Made by a program: the position numbers and the translations under genes
Shown here: one piece after another, positions 1 through 48,637 of the stretch
Position numbering within the stretch: the first letter of the stretch is position 1
How the letters are laid out: each line of letters starts with the position of its first letter
Notes under the pieces: generated by a model
What the model was told of the DNA's origin: nothing
Database searches by the model: none
The model's input: the letters and a program-made list of their open reading frames with translations, nothing else
IMG/VR virus record: IMGVR_UViG_3300021090_000032
Coordinates: 1-48,637 of that record
DNA from: a virus
DNA: 48,637 nucleotides
Direction: 5' to 3' (one strand)

Positions 1-2
1 AT

Positions 3-737
3 AAAGAAATGGGTAATTTCCTCGATATCCACGATGGGGAAGAGAATGCTTGGGACAAGCAGAGAGCTCTAGGCCAGTCCCTCATGAAGATGTACCACAT
101 GGTAGGATTTGCGAAGGTCGATCCTATCATTGACTATGTAGAGGACTGGCTCGCGGATCACGATGAAGAGAAGGATCTTCTAGCCTTTGAGGATGGCAAC
201 GGTGACAAACAAGTCAAAGTCAGAGCCAAGCCTAAGATCGTTATCTTCATTCATCACATCGACGTGGGTACGGTTATTCAAACGAGGCTGGATGCGATCC
301 TTAAAGAAAGTGGTTTCGAGCCTTGCGCGAGACTATTGGGTGGGATAAGTGGGGAGGAGAGTTCTCGTATAGAGCGGGAGTTCCGAGACAATCCTCTATG
401 CCGTGTCCTTGTCGCAAGCACTCTAGCCGCAGGTGAAGGTAAGAACTTCCAGTTCTGCCAAGACGCTATACTTGGCGAACGTCAGTGGAATCCACCTAAC
501 GAGGCTCAGGCAGAGGCACGATTTCCGCGGCCGGGGAGTACTGCTAGTAAAGTCATCATTCTCATTCCCGTAGCTCTAGGAAGCTTTGACGAGTATCAGG
601 CTGAGCTCGTTGAGAAGAAGAGGACTTACCTCGATACTGTCAAGGGTAAGTGGTCAGAGTATACGGAGAGTGAGTTCATGAAGGATCTGATCGAGAAGCT
701 CGCGACAGAGGGTCGGGCGAAATGGAGGGTATCGTGA
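3..737 (+). CDS. SNF2-type DNA helicase, C-terminal part (5' truncated by window)
   Basis: The frame is open to the left edge, so this is the C-terminal end of a larger superfamily 2 helicase. The first in-frame ATG, at 9, is probably internal. The visible part has a RecA-like second lobe: a core strand (KIVIFIHH), then motif V (STLAAGEGKNFQ), then a motif VI-like QAEARFPRPG, corresponding to the QxxGRxxRxGQ of SNF2/Rad54-type enzymes. The Walker motifs would lie upstream of the window. Such helicases sit at the start of phage replication modules, which fits the genes downstream. Its 3' end overlaps the next gene by 16 nt. The family call is fairly secure; the substrate is unknown. Confidence 0.75.
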   Translation, partial: KEMGNFLDIHDGEENAWDKQRALGQSLMKMYHMVGFAKVDPIIDYVEDWLADHDEEKDLLAFEDGNGDKQVKVRAKPKIVIFIHHIDVGTVIQTRLDAILKESGFEPCARLLGGISGEESSRIEREFRDNPLCRVLVASTLAAGEGKNFQFCQDAILGERQWNPPNEAQAEARFPRPGSTASKVIILIPVALGSFDEYQAELVEKKRTYLDTVKGKWSEYTESEFMKDLIEKLATEGRAKWRVS

Positions 738-1027
738 TAGTCCTGAAAGTCGTCAATGTCACAGTCCATGAATCACCTCTAGGTGCAGGTCCCATCTGTG
801 GAGTAACCTTCAAGAAGCGTAACGGCCACGAGGTCATTCGTTGGTTCTCCATCAACTACCCATATCCTTTCTTCGACCTACTTCATGCTGCGAGATGTCG
901 TGTACCAAAGAACTATATGGTCAACACGCAGACTCTCATCGGTCGTAGAGTCGGGGCAGTCGTAACGATGAGAGACTACAGAGGCACACGATATGCTTGG
1001 GTAGGTCAATTCGAGAGGCTTCCATGA
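722..1027 (+). CDS. Hypothetical protein, 101 aa
   Basis: Starts inside the 3' end of the helicase gene; ATG 722 follows a purine-rich stretch. The protein has alternating strand-like segments (ILKVVNVTVHE, GAVVTMRDYRG) and resembles a small beta-rich fold. I do not recognise the family. Translational coupling with both neighbours (16-nt overlap upstream, ATGA overlap downstream) supports it as a real gene of the replication operon. Confidence 0.6.
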   Translation: MEGIVIVLKVVNVTVHESPLGAGPICGVTFKKRNGHEVIRWFSINYPYPFFDLLHAARCRVPKNYMVNTQTLIGRRVGAVVTMRDYRGTRYAWVGQFERLP

Positions 1028-1683
1028 GCTGGCTCCGAGAGCACATCGATACGTTTGTCACTCCACATCTCGTTATCGGTGAGTCTACCTTCATATACAC
1101 TGGAGGACAACGGCAGATCAAGCCAGAACAGATGGCCGTCATCAAGAACGCTTGGAGATCGGCCAAGAGCGCAGCAAACGGGAAAAAGATCCTCCTCATG
1201 GGCCGTGACGTTTGGGTCTTTGAAGTCTTGGCGAGACGCGAGAACTACCCGACTATCTTCGATCCATCCTGCTCTCGCCAGACCTGCCATCATCCGAAAT
1301 TTGCTGTCTACAATAGTAGAGAGCATATTCTCCTCGATACTGGATTCGTAGGCTCCATTGCTAGAGCCATGCACATAGACTGTATCCTACTTTCTGCAGA
1401 TCGTATGTCTGATACAGTAGCAAACAAGCAAGTATTTCCAAGGCTTAAGGGGGCACGTTCACTAGCCCTCTTCTTGGAGAACTTGCCGAAGTATTGGACG
1501 TCGGCACACCTGGGAGGAGCTTATAGTGACTACTCGGGTAAAGAGGCTCGATTGATTCTTCAGAGCCTCTCCAACTCACATGAGTTTCGAGAAGCTGCGT
1601 TGCTGACGCAGGAGGTGTACACGGATTCCTCACCTCGATTTGTATCAACAAGGAATCCGCTTGGAGCTTCGAGATATGCGTAA
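1024..1683 (+). CDS. Hypothetical protein, possible nucleotide-binding (PRTase-like) fold
   Basis: ATG 1024 overlaps the preceding stop as ATGA, so I prefer it to an upstream in-frame start at 997; this gives 219 aa. A hydrophobic strand (KILLMGRDVWVFEVLA) is followed by a Cys/His patch and then LLDTGFVGSIARAM. That last stretch resembles the phosphoribosyl-binding loop of phosphoribosyltransferases (D-T-G-x-x-G-S), but the rest of that family cannot be confirmed by eye. It is the last gene before a 540-nt gap, so it ends the first transcription block. The function is a weak inference. Confidence 0.6.
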   Translation: MSWLREHIDTFVTPHLVIGESTFIYTGGQRQIKPEQMAVIKNAWRSAKSAANGKKILLMGRDVWVFEVLARRENYPTIFDPSCSRQTCHHPKFAVYNSREHILLDTGFVGSIARAMHIDCILLSADRMSDTVANKQVFPRLKGARSLALFLENLPKYWTSAHLGGAYSDYSGKEARLILQSLSNSHEFREAALLTQEVYTDSSPRFVSTRNPLGASRYA

Positions 1684-1854
1684 CTAGGTAAGCTGATATG
1701 AGACGTATAGTTGTACGTGATGGAAATATAATTGAATGGCTAGGCAGAGCAAGGACTGAGAATCCGGCTCTGTAGCAAGACACCCTGAATGGAGCAGCTG
1801 AGGCCAAGCGAAACCACCGAAACTAGATAAATAAATTAAGAAAGGAGAAGGAAA

Positions 1855-1863
1855 ATGGATTAG
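1855..1863 (+). other. Two-codon minigene (Met-Asp-stop) with strong ribosome site
   Basis: ATG GAT TAG is preceded by AAGGAG (1842-1847) at the ideal 7-nt spacing, in an A-rich unstructured context. Seen directly: a perfect initiation site followed at once by a stop. Known analogy: the bar minigenes of phage lambda (ATG ATA TAA), whose translation releases peptidyl-tRNA. It may instead be the remnant of a deleted gene. Confidence 0.35.
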
Positions 1864-1963
1864 AAAGACAGAGAACAAACACAGCCAGATTGTAATTATT
1901 AGACTGGCTCTCCCTCAGAACTACGCTGAGGTCAAATGGAGAAAGAACAATGGCACGAGGTCC

Positions 1964-1994
1964 TTGACTGTATCTTGCCGTTGCCGTTCATAGT
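1964..1994 (+). promoter_or_regulatory. Weak sigma70-like promoter overlapped by palindrome copy 1
   Basis: TTGACT (1964-1969) and CATAGT (1989-1994) are separated by 19 bp, longer than the ideal 17. The -10 hexamer lies inside the GTTCA-N5-TGAAC palindrome at 1986-2000, so a protein bound there would block it. Transcription would enter the structured region at 2015 and then the small-gene block. Confidence is limited by the long spacer. Confidence 0.3.
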
Positions 1995-2003
1995 CTGAAC
2001 AGG
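1986..2003 (+). repeat. Dispersed palindrome copy 1, GTTCA-N5-TGAACAGG
   Basis: GTTCA TAGTC TGAACAGG in the intergenic leader, just upstream of the 2015-2213 inverted repeat. Exact match to the ten fixed positions and to the AGG extension. Confidence 0.75.
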
Positions 2004-2014
2004 AACTTGGAGGT

Positions 2015-2213
2015 TTGAAGGTCTTATGGATTCTATCACTCCCGCGCTAGTCCCGACGGTGAAGCTGCCGGAACACAGGGAGCAGGTTGTCATCTTGCAG
2101 ACGGGTGCGGAAGCACAGTCGTCAAGTCTGCTGCAGGCACGACGCCACCCTTTCCGAAATATCGGGAAGTGAGCTGACAGATTGTATGGTGATAGAATCC
2201 ATTGGACCTTCAA
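2015..2213 (+). ncRNA. Putative structured RNA closed by a 23-bp imperfect stem
   Basis: Bases 2015-2023 pair with 2205-2213 and 2026-2039 pair with 2189-2202 (9 + 14 bp, only two mismatched positions between). Inside are three local hairpins: 2105-2116 (GTGC/GCAC with a GGAA tetraloop of GNRA type), a 5-bp stem with a 3-nt loop near 2125-2137, and 2150-2169 (8 bp including one G-T, loop AATA). The right arm touches the AAGGAG ribosome site (2212-2217) of the next gene, so folding could limit its translation. Alternatives are an independent small RNA or the ends of a lost insertion. It matches no RNA family I recognise. Confidence 0.5.
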
Positions 2214-2223
2214 GGAGACTAAC

Positions 2224-2493
2224 GTGGAGAAAGTAGAGATGTACGCGGTAGTAAACGTCGAGCTATCCGAGGTCTATGATATCCTTGGAGACATCGTAGA
2301 CTATGGAAGCTCAACCAAGGAACTTTCACAAGCCCAGAAGGACCTTATGAGTTTCGACAATCCCGACTCTCTCAAGATCGTAAAGATCATGGTCGAGGAT
2401 ATCGCGTTCGACTGGCGGGCGGACGTCGAGGCGGCGAAGACGGACGATGCGATGAATCGTATGAAGGAATCTGTGATCAACGACATTAAGTAG
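2224..2493 (+). CDS. Hypothetical protein, 89 aa
   Basis: GTG 2224 is chosen because AAGGAG lies 6 nt upstream at 2212-2217. The longer frame from TTG 2184 would run through the arm of the inverted repeat and has no ribosome site. The protein is acidic and helical, with a beta strand near the start (MYAVVNVEL) and many Asp/Glu residues. I do not recognise it. Its ribosome site abuts the stem of the upstream structured region, suggesting translational control. Confidence 0.55.
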   Translation: MEKVEMYAVVNVELSEVYDILGDIVDYGSSTKELSQAQKDLMSFDNPDSLKIVKIMVEDIAFDWRADVEAAKTDDAMNRMKESVINDIK

Positions 2494-2502
2494 GAGAGGA
2501 CA

Positions 2503-2679
2503 ATGGTCAAGGGAAACAACAGACATCGACGGCTTCGACGACGAGCCCAGCGAGTGCAGCGAGAGATGATGCGTCGCGGTGGTCCAAGACAGGGTCGTGG
2601 CTGGGCAGCGAAGCAGGCGGCACGGCGTGCGAATACCCACCGTCGGATCGGTAGTGTGGCTGGATCGATCTATCGATAA
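2503..2679 (+). CDS. Very basic Arg-rich mini-protein, 58 aa
   Basis: ATG 2503 follows TAGGAGAGGA at good spacing. The 58 residues include about twenty Arg/Lys and almost no acidic residues (for example RHRRLRRRAQRVQR near the start), with a Gly/Ala-rich second half. Such a protein would bind nucleic acid or an acidic partner electrostatically. The codons are GC-rich compared with the following gene. It resembles small phage takeover or ribosomal-protein-like peptides, but no homology is claimed. Confidence 0.55.
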   Translation: MVKGNNRHRRLRRRAQRVQREMMRRGGPRQGRGWAAKQAARRANTHRRIGSVAGSIYR

Positions 2680-2689
2680 GGAGAACGTC

Positions 2690-2890
2690 ATGTCATTGAC
2701 AGACAAGATTAAGGGTCGTATCCGAAAGATGATTGAGACTGGAGTACATCAGTCTCGAGTCTATTTTAGTGAGAGTGGTATGATAGTCTCCCCCGCTCCC
2801 TGTTGGGGAGTCTACAAGCTCAAGCACCACGTTCACAACCTTCCTTTCCACGTAGACTCCAAGGGGCGTATCACTCTATACGAGGGTTAG
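2690..2890 (+). CDS. Hypothetical protein, 66 aa
   Basis: ATG 2690 follows AAGGAGAACGTC. A longer in-frame extension to 2579 would lie wholly inside the Arg-rich gene in another frame and is rejected. A basic helical N-terminus (SLTDKIKGRIRKMI) leads to a beta-like C-terminal half ending in HVDSKGRITLYEG. Not recognised. The next gene starts directly after its stop. Confidence 0.55.
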   Translation: MSLTDKIKGRIRKMIETGVHQSRVYFSESGMIVSPAPCWGVYKLKHHVHNLPFHVDSKGRITLYEG

Positions 2891-3025
2891 ATGAATTTTC
2901 CTACCCACGCTCACGAGTGCCCTGCGTGCGAGAGGAAGTTCTCTTGCTTACGGGATCACTGTCTCTATCTTTACTTCCGTCTCTGTGGAGAGTGTAGAGA
3001 TAAGCAGAGAGAGGCTAAGGAATAG
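2891..3025 (+). CDS. Cys-rich zinc-ribbon mini-protein, 44 aa
   Basis: ATG 2891 follows the previous TAG immediately. The 44 residues carry two Cys pairs (ECPACERK near the N-terminus, LCGECRDK near the C-terminus) plus further Cys/His, a typical four-Cys zinc-binding layout. The C-terminal tail is charged. It is one of more than ten such miniature zinc-ribbon proteins in this window. No specific function can be named; host-protein or nucleic-acid binding is an inference. Confidence 0.55.
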   Translation: MNFPTHAHECPACERKFSCLRDHCLYLYFRLCGECRDKQREAKE

Positions 3026-3028
3026 AGA

Positions 3029-3343
3029 ATGGATCCAGGTCATTGTAAGATCATGTACTCTTGTGGTAAACATGTCGAATCTCAGTGTCGTTGTATGGAT
3101 AACAATAAACCTGTTATCATCGGAACGACATCGTGTCTAACATGCACGGCGCCGACTGCGAAGGAGCTGCTGGCCTACAGGGCGTCGAAGGAAGGGAATC
3201 GTCTCATGGCTGACGGGGAGATTGTCTCCCGCGTCGAGGCGGTGCTGGCGCTCGGGTCGATAGGACCACAGGGACTGTACTCAATGGGATGGAAGGATGC
3301 ATTGACTGAAGTCCGCCGTATCCTCGACGGAGGGAAGCCATGA
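3029..3343 (+). CDS. Hypothetical Cys-rich protein, 104 aa
   Basis: ATG 3029 lies 4 nt after the previous stop. The first 45 residues hold seven Cys (CKIMYSC, QCRCMD, SCLTCT) and can form a zinc-binding domain. The C-terminal half is an Ala/Glu/Arg helical segment. Base composition rises sharply in GC from about 3150 onward, within the gene, as if the C-terminal part had another origin. Not recognised. Confidence 0.55.
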   Translation: MDPGHCKIMYSCGKHVESQCRCMDNNKPVIIGTTSCLTCTAPTAKELLAYRASKEGNRLMADGEIVSRVEAVLALGSIGPQGLYSMGWKDALTEVRRILDGGKP

Positions 3344-3597
3344 AGAAGTTCATTGCCGGTTTCGTCCTTGGCCTCACATTGTCGGCCATCCCCACAATGG
3401 CCAGCTGGGACTCGTTCGACTATGAAGCGCTCAAGCAGATCCGCACCAGCATTGCAGTGCTTGTCACGAACCTCGGGAGCATCCGGAAGGATCAGGATCG
3501 GATCGCTCTGGCCGAGGAGTGGCAGGCGCGGAGTCTACAGCGCATTGTGTGGGTGCTAGAGCGTCAGTACCCGGCTCCTCCGGAGAAGGCGAAGTGA
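3340..3597 (+). CDS. Small protein with N-terminal signal/anchor, 85 aa
   Basis: ATG 3340 overlaps the previous stop as ATGA. The N-terminus is a typical signal or anchor segment: KK, then a hydrophobic core FIAGFVLGLTLSAIPT, then MAS, where cleavage is possible. The rest is a charged helix likely to form a coiled coil. It is probably exported or inner-membrane anchored with a periplasmic helix. A role in envelope modification or superinfection exclusion is possible but unsupported. Confidence 0.55.
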   Translation: MKKFIAGFVLGLTLSAIPTMASWDSFDYEALKQIRTSIAVLVTNLGSIRKDQDRIALAEEWQARSLQRIVWVLERQYPAPPEKAK

Positions 3598-3761
3598 GCG
3601 CCCGCAAGGATAGAGACAAGGCTCGTGGACATGCTCGACAGCTATACGATAAACACGCTCCACAGATCATCTGCCCCAACTGCAAAAAGCTGGGTGCACA
3701 CTACGCTCCTCCCAGTCTTGGCGAACCTGGATTCTTTACCTGTATGAAGGAGAAGCTATGA
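3594..3761 (+). CDS. Zinc-ribbon mini-protein, 55 aa
   Basis: GTG 3594 overlaps the previous TGA as GTGA, so I use it instead of the upstream in-frame ATG 3519. A basic N-terminus (SARKDRDKARGHARQ) is followed by CPNCKKLG and a later single Cys in the C-terminal FFTCMKEKL. The ribbon looks incomplete (three Cys plus His residues). Not recognised. Confidence 0.5.
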   Translation: MSARKDRDKARGHARQLYDKHAPQIICPNCKKLGAHYAPPSLGEPGFFTCMKEKL

Positions 3762-3898
3762 GCGAGACGCTGCAGGCCGTTCCACTGTTTAGCGCCGAGG
3801 GAATGAGGCGCGTGGCCCAGCGTGAACGCAAGCGGCGGGCTCGGAACGCTCGGCGCAGCCGTAGGAAGCGCGGACACGCAGACTGGAGGGCCAAGTGA
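3758..3898 (+). CDS. Arg-rich mini-protein, 46 aa
   Basis: ATG 3758 overlaps the preceding stop as ATGA, and its own stop overlaps the next GTG start. A neutral N-terminal third is followed by an extremely basic helix (RERKRRARNARRSRRKRGH). This is the second Arg-rich mini-protein of the block. Binding to DNA, RNA or an acidic host protein is the natural inference; no family recognised. Confidence 0.5.
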   Translation: MSETLQAVPLFSAEGMRRVAQRERKRRARNARRSRRKRGHADWRAK

Positions 3899-4656
3899 GT
3901 GAGACGTCGCAGGAAGTGCTGGAGCAGTTCTGCAACGACTTCGAGAATGCCCGCAACTTCGGCTTCAGTAAGGTTGCCAAAGCGATCAGGGCCGTGCTGG
4001 CTCAGGTCAAGCAGTGGGAGCGTGAGGAGATCAAGCGGGCGTCCTGCTGTTCGGACAACGAGGAGCGCGCCGACAAGGCCGAGGCCGAGTGCGCCACGCT
4101 GCGGGCCGAGTTGGCTGCGTCTCGACACGGTGATACTACTCCTCGCACTCGGTACTTGGAAGCTAAGGTGGAGCGGCTGCGACATAATCTTCGCGCCTAT
4201 GGAGATGGCAAGATTTGTCGGGCTCATGGAGAATGGCATCCTGATTGTACTGACGCCATGCTCAAGGCCGAGGTGGGGCGGCTAAAGTTCGAGGCCGAGA
4301 AGCAGGGTTGCTACGCGTGCCCCGGACTCAGGCACCGCGCCGTGAAGGCCGAGGCAGCGCACGTCGCATGTGAAGAGGCGTTCATCAGGGCCGACAAGCA
4401 GATTCGGCAGCTTGGAGCCGATAACTTGAGTTTGCTCTGGGAGAAACAGAGGGCTGAGGCGGCGCTGAAGCAATCCGAGGCTGAGGTGGCCCGCATGATC
4501 GCGGTGGTGGGACGCGCGAGTCAGTACCGCAAGCAAGCCGAGGCAACGCTGCTGCGAGTGAACGCGGCGCTGGCTCGAAACATCGACTATCAAGAAAAGG
4601 TCCACGCGGTCATCGCCGCCCTGCGCGACACCACGCCAGGTCAATTCCGGGTATAG
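3895..4656 (+). CDS. Coiled-coil protein, 253 aa
   Basis: GTG 3895 overlaps the previous stop (GTGA). Most of the protein is Ala/Glu/Lys/Arg-rich heptad-like helix (KAEAECATLRAELAASR, EKQRAEAALKQSEAEVARM), interrupted near residues 104-145 by a Cys/His segment (CRAHGEWHPDC, then CYACPGLRHR) that could bind a metal. The coding sequence is GC-rich compared with the genes on either side. It may be a structural rod or a scaffold for protein interactions; the function is unknown. Confidence 0.6.
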   Translation: MSETSQEVLEQFCNDFENARNFGFSKVAKAIRAVLAQVKQWEREEIKRASCCSDNEERADKAEAECATLRAELAASRHGDTTPRTRYLEAKVERLRHNLRAYGDGKICRAHGEWHPDCTDAMLKAEVGRLKFEAEKQGCYACPGLRHRAVKAEAAHVACEEAFIRADKQIRQLGADNLSLLWEKQRAEAALKQSEAEVARMIAVVGRASQYRKQAEATLLRVNAALARNIDYQEKVHAVIAALRDTTPGQFRV

Positions 4657-4671
4657 ACTAAAGGATAAGAA

Positions 4672-5019
4672 ATGAAAGGCATCTGTATAGACTGTAACAA
4701 AGAAGTAGAGATCAATGATCACGGTCGATGTATCTCATGTGGTTCATCCTCCACTATCCCCAAGTCCAATCCACTTGCTGCATTACATCCTGTTATCGTT
4801 GTAGATACTCTTCTACAAGAAGTAAACAAGATCACCGATCTCCTGGCGCATGAACCACCCAGTGTATACTCTCGAGCTGCTATCGACTTCATCTCAGCCC
4901 GTATGAGTATTGGATTAGGTCTATCTATAGGCCAACACCTAGAGAACATTCTCTCCATGTGGACTGTAGCATCTGAGATAAGAAATAAGGAGGAGGAGAA
5001 GAGTGCGAAGGGTAATTGA
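4672..5019 (+). CDS. Hypothetical protein with N-terminal zinc ribbon, 115 aa
   Basis: ATG 4672 follows AAGGATAAGA. The N-terminus contains CIDCNKEVEINDHGRCISCG, a clean CxxC-x13-CxxC zinc ribbon, followed by an amphipathic helical domain. The 3' end overlaps the next gene by 17 nt. Not recognised beyond the ribbon; a nucleic-acid or protein adaptor is plausible. Confidence 0.6.
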   Translation: MKGICIDCNKEVEINDHGRCISCGSSSTIPKSNPLAALHPVIVVDTLLQEVNKITDLLAHEPPSVYSRAAIDFISARMSIGLGLSIGQHLENILSMWTVASEIRNKEEEKSAKGN

Positions 5020-5389
5020 GCTTCTTAAGCATTTTGGTCTTCTCCGAGAAGATGAGCATGTTGCTCCACTTCATATCAAGCGAAGTTGCATACTCATATA
5101 TCAAGTTATTGACCAAGACGGTAAAGCGGTCTTTTGTACGAACGATGAGGGGTCGGCAGAGGAATTCGTGAAGTGGTATAATGAGGAGGAAAGTCATAAA
5201 CCACCTCAAAACATATCAGACAAATACTATATAGAACCTGGATCTTTTCCAAGAGGAAGGAAAACTAATGGATGTTCTCACTGTGGACATTCCTTAGAGC
5301 TTCATCAAGCATCTGGATGTATCTATACAGATTCCGAAGGTCCTTGTAGCTGTAAAGGTTATCATGAAAACACTACTTACCTCCCCTAA
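5003..5389 (+). CDS. Hypothetical Cys-rich protein, 128 aa
   Basis: GTG 5003 follows AGGAGGAGAAGA, a very strong ribosome site inside the upstream gene. The N-terminal half is an alpha/beta segment. The C-terminal half holds CSHCGHS, GCIYTD and CSCKGYH, a likely zinc site. The next gene starts inside its last codons. Function unknown. Confidence 0.55.
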   Translation: MRRVIELLKHFGLLREDEHVAPLHIKRSCILIYQVIDQDGKAVFCTNDEGSAEEFVKWYNEEESHKPPQNISDKYYIEPGSFPRGRKTNGCSHCGHSLELHQASGCIYTDSEGPCSCKGYHENTTYLP

Positions 5390-6227
5390 CTCCCTCAACA
5401 ATTCCGCATGCATGACATACTACCTCTACGACAAGCTCGTCGAGGCTGCCCCTGAGCGGAAGAAGGACTACCTTGATAAAGGCGATCTTATCCACACGAT
5501 GCTCGAAGCCTATTATAAGATGAAGATGCTGTCGGTGGAGACAAGACCTCCCCATGCTATCATGATCGAGCATGCTATTGACCTCGGACGCGAGAAGGTT
5601 ATTGGCATGGATCTCGAGATCGAAGTATCCGAAGACGAAGTAATCCCTACCTTTAGAGAATACTGTGAATACTGGGAAGGAAAGCCTGATCCAGAGCGGC
5701 CAGTAGCAGTGGAGCAGCCTCTAGTCCTTGAACTCTACAAGAGAGAAGACTCCGACGAAGAGGAGGGTCTTATTATCCTTATCGAGATGATACCCGATAT
5801 CATCTTTGAGAACAATCAAGGATATCGTACCTGGACAGATCATAAGACACGATCTCGTAACCAGGAGGCTATTCCTCTATCCAATCAGTTCCTAGCCTAT
5901 GCTTGGGCTTCAGGCACTCGTCGAGCCATGCGTAACAACATCGGCTTCCAGAAAACCCTCCCCTCAGATAAGAAGTTTACGAGAGACTTCTTCCCCTATC
6001 CTCAAGGTGTCATCGACTGGTGGCTTGGCTGGAGTGCGTATCGGGCCCAGTTCGTAGATGCCTGTATCAAGGCGGAGAACTTTCCTCCCGACTTTACGAA
6101 GTGTGGGAACTATGGAGGTTGTACCTTTACGGACGTATGTATGCAGAGCCCAGATAATCGCGAGAGGTTCCTCAACGAGAACTTCATCAAGCGTCGTCGT
6201 ATCCGCTCGATCTATGATAGGAGATAG
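5364..6227 (+). CDS. PD-(D/E)XK nuclease, Cas4/RecB-like
   Basis: ATG 5364 follows AAGG inside the preceding gene; 287 aa. Motifs in order: a Cys in SACMTYY (residue 16), GDLIHTML with the active-site His, D145 in IPDIIFE, then D159-H160-K161 as the D-x-K of the PD-(D/E)XK core, a QFLAYAW helix (the usual QxxxY motif), and a C-terminal Cys cluster (CGNYGGCTFTDVC). One early and three late Cys are the arrangement that holds a [4Fe-4S] cluster in Cas4 and AddB. It probably acts as an exonuclease supplying ends or single strands to the Sak4-like ATPase at 6899. Confidence 0.8.
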   Translation: MKTLLTSPNSLNNSACMTYYLYDKLVEAAPERKKDYLDKGDLIHTMLEAYYKMKMLSVETRPPHAIMIEHAIDLGREKVIGMDLEIEVSEDEVIPTFREYCEYWEGKPDPERPVAVEQPLVLELYKREDSDEEEGLIILIEMIPDIIFENNQGYRTWTDHKTRSRNQEAIPLSNQFLAYAWASGTRRAMRNNIGFQKTLPSDKKFTRDFFPYPQGVIDWWLGWSAYRAQFVDACIKAENFPPDFTKCGNYGGCTFTDVCMQSPDNRERFLNENFIKRRRIRSIYDRR

Positions 6228-6389
6228 ATGATGAGAGACCTAGACGATTTGGTATTCGAGCGGGCTCTTGCAGAGCTTCCACAAATCATGGATGCTCAAG
6301 AACGACAGATAGCAGTCGAGAAGTACATCAACGATATGACAAACCTTGAACTAATCAAGTTTGTTGCTCGTTCGATTGATCTTAGATAG
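6228..6389 (+). CDS. Hypothetical small helical protein, 53 aa
   Basis: ATG 6228 directly follows the nuclease stop and has GGAGATAG upstream. The protein is acidic and helical, ending in KFVARSIDLR. Not recognised. Tight packing between the nuclease and the next genes supports it as real. Confidence 0.5.
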   Translation: MMRDLDDLVFERALAELPQIMDAQERQIAVEKYINDMTNLELIKFVARSIDLR

Positions 6390-6393
6390 AGAA

Positions 6394-6570
6394 ATGAGGG
6401 AGCGTCAGGTTTTTATACTCACGATAATGGCTGTAGATCCTACAGCTTTTTGCGTAATTCCTGCTGTAATGGGTAAACCGTGGGAAGCAACCTTCTTGAT
6501 GCTCATAGCACTTTGTATCCTTTCTCTAGCTCATGTCATAGTTCGTGGAGGCAATGATGATAAGAGTTAA
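6394..6570 (+). CDS. Small membrane protein, 58 aa
   Basis: ATG 6394 is preferred to the in-frame TTG 6361, which lies inside the previous gene. Two hydrophobic stretches (VFILTIMAVDPTAFCVIPAV and FLMLIALCILSLAHVIV) are joined by a short loop (GKPWEA), with a charged C-terminus: two likely transmembrane helices. Could affect the host membrane; a holin is possible from topology but the position in the early region argues against it. Confidence 0.5.
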   Translation: MRERQVFILTIMAVDPTAFCVIPAVMGKPWEATFLMLIALCILSLAHVIVRGGNDDKS

Positions 6571-6730
6571 CCTTTTAAGACCCTCCTTTCCTAATACGGA
6601 TACATGCATCTACTTTCCTATCTGGACTAATAATGGACTCAACTATATCTGGATGGAAGTGACACGAGGAACTCTATCTTTCTATTCCGCTCGTAAGGTC
6701 AAGCGCATTATTGCCTTTAAGGAGAACTAG
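6557..6730 (+). CDS. Hypothetical protein, 57 aa
   Basis: ATG 6557 has GGAGG 5 nt upstream; starts at 6545 and 6554 are in frame but too close to that site. The protein is strand-rich with many aromatics (YFPIWTNNGLNYIWME) and ends RKVKRIIAFKEN. Overlaps the membrane-protein gene by 14 nt. Not recognised. Confidence 0.45.
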   Translation: MIRVNLLRPSFPNTDTCIYFPIWTNNGLNYIWMEVTRGTLSFYSARKVKRIIAFKEN

Positions 6731-6898
6731 ATGTTTGCCGTCATGAGACATCCAGTCGTAATGGAAGATGAGGGGAGGATAGAGTTTATCTCTGCTTTTC
6801 CCACTAGAAAAGAAGCAGAAGAGTGGATTGAGAATCAAAAGTTCAAATACTTTAGACCACAGGATTATTTTATCCTTGAGGGGAAGGGAAAAAACTAG
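6731..6898 (+). CDS. Hypothetical protein, 55 aa
   Basis: ATG 6731 immediately follows the previous stop, and the next gene starts at the base after its own stop. Small alpha/beta protein with a charged helix (TRKEAEEWIENQKF) and a C-terminal strand. Not recognised. Kept because the genes on both sides abut it exactly. Confidence 0.5.
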   Translation: MFAVMRHPVVMEDEGRIEFISAFPTRKEAEEWIENQKFKYFRPQDYFILEGKGKN

Positions 6899-7744
6899 AT
6901 GCCATCTCTTAGCGTAGTCAAACCCGCAGAGCGATTCAAGGCCATGCATGTCGGCCGTTCTGGAGGAGGTAAGACGGTAGGTGCGGCTTCGCTTGCACGA
7001 CTAGCTCCTCCCGGTGAGAAGATTTATATCTTCGACAATGATGGCAGAATCCGTCCGATCCTCAAGTTCTTCCCCGACCTTGTGGATAAGATTGACTTCG
7101 ACTCTTATGGTCCTAGTGCATTTGAGAAGCTATGGGATAAGTGTGGATGGCTAAACGATAACCCAGACAGATATTGGGGTGTCGTGATGGATGGTCTAAC
7201 CATGCTCGCGGATATGACCATCGATTATTCCATCGGTCTCTCTATAGCAAAGGAGAGTAAGTCCGACAAGATGAAGAAGGGCGTGCTTAATATGCCCGAG
7301 ATTCAAGACTATAAGGCAGAACAGAGAGGTGTATCCGCAGTCTTGGATGAGCTTCGCTCCTTCCCTCGCCACTTTATCCTTACTGCCCATCTCGTTACAG
7401 TTCAGTACAAGGTAATGGTGAAGGTGGGAGGTAAGTCAGTTCAGGAGGATCGAGTCGAGCGAAGCGTAGTCACTCAGGGAAGAAAGGTTGCACCAAAGGT
7501 TCCTATCTTCTTCGACGAGATTTACCTCTTCATGCCAGAGGTAGCAGGACTTATCGGCAATCCTCCGGAGTTTAAGGTTTATACCTGCGCCAACGAGTTT
7601 TATGAGGAGTGTCGTACTGCTCTTTCAATACCTACAACAATTGACTGGACCATGAAGCCCGGTGATCTGGGTCTCTATGAGCGGATCATGGAAGAGGTTA
7701 GGAAGAACTCGCCTGATCAAGCTGATAGACTATTGGAGAAGTAA
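6899..7744 (+). CDS. Sak4-like RecA-fold ATPase (phage recombination)
   Basis: ATG 6899; 281 aa. Walker A is GRSGGGKT at residues 19-26, the DND strand follows, and a Walker B-like strand YWGVVMDG lies near residue 95. The layout and size match the phage AAA_24/Sak4 group, RecA-core single-strand annealing or recombinase ATPases. The RecA-type motif ILTAHL follows Walker B. The SSB-like gene 300 nt downstream is a typical partner of Sak4 proteins. It probably promotes strand annealing in phage recombination. The ATPase fold is secure; Sak4 membership is an inference. Confidence 0.75.
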   Translation: MPSLSVVKPAERFKAMHVGRSGGGKTVGAASLARLAPPGEKIYIFDNDGRIRPILKFFPDLVDKIDFDSYGPSAFEKLWDKCGWLNDNPDRYWGVVMDGLTMLADMTIDYSIGLSIAKESKSDKMKKGVLNMPEIQDYKAEQRGVSAVLDELRSFPRHFILTAHLVTVQYKVMVKVGGKSVQEDRVERSVVTQGRKVAPKVPIFFDEIYLFMPEVAGLIGNPPEFKVYTCANEFYEECRTALSIPTTIDWTMKPGDLGLYERIMEEVRKNSPDQADRLLEK

Positions 7745-7745
7745 A

Positions 7746-7925
7746 ATGGGTTCCATAATACGTCAGATATGGGCATGTACAGTTTGTAAGACGAGAAGAA
7801 TTTGGGGAGCATCGGTCGTAAAAGATAAATTCGATGAACCTTTTCTGCACTGTGAAATCTGTAATAATCATACGAAACACGTCTTTATAGAGCACGAAAT
7901 AAATAATCCAAAAGAACTCCCGTAA
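7746..7925 (+). CDS. Zinc-ribbon mini-protein, 59 aa
   Basis: ATG 7746 lies 1 nt after the Sak4-like stop; an in-frame start at 7662 would lie inside that gene. It carries CTVCKTRR and CEICNNH, a regular CxxC-x25-CxxC ribbon with little else. Function unknown; it lies between the recombination ATPase and the SSB-like gene. Confidence 0.55.
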   Translation: MGSIIRQIWACTVCKTRRIWGASVVKDKFDEPFLHCEICNNHTKHVFIEHEINNPKELP

Positions 7926-8033
7926 GGAGAGGTCTCTTACGTGTTCTCTCCCTGGAGACTCGGACTACTGAACGCCGACGATCCAAAAGAGAATACGTGC
8001 TAACCAACCACGCAAAATGAAAAGGAAGTCAAT

Positions 8034-8423
8034 ATGTCAATCAAGATGAGATACTCGGCCGAAGACCTGCTCCGTGGAACGCTCATGGAGGAGGCAGAAT
8101 GGTATCCTGTGCTCGTCAAGGATATCCGTGAGGATGCGGCCGAGACTGACGGTTCGCAGAACGTCATCGTCGAGCTTGTCATCGAGGATGGCAAGTACAA
8201 GGGTGTCCCCGTGTTGCGGTACTTCAACGAGAAGGCGCCCGGCTTCATCAAGGACTTTGCCGCCGCAAATGGCATCGACCTCGAAGCCAAGGGTGGCGTG
8301 TTCGAGTTCGAGTCCACGAAGGGCAAGCACATCGACGCGTTCATCGAGCAGCGTAAGGACAACAAGGGCAACATGCAGAACAACGTGTCGCGGTTCCGTA
8401 AGCGTCAGCAGATCGTGGCGTAG
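8034..8423 (+). CDS. SSB-like / DUF669-like single-strand DNA-binding protein
   Basis: ATG 8034 follows AAAAGGAAGTCA; 129 aa. The sequence has the strand pattern of an OB-type domain: EWYPVLVKDIRED, then NVIVELVIEDGKYKGVPVLRYFN, then a helix (APGFIKDFAAANGID). This matches phage DUF669-type proteins that stand next to Sak4 or RecT genes. It ends in a basic tail (FRKRQQIVA) and lacks the acidic tip usual for bacterial SSB. Codons are strongly GC-biased compared with its neighbours, as expected for a highly expressed or recently acquired gene. Confidence 0.6.
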   Translation: MSIKMRYSAEDLLRGTLMEEAEWYPVLVKDIREDAAETDGSQNVIVELVIEDGKYKGVPVLRYFNEKAPGFIKDFAAANGIDLEAKGGVFEFESTKGKHIDAFIEQRKDNKGNMQNNVSRFRKRQQIVA

Positions 8424-8430
8424 TTCGTAT

Positions 8431-8527
8431 GGTGGGGCTCTCCACAAGGCGAAGGTTATGGTCAGATGTTGCCAAGCTTGTTGACGCCTAAGAGGGATAC
8501 TAAAGCCTACCAGCTATAGCCCCCACC
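8431..8527 (+). ncRNA. Putative structured RNA element between SSB-like and acidic genes
   Basis: Bases 8431-8437 (GGTGGGG) pair with 8521-8527 (CCCCACC), extended by CT/AG around one bulged C at 8520. Nested inside are CTC 8438-8440 with GAG 8492-8494 as an alternative extension, and AGGCG 8447-8451 with CGCCT 8485-8489. The 7-bp closing stem looks like a tRNA acceptor, but there is no T-arm. It may be a processing or regulatory element within the operon. It matches no family I know. Confidence 0.4.
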
Positions 8528-8559
8528 ACCTTCTAAACAGTTCTCTAGGAGACAAATAG

Positions 8560-8736
8560 ATGTATAAGATGAGCGCTGACGAACCCGTGAAGGAACCAAC
8601 CGTCGACGATCTCGAGAAGGAAGAGGAAGTCGAGAAGAAGGAAGAGAAGGAAGAGTCGGATGAGGAGGATGATGACGACGACGACGATGACGATGACGAC
8701 GATTCGGATGATGGGGACGAGAAGGCCCCTGGATAG
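8560..8736 (+). CDS. Extremely acidic mini-protein with twelve-Asp run, 58 aa
   Basis: ATG 8560 has CTAGGAGACAAATAG upstream. The protein is Glu/Lys-rich in the middle and has twelve consecutive Asp residues at 37-48, then SDDGDEKAPG. It is intrinsically disordered and could mimic DNA or act as a detached acidic tail. Its position right after the SSB-like gene, which has no acidic tail, suggests that the two work together (inference). A terminator follows. Confidence 0.55.
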   Translation: MYKMSADEPVKEPTVDDLEKEEEVEKKEEKEESDEEDDDDDDDDDDDDSDDGDEKAPG

Positions 8737-8753
8737 CTAGCTCTCTGGGTGTA

Positions 8754-8781
8754 GCCCCGAACCCTGATATCGGGGCGTTTT
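8754..8781 (+). terminator. Rho-independent terminator
   Basis: GCCCCGA (8754-8760) and TCGGGGC (8770-8776) form a perfect 7-bp stem with a 9-nt loop, followed by GTTTT. It ends the recombination/SSB transcript 18 nt after the acidic gene. Confidence 0.8.
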
Positions 8782-8900
8782 GAGATGATAAGGTGGATCA
8801 TCCACTTATCTGGTTAACCCAGAGTCAGATGGATCAAATTGATAAATCCATGCCAGGCTATCTAGATTTTTATCGTGGATCGAGAAAAAATGGAGATGAT

Positions 8901-9722
8901 ATGAGCGAGAATGTTATTATCTATCACAAGGATTGCTTTGACGGAGTGACTGGAGCATGGATCGTTAATAAGTATTTGAGGGATAAAGGAGAAAGAGATA
9001 TTCAACTGACTCCTGCAACCTATGGAGACCTTCCTCCTAATGTAAAGAATAAGAAGGTTGTTATCGTTGACTTCTCCTATCCTCGAACCATTCTGGATAA
9101 GATGCTCGCTGATGCTGAATCCCTCATCGTCCTCGATCATCACAAGACAGCAGCCGAGGATCTTAAGTACTTTCCCCATGCTGTCTTCGATATGGATCGG
9201 AGCGGCGCGGGTATTGCTTGGGATTGGTTCTTCCTCGGTAAGCCTCGTCCTTGGCTAGTCAACTGTGTCGAGGATCGTGATCTCTGGAAGTTCTCTCTGC
9301 CTCTGACCAAAGCTCAGATGGCTTACATCGCTTCCATTCCCATGAACCTAGAATTTTGGGAAGAGCTATCTCAAGAGGGCGCTGAAGACGTTGCAGTCTA
9401 CGGACGGTCCATCCTCAAGTACATCGAAAACTATGGCCACAAGTCCATCGAGCATGCAAGCATGCATGAACTTGGTGGTTATGCTTTCTGGATCATCAAT
9501 GTTTCCTATCAGAACTGTTCCGATCACCTCGATCTCATGATGAAGGTGAAAGACTGGCCCCTCTCCGCCTACTTCTTCCTGCGAGGTGATGGTAAGTGGC
9601 AGTTCGGCATGAGGTCTCGAGGAGACTTCGACGTTAGCGAGGTCGCTAAGAAGTATGGCGGCGGTGGTCACAAGAACGCGGCAGGATTTGTGGTTGATGA
9701 ACTACCTTGGATAAAGAAATAA
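8901..9722 (+). CDS. DHH/DHHA1-family phosphoesterase
   Basis: ATG 8901 has GGAG upstream and gives the usual DHH N-terminus (MSENVIIYHKDCFDG). In-frame starts at 8793 and 8829 would add a segment foreign to the family. Motifs: D11/D14 in the first strand, VDFSY, the signature D79-H80-H81, and a C-terminal DHHA1 loop GGGGHKNAAGF near 254-264. The family includes RecJ exonuclease and NrnA-type nanoRNases/pAp phosphatases. The short 273-aa form fits an oligonucleotide- or pAp-degrading enzyme and recycles nucleotides during phage replication. Manganese-dependent by family knowledge. Confidence 0.85.
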   Translation: MSENVIIYHKDCFDGVTGAWIVNKYLRDKGERDIQLTPATYGDLPPNVKNKKVVIVDFSYPRTILDKMLADAESLIVLDHHKTAAEDLKYFPHAVFDMDRSGAGIAWDWFFLGKPRPWLVNCVEDRDLWKFSLPLTKAQMAYIASIPMNLEFWEELSQEGAEDVAVYGRSILKYIENYGHKSIEHASMHELGGYAFWIINVSYQNCSDHLDLMMKVKDWPLSAYFFLRGDGKWQFGMRSRGDFDVSEVAKKYGGGGHKNAAGFVVDELPWIKK

Positions 9723-10081
9723 TGGATATAGAAGAGACGATGAAGGCTATTCGAGCTAACTGTAAGCGGCTCGGATGGGATGCAAGGGTTCCTTCCTACA
9801 ATCCTGCTATGTTCTCTGAAAAGATGCTACTCGTTGTTTCAGAGATTAGTGAGGCTCTTGAGGAGTTTCGTAATCATCGTGGTTTGAATGAGGTCTATTT
9901 TACTCATGACCCAACTAACAGACTTGCAAAACCGGAGGGCATTCCAATCGAGCTTGCAGATGTGATCATTCGCATCTTCGACTTCTGTGAGGCAAACGAT
10001 ATTGATATCGTCAGCGCGTTAGAAGCTAAGATGAGATTCAATGAACTCCGCCCCTTTAGACATGGAAATAAACTAGCATGA
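9722..10081 (+). CDS. MazG-like nucleotide pyrophosphohydrolase
   Basis: ATG 9722 shares its A with the preceding stop (TAATG); 119 aa. It carries the all-alpha NTP-pyrophosphatase pattern: EKMLLVVSEISEALEEFR (E-x2-E-x3-E) then PIELADVIIRIFDFC (E-x2-D) and a third helix. Such enzymes hydrolyse non-canonical or excess (d)NTPs, or lower ppGpp in phage-infected cells. Coupled by ATGA to the ParB-methyltransferase gene. Confidence 0.8.
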   Translation: MDIEETMKAIRANCKRLGWDARVPSYNPAMFSEKMLLVVSEISEALEEFRNHRGLNEVYFTHDPTNRLAKPEGIPIELADVIIRIFDFCEANDIDIVSALEAKMRFNELRPFRHGNKLA

Positions 10082-11355
10082 AGGAACTAGAGACAATACA
10101 TATACCCATCCAGCTTCTTAATTGCGAGGACGTTCCGGTAGATGATTTCATTACGGAACTGTCTGAATCCATCAAGACGAATGGATTGATGAATCCGATT
10201 ACTGTTCAGGCTCTGAACGGGGTGGAAACCCGATTCGTTGTCAAGGCAGGAAAGAAGAGATTCAAGGCCCTTCAACTCCTTGCAGTCATAAACATTCCAT
10301 GTCGTGTCGTCTCAGGAGATGAAACTGAGATGAAGTTAGTGACCATCGAGGAGAATTTAAGGAGAACGAATCTTCCCTGGTATGAGATAGCTACACTCGT
10401 GGCCGACTGGCATGAGACCCGGCAGGCTCAACATGGAATAAGTCCAGGAATTAAGGGAAAGGCGAAGAGAGAAAATCCTGGATGGTCAATGAGGGATACG
10501 GCCGAAGAACTAAAAATGTCCCTCGGCTTTATTTCTGAAGCAGTCATGGTGGCACGAGCAGTAGCGAAAGATCCAACTCTTCGAAAGATTAGCGACCGAG
10601 ATACAGCTGTACGTCTTGTACGAAGTGCAACGAAGAGAATCGAAGCTGAGGCCTATGCGTCGGCTCCGGTTGAGTTTGCAGTTAATCAAGTCTACAATGG
10701 TCCGGCTGCGGAGATCCTTAAGAGGTTCGACCAGCATACTTTTAACGCCTGCATTACCGATCCTCCGTGGCTTAAATATATCGACGCGAAGTTAACTCGT
10801 GACGACGAGACATTGCCGGTTTTCAAAGAGTTGTACAGAGTAATGAAAACCGACTCCTTCCTTTATCTCTTCGTCGGCTTTGACGACTTCTACTCCTACC
10901 AGCGTCGACTGCCGGAGTACGGTTTCTCTGTGTCGAAGACGCCGCTGATCTGGATTAAGAAGGAGCTTCGTCTAAGAGAAGAATCAAAGGAAGCTTACCT
11001 CCATGGTGTAACCTTCTCCAAGGGATCGAGGGCCTGGGAATATTCACGGGACTTCGAGCTGATAGTCCTAGCGGTTAAGGGTTCTCCGGCTCTCGTCGAA
11101 TCAGTGACTCAGAGCTCGATCAAGGCCTTCGCTCCGGTTCCTCCAGTTAAACTTGTTCATCCTAACGAGAAGCCCGTAGGCCTGATCGTCAATCTCCTCG
11201 AGGATTGCTCCCATGAGGGATCACTCATCATCGATCCGTTCTCTGGCAGTGGTGCCCACCTCGAAGCCTGTGCTCAGACGGGGAGGAGATACATCGGTAT
11301 CGAGAGGGATCATGAGAGATATATCAGTATCAAGGAAAGGCTGGCGAAGAAATGA
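10078..11355 (+). CDS. ParB-domain / DNA methyltransferase fusion
   Basis: ATG 10078 overlaps the MazG stop (ATGA); 425 aa. Residues 1-110 are a ParB/Srx-type N-terminal domain (VKAGKKRFKALQLL, IEENLRRTNLPWYEIA). Residues 140-200 are helical with a KMSLGFISEAV helix-turn-helix. Residues 210-425 are an adenine/cytosine-N methyltransferase with DPPW (228-231) before DPFSGSG (386-392), the order of beta-class enzymes. Both halves look intact. It may methylate phage DNA at sites chosen by the ParB/HTH part, protecting against restriction or marking DNA for segregation. The dispersed palindromes in this genome are candidate targets (inference). Confidence 0.8.
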   Translation: MKELETIHIPIQLLNCEDVPVDDFITELSESIKTNGLMNPITVQALNGVETRFVVKAGKKRFKALQLLAVINIPCRVVSGDETEMKLVTIEENLRRTNLPWYEIATLVADWHETRQAQHGISPGIKGKAKRENPGWSMRDTAEELKMSLGFISEAVMVARAVAKDPTLRKISDRDTAVRLVRSATKRIEAEAYASAPVEFAVNQVYNGPAAEILKRFDQHTFNACITDPPWLKYIDAKLTRDDETLPVFKELYRVMKTDSFLYLFVGFDDFYSYQRRLPEYGFSVSKTPLIWIKKELRLREESKEAYLHGVTFSKGSRAWEYSRDFELIVLAVKGSPALVESVTQSSIKAFAPVPPVKLVHPNEKPVGLIVNLLEDCSHEGSLIIDPFSGSGAHLEACAQTGRRYIGIERDHERYISIKERLAKK

Positions 11356-11684
11356 AAGCCACACCTGAGCAAATCCAACGAGGCGTTGAGAAGCTGATCG
11401 AGGATCTTCCTGATTACAGCTTCGCTGATGATCTCCTTATAGCCGCTGCTCGTCGTGCAGTAGGAACTAATCAGTGGATCGACGATATCGATGGAAGAGA
11501 GGATTATAAGCGGGATATCTATAGAGCTCTAAAGGTTCTAGGAGGAGTCAAGATTCAAGAGGATAAGTTGACAAGAGAGGATCTAGCGGATCTGAACGAT
11601 GCCTTGGAATGGCTTAACTCAGTTCCTAGACATCCAGATATCGAGAAAGCTATACAAAAAATAAAGAAAGCGATGAAGTCGTGA
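11352..11684 (+). CDS. Hypothetical helical protein, 110 aa
   Basis: ATG 11352 overlaps the methyltransferase stop (ATGA), and its stop overlaps the next GTG. Entirely helical and charged (YSFADDLLIAAARRAVG, a later LNDALEWLNSV). Not recognised. Position between the methyltransferase and HNH-like genes suggests a replication-module accessory. Confidence 0.6.
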   Translation: MKATPEQIQRGVEKLIEDLPDYSFADDLLIAAARRAVGTNQWIDDIDGREDYKRDIYRALKVLGGVKIQEDKLTREDLADLNDALEWLNSVPRHPDIEKAIQKIKKAMKS

Positions 11685-11938
11685 CAGCTTCCTGGGCAGG
11701 GAAGATGGAGGACCCGAGACAAGCCTGGGGAGGACATTGTATCTGGTGTGGAACTGAAGGATACGATAAGAACCGTCTAGAGTTCTGCCATCTTCCTGGT
11801 AAACCAACTAACATGAGTGGATCAAGTCGAGGACTATCTCGAAGATACTATGATGTTAAGCGTAATCCATCCAACTATGTACTCTTGTGTATGAATCATC
11901 ACATCGAGTTAGATAAGAGGGGAGGAGGAAAGAAATGA
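11681..11938 (+). CDS. HNH-endonuclease-like zinc protein, 85 aa
   Basis: GTG 11681 overlaps the previous stop (GTGA); ATG 11705 is the alternative. Motifs: CIWCG, then LEFCHL, then NYVLLCMNHHIELD. The CxxC knuckle, His-containing middle strand and final NHH helix resemble the beta-beta-alpha-metal fold of HNH nucleases. At 85 aa it is at the short end of the family, so it may be a minimal nuclease or a degenerate DNA-binding form. It precedes the polymerase, a common place for phage HNH genes. Confidence 0.6.
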   Translation: MTASWAGKMEDPRQAWGGHCIWCGTEGYDKNRLEFCHLPGKPTNMSGSSRGLSRRYYDVKRNPSNYVLLCMNHHIELDKRGGGKK

Positions 11939-14442
11939 GCGGAGCTAAATACGTCCCGGGCTATGGCTCCTCCTCTGCTCAGCTTATCGTCTGTGGCGAG
12001 GCTCCGGGTAAGCATGAAGAGGAGGAGGGTAAACCTTTCGTAGGTCCTACTGGTCAAGAAACGAGGTCTATGCTACGTACTGCAGGTATAGCTCCCGAAT
12101 CTTGTTTCTACATGAATGTATTTCCATATAGGCCACCTGGCAATGACATTAAACTTGCAGCCCAAACAGGACATACGATCGAAGAGTGTATCCCCGATAT
12201 GTGGGAGACAATCAAGGCCATCAAGGCAGCTGGAGGAGGAAAATGTATCCTCGCCCTTGGAGCCCTTGCTCTTAACGCGCTCACAGGTGAGACTGGTATC
12301 AAAAAGTGGCGTGGTTCTATTCTTCCAAGTCTATACGCTAACGCGAAGATAGTTCCATCGATCCATCCAGCAAACCTCTTTGAGAGAAGAGGAGCAAAAG
12401 GACTCTTCCCCTACTCTGCTAAAGTCTATATGCAATTAGACTTCAAACGAGCAGTGGAGGAAAGTATGTCCGAGGAGTTAGAACTTCCCCGTCCCTTTCT
12501 TCATACAGCTAAACGACATATAGAACTCTATGACTTTATAGAGAGGAAGGTAGAGAAGCAGGGCAAGTTTATAATGTCTACCGACATCGAGGCGTTGAGG
12601 TGTATACCGATGATGTGTGGACTTGCCTTTGATAAACATGAAGGGCTTTCTTTTCCCCTTATCAATCTCACTCAACTTGATCCCAACTTTTACGTCCCCG
12701 ACTATGAGATTGCGAAAATGTGGCGGCTCCTAGATAAGCTCTTTAGAGATCCTCGTATAAAGATTCTTGGTCAGAACTTCAAGTATGACCAAGAGAAACT
12801 AGAGCCTATCGGATTCCGTTTCCCTAACGGTATCTACGCCGATAACTCTCTCCTCGGTAAGCTTGTAAATCCTGAATTTCCGGCATCCCAAGAATTCATG
12901 ACCTCGATATATACTCGTCAGCCTTATTACAAGGACGAGTATCGAGAATATAATCCAAAGAAAGATCCACTTAAGAGGGTTTTCGATTACAACGGTCTCG
13001 ACGTTGTAACGGCTTCATGGATCTTTGACGAGCTAATCTCAGAGGCTAGAGAGATAGGGCTTGAGGACTTCTTCTTCAACTTCATGATGCCTCTCCATCC
13101 CATCTATAAGGAGATGGAAGAGTTAGGCATGGAGGTTGACTTCGAGGTACGAGATAAACTGTTCGCCAAGTATACTGAACAACAGTTAAGGTTAGAAGAT
13201 GAACTCTTTGAGCTCGTAGGTCACCCTGTCAATGTCAACTCCACTAAGCAGGTACCATTCCTCCTCTATGAAACACTAAAACTTCCCCGACGTAAAGATG
13301 CAGCAGAGGATACCCTTGTACAATTACTGGCAAACAGAATCAAAGATGACCGGAGAAAAAAGATTGTTAACCTCATCATCGACATCCGACGCATCAGGAA
13401 CGCGAAAACGAAAATCGCGTTCCGTCCGGATTATGACGGTCGTATGCGAACCAACTTCCGCATTGCAGGAACGGAAGCTGGTCGCACATCTACATCGATT
13501 CTTAAGCGGCCAGTTCGATTGCATCAAATGGGTCTCAGTGGGCACTCCATCACGAAACATGGAGAATTCGGTGGTGATATACGTACCATGTTCGTTCCTA
13601 CGAAACTTAAAGCCACTGGATCAGAGAAGCTCATCTTTATCAACTCGGACCTATCACAAGCTGAGGCCCGCGTTGTTGGACTTCTATCGGAAGATGAGGA
13701 GCTTCTATCTTGGTTCGCCCAGAAAATAGATGTTCATGGTCGAACAGCGGGATTCATATTCGGTGGTAAAGAGGAAGACTACTCCAAGACTAAAGAGCAT
13801 CCTGATCCACCCGAGCGACATATTGGTAAGATAGGAAGGCACGCCTATGGCTATGGAACGTCAGCCAAGAAACTCATGCTCGAAGCTAATACTCAAGCTC
13901 GACGATTCCATATTGATATTCAAATTAGTGAATGGAGAGCTAAGCAAATTCTCTCCATCATGGATGAGAAGGCTCCAAAGATATCTCAGGTGTATTGGCC
14001 CGCAGTTAGGGCTATCGCTCACGGGAACCGTATCATTCGGACAGCTCACGGACGAATTAGACAATTCCTTAATCGTCTCAACGACGATCTTTACCGAGAG
14101 ATGTACTCGTATATCCCGCAGGCGGACGTCTCCGATCATCTTAAAGAAGCCATGATACTTAACAAGAAAAAGTTTAAGCATCACATCCGCTATGTCATGG
14201 AAGCACATGACGCCTTCACAGCTGAAATACCTGTATCGGCTCAGCAGGATGTGGCTGGATATACGAAGGAGGTAATGGAAAGACCTATTAGCTTCGAACA
14301 GTGTACCATTTCTAGGGGAGAACTTATCATCCCTTGCGACATTGAATTTGGAGAGAACTATAAGGACTTTAAGAAATGGAAAGGACCAATTGAGTTGGAT
14401 CGACGAAGTGATGGAAGCAACGGCGGAGGCGGAAACTCCTAG
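11935..14442 (+). CDS. Uracil-DNA glycosylase / DNA polymerase I fusion
   Basis: ATG 11935 overlaps the previous stop; 835 aa. Residues 1-150 are a uracil-DNA glycosylase of family-4 type: GEAPG (21-25), PFVG, N61 with RPPGND, and SIHPAN with H144-P145. The N-terminal CxxC that holds the iron-sulfur cluster in family 4 is absent. Residues 210-370 are a 3'-5' exonuclease (D217-x-E219, N281/D285, Y352/D356). The rest is a PolA palm: motif A around D572, the O-helix with R628, K632, H636, Y640, and motif C as H758-D759-A760. H636 sits where E. coli has F762, and the usual Glu after the motif C Asp is Ala. Replicative polymerase of the phage. Confidence 0.85.
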   Translation: MSGAKYVPGYGSSSAQLIVCGEAPGKHEEEEGKPFVGPTGQETRSMLRTAGIAPESCFYMNVFPYRPPGNDIKLAAQTGHTIEECIPDMWETIKAIKAAGGGKCILALGALALNALTGETGIKKWRGSILPSLYANAKIVPSIHPANLFERRGAKGLFPYSAKVYMQLDFKRAVEESMSEELELPRPFLHTAKRHIELYDFIERKVEKQGKFIMSTDIEALRCIPMMCGLAFDKHEGLSFPLINLTQLDPNFYVPDYEIAKMWRLLDKLFRDPRIKILGQNFKYDQEKLEPIGFRFPNGIYADNSLLGKLVNPEFPASQEFMTSIYTRQPYYKDEYREYNPKKDPLKRVFDYNGLDVVTASWIFDELISEAREIGLEDFFFNFMMPLHPIYKEMEELGMEVDFEVRDKLFAKYTEQQLRLEDELFELVGHPVNVNSTKQVPFLLYETLKLPRRKDAAEDTLVQLLANRIKDDRRKKIVNLIIDIRRIRNAKTKIAFRPDYDGRMRTNFRIAGTEAGRTSTSILKRPVRLHQMGLSGHSITKHGEFGGDIRTMFVPTKLKATGSEKLIFINSDLSQAEARVVGLLSEDEELLSWFAQKIDVHGRTAGFIFGGKEEDYSKTKEHPDPPERHIGKIGRHAYGYGTSAKKLMLEANTQARRFHIDIQISEWRAKQILSIMDEKAPKISQVYWPAVRAIAHGNRIIRTAHGRIRQFLNRLNDDLYREMYSYIPQADVSDHLKEAMILNKKKFKHHIRYVMEAHDAFTAEIPVSAQQDVAGYTKEVMERPISFEQCTISRGELIIPCDIEFGENYKDFKKWKGPIELDRRSDGSNGGGGNS

Positions 14443-15583
14443 GTCCTTTATACGATGGGCAGCTTTAACGTCGATATCAGCAGTAGTAGCCGATCGAGTC
14501 TATCTCGACAAGTTCTACTACAAGCTATATCCCAACCTCTATGTCATGCTCATCGCCGAGTCGGGACTAAGAAAAGGATTTGCGGCTGCGCTAGCGAAGA
14601 CACTAGTTACTCTTATAGACAATACGAGAGTAATCTCCGGGAGAAACTCTATTGAAGCAATTATAAAGGATCTATCAACGACAGTCACTAAACCTAAAAG
14701 AGCGCCTCTTACCAAAGCGCACGGCTTCATAGTCTCTGGAGAACTATCCACCACTATCATCGATAATCCCATCGCTTTTACAATTCTTACTGATCTTCAT
14801 GATGGTCACTATCACACAGAGGGATGGAAGAATACGTTGAAATCTTCGGGCGTAGAGAGCTTGAAGGATATCTCAGTCACTTTGTTCGGCGCGGTCAATC
14901 CTCCTCTCTTCAAAGCAATGATTACTAAGAAGGATGTGACGGGAGGTTTTATAGCACGTACAGTTATAGTCGAAGAGACGGAACGCGCATGTAAGAACCC
15001 CCTAACTCATGCTCCAAAGAAGATGCTTGATATAGGAGAACTTCTCAAACACCTTAAGACTCTCTCCTCAGTCGAAGGTCAATTCCACTTTGCTCCCGGC
15101 GCCGATGACTATTTTGATAAGTGGTATGATGAATGGAAACCAGAGAAGATGCAGGATGAGACGGGTACGGCGAATCGTATCCACGATCAGATACTTAAAG
15201 TATCAATGAATCTTTCTCTCGCTGAGGGAACTGATCTTCTTATTAAGATATCACATATCGATGCGGCGATGGTACTTCTATCCAAGGCTGTTCAAACCGC
15301 TGGAGGAATAGGTAAGGGTCAGGGGCTAACAGACTTCGGACCGAAGATTAAGTTAGTTCTTGATGAGATCTCGAAGGCAGAGGGGCATAAAGTAAAGCGG
15401 TCGACGCTATTACGTAAATACTGGTCCGACATTACTGCTCCAGAACTCGATGTTATTATAGTTACGATGGAACAGTCGAAGGCTATAAGTGTCAAGAAAA
15501 TAGCGGAGGGAAAAGATGAAGTATACTCTGCCACCCCCATACTCCTGGCTGATCTAGCAGTTTTTCAAAGGCCATTTTCATGA
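14390..15583 (+). CDS. DUF3987-like primase/helicase-type ATPase
   Basis: The start is uncertain. TTG 14390 has AAAGGA at short spacing (5 nt) and gives SWIDEVMEATAEAETPRSF, a family-like N-terminus; TTG 14342, GTG 14408 and ATG 14411 are in frame. The gene overlaps the polymerase end by about 50 nt. The core reads RVYLDKFYYKLYPNLYVML, then a Walker A-like ESGLRKGFA, IVSGELST, and LFGAVNPPLF. This matches DUF3987-type proteins linked to phage primase/helicase functions. The Lys of Walker A is followed by Gly, not Ser/Thr, so nucleotide binding may be altered. Probably works with the polymerase. Confidence 0.65.
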   Translation: MSWIDEVMEATAEAETPRSFIRWAALTSISAVVADRVYLDKFYYKLYPNLYVMLIAESGLRKGFAAALAKTLVTLIDNTRVISGRNSIEAIIKDLSTTVTKPKRAPLTKAHGFIVSGELSTTIIDNPIAFTILTDLHDGHYHTEGWKNTLKSSGVESLKDISVTLFGAVNPPLFKAMITKKDVTGGFIARTVIVEETERACKNPLTHAPKKMLDIGELLKHLKTLSSVEGQFHFAPGADDYFDKWYDEWKPEKMQDETGTANRIHDQILKVSMNLSLAEGTDLLIKISHIDAAMVLLSKAVQTAGGIGKGQGLTDFGPKIKLVLDEISKAEGHKVKRSTLLRKYWSDITAPELDVIIVTMEQSKAISVKKIAEGKDEVYSATPILLADLAVFQRPFS

Positions 15584-15717
15584 TCTTGAGAAGTATACGA
15601 TGGATTCTAGCTAGACTTGGAATAGTAATGGCTATCGGCTTTCATAACACTCGTTGCTATATTCAATTCTACATGAAGAGATGGACGCTGGCGATAGGAC
15701 TGTGGAGGATTAAGTAA
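15580..15717 (+). CDS. Small basic membrane-associated protein, 45 aa
   Basis: ATG 15580 overlaps the previous stop (ATGA). The peptide has a hydrophobic/basic N-terminal half (LRSIRWILARLGIVMAIGF) and a second hydrophobic/basic half ending KRWTLAIGLWRIK. It may lie along the membrane. The following gene starts at the next base after its stop. Not recognised. Confidence 0.5.
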   Translation: MILRSIRWILARLGIVMAIGFHNTRCYIQFYMKRWTLAIGLWRIK

Positions 15718-16083
15718 GTGGCCGACCTAAACTGCCCCGCCTGTAGAAAGGAAGTAAAGACTCTACGTGTCCAATATGAGTGTGAGAATGGTCATACTTG
15801 GGGAGAGACTATAGATAGAAAAGTAACAGACTCTCCAACTAGTCAGACCTCCTCTACAACCAAAAGAAGAATGATGCCCTTTGGTAAGTATGGACCGAGC
15901 AAGGGGGATCATAGAGCTATAGAGGATTTACCACTCGACTATATATCGTGGTGCCTCGAAAATATGGACAATCTTCGAGATGACTTAAGGGAAGAGCTTC
16001 AAAATCAGATAGACCTCAAGTCAGGCAAAGGAGTAGTTAGACAAGAAGTAAAGAGAGAAGGAACAAAATTTACGTTTAAGTAA
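15718..16083 (+). CDS. Zinc ribbon + DUF3820-like protein, 121 aa
   Basis: GTG 15718 directly follows the preceding stop. The N-terminus has CPACRKEV with a later CENGH (zinc ribbon). After a Ser/Thr linker comes MPFGKYGPSKGDHRAIEDLPLDY in two parts, the MPFGKYKG...DLP..Y..W signature of DUF3820. That domain occurs in many phage replication modules with no proven role. This is the last rightward gene; its stop is 4 nt from the end of the oppositely oriented gene. Confidence 0.65.
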   Translation: MADLNCPACRKEVKTLRVQYECENGHTWGETIDRKVTDSPTSQTSSTTKRRMMPFGKYGPSKGDHRAIEDLPLDYISWCLENMDNLRDDLREELQNQIDLKSGKGVVRQEVKREGTKFTFK

Positions 16084-16087
16084 GCAG

Positions 16088-16567
16088 TTAGAATCTCCTC
16101 GTTACCCCTCTAGCTCCCAGTCGGTTTACTCCTTCTCCTCCCATTCCGGTATACCCTCCACCGGAGAATCGAGGGGGCAATCTCCTCATACTTCCAGCAA
16201 TACCTCCGGGACTGACTGGAGGACGTCGAATAGCCCTTGCGATACTATCTCCCATTTGACCTCCCATTGGAGATCCTCCGCCCATATCCACTTCCTTCCC
16301 CAACATATCTCCACCCATCATATCCCCACCCATCATGTCAACCTTAGGTGGAGGCGGTGGAGCACCGAATCTATCTATTCCTTGACCGGGAGTAGGAAGG
16401 TTGGAAAAGTCAGGCGACATGCCCTCCTGCATACCTGACATATCCACGTTATTCATCGTACCCCAATCAACGGGTTCAGGCTTCCTCATGCCTCTCGCCA
16501 TAGGCATTCTTCGATCCCTCATGTCACCACCATCGAATCCAAACATTTTTGCTTCCTTCCTGTTCAT
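16088..16567 (-). CDS. Met/Gly/Pro-rich low-complexity protein, 159 aa
   Basis: Last gene of the leftward late operon. Its N-terminus is charged, the middle has PPPPP and repeated GGDMMGGDMLG units, and the end is Gly/Arg-rich. Probably disordered and perhaps packaged in the virion with the giant protein upstream. Its start codon lies in palindrome copy 2. No family recognised. Confidence 0.55.
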   Translation of the reverse strand: MNRKEAKMFGFDGGDMRDRRMPMARGMRKPEPVDWGTMNNVDMSGMQEGMSPDFSNLPTPGQGIDRFGAPPPPPKVDMMGGDMMGGDMLGKEVDMGGGSPMGGQMGDSIARAIRRPPVSPGGIAGSMRRLPPRFSGGGYTGMGGEGVNRLGARGVTRRF

Positions 16568-16576
16568 ACTCTGAAC
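16559..16576 (-). repeat. Dispersed palindrome copy 2 (reverse orientation)
   Basis: Read on the minus strand: GTTCA GAGTA TGAACAGG. It spans the junction of the two last late genes, and its TGAACAGG half forms the start of the 16088-16567 gene (ATGAACAGG). It is the only copy whose AGG extension faces left. Confidence 0.75.
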
Positions 16577-16577
16577 A

Positions 16578-19500
16578 CTATTGATCCAGCTCTTCCCTTA
16601 GCCGACGTGCGATTGGATATCCAGCAATCGGAATTTGTTGTGCTCCCCATCTAGTTGTATTTCTTCCGGGAGTCTCTTGCCATTCAACGTCTTCGGGCAA
16701 TCTATTGACATCCTTGATAAGCGATCCAACCCCCTCAGCAATGTTACCAGCAACGGGACCAGAGAGTGCCTTAGTACCAACTTCTATAGGACTACCACTA
16801 GCTCCAAGAATCCTCTCAATTGCCATTTGGAATACACCAATACCACCCCACATAGATACATTCTGAAGTGATCGCTTGAGTGGATGAGTCCACGGAATAC
16901 GCTTATTACGTAGAATATGATACCACTGAACTTCCTCATCCCAAAGATTTTCGTCTCCGGTAGCTGATCCAATAACCTGATCCATGTCTAAGTCTTCATC
17001 GGATACCTTCTGTCGGATAATCTCTCTCAGTCCCTCTCTAATAGGAAAGAGAACTTCCGAGAATCCTGTAATGGCTACGGGAGCGACGGTGAGTAGACGA
17101 GCGAGAGGACGTATATTTCCCTGCCGAGCTTGGGTAAAGATATCTCTAACGAATAGAGAATGACGATACATGAATCTCGTATATTGCGTAGCAAGCTTAC
17201 CAGATGTAGATGACGTCCATCCTGGCAGTTCCATTGCTCCTGAGCGGAAGAGAGCTTTATCCGACAACTCCTTTCCAACCTTCAGAGCGAAGTCTGGATC
17301 AATATCGATGGCCTTCTGGAGATCGGCGAGGTTATTAATGTCAAAGCCTAATCCCTTTATATCCTTAAGAGCTCCTTTGCTTCCCCAACCACCTTTCATT
17401 GCATCGCCGACCATGAGTTTACCTACTGTATTTGCATGAATTCTGGTCCAGCGATCGATGGTAGGAATACCCCACATAAACTTCTGTAGAGCACGTGAGG
17501 GGATACCTTCTCTAGCCCCATAAGCACCAGCTACGAGTTCTTGTGTGATATCTGGTACTAGAGCGCGGCTTCGAATTGCGTCATATATTTCATCGGGAGC
17601 ATTTTTCACTACCGCTTTAAGAGCACGAAGTGACCTACCAAGTCCGCCATAGAGAGCTGTATTTGTCGCTTGTACTGGCTGATAGAATGCCGCGAATCCT
17701 AGGTCGCTCAGAGCTTGAACGTGGCGAGCATGACCAGAGAAGCGTTCAAATCCTCCAGGATGTTCTCGGCCCATGACGCGTCGAATATTCATCTGGAGCC
17801 ACTCAGCTGTAGCTTTATCCGTCACATGCTTCTTAGCGAAGCTACGTAGAACTTCTAGACGCTTACCAAAGTTTTGGACTTCGGAGATACGTCGATAAGC
17901 TGAGAGGAAGTACTCATCCAATACATCGAGATCTCGACGATAGTCAGCACGCTTCGACAGTCGCGCCTTTTCGAGACTTGATTCTCTCATGTTCCAGTTC
18001 TTGTCCATATGAAGATTCTGGACAAGATTATCGTCCCATCCTTCAGCAAACTTATGGGGAAAATAAGTCTGACGTTTTCTATCTGCAGCCTTTCTTACTC
18101 CTGCTGATATAGCATCACTCCATGTTTGATCTAGCATAGCTCTGTAGTTGATAGCTGCCGATCGAACGTTTACTGGCGTCTTTTCATCGATGACCTTCTT
18201 TCCATCGAGTATATCAATAACCATCCTCTGTTCTGGCTTAGCGAGACTCTTCTTAATTCTCCAAGAATCTGCAATGTTCTTCATTGCAGGAGTCTCGGCA
18301 TCATCAATATACTTAGTAAACTGCTTCTTTAGCCAAGGATGTACTGACTCGAAGTTTTCGATGACAGGCATAACTGCCCTACGCCATCGAGAGAGACCCT
18401 CTGCTTCAGGACCCCCCTCTTTCGGCGTTCCCTCCAACATAGCCTTAAGCTTATCTGGAGGTATGCCAGCTTCTTCAGCCAGCTTAATCATCTTTCTTTC
18501 TTCTCGTGCCCTATTCCACTCAGCACGAGCGATGGCCCTTTCCTTAGACGTAGTAGTCTTTTCTCCAAACTTCGCCGTCATAAACTCAGCGAAGGTCTGG
18601 CCCTTTTTAGGTGGAGGTGCTCCTTCGAGGGCGCCGGTGGGGAGAGGAGGGGTAGGCTTAATTGTTTCAGAACGAGGTTCCTTCAATCCTCCAGCTTCTC
18701 TAGCTAGTCCAACTTGTTCTCCAGCTTCTATAGGAGGAGTAGACTCTAGCCCTGCCTCCTTTACGATATCCTCGATGGGGACTTCCCCAGGAATCATTTC
18801 TCCCTTAGTACGTTCGATGTAGTTGGCTGTATCCTTGATAGCTTGTTGTTCTTGAGTAAAAGGACCGGCTTTGCCGACCTCTATCCTCATCGCAGGATTT
18901 TCAGCATTTGCGTTTACATTACTAATGAGTCTCTCGTGAGCTAGCTTAATTTCGTCTGGAGCTACATTCCTCCAGTCTGGGCCAAAAGTCTGCTCTGCCT
19001 TTGCTTCAAAATTATCTAGGTCAATAAGATCCTTTGGAGATAGAGAACCAGCTCCACCCAGCTCCGGCGGGGCTTCAGTATCAATAACATTTTCTGGGGT
19101 CGATCTCATTTTCATGAGAGAGCCAGGGGGCTTAGCGTCTTCGGCAATATTCCAGACCCTAGATGTAGGACTCTCAGATGGAGGTTCTTTTATGAGCAAT
19201 TCAATTTTTGCGAGTTCTTCTGGACTTATAGGAGCCTGCCCTTTATCGAACCTCGTAACGATTTCTGGTTCAATCGTGCCCGCAGTAACTTCCAGAGGAC
19301 CAGCCCCGCCCGGGTTGCCAGGCATCTGACCCGGCTGAACGGCTGGCTGAACGCCTTGAACGCCTCGCTGAACGGGAACTACCCCCTCGATCGGTGGATT
19401 GTCCTCGGGGGGTATCACTGAACGCGGTTGAACGGCACCTAGCGGCCGGCCCAAATCGTCTACATTTTCCTGACTTATCTTTATATCTAATTGTCTTTGA

Positions 19501-20819
19501 GCTTCGTAGACAGCTGCCTGTTCTTTAGTAACCCAAGTTTTAGTCTCAGGATCAAGAACCATATCAGGAGGAATCATCTTCTGAGGAACTTGACCAACAG
19601 TTCCTTCAGGTGTAGGAAAGTCCTCTACTATTCCAAGCTCGTCTGTAGGGACTGCAGGAGTCCCCTCGGCTCCGACACGCTTGATCCCTAGTTCTTCGAA
19701 GAGAGCGTCTGCATCTACCTCCTCAGTAGCATCAAAAGTCTCACGTTGAAGCTTAGCCCTTTGAGCTTTATTTACCCACTCATTAGGAAGATAAGTATCC
19801 TGCGGCGTAGGCTGTCCATACTTCGCCGCTTCGATCTGGCCAGCGTCAAATACTTCTTTAGGAATATCAACGTAGGATCCTTCCCCTTCGTATGAACCTG
19901 CTCTACTCTCATTAGTAGTAAAGTAGTTTCCTTCTCCGCTCCTGTATACGCGGACGTATCCTTCTGGAACTTGAGGTCCTTCAGGGACCATCCTCGATAC
20001 AGGAGTAGGTATGTCTGTATAACCTAATCCTCTTGCAGTATCCTCTACGTAAGGAGCCACATCCTCTATAGAAGGAAGCACACTAGGATTAAGTTCTTTC
20101 GAGACGGAACCTCCAATACCTTTCCACCCATGAGCACCAATTAGAGCTGACATAGCAGCTTCAGCGGCAGCAGGGCCATACTTACCCTCTGTAACATCCT
20201 TAATTGCCGCTGCACCCATATCGAGAGAGAAAGCACGACTAATTATCGGAGCAAGTGCCGGCTCTGCTGCGATGATGGCGGCGATAGCTATGTTAGTAGG
20301 ATCTCCAGCAAATTCTCCGACCACTCGTCCAGCACCAGCCAGAGCAGCCGGACCTTTTCTTGCTTCTATCTGCTGCTGGAATCTCTGCTCACTCTCTTGA
20401 GCCTCATCTGGATTGATAGAGGAGACACTAGGAAGTCCTCTCGGACCCTCATGATCCTCTACCGGAAACATCTCCCCTAGATTTGGCTCTGGCATCACGC
20501 GCCGAGCAATGGCTTCTGCCCCCTGTCTGATCCCGAAAGGAAGGCTTGATACAAATCCGGCACCAAGTTCTCCGGCCTTTCTTTGAAGTACGTCTCCAGG
20601 GTGCTTTTCACTTATAGCGAATTTACCGATATCAGTATCAGCAGCAGTCCTAAGCGCCGGTCCAATATCATCAGCGAAACGTCCAGTAGGAGGCGAGACT
20701 TCCATTTCTTTCTTAGCTCTCAAATCCGCGAGCATACTCTCCAGCTCTTCACGGGTCTGAGGGACGTAAGGAAGATCGAAGGAGTTACCTGACAGTTTAT
20801 CGAACCACGGAAAAGACAT
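16578..20819 (-). CDS. Giant internal virion protein, large-polyvalent-protein type, 1413 aa
   Basis: ATG 20819 is coupled to the upstream stop as TAATG. The N-terminal part (about 1-240) has Ala/Gly-rich helices. Near residues 285-345 VRVYRSGEGNYFTT, GSYVDIPKEVF and a following helix resemble ART-like or polyvalent-protein toxin folds. Residues 400-520 are a Pro/Gln-rich linker with VQP repeats. The C-terminal 600 residues are helical, with hydrophobic segments (PVQATNTALYGGLGRSL, LLTVAPVAITGFSEVLFPI). Size, position after tail genes and composition fit an ejected internal protein that enters the host with the DNA. Enzyme activity is unproven; catalytic residues could not be assigned. Confidence 0.7.
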   Translation of the reverse strand: MSFPWFDKLSGNSFDLPYVPQTREELESMLADLRAKKEMEVSPPTGRFADDIGPALRTAADTDIGKFAISEKHPGDVLQRKAGELGAGFVSSLPFGIRQGAEAIARRVMPEPNLGEMFPVEDHEGPRGLPSVSSINPDEAQESEQRFQQQIEARKGPAALAGAGRVVGEFAGDPTNIAIAAIIAAEPALAPIISRAFSLDMGAAAIKDVTEGKYGPAAAEAAMSALIGAHGWKGIGGSVSKELNPSVLPSIEDVAPYVEDTARGLGYTDIPTPVSRMVPEGPQVPEGYVRVYRSGEGNYFTTNESRAGSYEGEGSYVDIPKEVFDAGQIEAAKYGQPTPQDTYLPNEWVNKAQRAKLQRETFDATEEVDADALFEELGIKRVGAEGTPAVPTDELGIVEDFPTPEGTVGQVPQKMIPPDMVLDPETKTWVTKEQAAVYEAQRQLDIKISQENVDDLGRPLGAVQPRSVIPPEDNPPIEGVVPVQRGVQGVQPAVQPGQMPGNPGGAGPLEVTAGTIEPEIVTRFDKGQAPISPEELAKIELLIKEPPSESPTSRVWNIAEDAKPPGSLMKMRSTPENVIDTEAPPELGGAGSLSPKDLIDLDNFEAKAEQTFGPDWRNVAPDEIKLAHERLISNVNANAENPAMRIEVGKAGPFTQEQQAIKDTANYIERTKGEMIPGEVPIEDIVKEAGLESTPPIEAGEQVGLAREAGGLKEPRSETIKPTPPLPTGALEGAPPPKKGQTFAEFMTAKFGEKTTTSKERAIARAEWNRAREERKMIKLAEEAGIPPDKLKAMLEGTPKEGGPEAEGLSRWRRAVMPVIENFESVHPWLKKQFTKYIDDAETPAMKNIADSWRIKKSLAKPEQRMVIDILDGKKVIDEKTPVNVRSAAINYRAMLDQTWSDAISAGVRKAADRKRQTYFPHKFAEGWDDNLVQNLHMDKNWNMRESSLEKARLSKRADYRRDLDVLDEYFLSAYRRISEVQNFGKRLEVLRSFAKKHVTDKATAEWLQMNIRRVMGREHPGGFERFSGHARHVQALSDLGFAAFYQPVQATNTALYGGLGRSLRALKAVVKNAPDEIYDAIRSRALVPDITQELVAGAYGAREGIPSRALQKFMWGIPTIDRWTRIHANTVGKLMVGDAMKGGWGSKGALKDIKGLGFDINNLADLQKAIDIDPDFALKVGKELSDKALFRSGAMELPGWTSSTSGKLATQYTRFMYRHSLFVRDIFTQARQGNIRPLARLLTVAPVAITGFSEVLFPIREGLREIIRQKVSDEDLDMDQVIGSATGDENLWDEEVQWYHILRNKRIPWTHPLKRSLQNVSMWGGIGVFQMAIERILGASGSPIEVGTKALSGPVAGNIAEGVGSLIKDVNRLPEDVEWQETPGRNTTRWGAQQIPIAGYPIARRLREELDQ
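19336..19433 (+). repeat. Cluster of six TGAACG half-sites
   Basis: TGAAC occurs at 19336, 19348, 19357, 19369, 19419 and 19429, each followed by G. On the minus strand these encode the VQ residues of the Pro/Gln-rich linker in the giant protein. They resemble half of the dispersed palindrome but are followed by CG or GG-type bases, not AGG. Confidence 0.5.
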
Positions 20820-21859
20820 TACGGAAGCTCCTGTCTTAGTGGATCATACTCGTCAACATCGTCCTCATTCTCGCTGATTCCGAGATTCTTCTTGGCTCTT
20901 GTTTTAGCATCCTCCAAAAAGGCGCGGAAACGGGCAGCATCAGGAGGAGAAAGCTTAAGTCCCGGTCTAGGAACGACTACACTCTTGTTTCTTGGATCTC
21001 TAATAAACCACTTTGATGCATCAGGATATTCTGCCATCATCTCTCCAATAGAGTCCATGACAGCCTGACGATAATGAGGAGGAAGAGGCTTTCCATCTGC
21101 CTCACCCTTCTTATTTAGAGCTCCGACTCTTGAAGCATAGGCACCTGCTGACGTCTTCCTCGCACCTGCCTCGATAGCTCTGATGCGATTAGCTTCATCT
21201 GCTAACTTTTCCAGTTCTTTATTGTGACGACCAGTCTCCTTCCGTCTAGCACCATCCTCCGTCAGAGCGTCCATACGATCTTCATGACGGAGATCCTCCG
21301 CTTCTCTCCTCTGTTCAATAGCCGACCGCTGTGCTTCAATTCTACCCTGAGTCCCTTCATAACCCATGACGTCAGCTTCCCTCTTACGTCGGGTCTCTGA
21401 GATATCTTGTCCGAACTTACCCACTTCACCTATAGCCTTACCCTCTCCCTCCCAATCTTCCATCGCTCTCCGACGAGGACCTTCAAGAATACCAGAGGTT
21501 ACACGTCCTCCTGCCTGTGGATCTCCAATACCAGATAGAAAGCCAGCTAGACCAGCTAGAATTTGTCTTCCTGTAGATGGCTCTGTATCCTCTCTATTGG
21601 GACGGCGAGCCATCCAGTCCTTATACTGCTGAAAGACATTAGCTGTCTCGGGTGATTCTGTTCCACTGAACTGAGGAGCTTGCACTACATCGGAAGCTTC
21701 CTCTTCCTCAGCAAACAAATCAGGAACATCATCCATCTGAGCATCGAGTTCAGCCTGTTGAAGTCGACGTCTTCGCTCCTCCTCAGTCTCGTATCCAGTT
21801 GGAGTCATACTGGTGGGTTCATCCATCATACCCCAAACATCGTTTCCCCAGCCACTCAT
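20819..21859 (-). CDS. Hypothetical virion-associated protein, 346 aa
   Basis: ATG 21859 (MSGWGNDVWGMMDEP) shares its A with the upstream stop (TAATG); an extension to 21919 would lie in the upstream gene. An acidic N-terminal third with QQAELDAQMDD is followed by a small hydrophobic GRQILAGLAGFLSGIG, then a long charged coiled coil (RIEAQRSAIEQRREAEDL) and a folded C-terminus. Likely an internal or ejection protein accompanying the giant protein downstream. Confidence 0.6.
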   Translation of the reverse strand: MSGWGNDVWGMMDEPTSMTPTGYETEEERRRRLQQAELDAQMDDVPDLFAEEEEASDVVQAPQFSGTESPETANVFQQYKDWMARRPNREDTEPSTGRQILAGLAGFLSGIGDPQAGGRVTSGILEGPRRRAMEDWEGEGKAIGEVGKFGQDISETRRKREADVMGYEGTQGRIEAQRSAIEQRREAEDLRHEDRMDALTEDGARRKETGRHNKELEKLADEANRIRAIEAGARKTSAGAYASRVGALNKKGEADGKPLPPHYRQAVMDSIGEMMAEYPDASKWFIRDPRNKSVVVPRPGLKLSPPDAARFRAFLEDAKTRAKKNLGISENEDDVDEYDPLRQELP

Positions 21860-22854
21860 TACTTCCTCCCTGCATAGGCTGCTGCAACGTTTCCAGCAGA
21901 TGATGCTAGCTGTCCCCAAATAGGATTAGCCTGTTGTGGTGGAGTAGCTGGCCACCTTGTTCCAGCATAACCACCATATGCACTCAGCTCAGGCTGGACA
22001 TAAGACATCTCTCCGCCTGTCTCACGAGCGAGACCAGTATATCTATCAATCAGACCCAGTCTCATCATGAGGTCACGATCTCTAGAACTCGACCGAGATG
22101 CAGCAGCTTGACGATTCATGTCAGCAATACGTTGGGTAATGGAATCGACTTCCTTCTGTCCACCCTGCATCTGACCGAGTTCATCCCTCGCAACTCCAGC
22201 ACCTTGTTCGCTGCCCCACCGCTTACCCTCACGGACGGAAGATGCAAGGGATGTTTCAGCACCTAGTTGAGCTTCACCCATCGCTCTGGAACGATCCCTC
22301 GCCATCTGAGAGCCGGCTTCAGTATAGCCTGGACCATATCCACCTTGTACAGTTCGACCGCGGTTAAGCTCATCTCTCATACCACCATAGAACTCGGGAA
22401 TGCCAGAGGTGGAGCGAGCGCGGAAGTCTGCCATTTCCTCTGGAGACCATCCACCAGTCTCAGCAAAATTCTTGAAGTTACCCCATCCCCAACCAGCATT
22501 CTTCTGCTCAGGAGAACGCCATCCAGTATCAGCAATATCCTTCCACCAGGCTTTGGAAGAGTCAAACTCTCCACCATATCCAGGGGTTCCTCCACCTCCT
22601 CCATCTTCTCCTATAGAGTTATAGATACTCTGCAACTCCCCCATACCCCAGTCCTGAGCGGGTTGCCAGATATTGGCGGCTCGATCTCCATATCCCTTGA
22701 ACCTATCGCCTACGTCTCCATAGGTGCCCTGGGCCCAAGAACCTCTCTCCCTCTCTTTTGCCTCATCCTTCTTTTTAGCCTTATTCCCAGAGATAGCTCC
22801 ATAAGCCGCAGTAGCAGCCGAGATTGCTGCCGGAATGATAACAGGCCAAGCCAT
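21859..22854 (-). CDS. Hypothetical virion-associated protein, 331 aa
   Basis: ATG 22854 (MAWPVIIPAAISAATAAYG) has GGAG 7 nt upstream and lies just after the preceding stop; a start at 22869 would overlap that gene. The N-terminal hydrophobic AAISAATAAYGAISGNKAKKK resembles the start of podovirus internal/ejection proteins. The rest is Gly/Trp-rich with a helical stretch (QKEVDSITQRIADMNRQAA). Probably an ejection protein, the first of three consecutive internal proteins. Confidence 0.6.
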   Translation of the reverse strand: MAWPVIIPAAISAATAAYGAISGNKAKKKDEAKERERGSWAQGTYGDVGDRFKGYGDRAANIWQPAQDWGMGELQSIYNSIGEDGGGGGTPGYGGEFDSSKAWWKDIADTGWRSPEQKNAGWGWGNFKNFAETGGWSPEEMADFRARSTSGIPEFYGGMRDELNRGRTVQGGYGPGYTEAGSQMARDRSRAMGEAQLGAETSLASSVREGKRWGSEQGAGVARDELGQMQGGQKEVDSITQRIADMNRQAAASRSSSRDRDLMMRLGLIDRYTGLARETGGEMSYVQPELSAYGGYAGTRWPATPPQQANPIWGQLASSAGNVAAAYAGRK

Positions 22855-22858
22855 TTTC

Positions 22859-23146
22859 TTACTCCACAAAAGAGAAAGGTATACGAGGTGTACCGTAAAC
22901 TTCTCGGTGTAATGTATTACACCTGTCCAAAGTTCGGAGATACCATACTTTTCTGGGAGCAGTATTTGGTATCATCTGATCTACTCTACAAATAGTTGGT
23001 CTCTTCTCATAGATGCTACAAGTGTTATCGCTGTTCAAATTCCTACAGACGCCATTTCCATCTACCTCAAGTCCTTCCCGAGAGGCTTTAGGAATGCGTC
23101 CTACAGCACGACAACATGCTCCGCATCGAGAGCAAGGAAAAATCAC
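22859..23146 (-). CDS. CxxCxxCC-family (YkgJ-like) metal-binding protein, 95 aa
   Basis: GTG 23146 overlaps the endolysin stop (GTGA). The N-terminus CSRCGACC and the later CRNLNSDNTCSIYEKRPTIC, split over two segments, are the signature of the CxxCxxCC (UPF0153) family thought to bind zinc or iron. In bacteria the family is widespread and functionally obscure. Finding it between the endolysin and the internal virion genes is unusual. Confidence 0.75.
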   Translation of the reverse strand: MIFPCSRCGACCRAVGRIPKASREGLEVDGNGVCRNLNSDNTCSIYEKRPTICRVDQMIPNTAPRKVWYLRTLDRCNTLHREVYGTPRIPFSFVE

Positions 23147-23520
23147 TTAAGCTCTCCAAGAGAGAGATGATTCGAGTCATTGAACTCATTTCCGAAGTTT
23201 AGGTCCTTGTGAAGAACATGAGCCATCTCGTCCAAGTCTCTCCAAATCGGGTGAGAGCCAGAGGATACATAGATGCCATTTATGTAAACGATAACGTCAA
23301 CAGCTAGACCCTTAGGATGGAAGCCCTTAGGATGATGAACTCGATCGATACCATGACGTCGTTCACCTGTTTCATCATCAATGTAGATTCGCTTTGAGTG
23401 AACTGTCCATTCATCTATAACAATCTCCACTTTGCCATAGGTCCATAGACGATTATTTACTTGGACCAAAAGTTCGGAGACGAGTCGAGTAAAGAGGATA
23501 CGAAGATCGCGGAGCGTCAC
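23143..23520 (-). CDS. Endolysin candidate, peptidase M15-like
   Basis: GTG 23520 overlaps the upstream stop (GTGA); 125 aa. The zinc site is visible: HPKGLAVD gives H68 and D75 (H-x2-G-x-A-x-D of M15 peptidases) and NDSNHLSL gives H118. The length fits minimal phage L-alanyl-D-glutamate or DD-peptidases. It would cut peptidoglycan cross-bridges at lysis or entry. There is no signal peptide, so a holin would be needed; candidates lie at 38736-40740. Confidence 0.65.
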   Translation of the reverse strand: MTLRDLRILFTRLVSELLVQVNNRLWTYGKVEIVIDEWTVHSKRIYIDDETGERRHGIDRVHHPKGFHPKGLAVDVIVYINGIYVSSGSHPIWRDLDEMAHVLHKDLNFGNEFNDSNHLSLGELK

Positions 23521-24191
23521 AGTATCACCTTTCCGTTCAGGCTCTGAACAGGAAGCAAATAGCCTCTTTGAGCATTACGTATATCCTGTCTAATCTTTTC
23601 AAGCTCTTCACGGGTATACCTAACGTGGGGTAAAAGCTGTCTCATGATCCGATCGAACGAGGCAGATATGATGCCGAGCAGGGGAATAACGAAGGTGATT
23701 GCGAACATGCCAGAAGCGGTATAGTCTACAATAACCTTATGATAGGTTATAAGATAGTGGATATCATCATGAAGACCGGCAGATTCATACCTGATTCCAA
23801 ACATTGAATTGTTTACTTTCTCCACCGTCCATCCACCACCTCCACCGAAAGTGATGACACTGCTCTCAGCAGTCCAAGCAGGAGGAAACACAGTGCTGCC
23901 AACAAGGTAATCTACGTCATTATATCTATGTATCCAATTTCTAATTGATACACCACCCGAAATACTACGTCCAAGAGTTGCATACTGGGTTAGAGAGTTG
24001 ACAACTACTGCATCATTTGGAAGATCCTGATAAGAGTGCAACAGCCGAGAAGGGAAAAGCCAGTCCACATTATCAAAATAGCTAGTACTACCATCATTGG
24101 TATTGATGGCATCTACATTATTAAGAGCCCCTTGCAGTGTCCATTGATCGTAAATAACTAGTAATGTAGCAGCAAGGTCAACAGTAGGCAT
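23517..24191 (-). CDS. Hypothetical tail-associated protein, 224 aa
   Basis: ATG 24191 is coupled to the upstream gene. Beta-rich N-terminal two thirds with FGGGGGWTVEKVN, then one hydrophobic segment (SGMFAITFVIPLLGIISASF) and a basic helix. The last residues (PVQSLNGKVIL) are encoded by palindrome copy 3. It lies between a tail-fibre gene and the endolysin; it may be a membrane-contacting tail or lysis accessory. Not recognised. Confidence 0.55.
   Translation of the reverse strand: MPTVDLAATLLVIYDQWTLQGALNNVDAINTNDGSTSYFDNVDWLFPSRLLHSYQDLPNDAVVVNSLTQYATLGRSISGGVSIRNWIHRYNDVDYLVGSTVFPPAWTAESSVITFGGGGGWTVEKVNNSMFGIRYESAGLHDDIHYLITYHKVIVDYTASGMFAITFVIPLLGIISASFDRIMRQLLPHVRYTREELEKIRQDIRNAQRGYLLPVQSLNGKVIL
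23535..23552 (+). repeat. Dispersed palindrome copy 3
   Basis: GTTCA GGCTC TGAACAGG, inside the last codons of the leftward 23517-24191 gene, 15 nt before its stop. Confidence 0.75.
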
Positions 24192-25042
24192 TATGCCCTC
24201 GTAAAGTAGACAATGATTCCAAGCTGAGTGGGACTTCCTGCCGCAGAGACAACCATGATCTCCAACTTATCTCCAGCTTGATACGATGTATTCTGAACCG
24301 CTCCTCCATCCATTACCGTATCGGCTGACGTAAGACTAAGGCTGGATGCCAAATGGTTTGACGCACCATTCTTTCTAGCGTTTATCGTAGCTCCTGTTCC
24401 TCCTACCCTATAGCCCTTTACCGCTGTTACGGTACAGACATAGGGTGCGATCCAAGTGAACAAGTTAATCGCGGCTGTAATTCCATAAGGATTAACGATT
24501 ACTCCACCATGATTCTCAAGTCCCGCAATCTCAACTATTGCCGCTTGGACGTTTGTAGCTACAATTCCTCCAGAGGGTGTACTAGGAACTTCAGAGGCCA
24601 CCTGGAGTACATTAATAGCAACTCCATTATTCTCTTTGACTCTAAGCTTATTGGTCCCAGAGTCAAAGTAGAGAATAGCCTTCGCATCCTCTCCAGTTGG
24701 AGGAGAAATGCTCGCTAGACCCAACTTATTACTATAGACCCAACTTAGTCCAGTGAGAGTTCCACCAGTAATAGCAACAGCAGCAGCTGCCTGAAATGCC
24801 ATCGTGCCGAGGGAAGCAACTCCACCCGTTCCACCACCAGCAGTAGCTAAGATAAGATCTACCCAAGCAGATCCATTCCATCGCTGGAACTTATTGGATG
24901 CTACGACATACTGAATCATTCCGACAACTTTATTCGTCGCTGCGCTAAAATCCATCTTAGCACAGTCGAGGTCACGATCCTTCATATTTGCTAGGAATGT
25001 AGCGTATGCTGTAGTTATAACAGGAGCATTCCAATCAGCCAT
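24191..25042 (-). CDS. Tail fibre / receptor-binding protein, 283 aa
   Basis: ATG 25042 (MADWNAPVITTAY) follows GAGGGATCAACCA; the 5-residue longer start at 25057 is less well placed. FQRWNGSAWVDL and LGTMAFQAAAAVAITGG are typical phage tail-fibre elements. The C-terminal 110 residues form a beta-rich domain (VTAVKGYRVGGTGAT, YQAGDKLEIMVVSA) of the jelly-roll type. It probably contacts the host surface. Confidence 0.7.
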   Translation of the reverse strand: MADWNAPVITTAYATFLANMKDRDLDCAKMDFSAATNKVVGMIQYVVASNKFQRWNGSAWVDLILATAGGGTGGVASLGTMAFQAAAAVAITGGTLTGLSWVYSNKLGLASISPPTGEDAKAILYFDSGTNKLRVKENNGVAINVLQVASEVPSTPSGGIVATNVQAAIVEIAGLENHGGVIVNPYGITAAINLFTWIAPYVCTVTAVKGYRVGGTGATINARKNGASNHLASSLSLTSADTVMDGGAVQNTSYQAGDKLEIMVVSAAGSPTQLGIIVYFTRA

Positions 25043-25190
25043 TGGTTGATCCCTCAATAAGATCGTTGACCTTTTTGGCTAGAGCCTCAGACTTTATAGT
25101 CAACTGTTCATTTTCCTTTAAGAGCTGATAAATCTGAACGTCCTTCTCTCCAAGGAGCATCCATAGTTCCTTAACTGAAATTCCTTCCAT
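25035..25190 (-). CDS. Small coiled-coil protein, 51 aa
   Basis: ATG 25190 has AGGAG 5 nt upstream and overlaps the fibre gene by 8 nt. Leu-rich heptad pattern (LWMLLGEKDVQIYQLLKENE) continues to the end. It may be a chaperone or trimerisation aid for the adjacent tail-fibre proteins (inference from size and place). Confidence 0.55.
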   Translation of the reverse strand: MEGISVKELWMLLGEKDVQIYQLLKENEQLTIKSEALAKKVNDLIEGSTNG

Positions 25191-25198
25191 GATTGCTC

Positions 25199-26146
25199 CT
25201 ATGTACTAACTCTAAAACAAGAAAACGTGAGGCCTCCATTAATACCAGAGGTCGCTCCCCAAGCACCACCTTGAATGTTCAGTGCGGCTCCTTGATTATG
25301 GAAGGCAAAAATCTCAATATGATCTCCAGCAGCGAGAGTTATCTCGTCAGTTACAACTGTAAACTCTGTAGGAATGAGTGTTGTAGTAATGGCTGGAATA
25401 GACATGACCTTTACGATATTAGCAGCTGCAGCAGTTCCCGCACTATTCTTCTCAAGGCGGAAACTACGATAGCCTACCGGAGTTGTCGGTCCTTCAAATC
25501 TACAAGATGCTACAAATATGTACTTACCACCAAGTCCAGTAGGAATAGTAAGACGAGATGTTGGTGTACTATGGAAGCCGTAGATATCGTGGTGCTCACT
25601 ATCAAACGTCATGAGCGTAAGAACGCCAGAATTTACAGCAACGTTTCCGGAATTATATATTGAAGCACCAACTACGACAGCATCGAGTCTAATGGGAATA
25701 AGGACTTTATCATCATATAAATCTAGAGCAACTATGCCCGCACCATTATTGTAGATATAGAATAGCAGTCTACCTAGCTCTGCACCTGCCGCAACTGCGC
25801 GAGAAATCCCAATAATCTGTCCAAAATTCTTGAGAGCTAAGTTGCTATCACGTCCTTGGAAGCTAATAGTGCCAATATTATCTGCTAATGCGGGAGAGGC
25901 ACTTAGTTTACGCATAACGAGGAAACTGCCTGAGGCATCTGCGTTACTATTTGCTAAGATTACATTAGGCAGATATGAGGATACCGACGGAATAGTAACG
26001 TAATCAGAGTTAATAATCAATGCACCAGCAGATCCCTTAATCGTCTCACACGTAGGATTCTCAACGAGATCAGCAAAGGCCGCTCCATCAAGAGCATACT
26101 CCCACTTCTTACCAGTCGGATCCCAACGAATCCAGTATTCGGCCAT
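25199..26146 (-). CDS. Tail protein with C1q-like C-terminal domain, 315 aa
   Basis: ATG 26146 shares bases with the upstream stop (TAATG type). N-terminal MAEYWIRWDPTGKKWEY resembles the attachment end of phage fibres. The C-terminal 130 residues follow the C1q/TNF pattern: LMTFDSEHHDIYGFH, SRLTIPTGLGGKYIFVASC, an AAGDHIEIFAFHNQG strand and a final FSCFRV. This jelly-roll trimerises and binds ligands; a receptor-binding role is likely. Confidence 0.7.
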   Translation of the reverse strand: MAEYWIRWDPTGKKWEYALDGAAFADLVENPTCETIKGSAGALIINSDYVTIPSVSSYLPNVILANSNADASGSFLVMRKLSASPALADNIGTISFQGRDSNLALKNFGQIIGISRAVAAGAELGRLLFYIYNNGAGIVALDLYDDKVLIPIRLDAVVVGASIYNSGNVAVNSGVLTLMTFDSEHHDIYGFHSTPTSRLTIPTGLGGKYIFVASCRFEGPTTPVGYRSFRLEKNSAGTAAAANIVKVMSIPAITTTLIPTEFTVVTDEITLAAGDHIEIFAFHNQGAALNIQGGAWGATSGINGGLTFSCFRVST

Positions 26147-27585
26147 TAGACTATGCCCCTAGCAATCCAGTAGACTAGTTGATCTACTCTCCGCCCAGCT
26201 GAGTCAAAGCAGAGGATTTTGAAGCTAGTTGGATCTGGAACATCTACAAAATCAACAATTACCGTAATGGGAGAAACAGAGTCAGCCGTACACTCGATAC
26301 CATCGACATCCTTAAAGGTCTTAGTAAAGTTTACTACAGTACCTGTCGTATCTGATGCAAGTACATCTACCCAACCGCTATCAACCTCCCTCTTAACATC
26401 TACCTTGATATAGAAGGAAGAGACTGCAATCATAGAATCGTCATTTAGCGCAGAGAATTCCATGATCGAACGTAGATAGCGAAAGGAGGTGATAAAGGCG
26501 GAAGGACCATTTAAGGGTCCAGTCCAAGCATCCCCAATATTAAGCTTATAATAAGTCTTAAGCTCTACTGTAACATCTCCAGTTCCAGAAAAGATCTCCT
26601 TGACATATAAGTAATTGACAATTACGTTATTTATTACAGCTCCATAGTCATAATCCTCCTCATATGATCCTGTGAGAAGATTCTCCTGTATATATCTCTC
26701 ATATCCAGCAGTTACCTGTGCTTGTGGACTCGACCAAGGACCTCCAGGTCCATTAAGGAAATGATTTTCGTATGTCTCAACCACGTCCACGCATGCAACC
26801 AACTTATTCACTCCATCAATATTAACAATCGCACAATTTGTCTTCGTAGCGGACCAATCAATAAGCCTAGAAAAAAGAAGTGTATAATCTGGGGGTTGAC
26901 GTACTGATGCTGACGTACTTGCTTTTGGAGAGACATTTCCAACAATATCGACTGCTTCTACTTCATAGATATATGTTCCAGATACCACTTCAAATCTAGA
27001 AGCAAATGTTCCTTTAACTTCACCAAGAAGATTTGAATCTCTATACAAGTTATAGTGATCGATGAAGAATGAACTAGTTGGAAGCGTCCAGTAGAGAAGC
27101 ACATTATTATCGATAACTGATGAAGTCAAAGTCATCAATCCGAGTGGAGGAACTACTATCTGAAAAGCTATAGGATCGATACTATATATGCCAGATACAC
27201 TTATACTCTTGATAAGATAATCATGAGAACCAGTCGGAAGGGGATTTAATGAAGCGGCTAGAGAGGTTGTATTAAGTATGAAAGTAGCTGAATCCCACGA
27301 TGATCCTTGTCGAATCTCATACAACGACGCACCAGCTACGCTTGCCCACTCAATTAAAATACTAAAGGGGAGAAGTGTAACATTAATAACGGAAATATTA
27401 TCCGGTGGAGTAGTATCTCCTATTCCACTCGCAGTAACGGCCTCCTTAATAGGATTTACGGTAACAATCGTATCGTGCAGATCATCCATTAGAGTCTCGA
27501 TGATCTGCACTAAACGCGGATCTTTCGTTCTATACGTTGCTAGCAAGTTAGCAACCTGATCTCGATGTGAAACTAGCTCTGCCAT
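26146..27585 (-). CDS. Tail protein with fibronectin type III domains, 479 aa
   Basis: ATG 27585 lies in the 3' end of the upstream gene. Residues about 55-240 contain two FN3-like repeats (FSILIEWASVAGASLYEIR; VLLYWTLPTSSFFIDHYNLYRD). The C-terminal half is beta-rich without a recognised family. FN3 modules are common in phage tail tips and fibres as carbohydrate-binding or spacer units. Confidence 0.7.
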   Translation of the reverse strand: MAELVSHRDQVANLLATYRTKDPRLVQIIETLMDDLHDTIVTVNPIKEAVTASGIGDTTPPDNISVINVTLLPFSILIEWASVAGASLYEIRQGSSWDSATFILNTTSLAASLNPLPTGSHDYLIKSISVSGIYSIDPIAFQIVVPPLGLMTLTSSVIDNNVLLYWTLPTSSFFIDHYNLYRDSNLLGEVKGTFASRFEVVSGTYIYEVEAVDIVGNVSPKASTSASVRQPPDYTLLFSRLIDWSATKTNCAIVNIDGVNKLVACVDVVETYENHFLNGPGGPWSSPQAQVTAGYERYIQENLLTGSYEEDYDYGAVINNVIVNYLYVKEIFSGTGDVTVELKTYYKLNIGDAWTGPLNGPSAFITSFRYLRSIMEFSALNDDSMIAVSSFYIKVDVKREVDSGWVDVLASDTTGTVVNFTKTFKDVDGIECTADSVSPITVIVDFVDVPDPTSFKILCFDSAGRRVDQLVYWIARGIV

Positions 27586-29468
27586 GCATCTTCCCAGAGT
27601 GGAGAACTAGAAAGACGTATCTTTGTTAGATGGAACCAGTGATTAATACTTGATACTCCAAATTCGACTGACGCCCGTTCACTATCAAAGAATCCGGGTT
27701 GACGTGTAAGCTCCTTACCTGGAGTTAGCGATAGAGTGAGAGAAGGAAGTGTCACGGATCTAACATCATCTAGACCATAAAGCTTTAGGTATAAGCTTCC
27801 TGAACCGATAACCCTAGCCCTAATTGTTTGAAACTGACAGACACCCCCATCTTGATCGGCAGTTATGAATCCAGGTCGATAGTGACTATTAATAACATTA
27901 TTGTGATCGTTGAAGGAATTTTGATTTCTTACGTAAATTCCTCCTGTTACAGATGATCCATACTTTACCTTTGTTTTCTTCGTAGAAAAGTCGACCTCAA
28001 CCCAAGTAGTTGCACAGTCTTCAGGAAAGCTCCATACGGACCACTTAACTTTTTCGAATGAAAGTCCTTCACTAAAATCACACACTAACATACAATTTGC
28101 TATAGTCGATGAGTCAAGAGCAACGACAACATAAAACTTCTTAAGAACTGGATCTATCGAAATCTGATTTAGATGAAAATATAGGGGATTAACTCTCTTC
28201 CATATATCCTCTATTACATATGTTAGTTCGTTACCCTCTCCATATACACCAGTAAAACGAGAAACACCACTTCTTGTACAAATAAGGACAGAGTCAAGAC
28301 TTTGTCCCTTCGAGTCAAGGACTCCAGCTGAACCGTGTACAGTAGTTCCGTATCCATCTTCAATAGAAGTAACTTCCCAAGTAGATGGGGAGGCTCCATT
28401 ATCTTGAGTGACTAATGTTCGATAATCCTTAAGACCGAAGAGTAGTTTACGAAAGGAGAATATGAAACGAAGTGGTCCACCAGAATCCCCAGGATTAAAA
28501 TTAGTAAATCCACTAAGTCCAGAAAATGATTCTGGAAATCCAGGATCAGAGATTCGAGCGGTAGCATCATTAGCTCTTTCTCCTCCTACAACGAGTCTAG
28601 TACCAAAGGAGGATATACAACTCCCAGCGGGGATTTCTGCTAGTTGATTCATTAGTCGATCTGCAGAATCAACCAGTGAAGAATCAAAGAAACTAACTCC
28701 GTTTAGGACTGTAGTTGTATTATCTCCAATTCTACCATCAGGAAGAAGAAACCATGACTTATCGTTTGGATTACCATCGTAGTTCTTAATAACCTTTGTA
28801 CAGATGATATGACGAGCAACTACGAAGGAAGAACCGAGTGGAATGCCCGAGATATCTGCTTTCTTAGCACCGGTCGCGACGAAAACTTTGACCTCGGCTC
28901 CAGTAAGTCCGAATCTTGTGATATGTCCAGATGCAGTCTCATAGGCCACAGAGAACAAGTGCGTACCAGTCTCGATATATCCCGCTGTAGCTGATTCTGT
29001 GACAACCAAAGTATAACCTGATGGCCCAACACCGGCTGCAGAACGTGCGGTCCCGGTACCATCGTAAACGTATACTTTCTCGTTGGATAAGCCCCTGTCA
29101 CCGTCATGTGGACTAATATATACACGGTCAAACATCGTTTCTGCCGAAAAATCTGACATTGCAGCGATAGCAAGAATAGGAGTCGTCATCGGCGTTGACG
29201 AATCCCAAATATTACCTAAATTATCTAGAATAAGAAGGCGGCTCGCCTCATTGCGTTTCTTGAACTCATAAACGCGAACCGCCTTCCCATTCCAATTTCC
29301 AGTGGAAGTCAGAGCCAGATCAAATCCTGCCCTAGTCTCAACTCCAAGTTCTGTAAACTCTACGTTCGATTCAGTGATAGCATACTCCGGAGGAACAGTA
29401 TCATCCCCTCCACGCTCCATGTGGCCTCGAAACTCTCGTATTGTACCAGAACTGAAGTCATCAGACAT
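27573..29468 (-). CDS. Tail nozzle / stabilisation-like protein, 631 aa
   Basis: ATG 29468 (MSDDFSSGTIREFRGHMERGG) lies just after the upstream stop; the frame stays open to 29660 but only across that gene. The protein is almost all beta with repeated strand-turn units (VRVYEFKKRNEASRLLILDN, RLLVVGGERA-like blades), suggesting a beta-propeller. Podovirus tail nozzle proteins (P22 gp10 type) and tail tubular B proteins have this size and composition and follow an adaptor gene, as here. Family assignment is by architecture, not by motif. Confidence 0.55.
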   Translation of the reverse strand: MSDDFSSGTIREFRGHMERGGDDTVPPEYAITESNVEFTELGVETRAGFDLALTSTGNWNGKAVRVYEFKKRNEASRLLILDNLGNIWDSSTPMTTPILAIAAMSDFSAETMFDRVYISPHDGDRGLSNEKVYVYDGTGTARSAAGVGPSGYTLVVTESATAGYIETGTHLFSVAYETASGHITRFGLTGAEVKVFVATGAKKADISGIPLGSSFVVARHIICTKVIKNYDGNPNDKSWFLLPDGRIGDNTTTVLNGVSFFDSSLVDSADRLMNQLAEIPAGSCISSFGTRLVVGGERANDATARISDPGFPESFSGLSGFTNFNPGDSGGPLRFIFSFRKLLFGLKDYRTLVTQDNGASPSTWEVTSIEDGYGTTVHGSAGVLDSKGQSLDSVLICTRSGVSRFTGVYGEGNELTYVIEDIWKRVNPLYFHLNQISIDPVLKKFYVVVALDSSTIANCMLVCDFSEGLSFEKVKWSVWSFPEDCATTWVEVDFSTKKTKVKYGSSVTGGIYVRNQNSFNDHNNVINSHYRPGFITADQDGGVCQFQTIRARVIGSGSLYLKLYGLDDVRSVTLPSLTLSLTPGKELTRQPGFFDSERASVEFGVSSINHWFHLTKIRLSSSPLWEDAWQS

Positions 29469-29469
29469 T

Positions 29470-29850
29470 TTACGCCGCCGGGAACTTGTCGAAGATAGCA
29501 ATGAAACTGATTGTATCTCCAGAGACTCCAGCAGGAATAGCCGCTGCAGCCAGCTCTCCCAGAGGAGCATCCTCGGCTGCTGCGTTCGTCTGAGCACGAA
29601 CAAGCAGCTTGCCAGTTGCCCTATTATATTCGTAGTAGTATCCAGCAATACCCCTTGCATGAAGAACTTGAGGTAGTGCTTCAGGAGACAGAACCGTCTT
29701 CGCCCTAAAATTTGCTCCTGTTAATACAAGTCCACCGGCTGCATACGTATCAGCCGCAGCATCGATGGCTAAAGTTCCGTATACAATCACACCATTTCCA
29801 GGAAGTGGCATTTCTTCCGTCACTGTGACGGTGATATCAGCAACTGCCAT
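29470..29850 (-). CDS. Small structural protein, 126 aa
   Basis: ATG 29850 is coupled to the adaptor stop. Ala/Gly-rich beta protein with YYYEYNRATGKLLVRAQT and a C-terminal strand (DTISFIAIF). The composition is that of capsid decoration or head-completion proteins. Probably part of the virion. Confidence 0.6.
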   Translation of the reverse strand: MAVADITVTVTEEMPLPGNGVIVYGTLAIDAAADTYAAGGLVLTGANFRAKTVLSPEALPQVLHARGIAGYYYEYNRATGKLLVRAQTNAAAEDAPLGELAAAAIPAGVSGDTISFIAIFDKFPAA

Positions 29851-30503
29851 TAGCGTCTCCTTCTATCGTAGCCATATCTCTTTGGACGTACAGGACCATC
29901 CTGCATATCCTTCACTTTCGTCGACATTATCCTTGCGAGAAAATAGTCTCCTCTTGCATGAAGTGCTCCTGCACGAACCTTATTACCACGAGTCTCGGCT
30001 ACGAGTGCAGCAGTTCGATGAGAGAGAAATGACTTAGCGTTTGTTACTGGAATAGCCGTATTCTCGCCTGAAATTGAGGCTAGCTCTTTTTGGTAATGAA
30101 TCTTAATCTCTCTATTTGCCGTAGATCCCCTAAACTTGATGATATTCTCTTCCCAATACCAGACTTCCAGTATCTCAATCTTTGGATCGGCCGGATCAAC
30201 TGCGGCCTCTTGCATCTCGACCCAATCCTCATCAATCTCTCCTGGAGCTCTCTCCCAAAGCTTAAGTGGAAAAAGAAGATCGGTGGGTGGGCTCGTCAGC
30301 TCAATGACGTTAGCATTTACTGCAATAGCCGTTGATGTTTTCTCCTCCACATCTACTATACCATTAGCAACAAGTTCTTCCTGAAGTTCATCCCAAGCAA
30401 TAGTGAGAAACGGAAGTTGCAGGGTATAAGTAAATGTGATCTTATTCGGATCAGACAGCAACGCTGCTGATCTATCCATTATATTTCCTGCAAGTAACGT
30501 CAT
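29850..30503 (-). CDS. Head-tail adaptor-like protein, 217 aa
   Basis: ATG 30503. The N-terminus (DRSAALLSDPNKITFTY, then LAWDELQEELVANG-type helix) has the alpha-helical start of podovirus adaptor proteins, which bind below the portal. After a beta section come a helix (HRTAALVAETRGNKVRAGALHARG) and an Arg-rich end (RRRR). Position two genes below the capsid gene and just before the nozzle-like gene fits an adaptor. Confidence 0.55.
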   Translation of the reverse strand: MTLLAGNIMDRSAALLSDPNKITFTYTLQLPFLTIAWDELQEELVANGIVDVEEKTSTAIAVNANVIELTSPPTDLLFPLKLWERAPGEIDEDWVEMQEAAVDPADPKIEILEVWYWEENIIKFRGSTANREIKIHYQKELASISGENTAIPVTNAKSFLSHRTAALVAETRGNKVRAGALHARGDYFLARIMSTKVKDMQDGPVRPKRYGYDRRRR

Positions 30504-30512
30504 TCTCTACTC

Positions 30513-31145
30513 CTACTTGGCGTTCATGGGCTGAACAGGGTTTCCAGCGAATTGGAACTTCTTGTATTCCTCAGGTTGAAGAACTACGTGACAAGCGAAA
30601 CAAACAATTGCAGACTTTGAAATGAGCGTCGTACAAACAGGACAACGTATGATCGTATCTGGGGAATCGTCAAGCCAGTCCCTCTTCAGCCCGAGTTCCC
30701 GGCATGCTATACGATCCAAGTCCCCAATTTGGGCGATGATGTGTGAAGTCTGCCATACGTCATCGGCCAATCGAACTAGACGCTTCCACCACTCCTTTTG
30801 CACATTTGCAGCATTACTAACTTTATCGGGAAACTTTTGCTTAATCTGATCTTCTACAAAAGCTTCTGGAACCCAAAACATTCCAGGACCAGCTTCCTGA
30901 TCCTGTCCAGGTTGACTGATGACATAATCTTCTACAACTGACTTTGCAATCTTATCACCTGATACAACCATCAATTCCGATCCACGATCGTGATCTAGAT
31001 ATACTCCTCTTTGACCATCTGATACAACCAAAATCCCAAGTCCACCATTCTTAGCTGCAGGAATAGTATACTCTCCAGGAAACATACCAGGCTTATGCTC
31101 TGGTCCCACTCTATACGGCAATAGACTGACCACTGTTGCTCTCAT
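30513..31145 (-). CDS. Structural-region protein with C-terminal zinc ribbon, 210 aa
   Basis: ATG 31145 (MRATVVSLLPYRV) has GGAAAGGA upstream; the longer start at 31184 overlaps the upstream gene deeply. The middle is beta-rich; near the C-terminus CPVCTTLISKSAIVCFAC forms a CxxC-x11-CxxC ribbon. The last residues (NPVQPMNAK) are encoded by palindrome copy 4. It overlaps the upstream gene by 35 nt. A zinc ribbon here is unusual for a virion-gene neighbour. Confidence 0.6.
   Translation of the reverse strand: MRATVVSLLPYRVGPEHKPGMFPGEYTIPAAKNGGLGILVVSDGQRGVYLDHDRGSELMVVSGDKIAKSVVEDYVISQPGQDQEAGPGMFWVPEAFVEDQIKQKFPDKVSNAANVQKEWWKRLVRLADDVWQTSHIIAQIGDLDRIACRELGLKRDWLDDSPDTIIRCPVCTTLISKSAIVCFACHVVLQPEEYKKFQFAGNPVQPMNAK
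30522..30539 (+). repeat. Dispersed palindrome copy 4
   Basis: GTTCA TGGGC TGAACAGG, covering the final codons of the leftward 30513-31145 gene, a few bases before its stop. Confidence 0.75.
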
Positions 31146-31743
31146 TTGAGTCCTTTCCTCTGTTAAACAAGTGAGGTGATCCATCCGACTTATAGATCAC
31201 ACCTGGATTAACAACGCCCGACTTACTACGAATTGCTGAAGCTATTTCTCCACCAAAAGCCTCATCCATACACCCATAGAAGAATTCTACCTCCTGGTCA
31301 AACTCACCCTTCTCCATATCATTTATGTCACGCTCTTTTTCTGCATCAGTCTTCCATGTCTTACGGAGAAGAAGCTTCGTCATGAAGAATTGGATAGCTC
31401 GAAGAGTAGGTCTAAGATATCCTCCCTTTTCATCATAGAAGACATAGAGAGGCTCATAGTGTCCTGATACATCGAGGGCAAGTTCAGGATTATGGGAATA
31501 GTCAAGCTTCTCAAGAATCCATTTATCATTCCACTCAGGATGAAAGGCATACTTCGGCTGCTCTCGAATGCCATACCACTCTCGGAGAAAGATGGGACCA
31601 AAGAACTCGCAGAAGGTTCCCTTACGTTTCTCTAGCTCTCCCACCGACCAAATAACACGATAGTAGGAACGACCAAGCAGATCATGGCCGTATACATCCT
31701 CAAGCCACGTATTGATTGATTTTATGTCTTTAGGAAGTGCCAT
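31111..31743 (-). CDS. Hypothetical structural-region protein, 210 aa
   Basis: ATG 31743, just below the capsid gene's terminator-like hairpin. Aromatic-rich N-terminal half (WLEDVYGHDLLGRSYYRVIW), a mixed helical domain (KTDAEKERDINDMEKG) and a disordered tail ending SNESNSGQSIAV. No family recognised; conserved place after the capsid gene suggests a head protein. Confidence 0.6.
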   Translation of the reverse strand: MALPKDIKSINTWLEDVYGHDLLGRSYYRVIWSVGELEKRKGTFCEFFGPIFLREWYGIREQPKYAFHPEWNDKWILEKLDYSHNPELALDVSGHYEPLYVFYDEKGGYLRPTLRAIQFFMTKLLLRKTWKTDAEKERDINDMEKGEFDQEVEFFYGCMDEAFGGEIASAIRSKSGVVNPGVIYKSDGSPHLFNRGKDSNESNSGQSIAV

Positions 31744-31754
31744 AATCTAACTCT

Positions 31755-31792
31755 TAAGAAGGGGAGGATGAGGATTTCTCCCCACCCTCCCC
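31755..31792 (-). terminator. Terminator-like hairpin after the capsid gene
   Basis: On the minus strand GGGGAGG (31792-31786) pairs with CCTCCCC (31767-31761), loop 18 nt, followed by TTCTT. It lies 8 nt after the capsid stop and could reduce read-through into the downstream genes, favouring capsid expression. The T-tract is weak. Confidence 0.5.
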
Positions 31793-31799
31793 AACTAAA

Positions 31800-33062
31800 C
31801 TAATAACCAGCTGGAACAGCCAGACCATACACATACGAACACAGAGGCGGATTGTTCGTATATGCATTCGTCCCGATCACGTAGTAGAAGACCAGAGAAG
31901 TCTTCGGCGAACCGTCTGTCGTCGATCGGATATCGAAGAGCGTCTCCGAACCCTTCTTATACAGACCCGGCTGCTTGAAGACGACCTTCTTCCAGACTCC
32001 CTTAACCGTAAAGTCCATTCTCGTCTTGTCCCACGAGAAGGACTTCTTGATCGGAATTCCGCCGATCTGATCAACGTTGAAGAATAGATTGAGACCTTCC
32101 TCACGAGCCGACTTCTGAATCGTGGTCAATCCCCAACCAAGATTCTCGATCGCCTGCACCTGGCACGGATGCATCCAGGCGACCTGATTCTTCATGTTGT
32201 CCATTCCGACACGATCGCCGATGATGTTGATTGCCCGACGGATGTAACTCAACGCGATCGAGCCACTATTCGCGTTGATTCCATTCGCACGGACCTGCGG
32301 ATAGACTGCCCGATCGAGACCAAGCCACGTACCGGAGGATGCATTGCTATGATGATACGGCACTCCGAGCAGTGAAATCACGGATGCACCCGTCACGTTC
32401 CCCAGACCACCAACAACGACCTTGTCACCAGCGATCAAACCAGCCTGAGTCGGAGTCTTGATCTGCTTCGCCACCACGTCGTGGTAGGAAATGACCTTGT
32501 CCGTTCCAGCCGTGCGGTTCGTGGCCAGAGTCGAATCGAAGTACGCAACTTCCTGTGAGTACCGCAGAAGCTTCGCCCCGTAACCGTCAGTCGCCAACGT
32601 CACGGTATCGAAACCACCTGCATTGGAAACGGCAGAGACGGTACCCAGAATGCCACGCCCATCTGACATGAGCAGGCAATCCACGTACCGACGGAACTCT
32701 GCGATGGCCGATGCGCTCAAACGGCGCACCGTATTGACGACGGCCTTGCGTCCACTCTCCGTCGCCCACTCAGCCTTACGGGTATACTGCGTACCCATAC
32801 GAAGGTGCTGGCTATTCACCACCGCCTTATCGTACTTTGCAGCAGAGCCCAGACCAAGTGCGCCACCGTCAGGGTCGTAATGCCCAAAGTTGCCTCCGGG
32901 CCACATCTCCAACGGCACGCGAGCATCACGGTTCGAGATCTCAACGTCTTCGACCGTATCGATCCACTGATAGAAAGGACCTTCTCGCTCAAACAGAACG
33001 GGAACAATCTTATCGACGTGTTCCAATTCCGTTGCAGCAACGTCTACCTCACTTTGAGCCAT
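31800..33062 (-). CDS. Major capsid protein, HK97-fold type, 420 aa
   Basis: ATG 33062 has GAGGAG upstream. It lies directly below an acidic scaffold-like gene. Early segment EGPFYQWIDTVEDVEISNRDARVPLEM resembles the N-arm and E-loop of P22-like capsid proteins (read in two parts); the P-domain has a long helix (SALSYIRRAINIIG-type), MHPCQVQAIENLG and a C-terminal strand region (TSLVFYYVIGTNAY). GC-rich, highly optimised codons compared with neighbouring genes fit very high expression. Confidence 0.75.
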   Translation of the reverse strand: MAQSEVDVAATELEHVDKIVPVLFEREGPFYQWIDTVEDVEISNRDARVPLEMWPGGNFGHYDPDGGALGLGSAAKYDKAVVNSQHLRMGTQYTRKAEWATESGRKAVVNTVRRLSASAIAEFRRYVDCLLMSDGRGILGTVSAVSNAGGFDTVTLATDGYGAKLLRYSQEVAYFDSTLATNRTAGTDKVISYHDVVAKQIKTPTQAGLIAGDKVVVGGLGNVTGASVISLLGVPYHHSNASSGTWLGLDRAVYPQVRANGINANSGSIALSYIRRAINIIGDRVGMDNMKNQVAWMHPCQVQAIENLGWGLTTIQKSAREEGLNLFFNVDQIGGIPIKKSFSWDKTRMDFTVKGVWKKVVFKQPGLYKKGSETLFDIRSTTDGSPKTSLVFYYVIGTNAYTNNPPLCSYVYGLAVPAGY

Positions 33063-33076
33063 TGTCGTTTATCTCC

Positions 33077-34351
33077 TCACCTTTTCTCGCGAGGCTTCGC
33101 TCTCCCTGAAAGAATATCCATATCGGACGATCGACTAAAGTCGATATCACTCGCCTTTAGACTTCTCTCTCGTCCTCCAGCTGCACTTCCTTCCCCAACA
33201 GCTCGCCTCACGGGCGGTCGCTCTTCACCTTCACTCCGGTCTACTTTTCCTAATGCAGCCATCAAAAGGCGTCTACGAATGGGACCAATGAGTTGATTAG
33301 CACGACCAATAAAGGTTCCAACCATCCTGGTACGATACTCACTGGAAAGTCCCGACCTACGAGCTCTGTCGAAGGTCCTTTGCATGACAAGATTAAAACG
33401 TGGATCCTCATTCATCAGTTCCTGAACTTCTTTCATGGTTTTCTCAACCACGGAATTCTTCAGGAAAGGTGACAAGACTTTATTTGGATCGAGTCCCTTT
33501 TCGATCCGCTTACGCAGAAGACGTTCGGATGTTCCCTTAACACTTCCTACAAAAGCATTCGTATCTCTCTGTTCGAGTACTCTTTCTTTTTCGATTAGTC
33601 TACGTTCTCTTTCCTCCAGCTCAGGACTTCTCTTATCTGGAGCAGTCTCGAACTCGGGGATTTGGCCTTTATGAGAGGGCCAAATGAGAGATGCAATATG
33701 TTTTGCAGAGTGTACAAGGTTCTTATCGTTTCTGGCAATACCCGTCTCAGCGACTCTTCGCAAAACGTCAGCAATGACCGGAGATGTAACCGCAGTATAG
33801 GCTTTCTCGTCCTGTTGTTGAAGAGCTGGAAGGAAGCCAGATACGAAGCGCGCGTATCCATCAGCATTCGTATCCTTAATTGCTTTGAGAACCTTCTCGT
33901 TGTTTCCAGCAAGGATTTCATGCTCAAATTCTCGGAAATCCTCATTCAATTGTGCCGACTCAGCCGCTTCTCTAGGAGTACCAAAAACTTGACTAAATGC
34001 TCCATCTCGAAGGACAGCAGAGCGAAGTGGCTTAAACTCCTTGAAGAGCTTCGGATACTTCTTCTCAACATCCTTGATAAGTTGAGATTCTCCAGTCGCC
34101 TGTAGCTCGGCTTCTTCGTCTCCTTCGTCCTCGAGATCGTCCGCCTCTTCCTCTTTCTCTTCCTTCTCGACCTCTTCTTCCTTCTTTTCATCTCCAATAC
34201 TCAGGAGATCGTCGACATTAGTATCCTTGACTTCATCTTCTTTACTCTCTCCCCCTTCTCCTCCTTCATCGAGGAGTTTATTCATATCGGAAAGAGCATC
34301 TCCGGCATCCGCAGCGAGGTCATCGCTATCTGAGACGTTATTAACAGGCAT
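33077..34351 (-). CDS. Scaffold protein, 424 aa
   Basis: ATG 34351. The first 90 residues are very acidic and disordered (KKEEEVEKEEKEEEADDLED), the middle is alpha-helical, and the C-terminus is basic (PIRRRLLMAALGK). This acidic-helical-basic layout is typical of podovirus scaffolds, and the gene immediately precedes the capsid gene in the operon. It would assemble the procapsid and leave before packaging. Confidence 0.75.
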   Translation of the reverse strand: MPVNNVSDSDDLAADAGDALSDMNKLLDEGGEGGESKEDEVKDTNVDDLLSIGDEKKEEEVEKEEKEEEADDLEDEGDEEAELQATGESQLIKDVEKKYPKLFKEFKPLRSAVLRDGAFSQVFGTPREAAESAQLNEDFREFEHEILAGNNEKVLKAIKDTNADGYARFVSGFLPALQQQDEKAYTAVTSPVIADVLRRVAETGIARNDKNLVHSAKHIASLIWPSHKGQIPEFETAPDKRSPELEERERRLIEKERVLEQRDTNAFVGSVKGTSERLLRKRIEKGLDPNKVLSPFLKNSVVEKTMKEVQELMNEDPRFNLVMQRTFDRARRSGLSSEYRTRMVGTFIGRANQLIGPIRRRLLMAALGKVDRSEGEERPPVRRAVGEGSAAGGRERSLKASDIDFSRSSDMDILSGRAKPREKR

Positions 34352-34376
34352 CTAATTATCCCTTCTCGACGAGAAC

Positions 34377-35135
34377 CTACGACGTAGGTGGCACCAACTC
34401 CAAATAGAATACGGTTAGACGAATCCTTCCCGCTCCAGGATTCGCTACTGTACAAGTGACCCGAAGCTTCGCAGCAGCAGCCTGAAAGTAGAAACCAGCA
34501 GCAGCACCAACCTTAGTGGTACCGATTGTTAGGTTCGTTGTCGCTGCCAAATAACGAGCAGCCGAGCCAGCATCTCCCAGAGCCCAGTTAGTCGTGACCG
34601 TAATCGCAGCTGTGATACGTGCGACGACGCCCAAGATGAATGAGTTAGCAGGCAACAGATTGGCAGCGGTATCCGTCGTTAGACCAACCGTTGATAGCGT
34701 AAGATCCTCTGAGATAGATTTAATTCTGGCACGAGCTAGATTCGCGGTGACGGACTCGATAGTATCTGCGAATTGAGTACCCGGTATACCCGTCTGATAT
34801 GACGCTATCAGAGTAAGGACTTGAGTAGTTCCAGTTTTTGAAACGAGCTTTGCACGAACGAACATCCCTGAAACAGCAGGAAAATCTACTGAATCTCCTT
34901 CGAGATTGACGTTAGTGAAGATTGCAACACGTCGCCACGGAGCATGTCCATTCTCCGAGACCTCAATCTCGATCGAAACCGCTGTAGGAGCAGCATCGAA
35001 GCTATATGAAATATTCACATAACTCGGAACTGCACTCTGTGCCAACTCTAGCTCTTCTGTTATGGCTCCAACTGCAATCGTGTTCAAAGCACCATTCCAG
35101 AGGGTCCGTGATCCTCCAGCTGTTATCTGACCCAT
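34377..35135 (-). CDS. Structural beta-rich protein, 252 aa
   Basis: ATG 35135 (MGQITAGGSR) has AGGAGG 8 nt upstream; ATG 35141 is too close to that site. The whole protein is strand-rich with small residues (VSIEIEVSENGHAPWRRVAIF, VLTLIASYQTG). Probably a head decoration or fibre-like virion protein. Not recognised more exactly. Confidence 0.6.
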   Translation of the reverse strand: MGQITAGGSRTLWNGALNTIAVGAITEELELAQSAVPSYVNISYSFDAAPTAVSIEIEVSENGHAPWRRVAIFTNVNLEGDSVDFPAVSGMFVRAKLVSKTGTTQVLTLIASYQTGIPGTQFADTIESVTANLARARIKSISEDLTLSTVGLTTDTAANLLPANSFILGVVARITAAITVTTNWALGDAGSAARYLAATTNLTIGTTKVGAAAGFYFQAAAAKLRVTCTVANPGAGRIRLTVFYLELVPPTS

Positions 35136-35147
35136 CTCCATATCCTC

Positions 35148-35315
35148 CTAACTCTTAAGAGCTGCAAGTACCTTCATGACATTCACAGAAGGATAATCAC
35201 AACCGATTTTTGAAGCGTGGTCACTAGCCAACTTGATTACATTGTCCTTCGTCGTTTTTCCATAAGGAGTTACGTCCAACTCCCTACCACACTTTGAACA
35301 GAACAGCTTTGCCAT
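35148..35315 (-). CDS. Small zinc-binding protein, 55 aa
   Basis: ATG 35315 has AGGAGGAATC upstream. MAKLFCSKCGREL holds a CxxC knuckle, with a single later Cys and a His (SDHASKIGCDY) completing a possible metal site. C-terminal helix VNVMKVLAALKS. It sits between two virion genes; function unknown. Confidence 0.55.
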   Translation of the reverse strand: MAKLFCSKCGRELDVTPYGKTTKDNVIKLASDHASKIGCDYPSVNVMKVLAALKS

Positions 35316-35324
35316 GATTCCTCC

Positions 35325-36074
35325 TTATGAAAATGGATAAAATCTACCGGCACCAGCTTTATAGAGCAGTAATCGCTCGTCATCAGTTAGAGCACGAGAC
35401 CAAACTCCTACCTCGTCGATACGACCTTCCTTAAAGGCTAGTACTGGATGTCTACCAATCCACAAAGGTTGTGCAACCGTATAACGCGTCGAGCCAGCCA
35501 GTGCAGCACTAATTTCTCCACCAGAAATAGTGCTACCATCAATACTAATGCGAACCTTACGATCAGAAGCATCATACCAGGTAATGATATGATGCCATCC
35601 AGCTACAAGGCCAGCTCGTATATAGTTGGCAATCACATAAGTTCCAATACCATCACTAACTAGCGTAACATAGTTCGATAAGATGTCACTAGCATTATAA
35701 ATCGAGACTACGATTGTTGCTAGACTGCTATCCGCAGTAAGTACAAACAGACCTCCAGCTCGATTAGTTGCAGCATCTGCAAAGTATTCCCACAGTGATA
35801 CCGTAAAAGATCCATCGTTTGGGGTAAGCTGAACGTTATTACGTGAAAGGTATTCATTAGCCGCTCGGACGAAGAGCGCCGCATTGTTGTTCTTTCCAGC
35901 GGCAAAGCCTACTGTAGCATTGTCAGATAGATGCTTATCACCGACACTATCATAACGAATCCCACTCTCCTCGTCAAGCTTCCAATAGGAGATGAGTTCA
36001 TTTAACAGTGTAGATGGTAGTATACTATGACTCGACTTATATCCCTTAATTCGAAGTGGAAGGAGAATTCTCAC
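35325..36074 (-). CDS. LamG-type (concanavalin A-like) virion protein, 249 aa
   Basis: GTG 36074 is chosen because it follows the upstream stop by 4 nt; an ATG at 36158 would overlap that gene by 80 nt. The core reads ISYWKLDEESG, FTVSLWEYFADAATN, GWHHIITWYDASDRKVRISIDG, IGRHPVLAFKEGRIDEVGVW and a final ALTDDERLLLY helix, the classic LamG/laminin-G pattern. Such domains bind glycans and are frequent on phage heads and fibres. Confidence 0.75.
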   Translation of the reverse strand: MRILLPLRIKGYKSSHSILPSTLLNELISYWKLDEESGIRYDSVGDKHLSDNATVGFAAGKNNNAALFVRAANEYLSRNNVQLTPNDGSFTVSLWEYFADAATNRAGGLFVLTADSSLATIVVSIYNASDILSNYVTLVSDGIGTYVIANYIRAGLVAGWHHIITWYDASDRKVRISIDGSTISGGEISAALAGSTRYTVAQPLWIGRHPVLAFKEGRIDEVGVWSRALTDDERLLLYKAGAGRFYPFS

Positions 36075-36078
36075 GTGA

Positions 36079-36420
36079 CTAACCTCGCAGAATGTATCCC
36101 TCGGCAACGACATGAACTGAAGGACCAGCAGCTGCAGGCTTAATAATGAGATCTTCACCCTTTGTAAGCTTCAAACCTTCTATAAGTTGGAGAGAAACTT
36201 GAGCATTTGCAGCTAGGCTAGCAGCTAAACTAAGAGCCTTAACTGCTCCGCTTACATCCCCAACATAAAGAAGCTGTGCAGCGGGTGTCAATCCAGTCAC
36301 GACAACTGACGTGACAACAAGTTGTTCCTCAGCAATAGCCGCTTTCAGTGTCTTGGTTGCATCTCCGGCAGCAAGCGTTGCCTGGACACAAAATCTTTGC
36401 TCGGATTCAAAGTTTAGCAT
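36079..36420 (-). CDS. Small virion protein, 113 aa
   Basis: ATG 36420 overlaps the portal stop region. Ala/Val-rich beta protein (EQLVVTSVVVTGLTPAAQLL, ALSLAASLAANAQVSLQLIEG). Composition is of a decoration or head-vertex protein. It lies directly below the portal gene. Not recognised. Confidence 0.6.
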   Translation of the reverse strand: MLNFESEQRFCVQATLAAGDATKTLKAAIAEEQLVVTSVVVTGLTPAAQLLYVGDVSGAVKALSLAASLAANAQVSLQLIEGLKLTKGEDLIIKPAAAGPSVHVVAEGYILRG

Positions 36421-38726
36421 TACGCTCCCCCCGTCGATTCCACCGCACCCGATTTCTCTGCTTGTCCACCCTTCTTAGGGGGCGCCGTCTGAGCTGCCTG
36501 AGCCGCAGCATTAGCCTGCTGTTGCATCATAATCTGTTCAAGGATCATCATGTGCATCTGTAGATGCTCCATGACCATAGCCCAACCTTGGGGATTAATT
36601 TCCTTGGTCTTTCGTCCATTCTCACTCGATGCCCATGACCTAAGCGTCGTTGCATGAATCTCATGGTTATCAAGATCAGGATCAACTTGAACCATCTGTC
36701 CGATAAGGATATTGTTAATCTCCCAAAGTTGGTACTCACGATCATCCTCACCTGGAATCTTGAAGTTATTCATACCGATAAGGATTCTTGTAGCTTCTGA
36801 CATATTTTCTGGCGTAAACATCCACTCAAAGAGCTGTGGGATGCCAGTCTGGAGCAACTCCATCATGACACCACGCTTCTGCTCGGTAGAAAGTGGGAAG
36901 CCTTCATCATTCTCAGGACGGACACGACCAACATTTCCATCATCAATATCAGCGAGCTTGATATACACGTTCGTGAAGCCTTTTCCAGCCTCCTTAACGA
37001 ACTTAACATCCTCTCCCTGAAATATCATATGGAGACGCATCTCATTCACGGCCTTCTTCATTACTTTCGACCAAGTGAGAGTAAGAAGGAACCACGTGAC
37101 GGAGAGGCGTTGAAGTGCTGACTGCTTCATCTGTCGGTATTCATCGGCAGTTCTTGAGCTTCCAGAAGGAAGGGGTCCTCCGTGGATACCGGGGAAGTCT
37201 CCTGTAACAAATTGACCATATTGTTCAAGAGACTGACGGAATATTTCGATATTATCGGAAAGAGTTGTAGCTTTACCCTCAAAGAAGCCAGCGTCCAGTC
37301 CCATTCCGGCAGGACGCTTTGCGGCATAGACATTTCCTGGAGCTTTTGTCGCTTCCGCATACTTCTTAAAGTTAAGAACGCTTGGATCGGCAAAACGATC
37401 GGGAATTCCGAACAAGATGTGTTCCAGTGTCAGCTGGACCACATCATTTGTCATATCCTGAATCGGAATCTCAACCTTACCTAGAGGATCTCCGTGGATA
37501 TGTTCTGCATACGGATCAAAAACTATCGTCCAGTGCTCATCTACATTCTCATTAAAGGCTTCAACGAACTCTCCATCTACGAAGGTAACCTGTACACCCT
37601 TCTTAAACTTCGCTCGAAGGGAATCAGCAATGGCTCCCTCAATAAGATTGAAAGTCCATGGACGGAACCAACAACGTTCAAGAGTTTTTTGATCCTGATC
37701 GGTTATTCCACCCTCTCCTGCTCGTCTCGCAGTTCTCGCGGTATCTGCTGTGCCCGATTGAGCAGGAGATCCGGAGTTTATATCGAGATGTTGAAAGATT
37801 TGCTTCAACTGAGCCCAATGATGCTCAGTTTCAAGAATGAGGTATCCAGCTTGCTCAAGGGATTTTACATTATAAGGTACACGTAGGTGTCTTGGACCAT
37901 AAACTTCTATCTTCTCACGACCACGAGGAATTTCGTTAATTGTGGCTATTACAGGAATTGGCTCAATAGAAGAACTTTGTATAGCTTCAACCCCACACGT
38001 AGGGCAGATGCTGTTCGGGGTCTGAACAGGAAGCTCTTCCGTACATTCTGGACAATAAGCTTCCGACATTTCCTGATCTATCGTCTTATACGTCCTTCTC
38101 TCGATCGTACCATACTTTTCTTCGTCATAGACATACGTATTGTAGTACGCGACGAAGGGTTGGTTCCAACGGGTATAGACAGCACGGAGATGGAGGAGTC
38201 GGGCTTCATTGTCGTCAGCAATGAACTCAGAAGCGATAGAATACGTCTTTGCTGTAGTAATATCCTGTGGATCTTCTGCATCCTCGGGATAGAATCGAAC
38301 CTTTGGGGTCTCTGACGAGATTGCTGATGCAATAGATTCTCCATGTGCTCTGTAGACATTAACAATCTTTGATCCGATATAGGTATCTTCAAGCTCTCCA
38401 GCAGCACGGATTACTCCAGTGGCAGACCGAAACTCCCTCAAGTCCGGATCATATACGACGTCTTGCAGACCACGCCAATAGTTCTCGTACATCTGCCAAA
38501 TTGGAACCATCTTTTCACGAATATCGTCATCTGGCTTTGTGATAGTAGTCAAGATGGTTTTAAGGGCAGTCTTTTCCTCATCAGTTAGATTAATCGCCTG
38601 ACCTATAGCAGTAGTTGCAGTAGGAGGAACTATAGACTGATCTGGAGGAGGAGGCATCATAGCATCCGGAGGAGGCATACCTTCCCCCTCCTCCATCATA
38701 GCAGCGTTAATCGAGTCGATACCCAT
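36420..38726 (-). CDS. Portal protein with zinc-finger insertion, 768 aa
   Basis: ATG 38726. Long P22-like portal: Met/Pro-rich N-terminal tail, IWQMYENYWRGLQDV, GSKIVNVYRAHGESIASAIS, a central mixed domain, SGSSRTADEYRQMKQSALQR in the stem/crown helices, and a Gln/Ala-rich helical C-terminus (MMQQQANAAAQAAQ), the barrel-like end seen in podovirus portals. Near residue 230, YCPECTEELPVQTPN is followed by CPTCG, a CxxC-x11-CxxC zinc ribbon not typical of portals. Palindrome copy 5 encodes the loop of that ribbon. It would anchor packaging at one vertex. Confidence 0.8.
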   Translation of the reverse strand: MGIDSINAAMMEEGEGMPPPDAMMPPPPDQSIVPPTATTAIGQAINLTDEEKTALKTILTTITKPDDDIREKMVPIWQMYENYWRGLQDVVYDPDLREFRSATGVIRAAGELEDTYIGSKIVNVYRAHGESIASAISSETPKVRFYPEDAEDPQDITTAKTYSIASEFIADDNEARLLHLRAVYTRWNQPFVAYYNTYVYDEEKYGTIERRTYKTIDQEMSEAYCPECTEELPVQTPNSICPTCGVEAIQSSSIEPIPVIATINEIPRGREKIEVYGPRHLRVPYNVKSLEQAGYLILETEHHWAQLKQIFQHLDINSGSPAQSGTADTARTARRAGEGGITDQDQKTLERCWFRPWTFNLIEGAIADSLRAKFKKGVQVTFVDGEFVEAFNENVDEHWTIVFDPYAEHIHGDPLGKVEIPIQDMTNDVVQLTLEHILFGIPDRFADPSVLNFKKYAEATKAPGNVYAAKRPAGMGLDAGFFEGKATTLSDNIEIFRQSLEQYGQFVTGDFPGIHGGPLPSGSSRTADEYRQMKQSALQRLSVTWFLLTLTWSKVMKKAVNEMRLHMIFQGEDVKFVKEAGKGFTNVYIKLADIDDGNVGRVRPENDEGFPLSTEQKRGVMMELLQTGIPQLFEWMFTPENMSEATRILIGMNNFKIPGEDDREYQLWEINNILIGQMVQVDPDLDNHEIHATTLRSWASSENGRKTKEINPQGWAMVMEHLQMHMMILEQIMMQQQANAAAQAAQTAPPKKGGQAEKSGAVESTGGA
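38012..38029 (+). repeat. Dispersed palindrome copy 5 (one mismatch)
   Basis: GTTCG GGGTC TGAACAGG, with G in place of A at the fifth position. It lies in mid-portal, encoding PVQTPN of the zinc-ribbon loop. The only copy well inside a gene. Confidence 0.65.
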
Positions 38727-38735
38727 TTAATTCTC

Positions 38736-39317
38736 TTAGAACGCGTAGGTAAATTGGACAAGACCTTCGAGCTTGAGCCCCGGCTTCTTTTCTAGAAAGC
38801 CTCCAACCGACAGATGACCGCCAGCCTTGACGGCCACTCCAGCTCTAACCTCACCGTTAAGATTTACATTGAAGAACATCCCATTCTTGCCACCACTATT
38901 AGCGAAGACAGTCTCGAGTGCTTCTTGAAGGCGAGGATCTGAGAACTTACGTACCTCGACTATGCTGGAGAGAGTCGGAGCAAGACCCGTAAGCCCCTGC
39001 GCTTGCTTCTCAAGGTTTGGAAGTATCTCATTATAGAGGATACCCCCATCATCGAAGTAATCCTTAGGAGACTCAGCTAGTTTGTCCCCAAAGGACTTCT
39101 CTAGACCAAAGATGGAGAAAATTCCGGAAGTCTCCTTCACTAGCCATAGACGTAGAGCTAGAACTGCTCCAACGAACATAGCAGCTCCAAGAGCCTTATA
39201 ATTTGTTATAGGCCCCGCCTCTAGCATCGTCGATGCCGCACCTACTGCACCACCTAGAGCGACAACTATTGCACCAGTGACATACTTCCGAATAGTAGCT
39301 AGCGTTTGACTTTCCAT
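38736..39317 (-). CDS. Membrane protein with two N-terminal helices, holin candidate, 193 aa
   Basis: ATG 39317 shares its A with the lipoprotein stop (TAATG). Two hydrophobic helices near residues 12-31 (YVTGAIVVALGGAVGAA) and 43-60 (LGAAMFVGAVLALRLWL) are followed by a soluble part and a strand-alternating end (GEVRAGVAVKAGGHLSVGG) finishing in YAF. The N-terminus fits a two-helix holin; the aromatic C-terminal end resembles outer-membrane beta-strand signals. It lies just above the portal gene. Confidence 0.5.
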   Translation of the reverse strand: MESQTLATIRKYVTGAIVVALGGAVGAASTMLEAGPITNYKALGAAMFVGAVLALRLWLVKETSGIFSIFGLEKSFGDKLAESPKDYFDDGGILYNEILPNLEKQAQGLTGLAPTLSSIVEVRKFSDPRLQEALETVFANSGGKNGMFFNVNLNGEVRAGVAVKAGGHLSVGGFLEKKPGLKLEGLVQFTYAF

Positions 39318-40471
39318 TAACTTACCCCTCTTGAACAGTTCGTGCCATCAGTCGCGCAGACCTCGATCCATCCCGGAGTGCACCGCGCCTGGAAGGGTTG
39401 AATCGGATTGACCTCGGGCTCTCCGTTCTCGCATCGGAAGAGAGGGACGGCATTTGCATAGTTTCCAATACCCCATCCCTCGCACGCGCGGCGCTCGTCA
39501 CACTTGAAGTTATCCTTGCCCTCCTCACAGTCGAGGCGCGCGGGGCAGAACTGACGAGCGAAGCCAACCGCATTGCAGTAGCCGACGACGGGAACTCCGG
39601 CCCAGGTGACGGTCTCCCCGTTGGAGAAGAGGGGTGTCACGTCCCACCACTTGTTTCTGAACTGAAGATTCCATTTGCTCACCTTCGGCGTCAGTGGAGC
39701 AGAGCATCCGGCGGTGACCGGCGGGGTGGTCGGTGGCGGCTGGCTCGGAGGAGGAGCACCGATCGAGTGGCAGCCCATAAAGCGTCCGCGCCCAGAGCCT
39801 GTCCAGCTTCCGTCCTTGAAGTAGCAGGCGTGGTTCTCCTCCGCCAGGCCATCGGACCGCACGCCGAACACGGCCTCAACCCCGCCGATCCAGCAACGCC
39901 CGGTAGAGGCATATAGTTCTACCGCGAGCGCCTTGTTGTTTGCAACGCAGTCAGAGCCGAGGCGCCCTAGCTTGGTCGTCGCAGCCAGAACTGCACCACC
40001 AAACTGCTCACCGGAACAGGGGACAGCGACAAGATCCGCCTCCCTCATACAGTCTGCAGGCGTCGGCGGAGTTGGGGGAGTTGGCGGGGTAGGCGGTGGC
40101 TCCGGCTTCGCGGGACACGATGCTGGATTAAATGTGGCGAACGTGCCGATAACTCCACCATCAGCGTTGTAGATTGCACAGACATATGTTGGCATCTCTC
40201 CCGGTCGCTGTTGCCAGCATGCATATGTCTGAGTCTCACACTTTGGATCGGGAATCGTGATAGCACAATCACTGATTAGATACTCACCCTGAGCCCCCTT
40301 ACAAGCTTCCGTCCAAGGCTCACCAGATGCACACTCTGTATTCACATCGCTAAGCAGCTTGCTACAGTCTGTTGGAGGAGTAGGAGGATTGGCAGGAGGA
40401 TTGATTGGAGGAATTGATATGCCACATCCAATAACGACAGCACAAATGAGAATAAGGAGATAGTAACGCAT
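39317..40471 (-). CDS. Cys-rich, Pro-rich lipoprotein, 384 aa
   Basis: ATG 40471 is coupled to the upstream stop. A lipoprotein signal (MRYYLLILICAVVIGC) ends in the lipobox VIGC, so the mature protein starts at Cys16. Two Pro-Thr linkers (PPTPPTPPT near 130, PPPSQPPPTTPP near 240) separate three Cys-rich globular segments with about 28 Cys, probably disulphide-bonded outside the cytoplasm. Base composition climbs to high GC over 39350-40060. It might be a giant outer spanin-like or a surface-exposed moron (superinfection exclusion); neither is proven. Confidence 0.6.
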   Translation of the reverse strand: MRYYLLILICAVVIGCGISIPPINPPANPPTPPTDCSKLLSDVNTECASGEPWTEACKGAQGEYLISDCAITIPDPKCETQTYACWQQRPGEMPTYVCAIYNADGGVIGTFATFNPASCPAKPEPPPTPPTPPTPPTPADCMREADLVAVPCSGEQFGGAVLAATTKLGRLGSDCVANNKALAVELYASTGRCWIGGVEAVFGVRSDGLAEENHACYFKDGSWTGSGRGRFMGCHSIGAPPPSQPPPTTPPVTAGCSAPLTPKVSKWNLQFRNKWWDVTPLFSNGETVTWAGVPVVGYCNAVGFARQFCPARLDCEEGKDNFKCDERRACEGWGIGNYANAVPLFRCENGEPEVNPIQPFQARCTPGWIEVCATDGTNCSRGVS

Positions 40472-40740
40472 TACTTTCCCTTTCTTAATTCTTTATTCTG
40501 CTCAATGATATCTTGCCGATATCCTCTTACTTCAAGTGTAAGTTCTTGTAGAGCAGCTAAAACACTAACTTGTTCGGTAGATATTCTTACCTGCTTCGAC
40601 TTGATCTCAGATATTTCCTCCTTGAGGGAGACATATAGATATCCTGCGCTTAACGTGAAAACAACTATGAGTAAACGAGCCATAGCACATGGAACTTGTA
40701 TAGAAAGCTCCTTGATAAATCTAGAGAAGAACTGTATCAT
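40471..40740 (-). CDS. Inner-membrane coiled-coil protein, possible spanin component, 89 aa
   Basis: ATG 40740 overlaps the previous gene (ATGA type). One transmembrane segment (MARLLIVVFTLSAGYLYVSL) is followed by a charged coiled coil to the end (KEEISEIKSKQVRISTEQ; RQDIIEQNKELRKGK). This is the layout of an inner-membrane spanin, and a lipoprotein gene follows immediately. The usual spanin pair is smaller on the lipoprotein side, so the role is tentative. Confidence 0.5.
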   Translation of the reverse strand: MIQFFSRFIKELSIQVPCAMARLLIVVFTLSAGYLYVSLKEEISEIKSKQVRISTEQVSVLAALQELTLEVRGYRQDIIEQNKELRKGK

Positions 40741-41048
40741 TCTGCCTTCTTATGTTGTTCACGTAAAATCTGGGTTGCTCGCGTCTTCATCATGCTGAGG
40801 GGATGACTTCTTCTCTGTATAGGCTTGAACGTAGATAGATCAACTTCCTCTCCTCCGGACTGAGCACTCACATCGAAAGCTTGATAGAGACGAATCTGTT
40901 CTTGCAGAGAAGCAACGACGCTCCGCTCATGAATCAAGTCCTCCTGCAACTGAGTAATCAGACGCTCAGTGGCCGCGGTAGCGAGGGTGACGTCCTGAGA
41001 TGGTACGGCCCGGTCGTCTCGAAACAACATCCGAAGAATTTTCATCAT
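40737..41048 (-). CDS. Hypothetical coiled-coil protein, 103 aa
   Basis: ATG 41048 lies 83 nt inside the terminase gene in another frame; ATG 41045 is the next codon. Central helix (TERLITQLQEDLIHERSVVASLQEQIRLYQ) is a strong coiled coil; the tail is basic. Not recognised. Position between terminase and a membrane protein suggests a packaging or lysis accessory. Confidence 0.5.
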   Translation of the reverse strand: MMKILRMLFRDDRAVPSQDVTLATAATERLITQLQEDLIHERSVVASLQEQIRLYQAFDVSAQSGGEEVDLSTFKPIQRRSHPLSMMKTRATQILREQHKKAE

Positions 41049-42630
41049 TTTCTAGTTTTTCCATCTGTAGATAGAAGGTAGTCATATCCCCCGTCTTTTC
41101 TAGACGAGCGAGGATCTTTTCCTTCCTACCGACGAGAGAGCCAGCCTGCTTTGACTCCTCAAAGTAGCGGTGCGCCCGCTTGATACCATATCGCTGACCG
41201 TCATAGGGATCATCCCCAGGCCATTCCATCACGTCCTCGGGATTTTTTGGATCAGAGACACATGCAACTATAGCATCTATTGCTAGTTTACATGTACTAA
41301 AGATTTGATAACGGGGAAGATTGATCTCTGGCGGCTCCGGATCAAAGAGCTTGTGATAATCGCGTGCGACAGCTTCACCCTTGATGCGGTAAAGCTTCGC
41401 TTCTATCTCAGGATCATAACCGCTAGGAGGTAAATAACGAGGAGGATGAGCTGTCCATCGGAAATAATCATGCAAGAGCATCTTACCACCGATACGATCG
41501 GAGTCCGACTTCTCAACCTCCATGCCAAGCGCTTCAGCTATTTGTACGTCGAGTGTCTTTTCCTCTCCCCTGTTTCCCCAAGCTGATTTATCTAGCGTAG
41601 CAGGAGAACGAAGTCCTGCATAGTCTAATGCCATACGAGCTAGATCGGCTCCCCAAACGCTAATCTTCGTCTGTCGGCAGGCATGCTCTCTAACTAGATA
41701 GATCCTCTCGTCAGGAGAGATAGCAAAGAACCCCGCCCACATCATGGCATCATATCCCCAGTCAATGACTAGGAAAACAGGCCAGTAATCGGGAATTGTA
41801 AAGGGATCACAGACGTGGACTGCGTTTGACGGTTCATCAAAGTTGTGGATCGAACGGAACTCACGGAAGACAGCGCCAGCAATGGCGTCCCAATCTCCAT
41901 AGAGCTTAGAACGTTTCTCTGCTTCGGGGAGGAGATTGAGGGAGTTGATGTAGGTAGGATCGCGCTCCATGATAAGGGGATTATCAGTTACGCGAGCTTT
42001 GATAAAGATTCGCTTTACTAGCGTACCATCAGGCATCAGCTCTGCTATGATCCGACCACCTTCTTTACACGGATCAATAAACCTTTCCTTGACCCATGCG
42101 TGGCCGATGCCGAGGGGATTCGAAGCAGCTCTGGCATACGCTGGTAAACCCTCAACAGTTGTACGACAGCGAGAGTGTACAAGATACATCCAACGGAAGC
42201 GAGTGAACGCCGTGAGTTCGTCGAAGGCCACGTAGTTATACTGCGCCGTGTCGTGGTCATATGCTTGATCGTCTTTTGCGAGATAAGAGAAGCGAATCTT
42301 CGCTCCAGAGGGAAACGTCCAGAAGTGTTCCGTCCCATTATAGACTCCGCCGAAGAGCTTATACCACGTTTGGCTCTCATGTATGAGACTCTCTTCTAAC
42401 TGAGGAAAAGACTCACGGAAGAGGATACCGTGGAATCGAGGATGTAGATGATACTTCCTAAGGATCGGGTCCATAAGAAGCATGAAGGATTTGCCAGGAC
42501 CTGCTGCCCCGCCAAAGAATCCTTCTTTAATTGTTACGGGAATAGCTGCGAAGGTCTCTTGCTTCGGAAAGAGCTTAATGTCTACCCTGGGTTGATCTGG
42601 CGGGAGGATCTCTACCGAAGGAGAACTCAT
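40966..42630 (-). CDS. terL: Terminase large subunit
   Basis: ATG 42630 overlaps the small-subunit stop (ATGA); 554 aa. Walker A is GGAAGPGKS (K47), Walker B is YVAFDE (D137-E138), followed by a coupling motif near ARAASNP. The C-terminal RNase H-like nuclease starts with FLVIDWGYD and has a later DKSAWGNRG. Full length for the family. It cuts and pumps phage DNA into the procapsid through the portal at 36420. The last 27 codons overlap the following gene. Confidence 0.92.
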   Translation of the reverse strand: MSSPSVEILPPDQPRVDIKLFPKQETFAAIPVTIKEGFFGGAAGPGKSFMLLMDPILRKYHLHPRFHGILFRESFPQLEESLIHESQTWYKLFGGVYNGTEHFWTFPSGAKIRFSYLAKDDQAYDHDTAQYNYVAFDELTAFTRFRWMYLVHSRCRTTVEGLPAYARAASNPLGIGHAWVKERFIDPCKEGGRIIAELMPDGTLVKRIFIKARVTDNPLIMERDPTYINSLNLLPEAEKRSKLYGDWDAIAGAVFREFRSIHNFDEPSNAVHVCDPFTIPDYWPVFLVIDWGYDAMMWAGFFAISPDERIYLVREHACRQTKISVWGADLARMALDYAGLRSPATLDKSAWGNRGEEKTLDVQIAEALGMEVEKSDSDRIGGKMLLHDYFRWTAHPPRYLPPSGYDPEIEAKLYRIKGEAVARDYHKLFDPEPPEINLPRYQIFSTCKLAIDAIVACVSDPKNPEDVMEWPGDDPYDGQRYGIKRAHRYFEESKQAGSLVGRKEKILARLEKTGDMTTFYLQMEKLENDENSSDVVSRRPGRTISGRHPRYRGH

Positions 42631-43184
42631 GTCAATTGTTTCTGATCGGGGCGAGCTGCTACGACGATAACCTCGCCGTACTCCGCCTCCGATCTAACTC
42701 TAGGAGGATGAACAAAGACAGCAACGTTAGTTCCAGCCTGCTTCGGCGTTAGCTTATCGACGATGGTTGCGAGGTCTTTCGCTGCTCCAACCGCTGCACG
42801 TATAGGTAGAGTACCTAGATTCTGATCGTTGATGACAGAGGCGAACATACCGGCTACGCGTTCTAGAGCTACCTCTCTCAGATCCTTCCTCTGCTTGCCA
42901 ACTATCTCATCAATCGTATCCTTCATCTCTTCATCGTGACGATTGACTCCTACGTTTCCCTTCTTCGACTGCATGACTGTGCTCTTACTGACGTTGAATG
43001 CATCGGCAACAGAGACAATCGTATCATGATGTGCAGCTACACCAATGATCGTCCGAATCGACTGAGGGATATCCTTCGCTCCATGGGTCCTACCGTTCGA
43101 CTTCTTGATGAAGGTAGGAGAAGAGACTGCGAGATTCCTCGGATCATTAAGAAGTTCTGACGCTCGCTCTGGCGTGATTTCCAT
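42627..43184 (-). CDS. terS: Terminase small subunit
   Basis: ATG 43184; 185 aa. An HTH-type N-terminal part (IVSVADAFNVSKSTVMQSKKG) is followed by a helical middle (TIDEIVGKQRKDLREVALER) and a C-terminal region that would contact TerL. Immediate coupling to the large subunit and size support the call. It would recognise the packaging start site, which in many phages lies in or near this gene, here possibly in 43373-44039. Confidence 0.75.
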   Translation of the reverse strand: MEITPERASELLNDPRNLAVSSPTFIKKSNGRTHGAKDIPQSIRTIIGVAAHHDTIVSVADAFNVSKSTVMQSKKGNVGVNRHDEEMKDTIDEIVGKQRKDLREVALERVAGMFASVINDQNLGTLPIRAAVGAAKDLATIVDKLTPKQAGTNVAVFVHPPRVRSEAEYGEVIVVAARPDQKQLT

Positions 43185-43186
43185 AT

Positions 43187-43372
43187 CTATCTAGACTTCT
43201 CGAAGAGTGTAGGGATACTCTGATTAACTATCTGTGCTTCGTAATCATAAAAGTCAACAGTCATGGGGACCCGGAGCATCTTCGCTCCTTTCCAATTCTT
43301 TACGACGATACGAGGCTTGAATGGGAACGTGAGGAGAGTGACTAAACTCATTAGGAATGATCTTCGTATCAT
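43187..43372 (-). CDS. Small hypothetical protein, 61 aa
   Basis: ATG 43372 has GGGGGAG 6 nt upstream; ATG 43351 is an alternative. A hydrophobic N-terminus (FLMSLVTLLTFPF) precedes a short basic/aromatic domain. First gene of the leftward operon, transcribed from the promoter near 43548-43576. Function unknown. Confidence 0.5.
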   Translation of the reverse strand: MIRRSFLMSLVTLLTFPFKPRIVVKNWKGAKMLRVPMTVDFYDYEAQIVNQSIPTLFEKSR

Positions 43373-43406
43373 CTATAACTCCCCCAAAAGACTTAACAAA
43401 AAGGGA

Positions 43407-43438
43407 CCGCGATCTATATGGAAGGTCTCCGCGATCTA
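43407..43438 (+). repeat. 10-bp direct repeat, CCGCGATCTA twice
   Basis: CCGCGATCTA at 43407-43416 and 43429-43438, 22 bp apart (about two helical turns), just downstream of the leftward promoter and upstream of the first late gene. Suitable for a dimeric regulator or TerS binding; both are guesses. Confidence 0.5.
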
Positions 43439-43547
43439 ACCTCGGTGTTTCCTCCGAGGCAATCCAGCTGGTGACCAACCCGTATCAAAGTCTACCTCCT
43501 CCCCAAGAGTTAGATTCTGAAACGTAATAGACCACGGTCCCCCTCAG

Positions 43548-43576
43548 ATGATACGAACTCCTCGGGAAAAAGTCAA
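43548..43576 (-). promoter_or_regulatory. Sigma70-type promoter of the leftward late operon
   Basis: On the minus strand TTGACT (43576-43571), 17 bp, TATCAT (43553-43548). Transcription would begin near 43541 and run into the 43372 gene and TerS. The palindrome cluster begins 11 bp upstream of the -35, a position used by activators or looping repressors. The spacing is ideal and both hexamers match well. Confidence 0.6.
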
Positions 43577-43586
43577 GGCCTAATTG

Positions 43587-43634
43587 CTGTTCGTAAACCC
43601 TGTTCAGCCTGATCCTGTTCACTCTATGAACAGG
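43587..43634 (+). repeat. Dispersed palindrome copy 6 with two extra half-sites
   Basis: CCTGTTCA CTCTA TGAACAGG at 43614-43634 is the only copy with both arms complete to 8 bases. Half-sites CTGTTCG (near 43587) and CCTGTTCA (43599-43606) lie to its left, at 10-16 bp spacing. This is the densest cluster in the window and abuts the late promoter. Confidence 0.75.
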
Positions 43635-44039
43635 TTATGTCCTATACCCTAATGTCTATAAGCATGCTTAAATAAAGACTAGTAAATATGGGACCCTTTT
43701 AAGCTAGACTCTTTTCTGTGAAAACACGGGAGGTTGAGGATCCCCCCCGGCCGGCACGGATGGGACCCGCCCGGTCAGGCACCCCGTACCGGCGGATTGG
43801 ATCGCCCGATACGGCGCATTGAAGGGACGGGGCCGGCGCAGAATTTTCGCCAAGTTTATTTTTCGACGCGCAAAATCCGCACGACAAACCCCTCGCCACG
43901 GCCTAGCTTGTGGGTAGCTGGCAATGCCGCCAGTGACCGGGCTCGGATAGCTCGGGTTCTTTGAAAGCTTGCCAGACCCGGACCGGATCGGTGGTGAAAC
44001 CCCACGTCCGCACGGGACTGGCACAGGAAAGAGGACAAG

Positions 44040-44492
44040 ATGGCCGAATTGCATAAGCCGTGGATTCTGCTCGCAGTCGCCGCAGGCCTCGCACGTCTCG
44101 AGGATGCCAAGGTGAAGATCAACGATCTTCCGAACAAAGGCGACAAGCACGAGGAACCGTTCAAGTCGGTCGTTTTCGACGTGGACAGCCGTGAAGCGGC
44201 CTCGGAGTTGTTCGATCTGGCCGAAGCGGCCAAGGGCACCGTCAAGGTCGAAGTGGACGGCAAGGAGACGGAAGTTCCCGCCGAGAATCCGCTGTCCGTT
44301 TTGCTCGGCTACGCCTACGGCCTGAACTGCCGCGCGAAGGTTCGGGCTCAGTATGAGGCGAAGTTCGAGGACCCGGACAAGGCGGTCAAGAAGATCGCCG
44401 AGATGCTGGTCAAGTCGGGTCAGTTCAAGTCCCTCGACAAGGCTTTGGCCGCTGCCAAGCTCATGCGCGAGGAGCCCGACGAAACCGAGTAG
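44040..44492 (+). CDS. Hypothetical protein, 150 aa, GC-rich
   Basis: ATG 44040 has AGAGGACAAG upstream. Acidic/basic alpha-beta protein: SVVFDVDSREAASELFDLAEAA, a beta pair (TVKVEVDGKETEV), then helices (KIAEMLVKSGQFKSLDKAL). Codons are strongly G/C-ending, unlike the late genes next door. First gene of the right-hand block. No family recognised; high codon optimisation suggests abundant expression. Confidence 0.65.
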   Translation: MAELHKPWILLAVAAGLARLEDAKVKINDLPNKGDKHEEPFKSVVFDVDSREAASELFDLAEAAKGTVKVEVDGKETEVPAENPLSVLLGYAYGLNCRAKVRAQYEAKFEDPDKAVKKIAEMLVKSGQFKSLDKALAAAKLMREEPDETE

Positions 44493-44500
44493 GCTCGACC

Positions 44501-44536
44501 ACGGCCTGCGGGGGGTTCACGCCCCTCGTAGGCCGT
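44501..44536 (+). terminator. Strong GC hairpin after first right-hand gene
   Basis: ACGGCCT (44501-44507) pairs with AGGCCGT (44530-44536), with a second GGGG/CCCC stem inside. No T-run follows, so it may be a partial terminator, an RNA stabiliser for the upstream message or an attenuator. A TATAAT sequence occurs at 44571-44576, before the next gene. Confidence 0.5.
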
Positions 44537-44587
44537 ATCGAACCCGCCAGAGTCGTATGACAATCTACCGTATAATGGAGGATGAAG

Positions 44588-44890
44588 ATGCCCAATTGTT
44601 TCAATCTCACCCGCATCGGTGAATCTGAACCGACAAAGCTTCAGACCATCGACGATATGATGCGGGCTCACTTCGGCGCTCCCGCCGATCCTGTGAAGTG
44701 GTATCTCGGATGGTACAACTCAGTCGGCTTTGCCCTCGCGGTGGGAAAGCGCTTCTCAGAGATCAAAAAGATCTACCGCGACTACGTTGCCGAGTCTCAC
44801 GAACCCGCCGACGAACAGATGGTCAAGGTGATCGAATGGCTCGAAGAGAATTTCGAGTCGAACGCCTGGGCGGAAATCGGCCGACGCTAG
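44588..44890 (+). CDS. Hypothetical protein, 100 aa
   Basis: ATG 44588 is chosen because GGAGG lies 6 nt upstream; ATG 44582 directly abuts it. Contains WYLGWYNSVGFALAVGK and a C-terminal acidic helix (VKVIEWLEENFESNAWAEI). GC-ending codons as in the gene upstream. Not recognised. A terminator follows. Confidence 0.6.
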   Translation: MPNCFNLTRIGESEPTKLQTIDDMMRAHFGAPADPVKWYLGWYNSVGFALAVGKRFSEIKKIYRDYVAESHEPADEQMVKVIEWLEENFESNAWAEIGRR

Positions 44891-44898
44891 ATCCTCCC

Positions 44899-44941
44899 CG
44901 AACGGCCCGAGAGTAGAACCTCCCGAGCCGTTCGTGTCTTT
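44899..44941 (+). terminator. Rho-independent terminator
   Basis: CGAACGGC (44899-44906) pairs perfectly with GCCGTTCG (44927-44934), then TGTCTTT. It closes the two-gene right-hand unit. Confidence 0.6.
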
Positions 44942-45011
44942 ACCCTTCCCCACCTACTCTCCAACGAGCGCGACGGCCTCGTTCCCTCCCGATAATCCAA
45001 CGAGCTATCTT

Positions 45012-45029
45012 GTTCATATCCTGAACAGG
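45012..45029 (+). repeat. Dispersed palindrome copy 7
   Basis: GTTCA TATCC TGAACAGG in the gene-free stretch just before the TA-rich island. Confidence 0.75.
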
Positions 45030-45049
45030 GTAAACCCGTGCCGACATCT

Positions 45050-45325
45050 GGGTATATATATATACCCCCCCTAGCCCGCGCGCTATCTAGCCGGGCGTTC
45101 GGGCCGGCGGTTATCAAATGTCTACCAGCCTCGACCTCTTCTCTTTCTCCAGACATCCCACTTTCTCTTTCTACCCTTCCTTTTATATATATATTTTAGT
45201 ATATAGATATAGATAGAGGAGAGGAGAGGAGGAGAGGGAGGCGAGGACGTCGGGGAGGGCAGGCCGTCCCCAGCTACCTCGCCCCGGGGAGCCCGAGCCG
45301 GGGGGAGGGGTATATATATATATAC
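45050..45325 (+). other. TA-tract and purine-rich island, replication-origin candidate
   Basis: Three alternating TA tracts: a perfect 18-bp palindrome GGG-(TA)6-CCC at 45050-45067, a TA-rich stretch at 45181-45210, and GGGG-(TA)7-CC at 45307-45325. Between them runs a GA-only purine tract (about 45214-45245) and GC-rich sequence. Easily melted TA blocks framed by GC and next to palindrome copy 7 resemble an origin or a DNA-bending control site. No coding sequence is convincing between 44942 and 45606. Confidence 0.4.
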
Positions 45326-45511
45326 CGTTGTCTATCCTAAAACCGGCAGCTAAGTAACTGACCCGGGGATACTTACAAGAATTGGGCGAGGGGTGCGCAC
45401 TTTATGTGATCCTTTTCTCTTTAAGCTCTTATAGAGAATTAGTATTTACAGACTATACCATCCCCCCAGACGATTTATTTCCAAATCCTCTAATCTTTTT
45501 TCAATCGTGGG

Positions 45512-45540
45512 TTGACAGATACCGCGCGGAGGCCTATCTT
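45512..45540 (+). promoter_or_regulatory. Strong sigma70-type promoter
   Basis: TTGACA (45512-45517), 17 bp, TATCTT (45535-45540). Perfect -35 and spacing. The start would fall near 45547, at the foot of a GC hairpin, and transcription would run into the 45607 gene and the zinc-ribbon cluster. Confidence 0.65.
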
Positions 45541-45547
45541 CCAAGTA

Positions 45548-45567
45548 GCGGGGGGTTCCGCCCCCGC
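45548..45567 (+). promoter_or_regulatory. 5'-end GC hairpin of the right-hand transcript
   Basis: GCGGGGG (45548-45554) and CCCCCGC (45561-45567) form a 7-bp all-GC stem with loop GTTCCG, starting within a base or two of the predicted transcription start. A hairpin at the very 5' end shields messages from RNase E-type decay. It is not a good terminator since only ATTT follows at a distance. Confidence 0.5.
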
Positions 45568-45606
45568 AAGATTTGCGCCGCTCAGTAAAACCGAAAGAGG
45601 GTAAAG

Positions 45607-45768
45607 ATGGAATACTGCGATAGGCAAGGCTGCTTGAGGAGGGGAGAAGATATCCGAATCCTCTCAGACGGATGCCGGGTCACAGTATGCAAGGACGATC
45701 TACGTTACTTCAAGGAAGAGGGTGAAAAGCCCAGCGTATACTTCCACGAGCATACGGTGGTAAGCTAG
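45607..45768 (+). CDS. Zinc-binding mini-protein, 53 aa
   Basis: ATG 45607 has GAGGGTAAAG upstream. Cys at 4, 9, 23 and 28 (CDRQGC, then GCRVTVCKDD) give a C-x4-C-x13-C-x4-C site. It is the first gene behind the 45512 promoter. Not recognised; likely an early host-interaction protein by position. Confidence 0.5.
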   Translation: MEYCDRQGCLRRGEDIRILSDGCRVTVCKDDLRYFKEEGEKPSVYFHEHTVVS

Positions 45769-45800
45769 ATCGAGTCCCAATCTGGTACACTAGAAAGACA

Positions 45801-46220
45801 ATGAGTAAGCTAAAGAGAAGTCGATGCGATCACGATAGCAGGTTGCATCGTTACAAGAAATTCCTGACAGCGAACAATAAGCCTATTTGGCATTGTATCG
45901 ACTGCACGTCACGCGCTAACTTCGACATGGCGATTGTGACGAATCTAGCGCGGTGCTACGATTGCGAGACGGTATTCGGGCTATCGCTCGACCGGCTTCA
46001 TTCTGTTTCAAACGGGCATAAACTCGGCCTTATCGACGGCGTTCCGATTACGTGCGGTCATCCTGATTGTGCGGAGAGAAAAGCAGATAAGGTACGTAGA
46101 GCATACGCCGAAACACTAGTAGAACGCGTGATGGAAAAGCTCGCAGCGGCGGCGCCGACCAGTTCAGAGTCTGAACAGGATGGCGAGGCGCTTCTCTTGT
46201 CTATGATGAAGGGAGAGTGA
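45801..46220 (+). CDS. Zinc-finger-rich hypothetical protein, 139 aa
   Basis: ATG 45801. Several Cys/His groups: CDHDSRLHRYKK, WHCIDC, CYDC, then CGHPDCAERK. Two zinc sites are likely. The C-terminal helix (RAYAETLVERVMEKLAAAAP) ends in a Ser/Glu tail encoded by palindrome copy 8. Function unknown; a nucleic-acid or protein adaptor is plausible. Confidence 0.6.
   Translation: MSKLKRSRCDHDSRLHRYKKFLTANNKPIWHCIDCTSRANFDMAIVTNLARCYDCETVFGLSLDRLHSVSNGHKLGLIDGVPITCGHPDCAERKADKVRRAYAETLVERVMEKLAAAAPTSSESEQDGEALLLSMMKGE
46162..46179 (+). repeat. Dispersed palindrome copy 8
   Basis: GTTCA GAGTC TGAACAGG, 42 nt before the stop of the 45801-46220 gene, encoding its disordered SSESEQDG tail. Confidence 0.75.
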
Positions 46221-46221
46221 C

Positions 46222-46419
46222 GTGACTCTAACTAGTTGTCAATGTGAGCACACTGCTCACATCGCAGAACGAGCCATGACGCCTAATGGCAATCCGGGTC
46301 ATCGCTATGGCGTCAACTTCTTCGACACAAACCTCACTACGGTCAAAACACCCTACGGAACTTTCAGGGTCTGCAGGGACTGCCGAGCAGACTGTTTCCA
46401 GGACATAAAGGGAGAGTGA
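46222..46419 (+). CDS. Small Cys/His protein, 65 aa
   Basis: GTG 46222 lies 1 nt after the previous stop, with GGGAGAG upstream. CQCEHTAH near the N-terminus and CRDCRADC near the C-terminus give a likely zinc site around a beta hairpin (NLTTVKTPYGTFRV). Not recognised. Confidence 0.5.
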   Translation: MTLTSCQCEHTAHIAERAMTPNGNPGHRYGVNFFDTNLTTVKTPYGTFRVCRDCRADCFQDIKGE

Positions 46420-46420
46420 G

Positions 46421-46756
46421 ATGCGTGATTCTCAGTCGTTCTGTAGTTGGTGTGAGAAGCAAGACTGCAAGTGTGAATATAACTTTCACAGAGCAGTCTT
46501 CGCAGAGAAGCTCGAAACCTATGCTGTCCCCCGGCCCAAGACGTATGCTGACCGCAAGTGGCTGGAGGGGTACAGCGAGACGGCTCGGACGATCGAACCG
46601 ACGATTCTCAGCTGCCACAAGGAAAGATGGATCGTCGTAGCCCTCCGAGTCGCTCGGGAGCGAGTCCGCGAGATGCGGATCAAGATGCAGAAGAAGGACC
46701 TAACCGCCCGCGGCGCCGGTCAGATCGACGCTTGGCTCGATGCGGTGGGTTGCTGA
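46421..46756 (+). CDS. Cys-rich N-terminus plus helical protein, 111 aa
   Basis: ATG 46421 follows GGGAGAGTGAG. CSWCEKQDCKC at the N-terminus is a compact zinc knuckle; the rest is helical and basic (RVARERVREMRIKMQKKD). GC-rich codons. Part of the chain of small zinc proteins. Function unknown. Confidence 0.55.
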   Translation: MRDSQSFCSWCEKQDCKCEYNFHRAVFAEKLETYAVPRPKTYADRKWLEGYSETARTIEPTILSCHKERWIVVALRVARERVREMRIKMQKKDLTARGAGQIDAWLDAVGC

Positions 46757-46758
46757 GA

Positions 46759-46947
46759 ATGCGTGCTCCCTTCGTTCCCTCTACCTCAGGACTCTGCACC
46801 ACCTGTGGTCATGGCGCGATGGTCCATGTGTACCGCTGCTACGTCAAGGGCTGCAAGTGCAAGCGGTATGAACCGCCTACAGAGAAGGACACTCCCCTCA
46901 AGCTTTCTGGCACGTTTCACAATCCCACTAACAAGGAGATATCATGA
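46759..46947 (+). CDS. Zinc-ribbon mini-protein, 62 aa
   Basis: ATG 46759 lies 2 nt after the previous stop; upstream in-frame sequence back to 46558 belongs to the previous gene in another frame. CTTCGHG and CYVKGCKCKRY form a zinc ribbon, then a Pro/Lys linker and a Thr/Asn-rich end. The next start overlaps its stop (ATGA). Confidence 0.55.
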   Translation: MRAPFVPSTSGLCTTCGHGAMVHVYRCYVKGCKCKRYEPPTEKDTPLKLSGTFHNPTNKEIS

Positions 46948-47076
46948 ACGGACAGCTCAATAATTCAGCATGGCGGAGTCCACACGTTCAAGAACAAAGA
47001 TGGGAGCAAGACAAAGATCACGCTTCCCGCTCTCAAGCTCACCGCGTTCGTTTCGACGACGCCGACCAAGGGCTAA
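46944..47076 (+). pseudogene. Frameshifted small gene
   Basis: ATG 46944 has AAGGAG at ideal spacing and overlaps the previous stop, but its frame soon becomes His/Arg/Gln-rich and unlike protein. From about 46960 the +1 frame reads as good coding sequence (HGGVHTFKNKDGSKTKI, then LPALKLTAFVSTTPTKG) and stops at TAA 47074-47076. That frame has no start codon of its own. So either one base is missing or extra, a programmed +1 shift exists, or the gene is broken. Confidence 0.5.
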
Positions 47077-47088
47077 CCCACAAACATC

Positions 47089-47721
47089 ATGCTCACAGGG
47101 TTCTACAGGAACTCTCTTCCCGGAGAACCCTCGCACTTTTTCTATGATATCTCAGAGATTGTTATCCGGTCATACTGCGGACGATTCGAGATGCTTCGTT
47201 CTACGTTGTTCGAGAGCACGTATGTCACGTGTCCTGTCTGCCTAGGAAAAGGAGATGAAGTGGACGAAACTGAAGTCAGATTGAGTGGCGCCGAACCTGA
47301 CCTCTCGACTGAAGAGTACATGAGCATCTTCAATCGGATGGTCAACGATGGCGAAGAGCTCGGCTATCACTTGCCGGCTGTGAAGGAAATGACGCCTGAA
47401 GAGCTCGTGGATCACGTCAACCTGCTCTCTCGCTTTTCCACACGTATCAGGATAGCGAAACAGGCGGCGAAGATTACCCTCGAAGCCAAGCGTATTCACC
47501 TCGATGGACAGCAACGCGAGGCCTTGAAGCTTCGTGACATGCAGTACAAGCCAAAGCCGGCGGCTACGACATCGTCATCCCCCCGTCGCAAGGCGGGAAC
47601 GGCGAAGGTCGAGGATGCCGTAGAGGGTATCATGCGCCTCATGGGATGCACGCGCGAGCAGGCTGAGAAGCGCCTCGCGAAAGCGAAGGCTGTCTCGGAA
47701 GCTTCAGACGAGAAGAGTTAG
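47089..47721 (+). CDS. Hypothetical protein with zinc knuckle and UBA-like end, 210 aa
   Basis: ATG 47089 lies 12 nt after an in-frame TAA of the frameshifted gene and has no clear ribosome site. The N-terminal part (SHFFYDISEIVIRSYCG) continues to VTCPVCLGKG. A helical middle (ELVDHVNLLSRFSTRIRIAKQ) leads to a linker and a C-terminal three-helix UBA-like segment (DAVEGIMRLMGCTREQAEK). GC-rich codons. Function unknown; the tail may bind proteins. Confidence 0.6.
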   Translation: MLTGFYRNSLPGEPSHFFYDISEIVIRSYCGRFEMLRSTLFESTYVTCPVCLGKGDEVDETEVRLSGAEPDLSTEEYMSIFNRMVNDGEELGYHLPAVKEMTPEELVDHVNLLSRFSTRIRIAKQAAKITLEAKRIHLDGQQREALKLRDMQYKPKPAATTSSSPRRKAGTAKVEDAVEGIMRLMGCTREQAEKRLAKAKAVSEASDEKS

Positions 47722-47729
47722 GAGGAGAG

Positions 47730-47918
47730 GTGAAATCCAGCACAGTCGAAATCAAGGCTTACGTCGAGGCAAGGCATCAGATGAGCCTCGACAATCTGCG
47801 CACAGCTATCGTCCTCCAAGAGCGCAGACTCAAGGCATCGCAACAGGAAGTCGTATATCACTCGGCCGTTCTTGCCGGATACACGCAGGCGCTGCTCGAA
47901 AAGCAAGAGGGGATATAG
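47730..47918 (+). CDS. Small coiled-coil protein, 62 aa
   Basis: GTG 47730 has GGAGGAGAG directly upstream. Single long helix (SLDNLRTAIVLQERRLKASQ) with heptad-like hydrophobics. Not recognised; its stop is 2 nt before the lipoprotein gene. Confidence 0.5.
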   Translation: MKSSTVEIKAYVEARHQMSLDNLRTAIVLQERRLKASQQEVVYHSAVLAGYTQALLEKQEGI

Positions 47919-47920
47919 AC

Positions 47921-48304
47921 ATGTTCCCTCAGTCAAAGAAAGTAGTGGGACTGGCTCTTATGTCTCTCCTCTCCACCTGTGGATCTAGTCCAACAAGCCC
48001 AGAGGACCCTAAGGAACAATGGGTCCTAGCTGAGACACAGAGGGTAGCAGGGCTACTAAGGGAAAAAGTAGAAGCGAGAATTACCTCCGAGTCCTTCTAT
48101 ACCACCTCTCCCGACGGTACTATCTGTCTAGCAGCGGGTCAATACTGGAAGGGCAAAATTCTCTACTGGAGACCGGTAATTTTGGAGCAAGACTTCACTT
48201 ACGGCACCTCCATAGCCATTCATGAGGTTTGTCACTCCAAGAGTTTGAGGCACGACGAGCTCTTCTTTGCTTGTCTTAACCTGATCGAGAATGGAAGTCG
48301 ATGA
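47921..48304 (+). CDS. Lipoprotein with metzincin-like zinc motif, 127 aa
   Basis: ATG 47921. Lys-rich start, hydrophobic core (VVGLALMSLLST) and Cys20 form a lipoprotein signal (LSTC). The mature part contains IAIHEVCHSKSLRH: HExxH followed by His at position 11, the spacing of metzincin proteases (HExxHxxGxxH), with Ser in place of the Gly. Two Cys flank or lie inside the motif. At 127 aa it is far smaller than known metzincins, so it may be a minimal protease or metal binder on the cell envelope. An envelope-acting anti-host function is an inference. Confidence 0.65.
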   Translation: MFPQSKKVVGLALMSLLSTCGSSPTSPEDPKEQWVLAETQRVAGLLREKVEARITSESFYTTSPDGTICLAAGQYWKGKILYWRPVILEQDFTYGTSIAIHEVCHSKSLRHDELFFACLNLIENGSR

Positions 48305-48444
48305 TCGGCGCCTTCGTCTTTCGCGGTCGAGATGGTTCGATCGTTCGAGTCTGTTACATCGATTCCTCTGGAACCCTTCCAGGATACTGGCTCGTAATCT
48401 GGAATGAATCGGGTCAACCAATGCACACTGAGAGGGTAAGATAA
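48301..48444 (+). CDS. Small beta-rich protein, 47 aa
   Basis: ATG 48301 overlaps the lipoprotein stop (ATGA). Strand-rich with GYWLVIWNESGQ. Its stop shares bases with the next start (TAATG). Not recognised. Confidence 0.45.
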   Translation: MIGAFVFRGRDGSIVRVCYIDSSGTLPGYWLVIWNESGQPMHTERVR

Positions 48445-48637
48445 TGAGCGAAAAGAAGTCGCAAGAGAAAAAGAAGGCCACCGACAAGAAGCTGCGTCCG
48501 CGTGGCTACGGCCTCCGCGGCCTCGATACGAACATGACGAGGCGGGCGGTCCGCGTGTACAAGCGCGTTCACTACTTCGAGATCCGGCGGCAGAAGCGCA
48601 TCTCGGGTAACCTCTTCGCTTGGCCGGTGGCGCGGGA
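48444..48637 (+). CDS. Basic hypothetical protein (3' truncated by window)
   Basis: ATG 48444 is coupled to the previous stop (TAATG). The first 64 residues are very Lys/Arg-rich (SEKKSQEKKKATDKK, then TRRAVRVYKRVHYFEIRR) and GC-rich in codon choice. The frame is open at the right edge. Likely nucleic-acid binding; the family is unknown. Confidence 0.5.
   Translation, partial: MSEKKSQEKKKATDKKLRPRGYGLRGLDTNMTRRAVRVYKRVHYFEIRRQKRISGNLFAWPVAR

Follow-up and report, generated by a model that had tools for sequence, protein, structure and literature searches.

In a virus genome, a segment of approximately 200 bp bounded by inverted repeats of 25 bp separates an operator-like palindrome from the ribosome site that serves a small gene (gene 2224). 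The best explanation, at somewhat below an even chance, is a lineage-specific insertion. It builds on the significance of the repeat and on the corresponding junction of the sole relative that has the gene, where the repeat is missing. Compared with a conserved new RNA, a recent hairpin-forming insertion, or otherwise an unrecognised small gene, is more probable. The window, i.e., the whole stretch of 48,637 nucleotides that was analysed, is a 48.6-kb virus record (IMGVR_UViG_3300021090_000032) with helicase, exonuclease, DNA polymerase, primase, terminase, and tail genes.

The inverted repeat and its surroundings

The features of the region are as follows (positions in the window).

1986-2000, no strand: palindrome GTTCATAGTCTGAAC, operator-like, with 8 further sites of this kind in the window
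2004-2211, no strand: segment of approximately 208 nt, present in the window and absent from the relative L084 between the palindrome with AGG and AAGGAG
2009-2013, + strand: GGAGG, which may serve the 48-aa ORF as ribosome site (12-nt spacing)
2015-2039, + strand: left arm of the inverted repeat, TTGAAGGTCTTATGGATTCTATCAC
2026-2172, + strand: 48-aa ORF, candidate gene, beginning inside the left arm and in frame with gene 2224
2040-2188, no strand: 149-nt interior, 58% G+C against 48% in the window, folding at chance level
2189-2213, + strand: right arm of the inverted repeat, GTGATAGAATCCATTGGACCTTCAA
2212-2217, + strand: AAGGAG, ribosome site of gene 2224, its first two A's inside the right arm
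2224-2493, + strand: downstream gene 2224, beginning with GTG, codon usage coding-like, 51% identical to its homologue in L084

The inverted repeat is real and far from chance. The original prediction, made from the letters only, had described arms of 9 + 14 bp around two mismatched positions. These arms were recovered at exactly the same coordinates, with 23 of 25 positions matching. They are separated by 149 nt and close a segment of 199 nt in total. The two differences adjoin each other near the arm middle, and one of them becomes a G-U pair in RNA, so that a single U-U mismatch is left. Inverted repeats were scored by +1 for a match and -2 for a mismatch, with arms within 500 nt. The arm pair scored 19, and a score of at least 16 was reached in none of 60 length-matched first-order Markov genomes. 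Elsewhere in the window, the sole other pair at this level was a TA-rich repeat at 45053-45322. This second inverted repeat (GGGGTATATATATATA, 45043-45332) has arms approximately 230 nt apart and is placed in a gene-poor stretch. The interval 45151-45350 showed the lowest composition-corrected folding energy among all 200-nt windows scanned.

The neighbours of the segment were as predicted, i.e., a first palindrome copy was located beside it at 1986-2000, and the right arm abuts the next ribosome site, overlapping AAGGAG by two bases. The GTG start of gene 2224 sits six bases past AAGGAG. Its product of 89 aa matched no family above the cut-off. Two candidate homologues, in L091 (glutaminyl-tRNA synthetase-like) and in L089 (a helicase stretch), were rejected as partial or chance matches. 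The C-terminal half of the product resembles the SNF2-like helicase stretch (L089 3636-5597) with 44% identity over 43 aa (E 6e-6), which may be chance or may mark a helicase-derived fragment.

Nine palindromes close to CCTGTTCAGANTCTGAACAGG were found in the window, i.e., at 1986, 10204, 16562, 23535, 30522, 38013, 43617, 45012, and 46162, where about 0.05 occurrences of GTTCAN5TGAAC are expected. They sit inside and between genes and were found in all related phages examined. They look like dispersed, stoperator-like repressor sites.

A separate, non-coding block lies just upstream of the segment, at 1684-1972. This block and L069 2966-3222 of the relative G005 are both placed directly downstream of the same gene of 217-219 aa. 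They share 143 identical of 254 aligned bases and no coding frame. Two hairpins in the block each carry one pair-keeping change on both sides. The first is CAGAGC/GCTCTG in the window and CTGAGC/GCTCAG in G005, and the second is CCTCAG-AACTACG-CTGAGG and CCCCGG-AACTACG-CTGGGG, respectively, with the AACTACG loop identical. As a whole, the block has an ordinary folding energy, and it had no Rfam match. By the comparison of these two sequences only, a conserved phage RNA is more plausible here than in the 199-nt segment. Inside the block, at 1840-1863, a ribosome-site-like stretch is followed by ATG GAT TAG. Its equivalent in G005 (L069 3080-3110) has ATG GAT AGG ACA ATG ACC TGA after a ribosome-site-like stretch, and the two would be a possible minigene.

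Relatives, copies, and folding

A handful of related records was gathered by terminase and helicase searches. Among those fetched, a homologue of gene 2224 was found only in L084. The junction there reads CTGAACAGG directly followed by AAGGAG, 6 nt, and GTG, whereas in the window CTGAACAGG is followed by 208 nt and then by AAGGAG, 6 nt, and GTG. L084 thus retains the operator-like palindrome, the AAGGAG ribosome site, and the GTG start without the segment between them; this is an empty-site comparison with one distant relative and carries no polarity. In L084, the 136 codons ahead of the GTG form an open frame, and its palindrome may therefore be part of a fused gene. Because of this open frame, and because the single relative stands at 51% identity, loss of the segment in L084 is possible. 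G005, the closest relative by helicase, has neither the segment nor gene 2224. The original prediction had named relatives that lack the repeat and keep the gene order as the finding that speaks against a conserved RNA. In L084, the repeat is gone and the local order is kept, as far as one low-identity comparison can tell.

No comparable inverted repeat was found in this region among the fetched relatives, and L084 was also checked for arm-like sequence. An arm-like 14-mer in L084 at 2373 (13/14) was rejected since no second arm pairs with it and such a match is expected by chance. No second copy of the segment was found in the window or the fetched relatives, and searches of viral contigs, genomes, phages, and plasmids gave no homologue of the repeat. 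The exact 23-nt arm pattern was absent from viral contigs, and the exact inner-arm pair from genome contigs; both were exact patterns, which diverged copies would escape. The blastn search of the segment against phages and plasmids gave sub-significant matches only. The best of them, on a Sinorhizobium americanum plasmid (E 0.05), was rejected because it lies antisense within a large gene.

The full segment folds far better than shuffled sequences, with z = -6.4 on the + strand and about -5.9 on the - strand. The interior folded alone was no better than shuffles (z -1.2 and -0.9). All folding signal sits in the closing stem. As this signal is nearly equal on both strands, folding does not single out the + strand as RNA. 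The arms alone carry it, as is expected of terminal repeats around an arbitrary sequence. Three smaller hairpins, one with a GNRA-type tetraloop, had been proposed inside the arms. The GTGC-GGAA-GCAC sequence is present at 2105-2116, but the three hairpins are not supported because the interior folds at chance and the GGAA hairpin is absent from the minimum-energy structure of the + strand.

In the thermodynamic model, the pair probabilities of the stem were 0.7 to 1.0, the U-U mismatch excepted. With the stem formed, the core GGAG of gene 2224 had predicted unpaired probabilities of 0.47, 0.95, 0.96, and 0.90. When the left arm was held open, GGAG was predicted to become less accessible. By this prediction, the stem would not simply mask the ribosome site, and RNase III processing or a neutral loop-out would be left.

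As an insertion, the segment would have arrived as a unit, either as a mobile element of MITE-like architecture or as an inverted duplication. It would be transcribed in the leader of gene 2224 and fold into the 25-bp stem, which should be a good RNase III substrate. The stem would loop the segment out with GGAG mostly accessible, so an effect on mRNA processing or stability would be expected more than hiding of the ribosome site. The G+C content of the interior, above that of the window, is in favor of an insertion. No transposase was found in the window genes scanned. No target duplication is flush with the arm ends; GGAG stands at 2009-2012 and at 2214-2217, and these flanks fit only if the left end is moved two bases outwards, while both could simply be ribosome sites.

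Alternative explanations

The stretch had been called gene-free in the original prediction, which is doubtful given the in-frame 48-aa ORF with GGAGG 12 nt upstream. It is considered unlikely that this ORF is a small phage gene, translated from GGAGG and coupled to gene 2224, with the repeat secondary and overlapping its start and 3' flank. The 48 open codons, the ribosome-site-like GGAGG, and the frame shared with gene 2224, from which the ORF is separated by one TGA and 17 codons, agree with such a gene. The G+C content by codon position (0.66/0.45/0.66) is phage-gene-like as well. However, the codon usage is intermediate between random ORFs and genes. The codon score of 0.03 per codon was equalled by 23% of all ORFs of 35-70 aa, and only 7% of gene chunks scored so low. 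The 12-nt spacing is long, no homologue was found by tblastn in phages or plasmids, and the arms would be left unexplained.

The segment had also been taken for an undescribed structured RNA of the phage or a translational switch. It is likewise unlikely that gene 2224 is controlled by the stem and inner hairpins or that a small RNA is released from them. The very stable potential leader stem does adjoin the ribosome site, so a translational effect is possible; the stem is predicted not to hide the core GGAG. There is a precedent in an abundant noncoding RNA between inverted repeats of a phage satellite (PMC7567579). Nevertheless, the chance-level interior, the lack of homologues, and L084, which retains gene and palindrome without the repeat, leave the structured RNA unsupported. 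The Rfam search gave no gathering match, and relaxed thresholds gave only chance-level matches elsewhere in the stretch. Complementarity of the segment to the gene leaders of this phage was no higher than to random stretches. A tRNA or tmRNA was rejected, and so was a retron noncoding RNA, as no reverse transcriptase was among the scanned genes and the downstream gene is a short one of no recognised family. Still less probable is a new leader RNA unlike the described families, in which the 25-bp stem would excise or gate the 149-nt segment and couple the 48-aa ORF to gene 2224, possibly in an invertible manner.

Rather improbable, too, is that the segment has no function at all, i.e., that it is an inert inverted duplication left by a template switch during replication, or a sequencing or assembly chimera. 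Its single copy, conserved nowhere, would suit this origin, but arms that differ at two positions and lie 149 nt apart seem unlike typical amplification chimeras. An invertible DNA switch of the kind located upstream of cwpV in Clostridioides difficile, which a site-specific recombinase would flip, is highly improbable. The anatomy and position resemble cwpV (PMC2784873), and either orientation would have an ATG at 2026 and identical codons 1 to 5. However, the window genes scanned yielded no recombinase, although a host enzyme might take this role, and a record in the inverted orientation was not found. The two arm differences lie together near the arm middle, and the interior is G+C-rich with a promoter match no better than elsewhere.

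A lineage-specific insertion is kept as the preferred explanation. As a mobile inverted-repeat element, the segment would exemplify how a MITE-like insertion can reshape a leader within a phage genome; as an RNA device, it would represent a new regulator of phages.

Comparison with known systems

Phage mRNAs contain RNase III processing stems, e.g., in the early genes of T7. The segment shares with them a long, near-perfect stem between phage genes, but its predicted stem closes an interior of 149 nt.

In PLE satellites, an inter-inverted-repeat (IIR) transcript is found in each PLE, and complementarity to leaders was seen (PMC7567579). The segment is similarly phage-associated and placed between inverted repeats. 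Unlike the IIR transcript, it has no above-random leader complementarity, is not conserved, and is known from its sequence alone.

The cwpV switch of C. difficile has imperfect 21-bp repeats separated by 195 bp (PMC2784873). Both systems have imperfect repeats about 150-200 bp apart and upstream of a gene. The right repeat of cwpV lies 57 bp upstream of the start, whereas here it is at the ribosome site, and the segment comes with neither a recombinase nor any sign of inversion.

Prokaryotic MITEs, e.g., QMITE2 and Correia elements, are also similar in dimensions. QMITE2 of Coxiella burnetii is approximately 190 bp long with terminal inverted repeats (TIRs) of 23-29 bp and a core of 113-145 bp (PMC10969869), compared with about 200 bp, 25-bp terminal repeats, and a 149-bp core here. 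A strong fold if transcribed and an intergenic position are shared as well, and for a MITE, cleavage of transcripts by RNase III at the TIRs was reported (PMC10969869). In contrast to MITEs, the segment is single-copy, no target duplication was identified, and neither a related transposon nor a transposase was found. It has one mark of a MITE, i.e., terminal inverted repeats with a total length below approximately 500 bp (23/25 matching in 25-bp arms, 199 bp). Further copies or a parent transposon, which would be another mark, were not found in the window or the fetched relatives, nor by exact arm patterns in the contigs, and the segment is therefore not filed as a MITE. It belongs to the inverted-repeat-bounded leader segments in general and is, at present, a lineage-specific hairpin whose function, if any, is putative.

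Follow-up and report, generated by a model that had tools for sequence, protein, structure and literature searches.

Short DNA sites that are dispersed over a replicon are known from plasmids, chromosomes and phages. OB sites are scattered on plasmid RK2, and the chromosome carries dispersed sites for Noc. The stoperators of L5-type phages are asymmetric; they follow the direction of transcription and are recognised by the immunity repressor of the temperate phage. For ParB, Noc and KorB, CTP-dependent loading at palindromes, clamp closure and sliding were described (PMC7053999, PMC8429893, PMC11790492), and residues of the helix-turn-helix (HTH) determine the site specificity of ParB and Noc (PMC7383237). 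Fusions of a ParB-CTPase domain with an N6_N4 methyltransferase are enriched or common in phages; their function is reported as unknown, some of the methyltransferase (MTase) fusions are stated to bind ATP rather than CTP, and the passages considered name no DNA sites for them (PMC12704722). No previous account of cognate sites of phage ParB-methyltransferases was found.

The locus examined here belongs to a viral stretch of 48,637 nt, called the window in the following, which encodes the same domain fusion as reported in PMC12704722 and carries a dispersed palindrome. Like KorB/OB of plasmid RK2 (PMC11790492), it combines a ParB-family protein with HTH and multiple palindromic sites per replicon. 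KorB is a CTPase and sliding clamp that regulates distant promoters; for the window fusion, a clamp action would be an analogy to this protein. In contrast to the fusion, KorB lacks a methyltransferase part and works together with KorA, and its site sequence is unlike that of the window. The arrangement of ParB_N and HTH is shared with Noc/NBS and ParB/parS, in which HTH residues set the specificity (PMC7383237, PMC8429893). The sites of these proteins are likewise palindromes, of 14-16 bp; the half-sites in the window are further apart. Furthermore, the fusion has a methyltransferase in place of the C-terminal dimerisation domain, and no ParA-type gene (PF01656) was found in the window. The stoperators of mycobacteriophage L5 (PMC3029335, PMC5712189) are comparable as many short sites dispersed over a phage genome, but the palindromes of the window are symmetric and also lie mid-gene, and no tyrosine integrase was found in the window. 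With CcrM (6pbd) the fusion shares the beta-class DNA methyltransferase fold and the motif order; CcrM is without a ParB/HTH part, and its target GANTC is not the conserved feature in the window.

Results

Nine palindromes in the window

Allowing at most three mismatches, nine copies of the palindrome were detected in the window, compared to 0.17 expected (0 of 100 shuffles). Their positions are given in Table 1, together with the promoter and the genes under discussion. Three of the nine copies (10201, 38010 and 46159) are located inside coding sequence. The copy at 43614 is situated in the divergent region, with the late genes (TerS, TerL, portal, capsid) running leftward from it and the early genes rightward.

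The copies are about 7 kb apart, with gaps of 5.6-8.2 kb outside a cluster at 43.6-46.2 kb. Measured against nine random points on a circle, the even spacing in the window corresponds to P(max gap) = 0.002-0.004. Values of 0.0002, 0.007 and 0.013 were obtained for the relative G004, for a Desulfofustis phage and for the relative of the latter, G089, respectively. In general, even spacing was strong in the clade of the window and modest or absent in other clades.

At the start of the contig (positions 1-737), a helicase gene seems to be truncated, and comparison with relatives suggests that part of it has been lost at the ends of the contig. Probably the window represents a circularly permuted genome that was opened within the helicase gene and is nearly complete. 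A tRNA search found none.

Table 1 Features of the window; copies of the palindrome differ from it by up to three mismatches
Feature	Position	Strand	Location and remarks
Dispersed palindrome, 2 mismatches	1983-2003		3' of helicase gene; regional counterparts in G002, G003, G004, G006
ParB_N + HTH + N6_N4 DNA methyltransferase fusion, 425 aa	10078-11355	+	PF02195, PF01555; proposed palindrome binder
Dispersed palindrome	10201-10221		Within ParB-methyltransferase coding sequence, codons for VQALN
Dispersed palindrome	16559-16579		Convergent 3' ends, where early and late gene blocks meet
Dispersed palindrome	23532-23552		Junction of genes 23143/23517
Dispersed palindrome	30519-30539		Junction of genes 29850/30513
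Dispersed palindrome	38010-38030		Within portal coding sequence (PVQTPNS)
TerS-like gene, first large gene of leftward late operon	42627-43184	-	Precedes TerL; weak HTH-type PHROG match (E = 0.0096)
Sigma70-like promoter TTGACT-17-TATCAT	43548-43576	-	For TerS and leftward late genes; sequence read
Accessory half-site GCTGTTCG	43586-43593		Centre about -33 from palindrome centre; sequence read
Accessory half-site CCTGTTCA	43599-43606		Centre about -20 to -21 from palindrome centre; sequence read
Perfect palindrome CCTGTTCA-CTCTA-TGAACAGG (CCTGTTCA-N5-TGAACAGG)	43614-43634		TerS/early divergent region
Dispersed palindrome, 1 mismatch	45009-45029		3' of g44582
Dispersed palindrome, 1 mismatch	46159-46179		3' part of g45801

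Conservation in close relatives

With TerL as query, five close relatives (G001-G004 and G006; proteins about 60-90% identical) and a further palindrome-free set were recruited. The same palindrome was present in all five, with 7-9 copies per near-complete genome, and gene-by-gene mapping placed the copies at orthologous positions. Within the portal gene it occupies identical codons (PVQ-x-PN) in all six genomes, the window included, and the five relatives also share the codons of the copy inside the ParB-MTase gene. In a wider set of 40 relatives, about half have this in-gene copy at an unchanged coding position. Since this position is kept although the encoded residues vary in distant relatives (VQALN, VHQMN, VHELN, VRPLN, VREAN), it is the DNA and not the protein that is conserved at the in-gene site.

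The cluster at the late promoter

The initial annotation described a palindrome cluster 11 bp upstream of a leftward late promoter. Direct reading of the minus strand showed the promoter as described, flanked by the two half-sites. Ten of its 12 positions agree with the sigma70 consensus, and it is the sole promoter-like site within 43100-44100 (chance expectation 0.6). The distance of 11 bp holds approximately for the nearest half-site, separated from the -35 element by about 10 bp, but not for the full palindrome, which starts 37 bp away. This palindrome has no mismatch and no second copy of that kind exists in the window; hence it is indeed the only fully symmetric one.

A promoter of the type TTGAC-N17-TATCAT is kept in G001, G002 and G003, with a weaker -10 element in G004, and a counterpart of the palindrome lies at the matching place in all five relatives. 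Relative to the palindrome centre, the window, G001, G002 and G004 have two accessory half-sites at about -33 and -21; in G003 they are at -43 and -25. They are absent in G006. Among the relatives, they occur in either orientation. Because the TerS promoter and the two half-sites are also kept in relatives, the cluster is, as judged by sequence comparison, a real composite element.

An activator or a looping repressor of the late operon had been suggested to bind here. The conservation of promoter, half-sites and palindrome supports a role in protein binding beside the late promoter, but the palindrome is not primarily an operator of this operon. Eight of the nine copies are found elsewhere, approximately 7 kb apart; thus, local activation or looping repression would be at most a secondary role, and control of the late promoter at best a part of the palindrome function. 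Two phage proteins had been named as possible binders. The ParB-methyltransferase fits well to the comparative data presented below. TerS is not supported as binder, since no homologue was detectable in most of the distant motif-bearing phages, although TerS diverges too fast for this absence to be decisive.

No DNA similarity of the region 42.6-45.2 kb to known phages was found. To the right of the palindrome, the divergent region contains a further element, ATGGGACCC (often AATATGGGACCC), at 43688-43697 and 43760-43769; the five relatives, like the window, have one or two copies of it there. Possibly it is part of an early promoter or leader. Between the palindrome and the first early gene, a short G+C-rich non-coding stretch (43740-43860) was noticed, compared to an average GC content of 48%.

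The ParB-HTH-methyltransferase fusion

The ParB_N domain of the fusion was identified with PF02195 (E = 5.7e-9). Noc, ParB and CcrM were obtained as HMM matches, with Noc as the best ParB-type match. An AF2 model (pLDDT 83) matches Noc, KorB and ParB in one half and CcrM/M1.HpyAVI in the other; the Foldseek alignment to Noc (7nfu) and KorB (8qa9) covers about 200 columns. The HTH follows ParB_N and is formed by the AF2 helices 138-145 and 149-164. ParB boxes II and III (GxxRxxA, ENxxR) are intact, and in 16 relatives G58, R61, E92 and R96 are invariant and N93 is nearly so. By ParB_N and these two boxes, the protein is assigned to the ParB-CTPase fold superfamily, and use of a nucleoside triphosphate (NTP) is predicted. 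It is not filed as a canonical ParB, because the C-terminal half is an N6_N4 methyltransferase; the canonical C-terminal dimerisation domain of ParB was not seen in it. The methyltransferase motifs DPPW and DPFxGSG are intact in the window protein and in most relatives.

Neither parS TGTTTCACGTGAAACA nor NBS ATTTCCCGGGAAAT gave a match in the window with up to three mismatches. A scan for the ParB-MTase protein yielded 72 viral loci, and no cellular homologues were confirmed in genome contigs. As a separate feature, the phage group has a conserved DNA polymerase A with a fused N-terminal uracil-DNA-glycosylase domain, encoded at 11935-14442 in the window.

Co-occurrence of palindrome and fusion gene

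For most fusion-bearing genomes, the core GTTCR-N5-YGAAC showed a 10- to 100-fold enrichment, compared to chance level in similar phages without the gene. When the window proteins were compared by tblastn, the ParB-MTase was the only one of them that every motif-bearing genome had and that all four outgroups lacked. To avoid a selection of genomes by the fusion gene, records were also recruited by DNA polymerase (polA) alone and subsequently scored for gene and sites. At least three exact core sites were present in 15 of the 24 records with full fusion and in 0 of the 22 without (Fisher p = 2.9e-6, which overstates the association because related phages are not independent). One record scored as lacking the gene (G059) is a fragment ending just before its usual place; for this record the test is therefore conservative.

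A blind palindrome search of 30 genomes with and 16 without ParB-MTase resulted in a median z of 6.1 and 1.5, respectively (p = 5e-5), with only 5-6 shuffles per genome and with scores that are inflated in AT-rich genomes (G014, G015). Three genomes (G032, G036, G046) were weak in the blind test and clear with the known core. In five fusion-bearing genomes (G045, G047, G049, G056, Mel-JY34) no convincing palindrome was detected, and no trustworthy alternative core stood out above the shuffles. The motifs TTTCG-N5-CGAAA in G053 and CAATRTTCG-N5 in G047 are suggestive only. For G048 and G074 the blind search selected AATCGCGC-based palindromes instead of the GTTCA sites; in both, an ungapped palindrome resembling AATCGCGCGATT was found in about 13 copies alongside these sites.

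A weak HTH-only match of about 60-75 residues in short frames was observed in phages lacking the full fusion (G058, G060, G062, G064, G069, G075, G076, G077, G081, G082). Perhaps these matches represent a stand-alone ParB-type HTH protein.

Site sequence and fusion clade

The letters of the palindrome differ by fusion clade. GTTCR-N5-YGAAC, CTTCA-N5-TGAAG, GTCCCAA-N-TTGGGAC (Desulfofustis phage) and TTTGAATAAAWTTTATTCAAA (G089) were identified, each of them genome-wide. Residue 139 lies where the HTH begins; all 20 of the 20 genomes with arginine or lysine at this residue had at least four GTTCR sites. A clade that has glutamic acid instead (G072, G073, G084, G088) is devoid of GTTCR sites and contains CTTCA-N5-TGAAG instead, with 1-5 exact copies versus 0.07-0.33 expected. 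In the tree, HTH class and site class switch on few branches, hence the correlation holds few independent events.

The strongest test was provided by a distant relative, Desulfofustis phage LS06-2018-MD01, whose fusion is 26% identical to that of the window. In this phage the blind search detected an unrelated palindrome, TTGCTATGTCCCAA-N-TTGGGACATAGCAA, nine times. The largest gap between the copies is 7.8 kb, and both the divergent region at TerS and the end of the early genes are again among their locations. Its relative G089 carries TTTGAATAAAWTTTATTCAAA as a third palindrome in about 12 copies (score 288, compared to at most 46 in shuffles). The methylase motifs of the Desulfofustis fusion are altered (DFPY, SPFLGSG) and look degraded. 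Thus, methylation may not be the shared function, and the altered motifs argue for site binding as the older or more general one. In addition to the fusion, this phage has a second gene annotated as DNA methyltransferase (L287, 33475-34044).

Discussion

The nine palindromes are best explained as sites at which the ParB-type DNA-methyltransferase encoded by the phage itself binds or is loaded, with a probability of roughly 0.78. We infer the physical binding from the sites themselves, which are conserved at orthologous places, dispersed over the genome, found together with the fusion gene and changed along with the ParB-MTase clade. The HTH of a fusion dimer would read the two half-sites. By analogy to the NTP-dependent clamps ParB, Noc and KorB, sites every few kb would load the fusion onto all parts of the phage DNA. 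Once loaded, it may slide away as an NTP-dependent clamp, and the phage DNA would be marked, coated or methylated as a result. At 43.6 kb, upstream of TerS and the late promoter, the fusion together with the two extra half-sites may also control the promoter, and the copy inside the fusion's own gene may give feedback. More tentatively, and less likely than not, these fusions could in general be self-loading DNA-modification clamps that are closed by a nucleotide at parS-like sites and slide to coat or methylate the genome, the late-promoter copy coupling them to the packaging switch.

For fusions of previously unreported DNA target, candidate cognate sites are proposed here, several per genome and in at least four site classes. 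A predicted HTH-to-site code emerges, which is testable in vitro. If the reading is correct, the ParB clamp principle, which serves segregation in ParB, division control in Noc and gene silencing in KorB, would extend to the marking or organising of a lytic phage genome, and orthogonal ParB/site pairs would be available as tools.

Another phage regulator (repressor, activator or TerS) could use the palindromes as operators or stoperators, either to regulate promoters or to damp transcription over the whole genome in the manner of mycobacteriophage L5. This is unlikely. Palindromes and half-sites that adjoin a conserved promoter, and further sites at gene junctions and in divergent and convergent regions, speak for such a system. 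The three sites in the middle of coding sequence speak against it, and a tyrosine integrase was not found in the window. Moreover, the motif is tracked by no other compared window protein, and the site class goes with the HTH of the ParB-MTase.

The palindromes could also be methylated by the fusion, or be targets of restriction-modification in the host, with ParB/HTH only as target-recognition domain and with marks that protect the sites. We consider this improbable, since selection maintains the sites at orthologous positions even where codon choice is opposed to them, which is the opposite of the behaviour of a restriction-modification target. The sites also remain in the Desulfofustis phage despite the altered methylase motifs. 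The fusion does bear a CcrM-like methyltransferase, and GANTC, the target of CcrM itself, is located at the palindrome centre in several relatives. In the window GANTC is present in only one of nine sites, and it was rejected as methylase target for this reason.

Binding of a host DNA-architecture protein (ParB, Noc or a LexA-like factor) that is used by the phage is highly doubtful. Host factors with dispersed sites exist, as shown by Noc, ParB and LexA, but presence and absence of the palindromes track the phage gene and not the relatedness of the phages, and neither a parS nor a Noc-site consensus occurs in the window. A LexA-like motif was considered and set aside; the spacing does not match and the linkage to the fusion gene would be left unexplained.

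A role in RNA, as hairpins for termination, processing or antitermination, is very improbable: the inverted repeat of 8-10 bp would form a hairpin in either strand and several copies lie at gene junctions, but no Rfam match was obtained, copies are also found mid-gene and in untranscribed divergent DNA, and the palindrome of the AT-rich G089, a weak stem, is dispersed alike.
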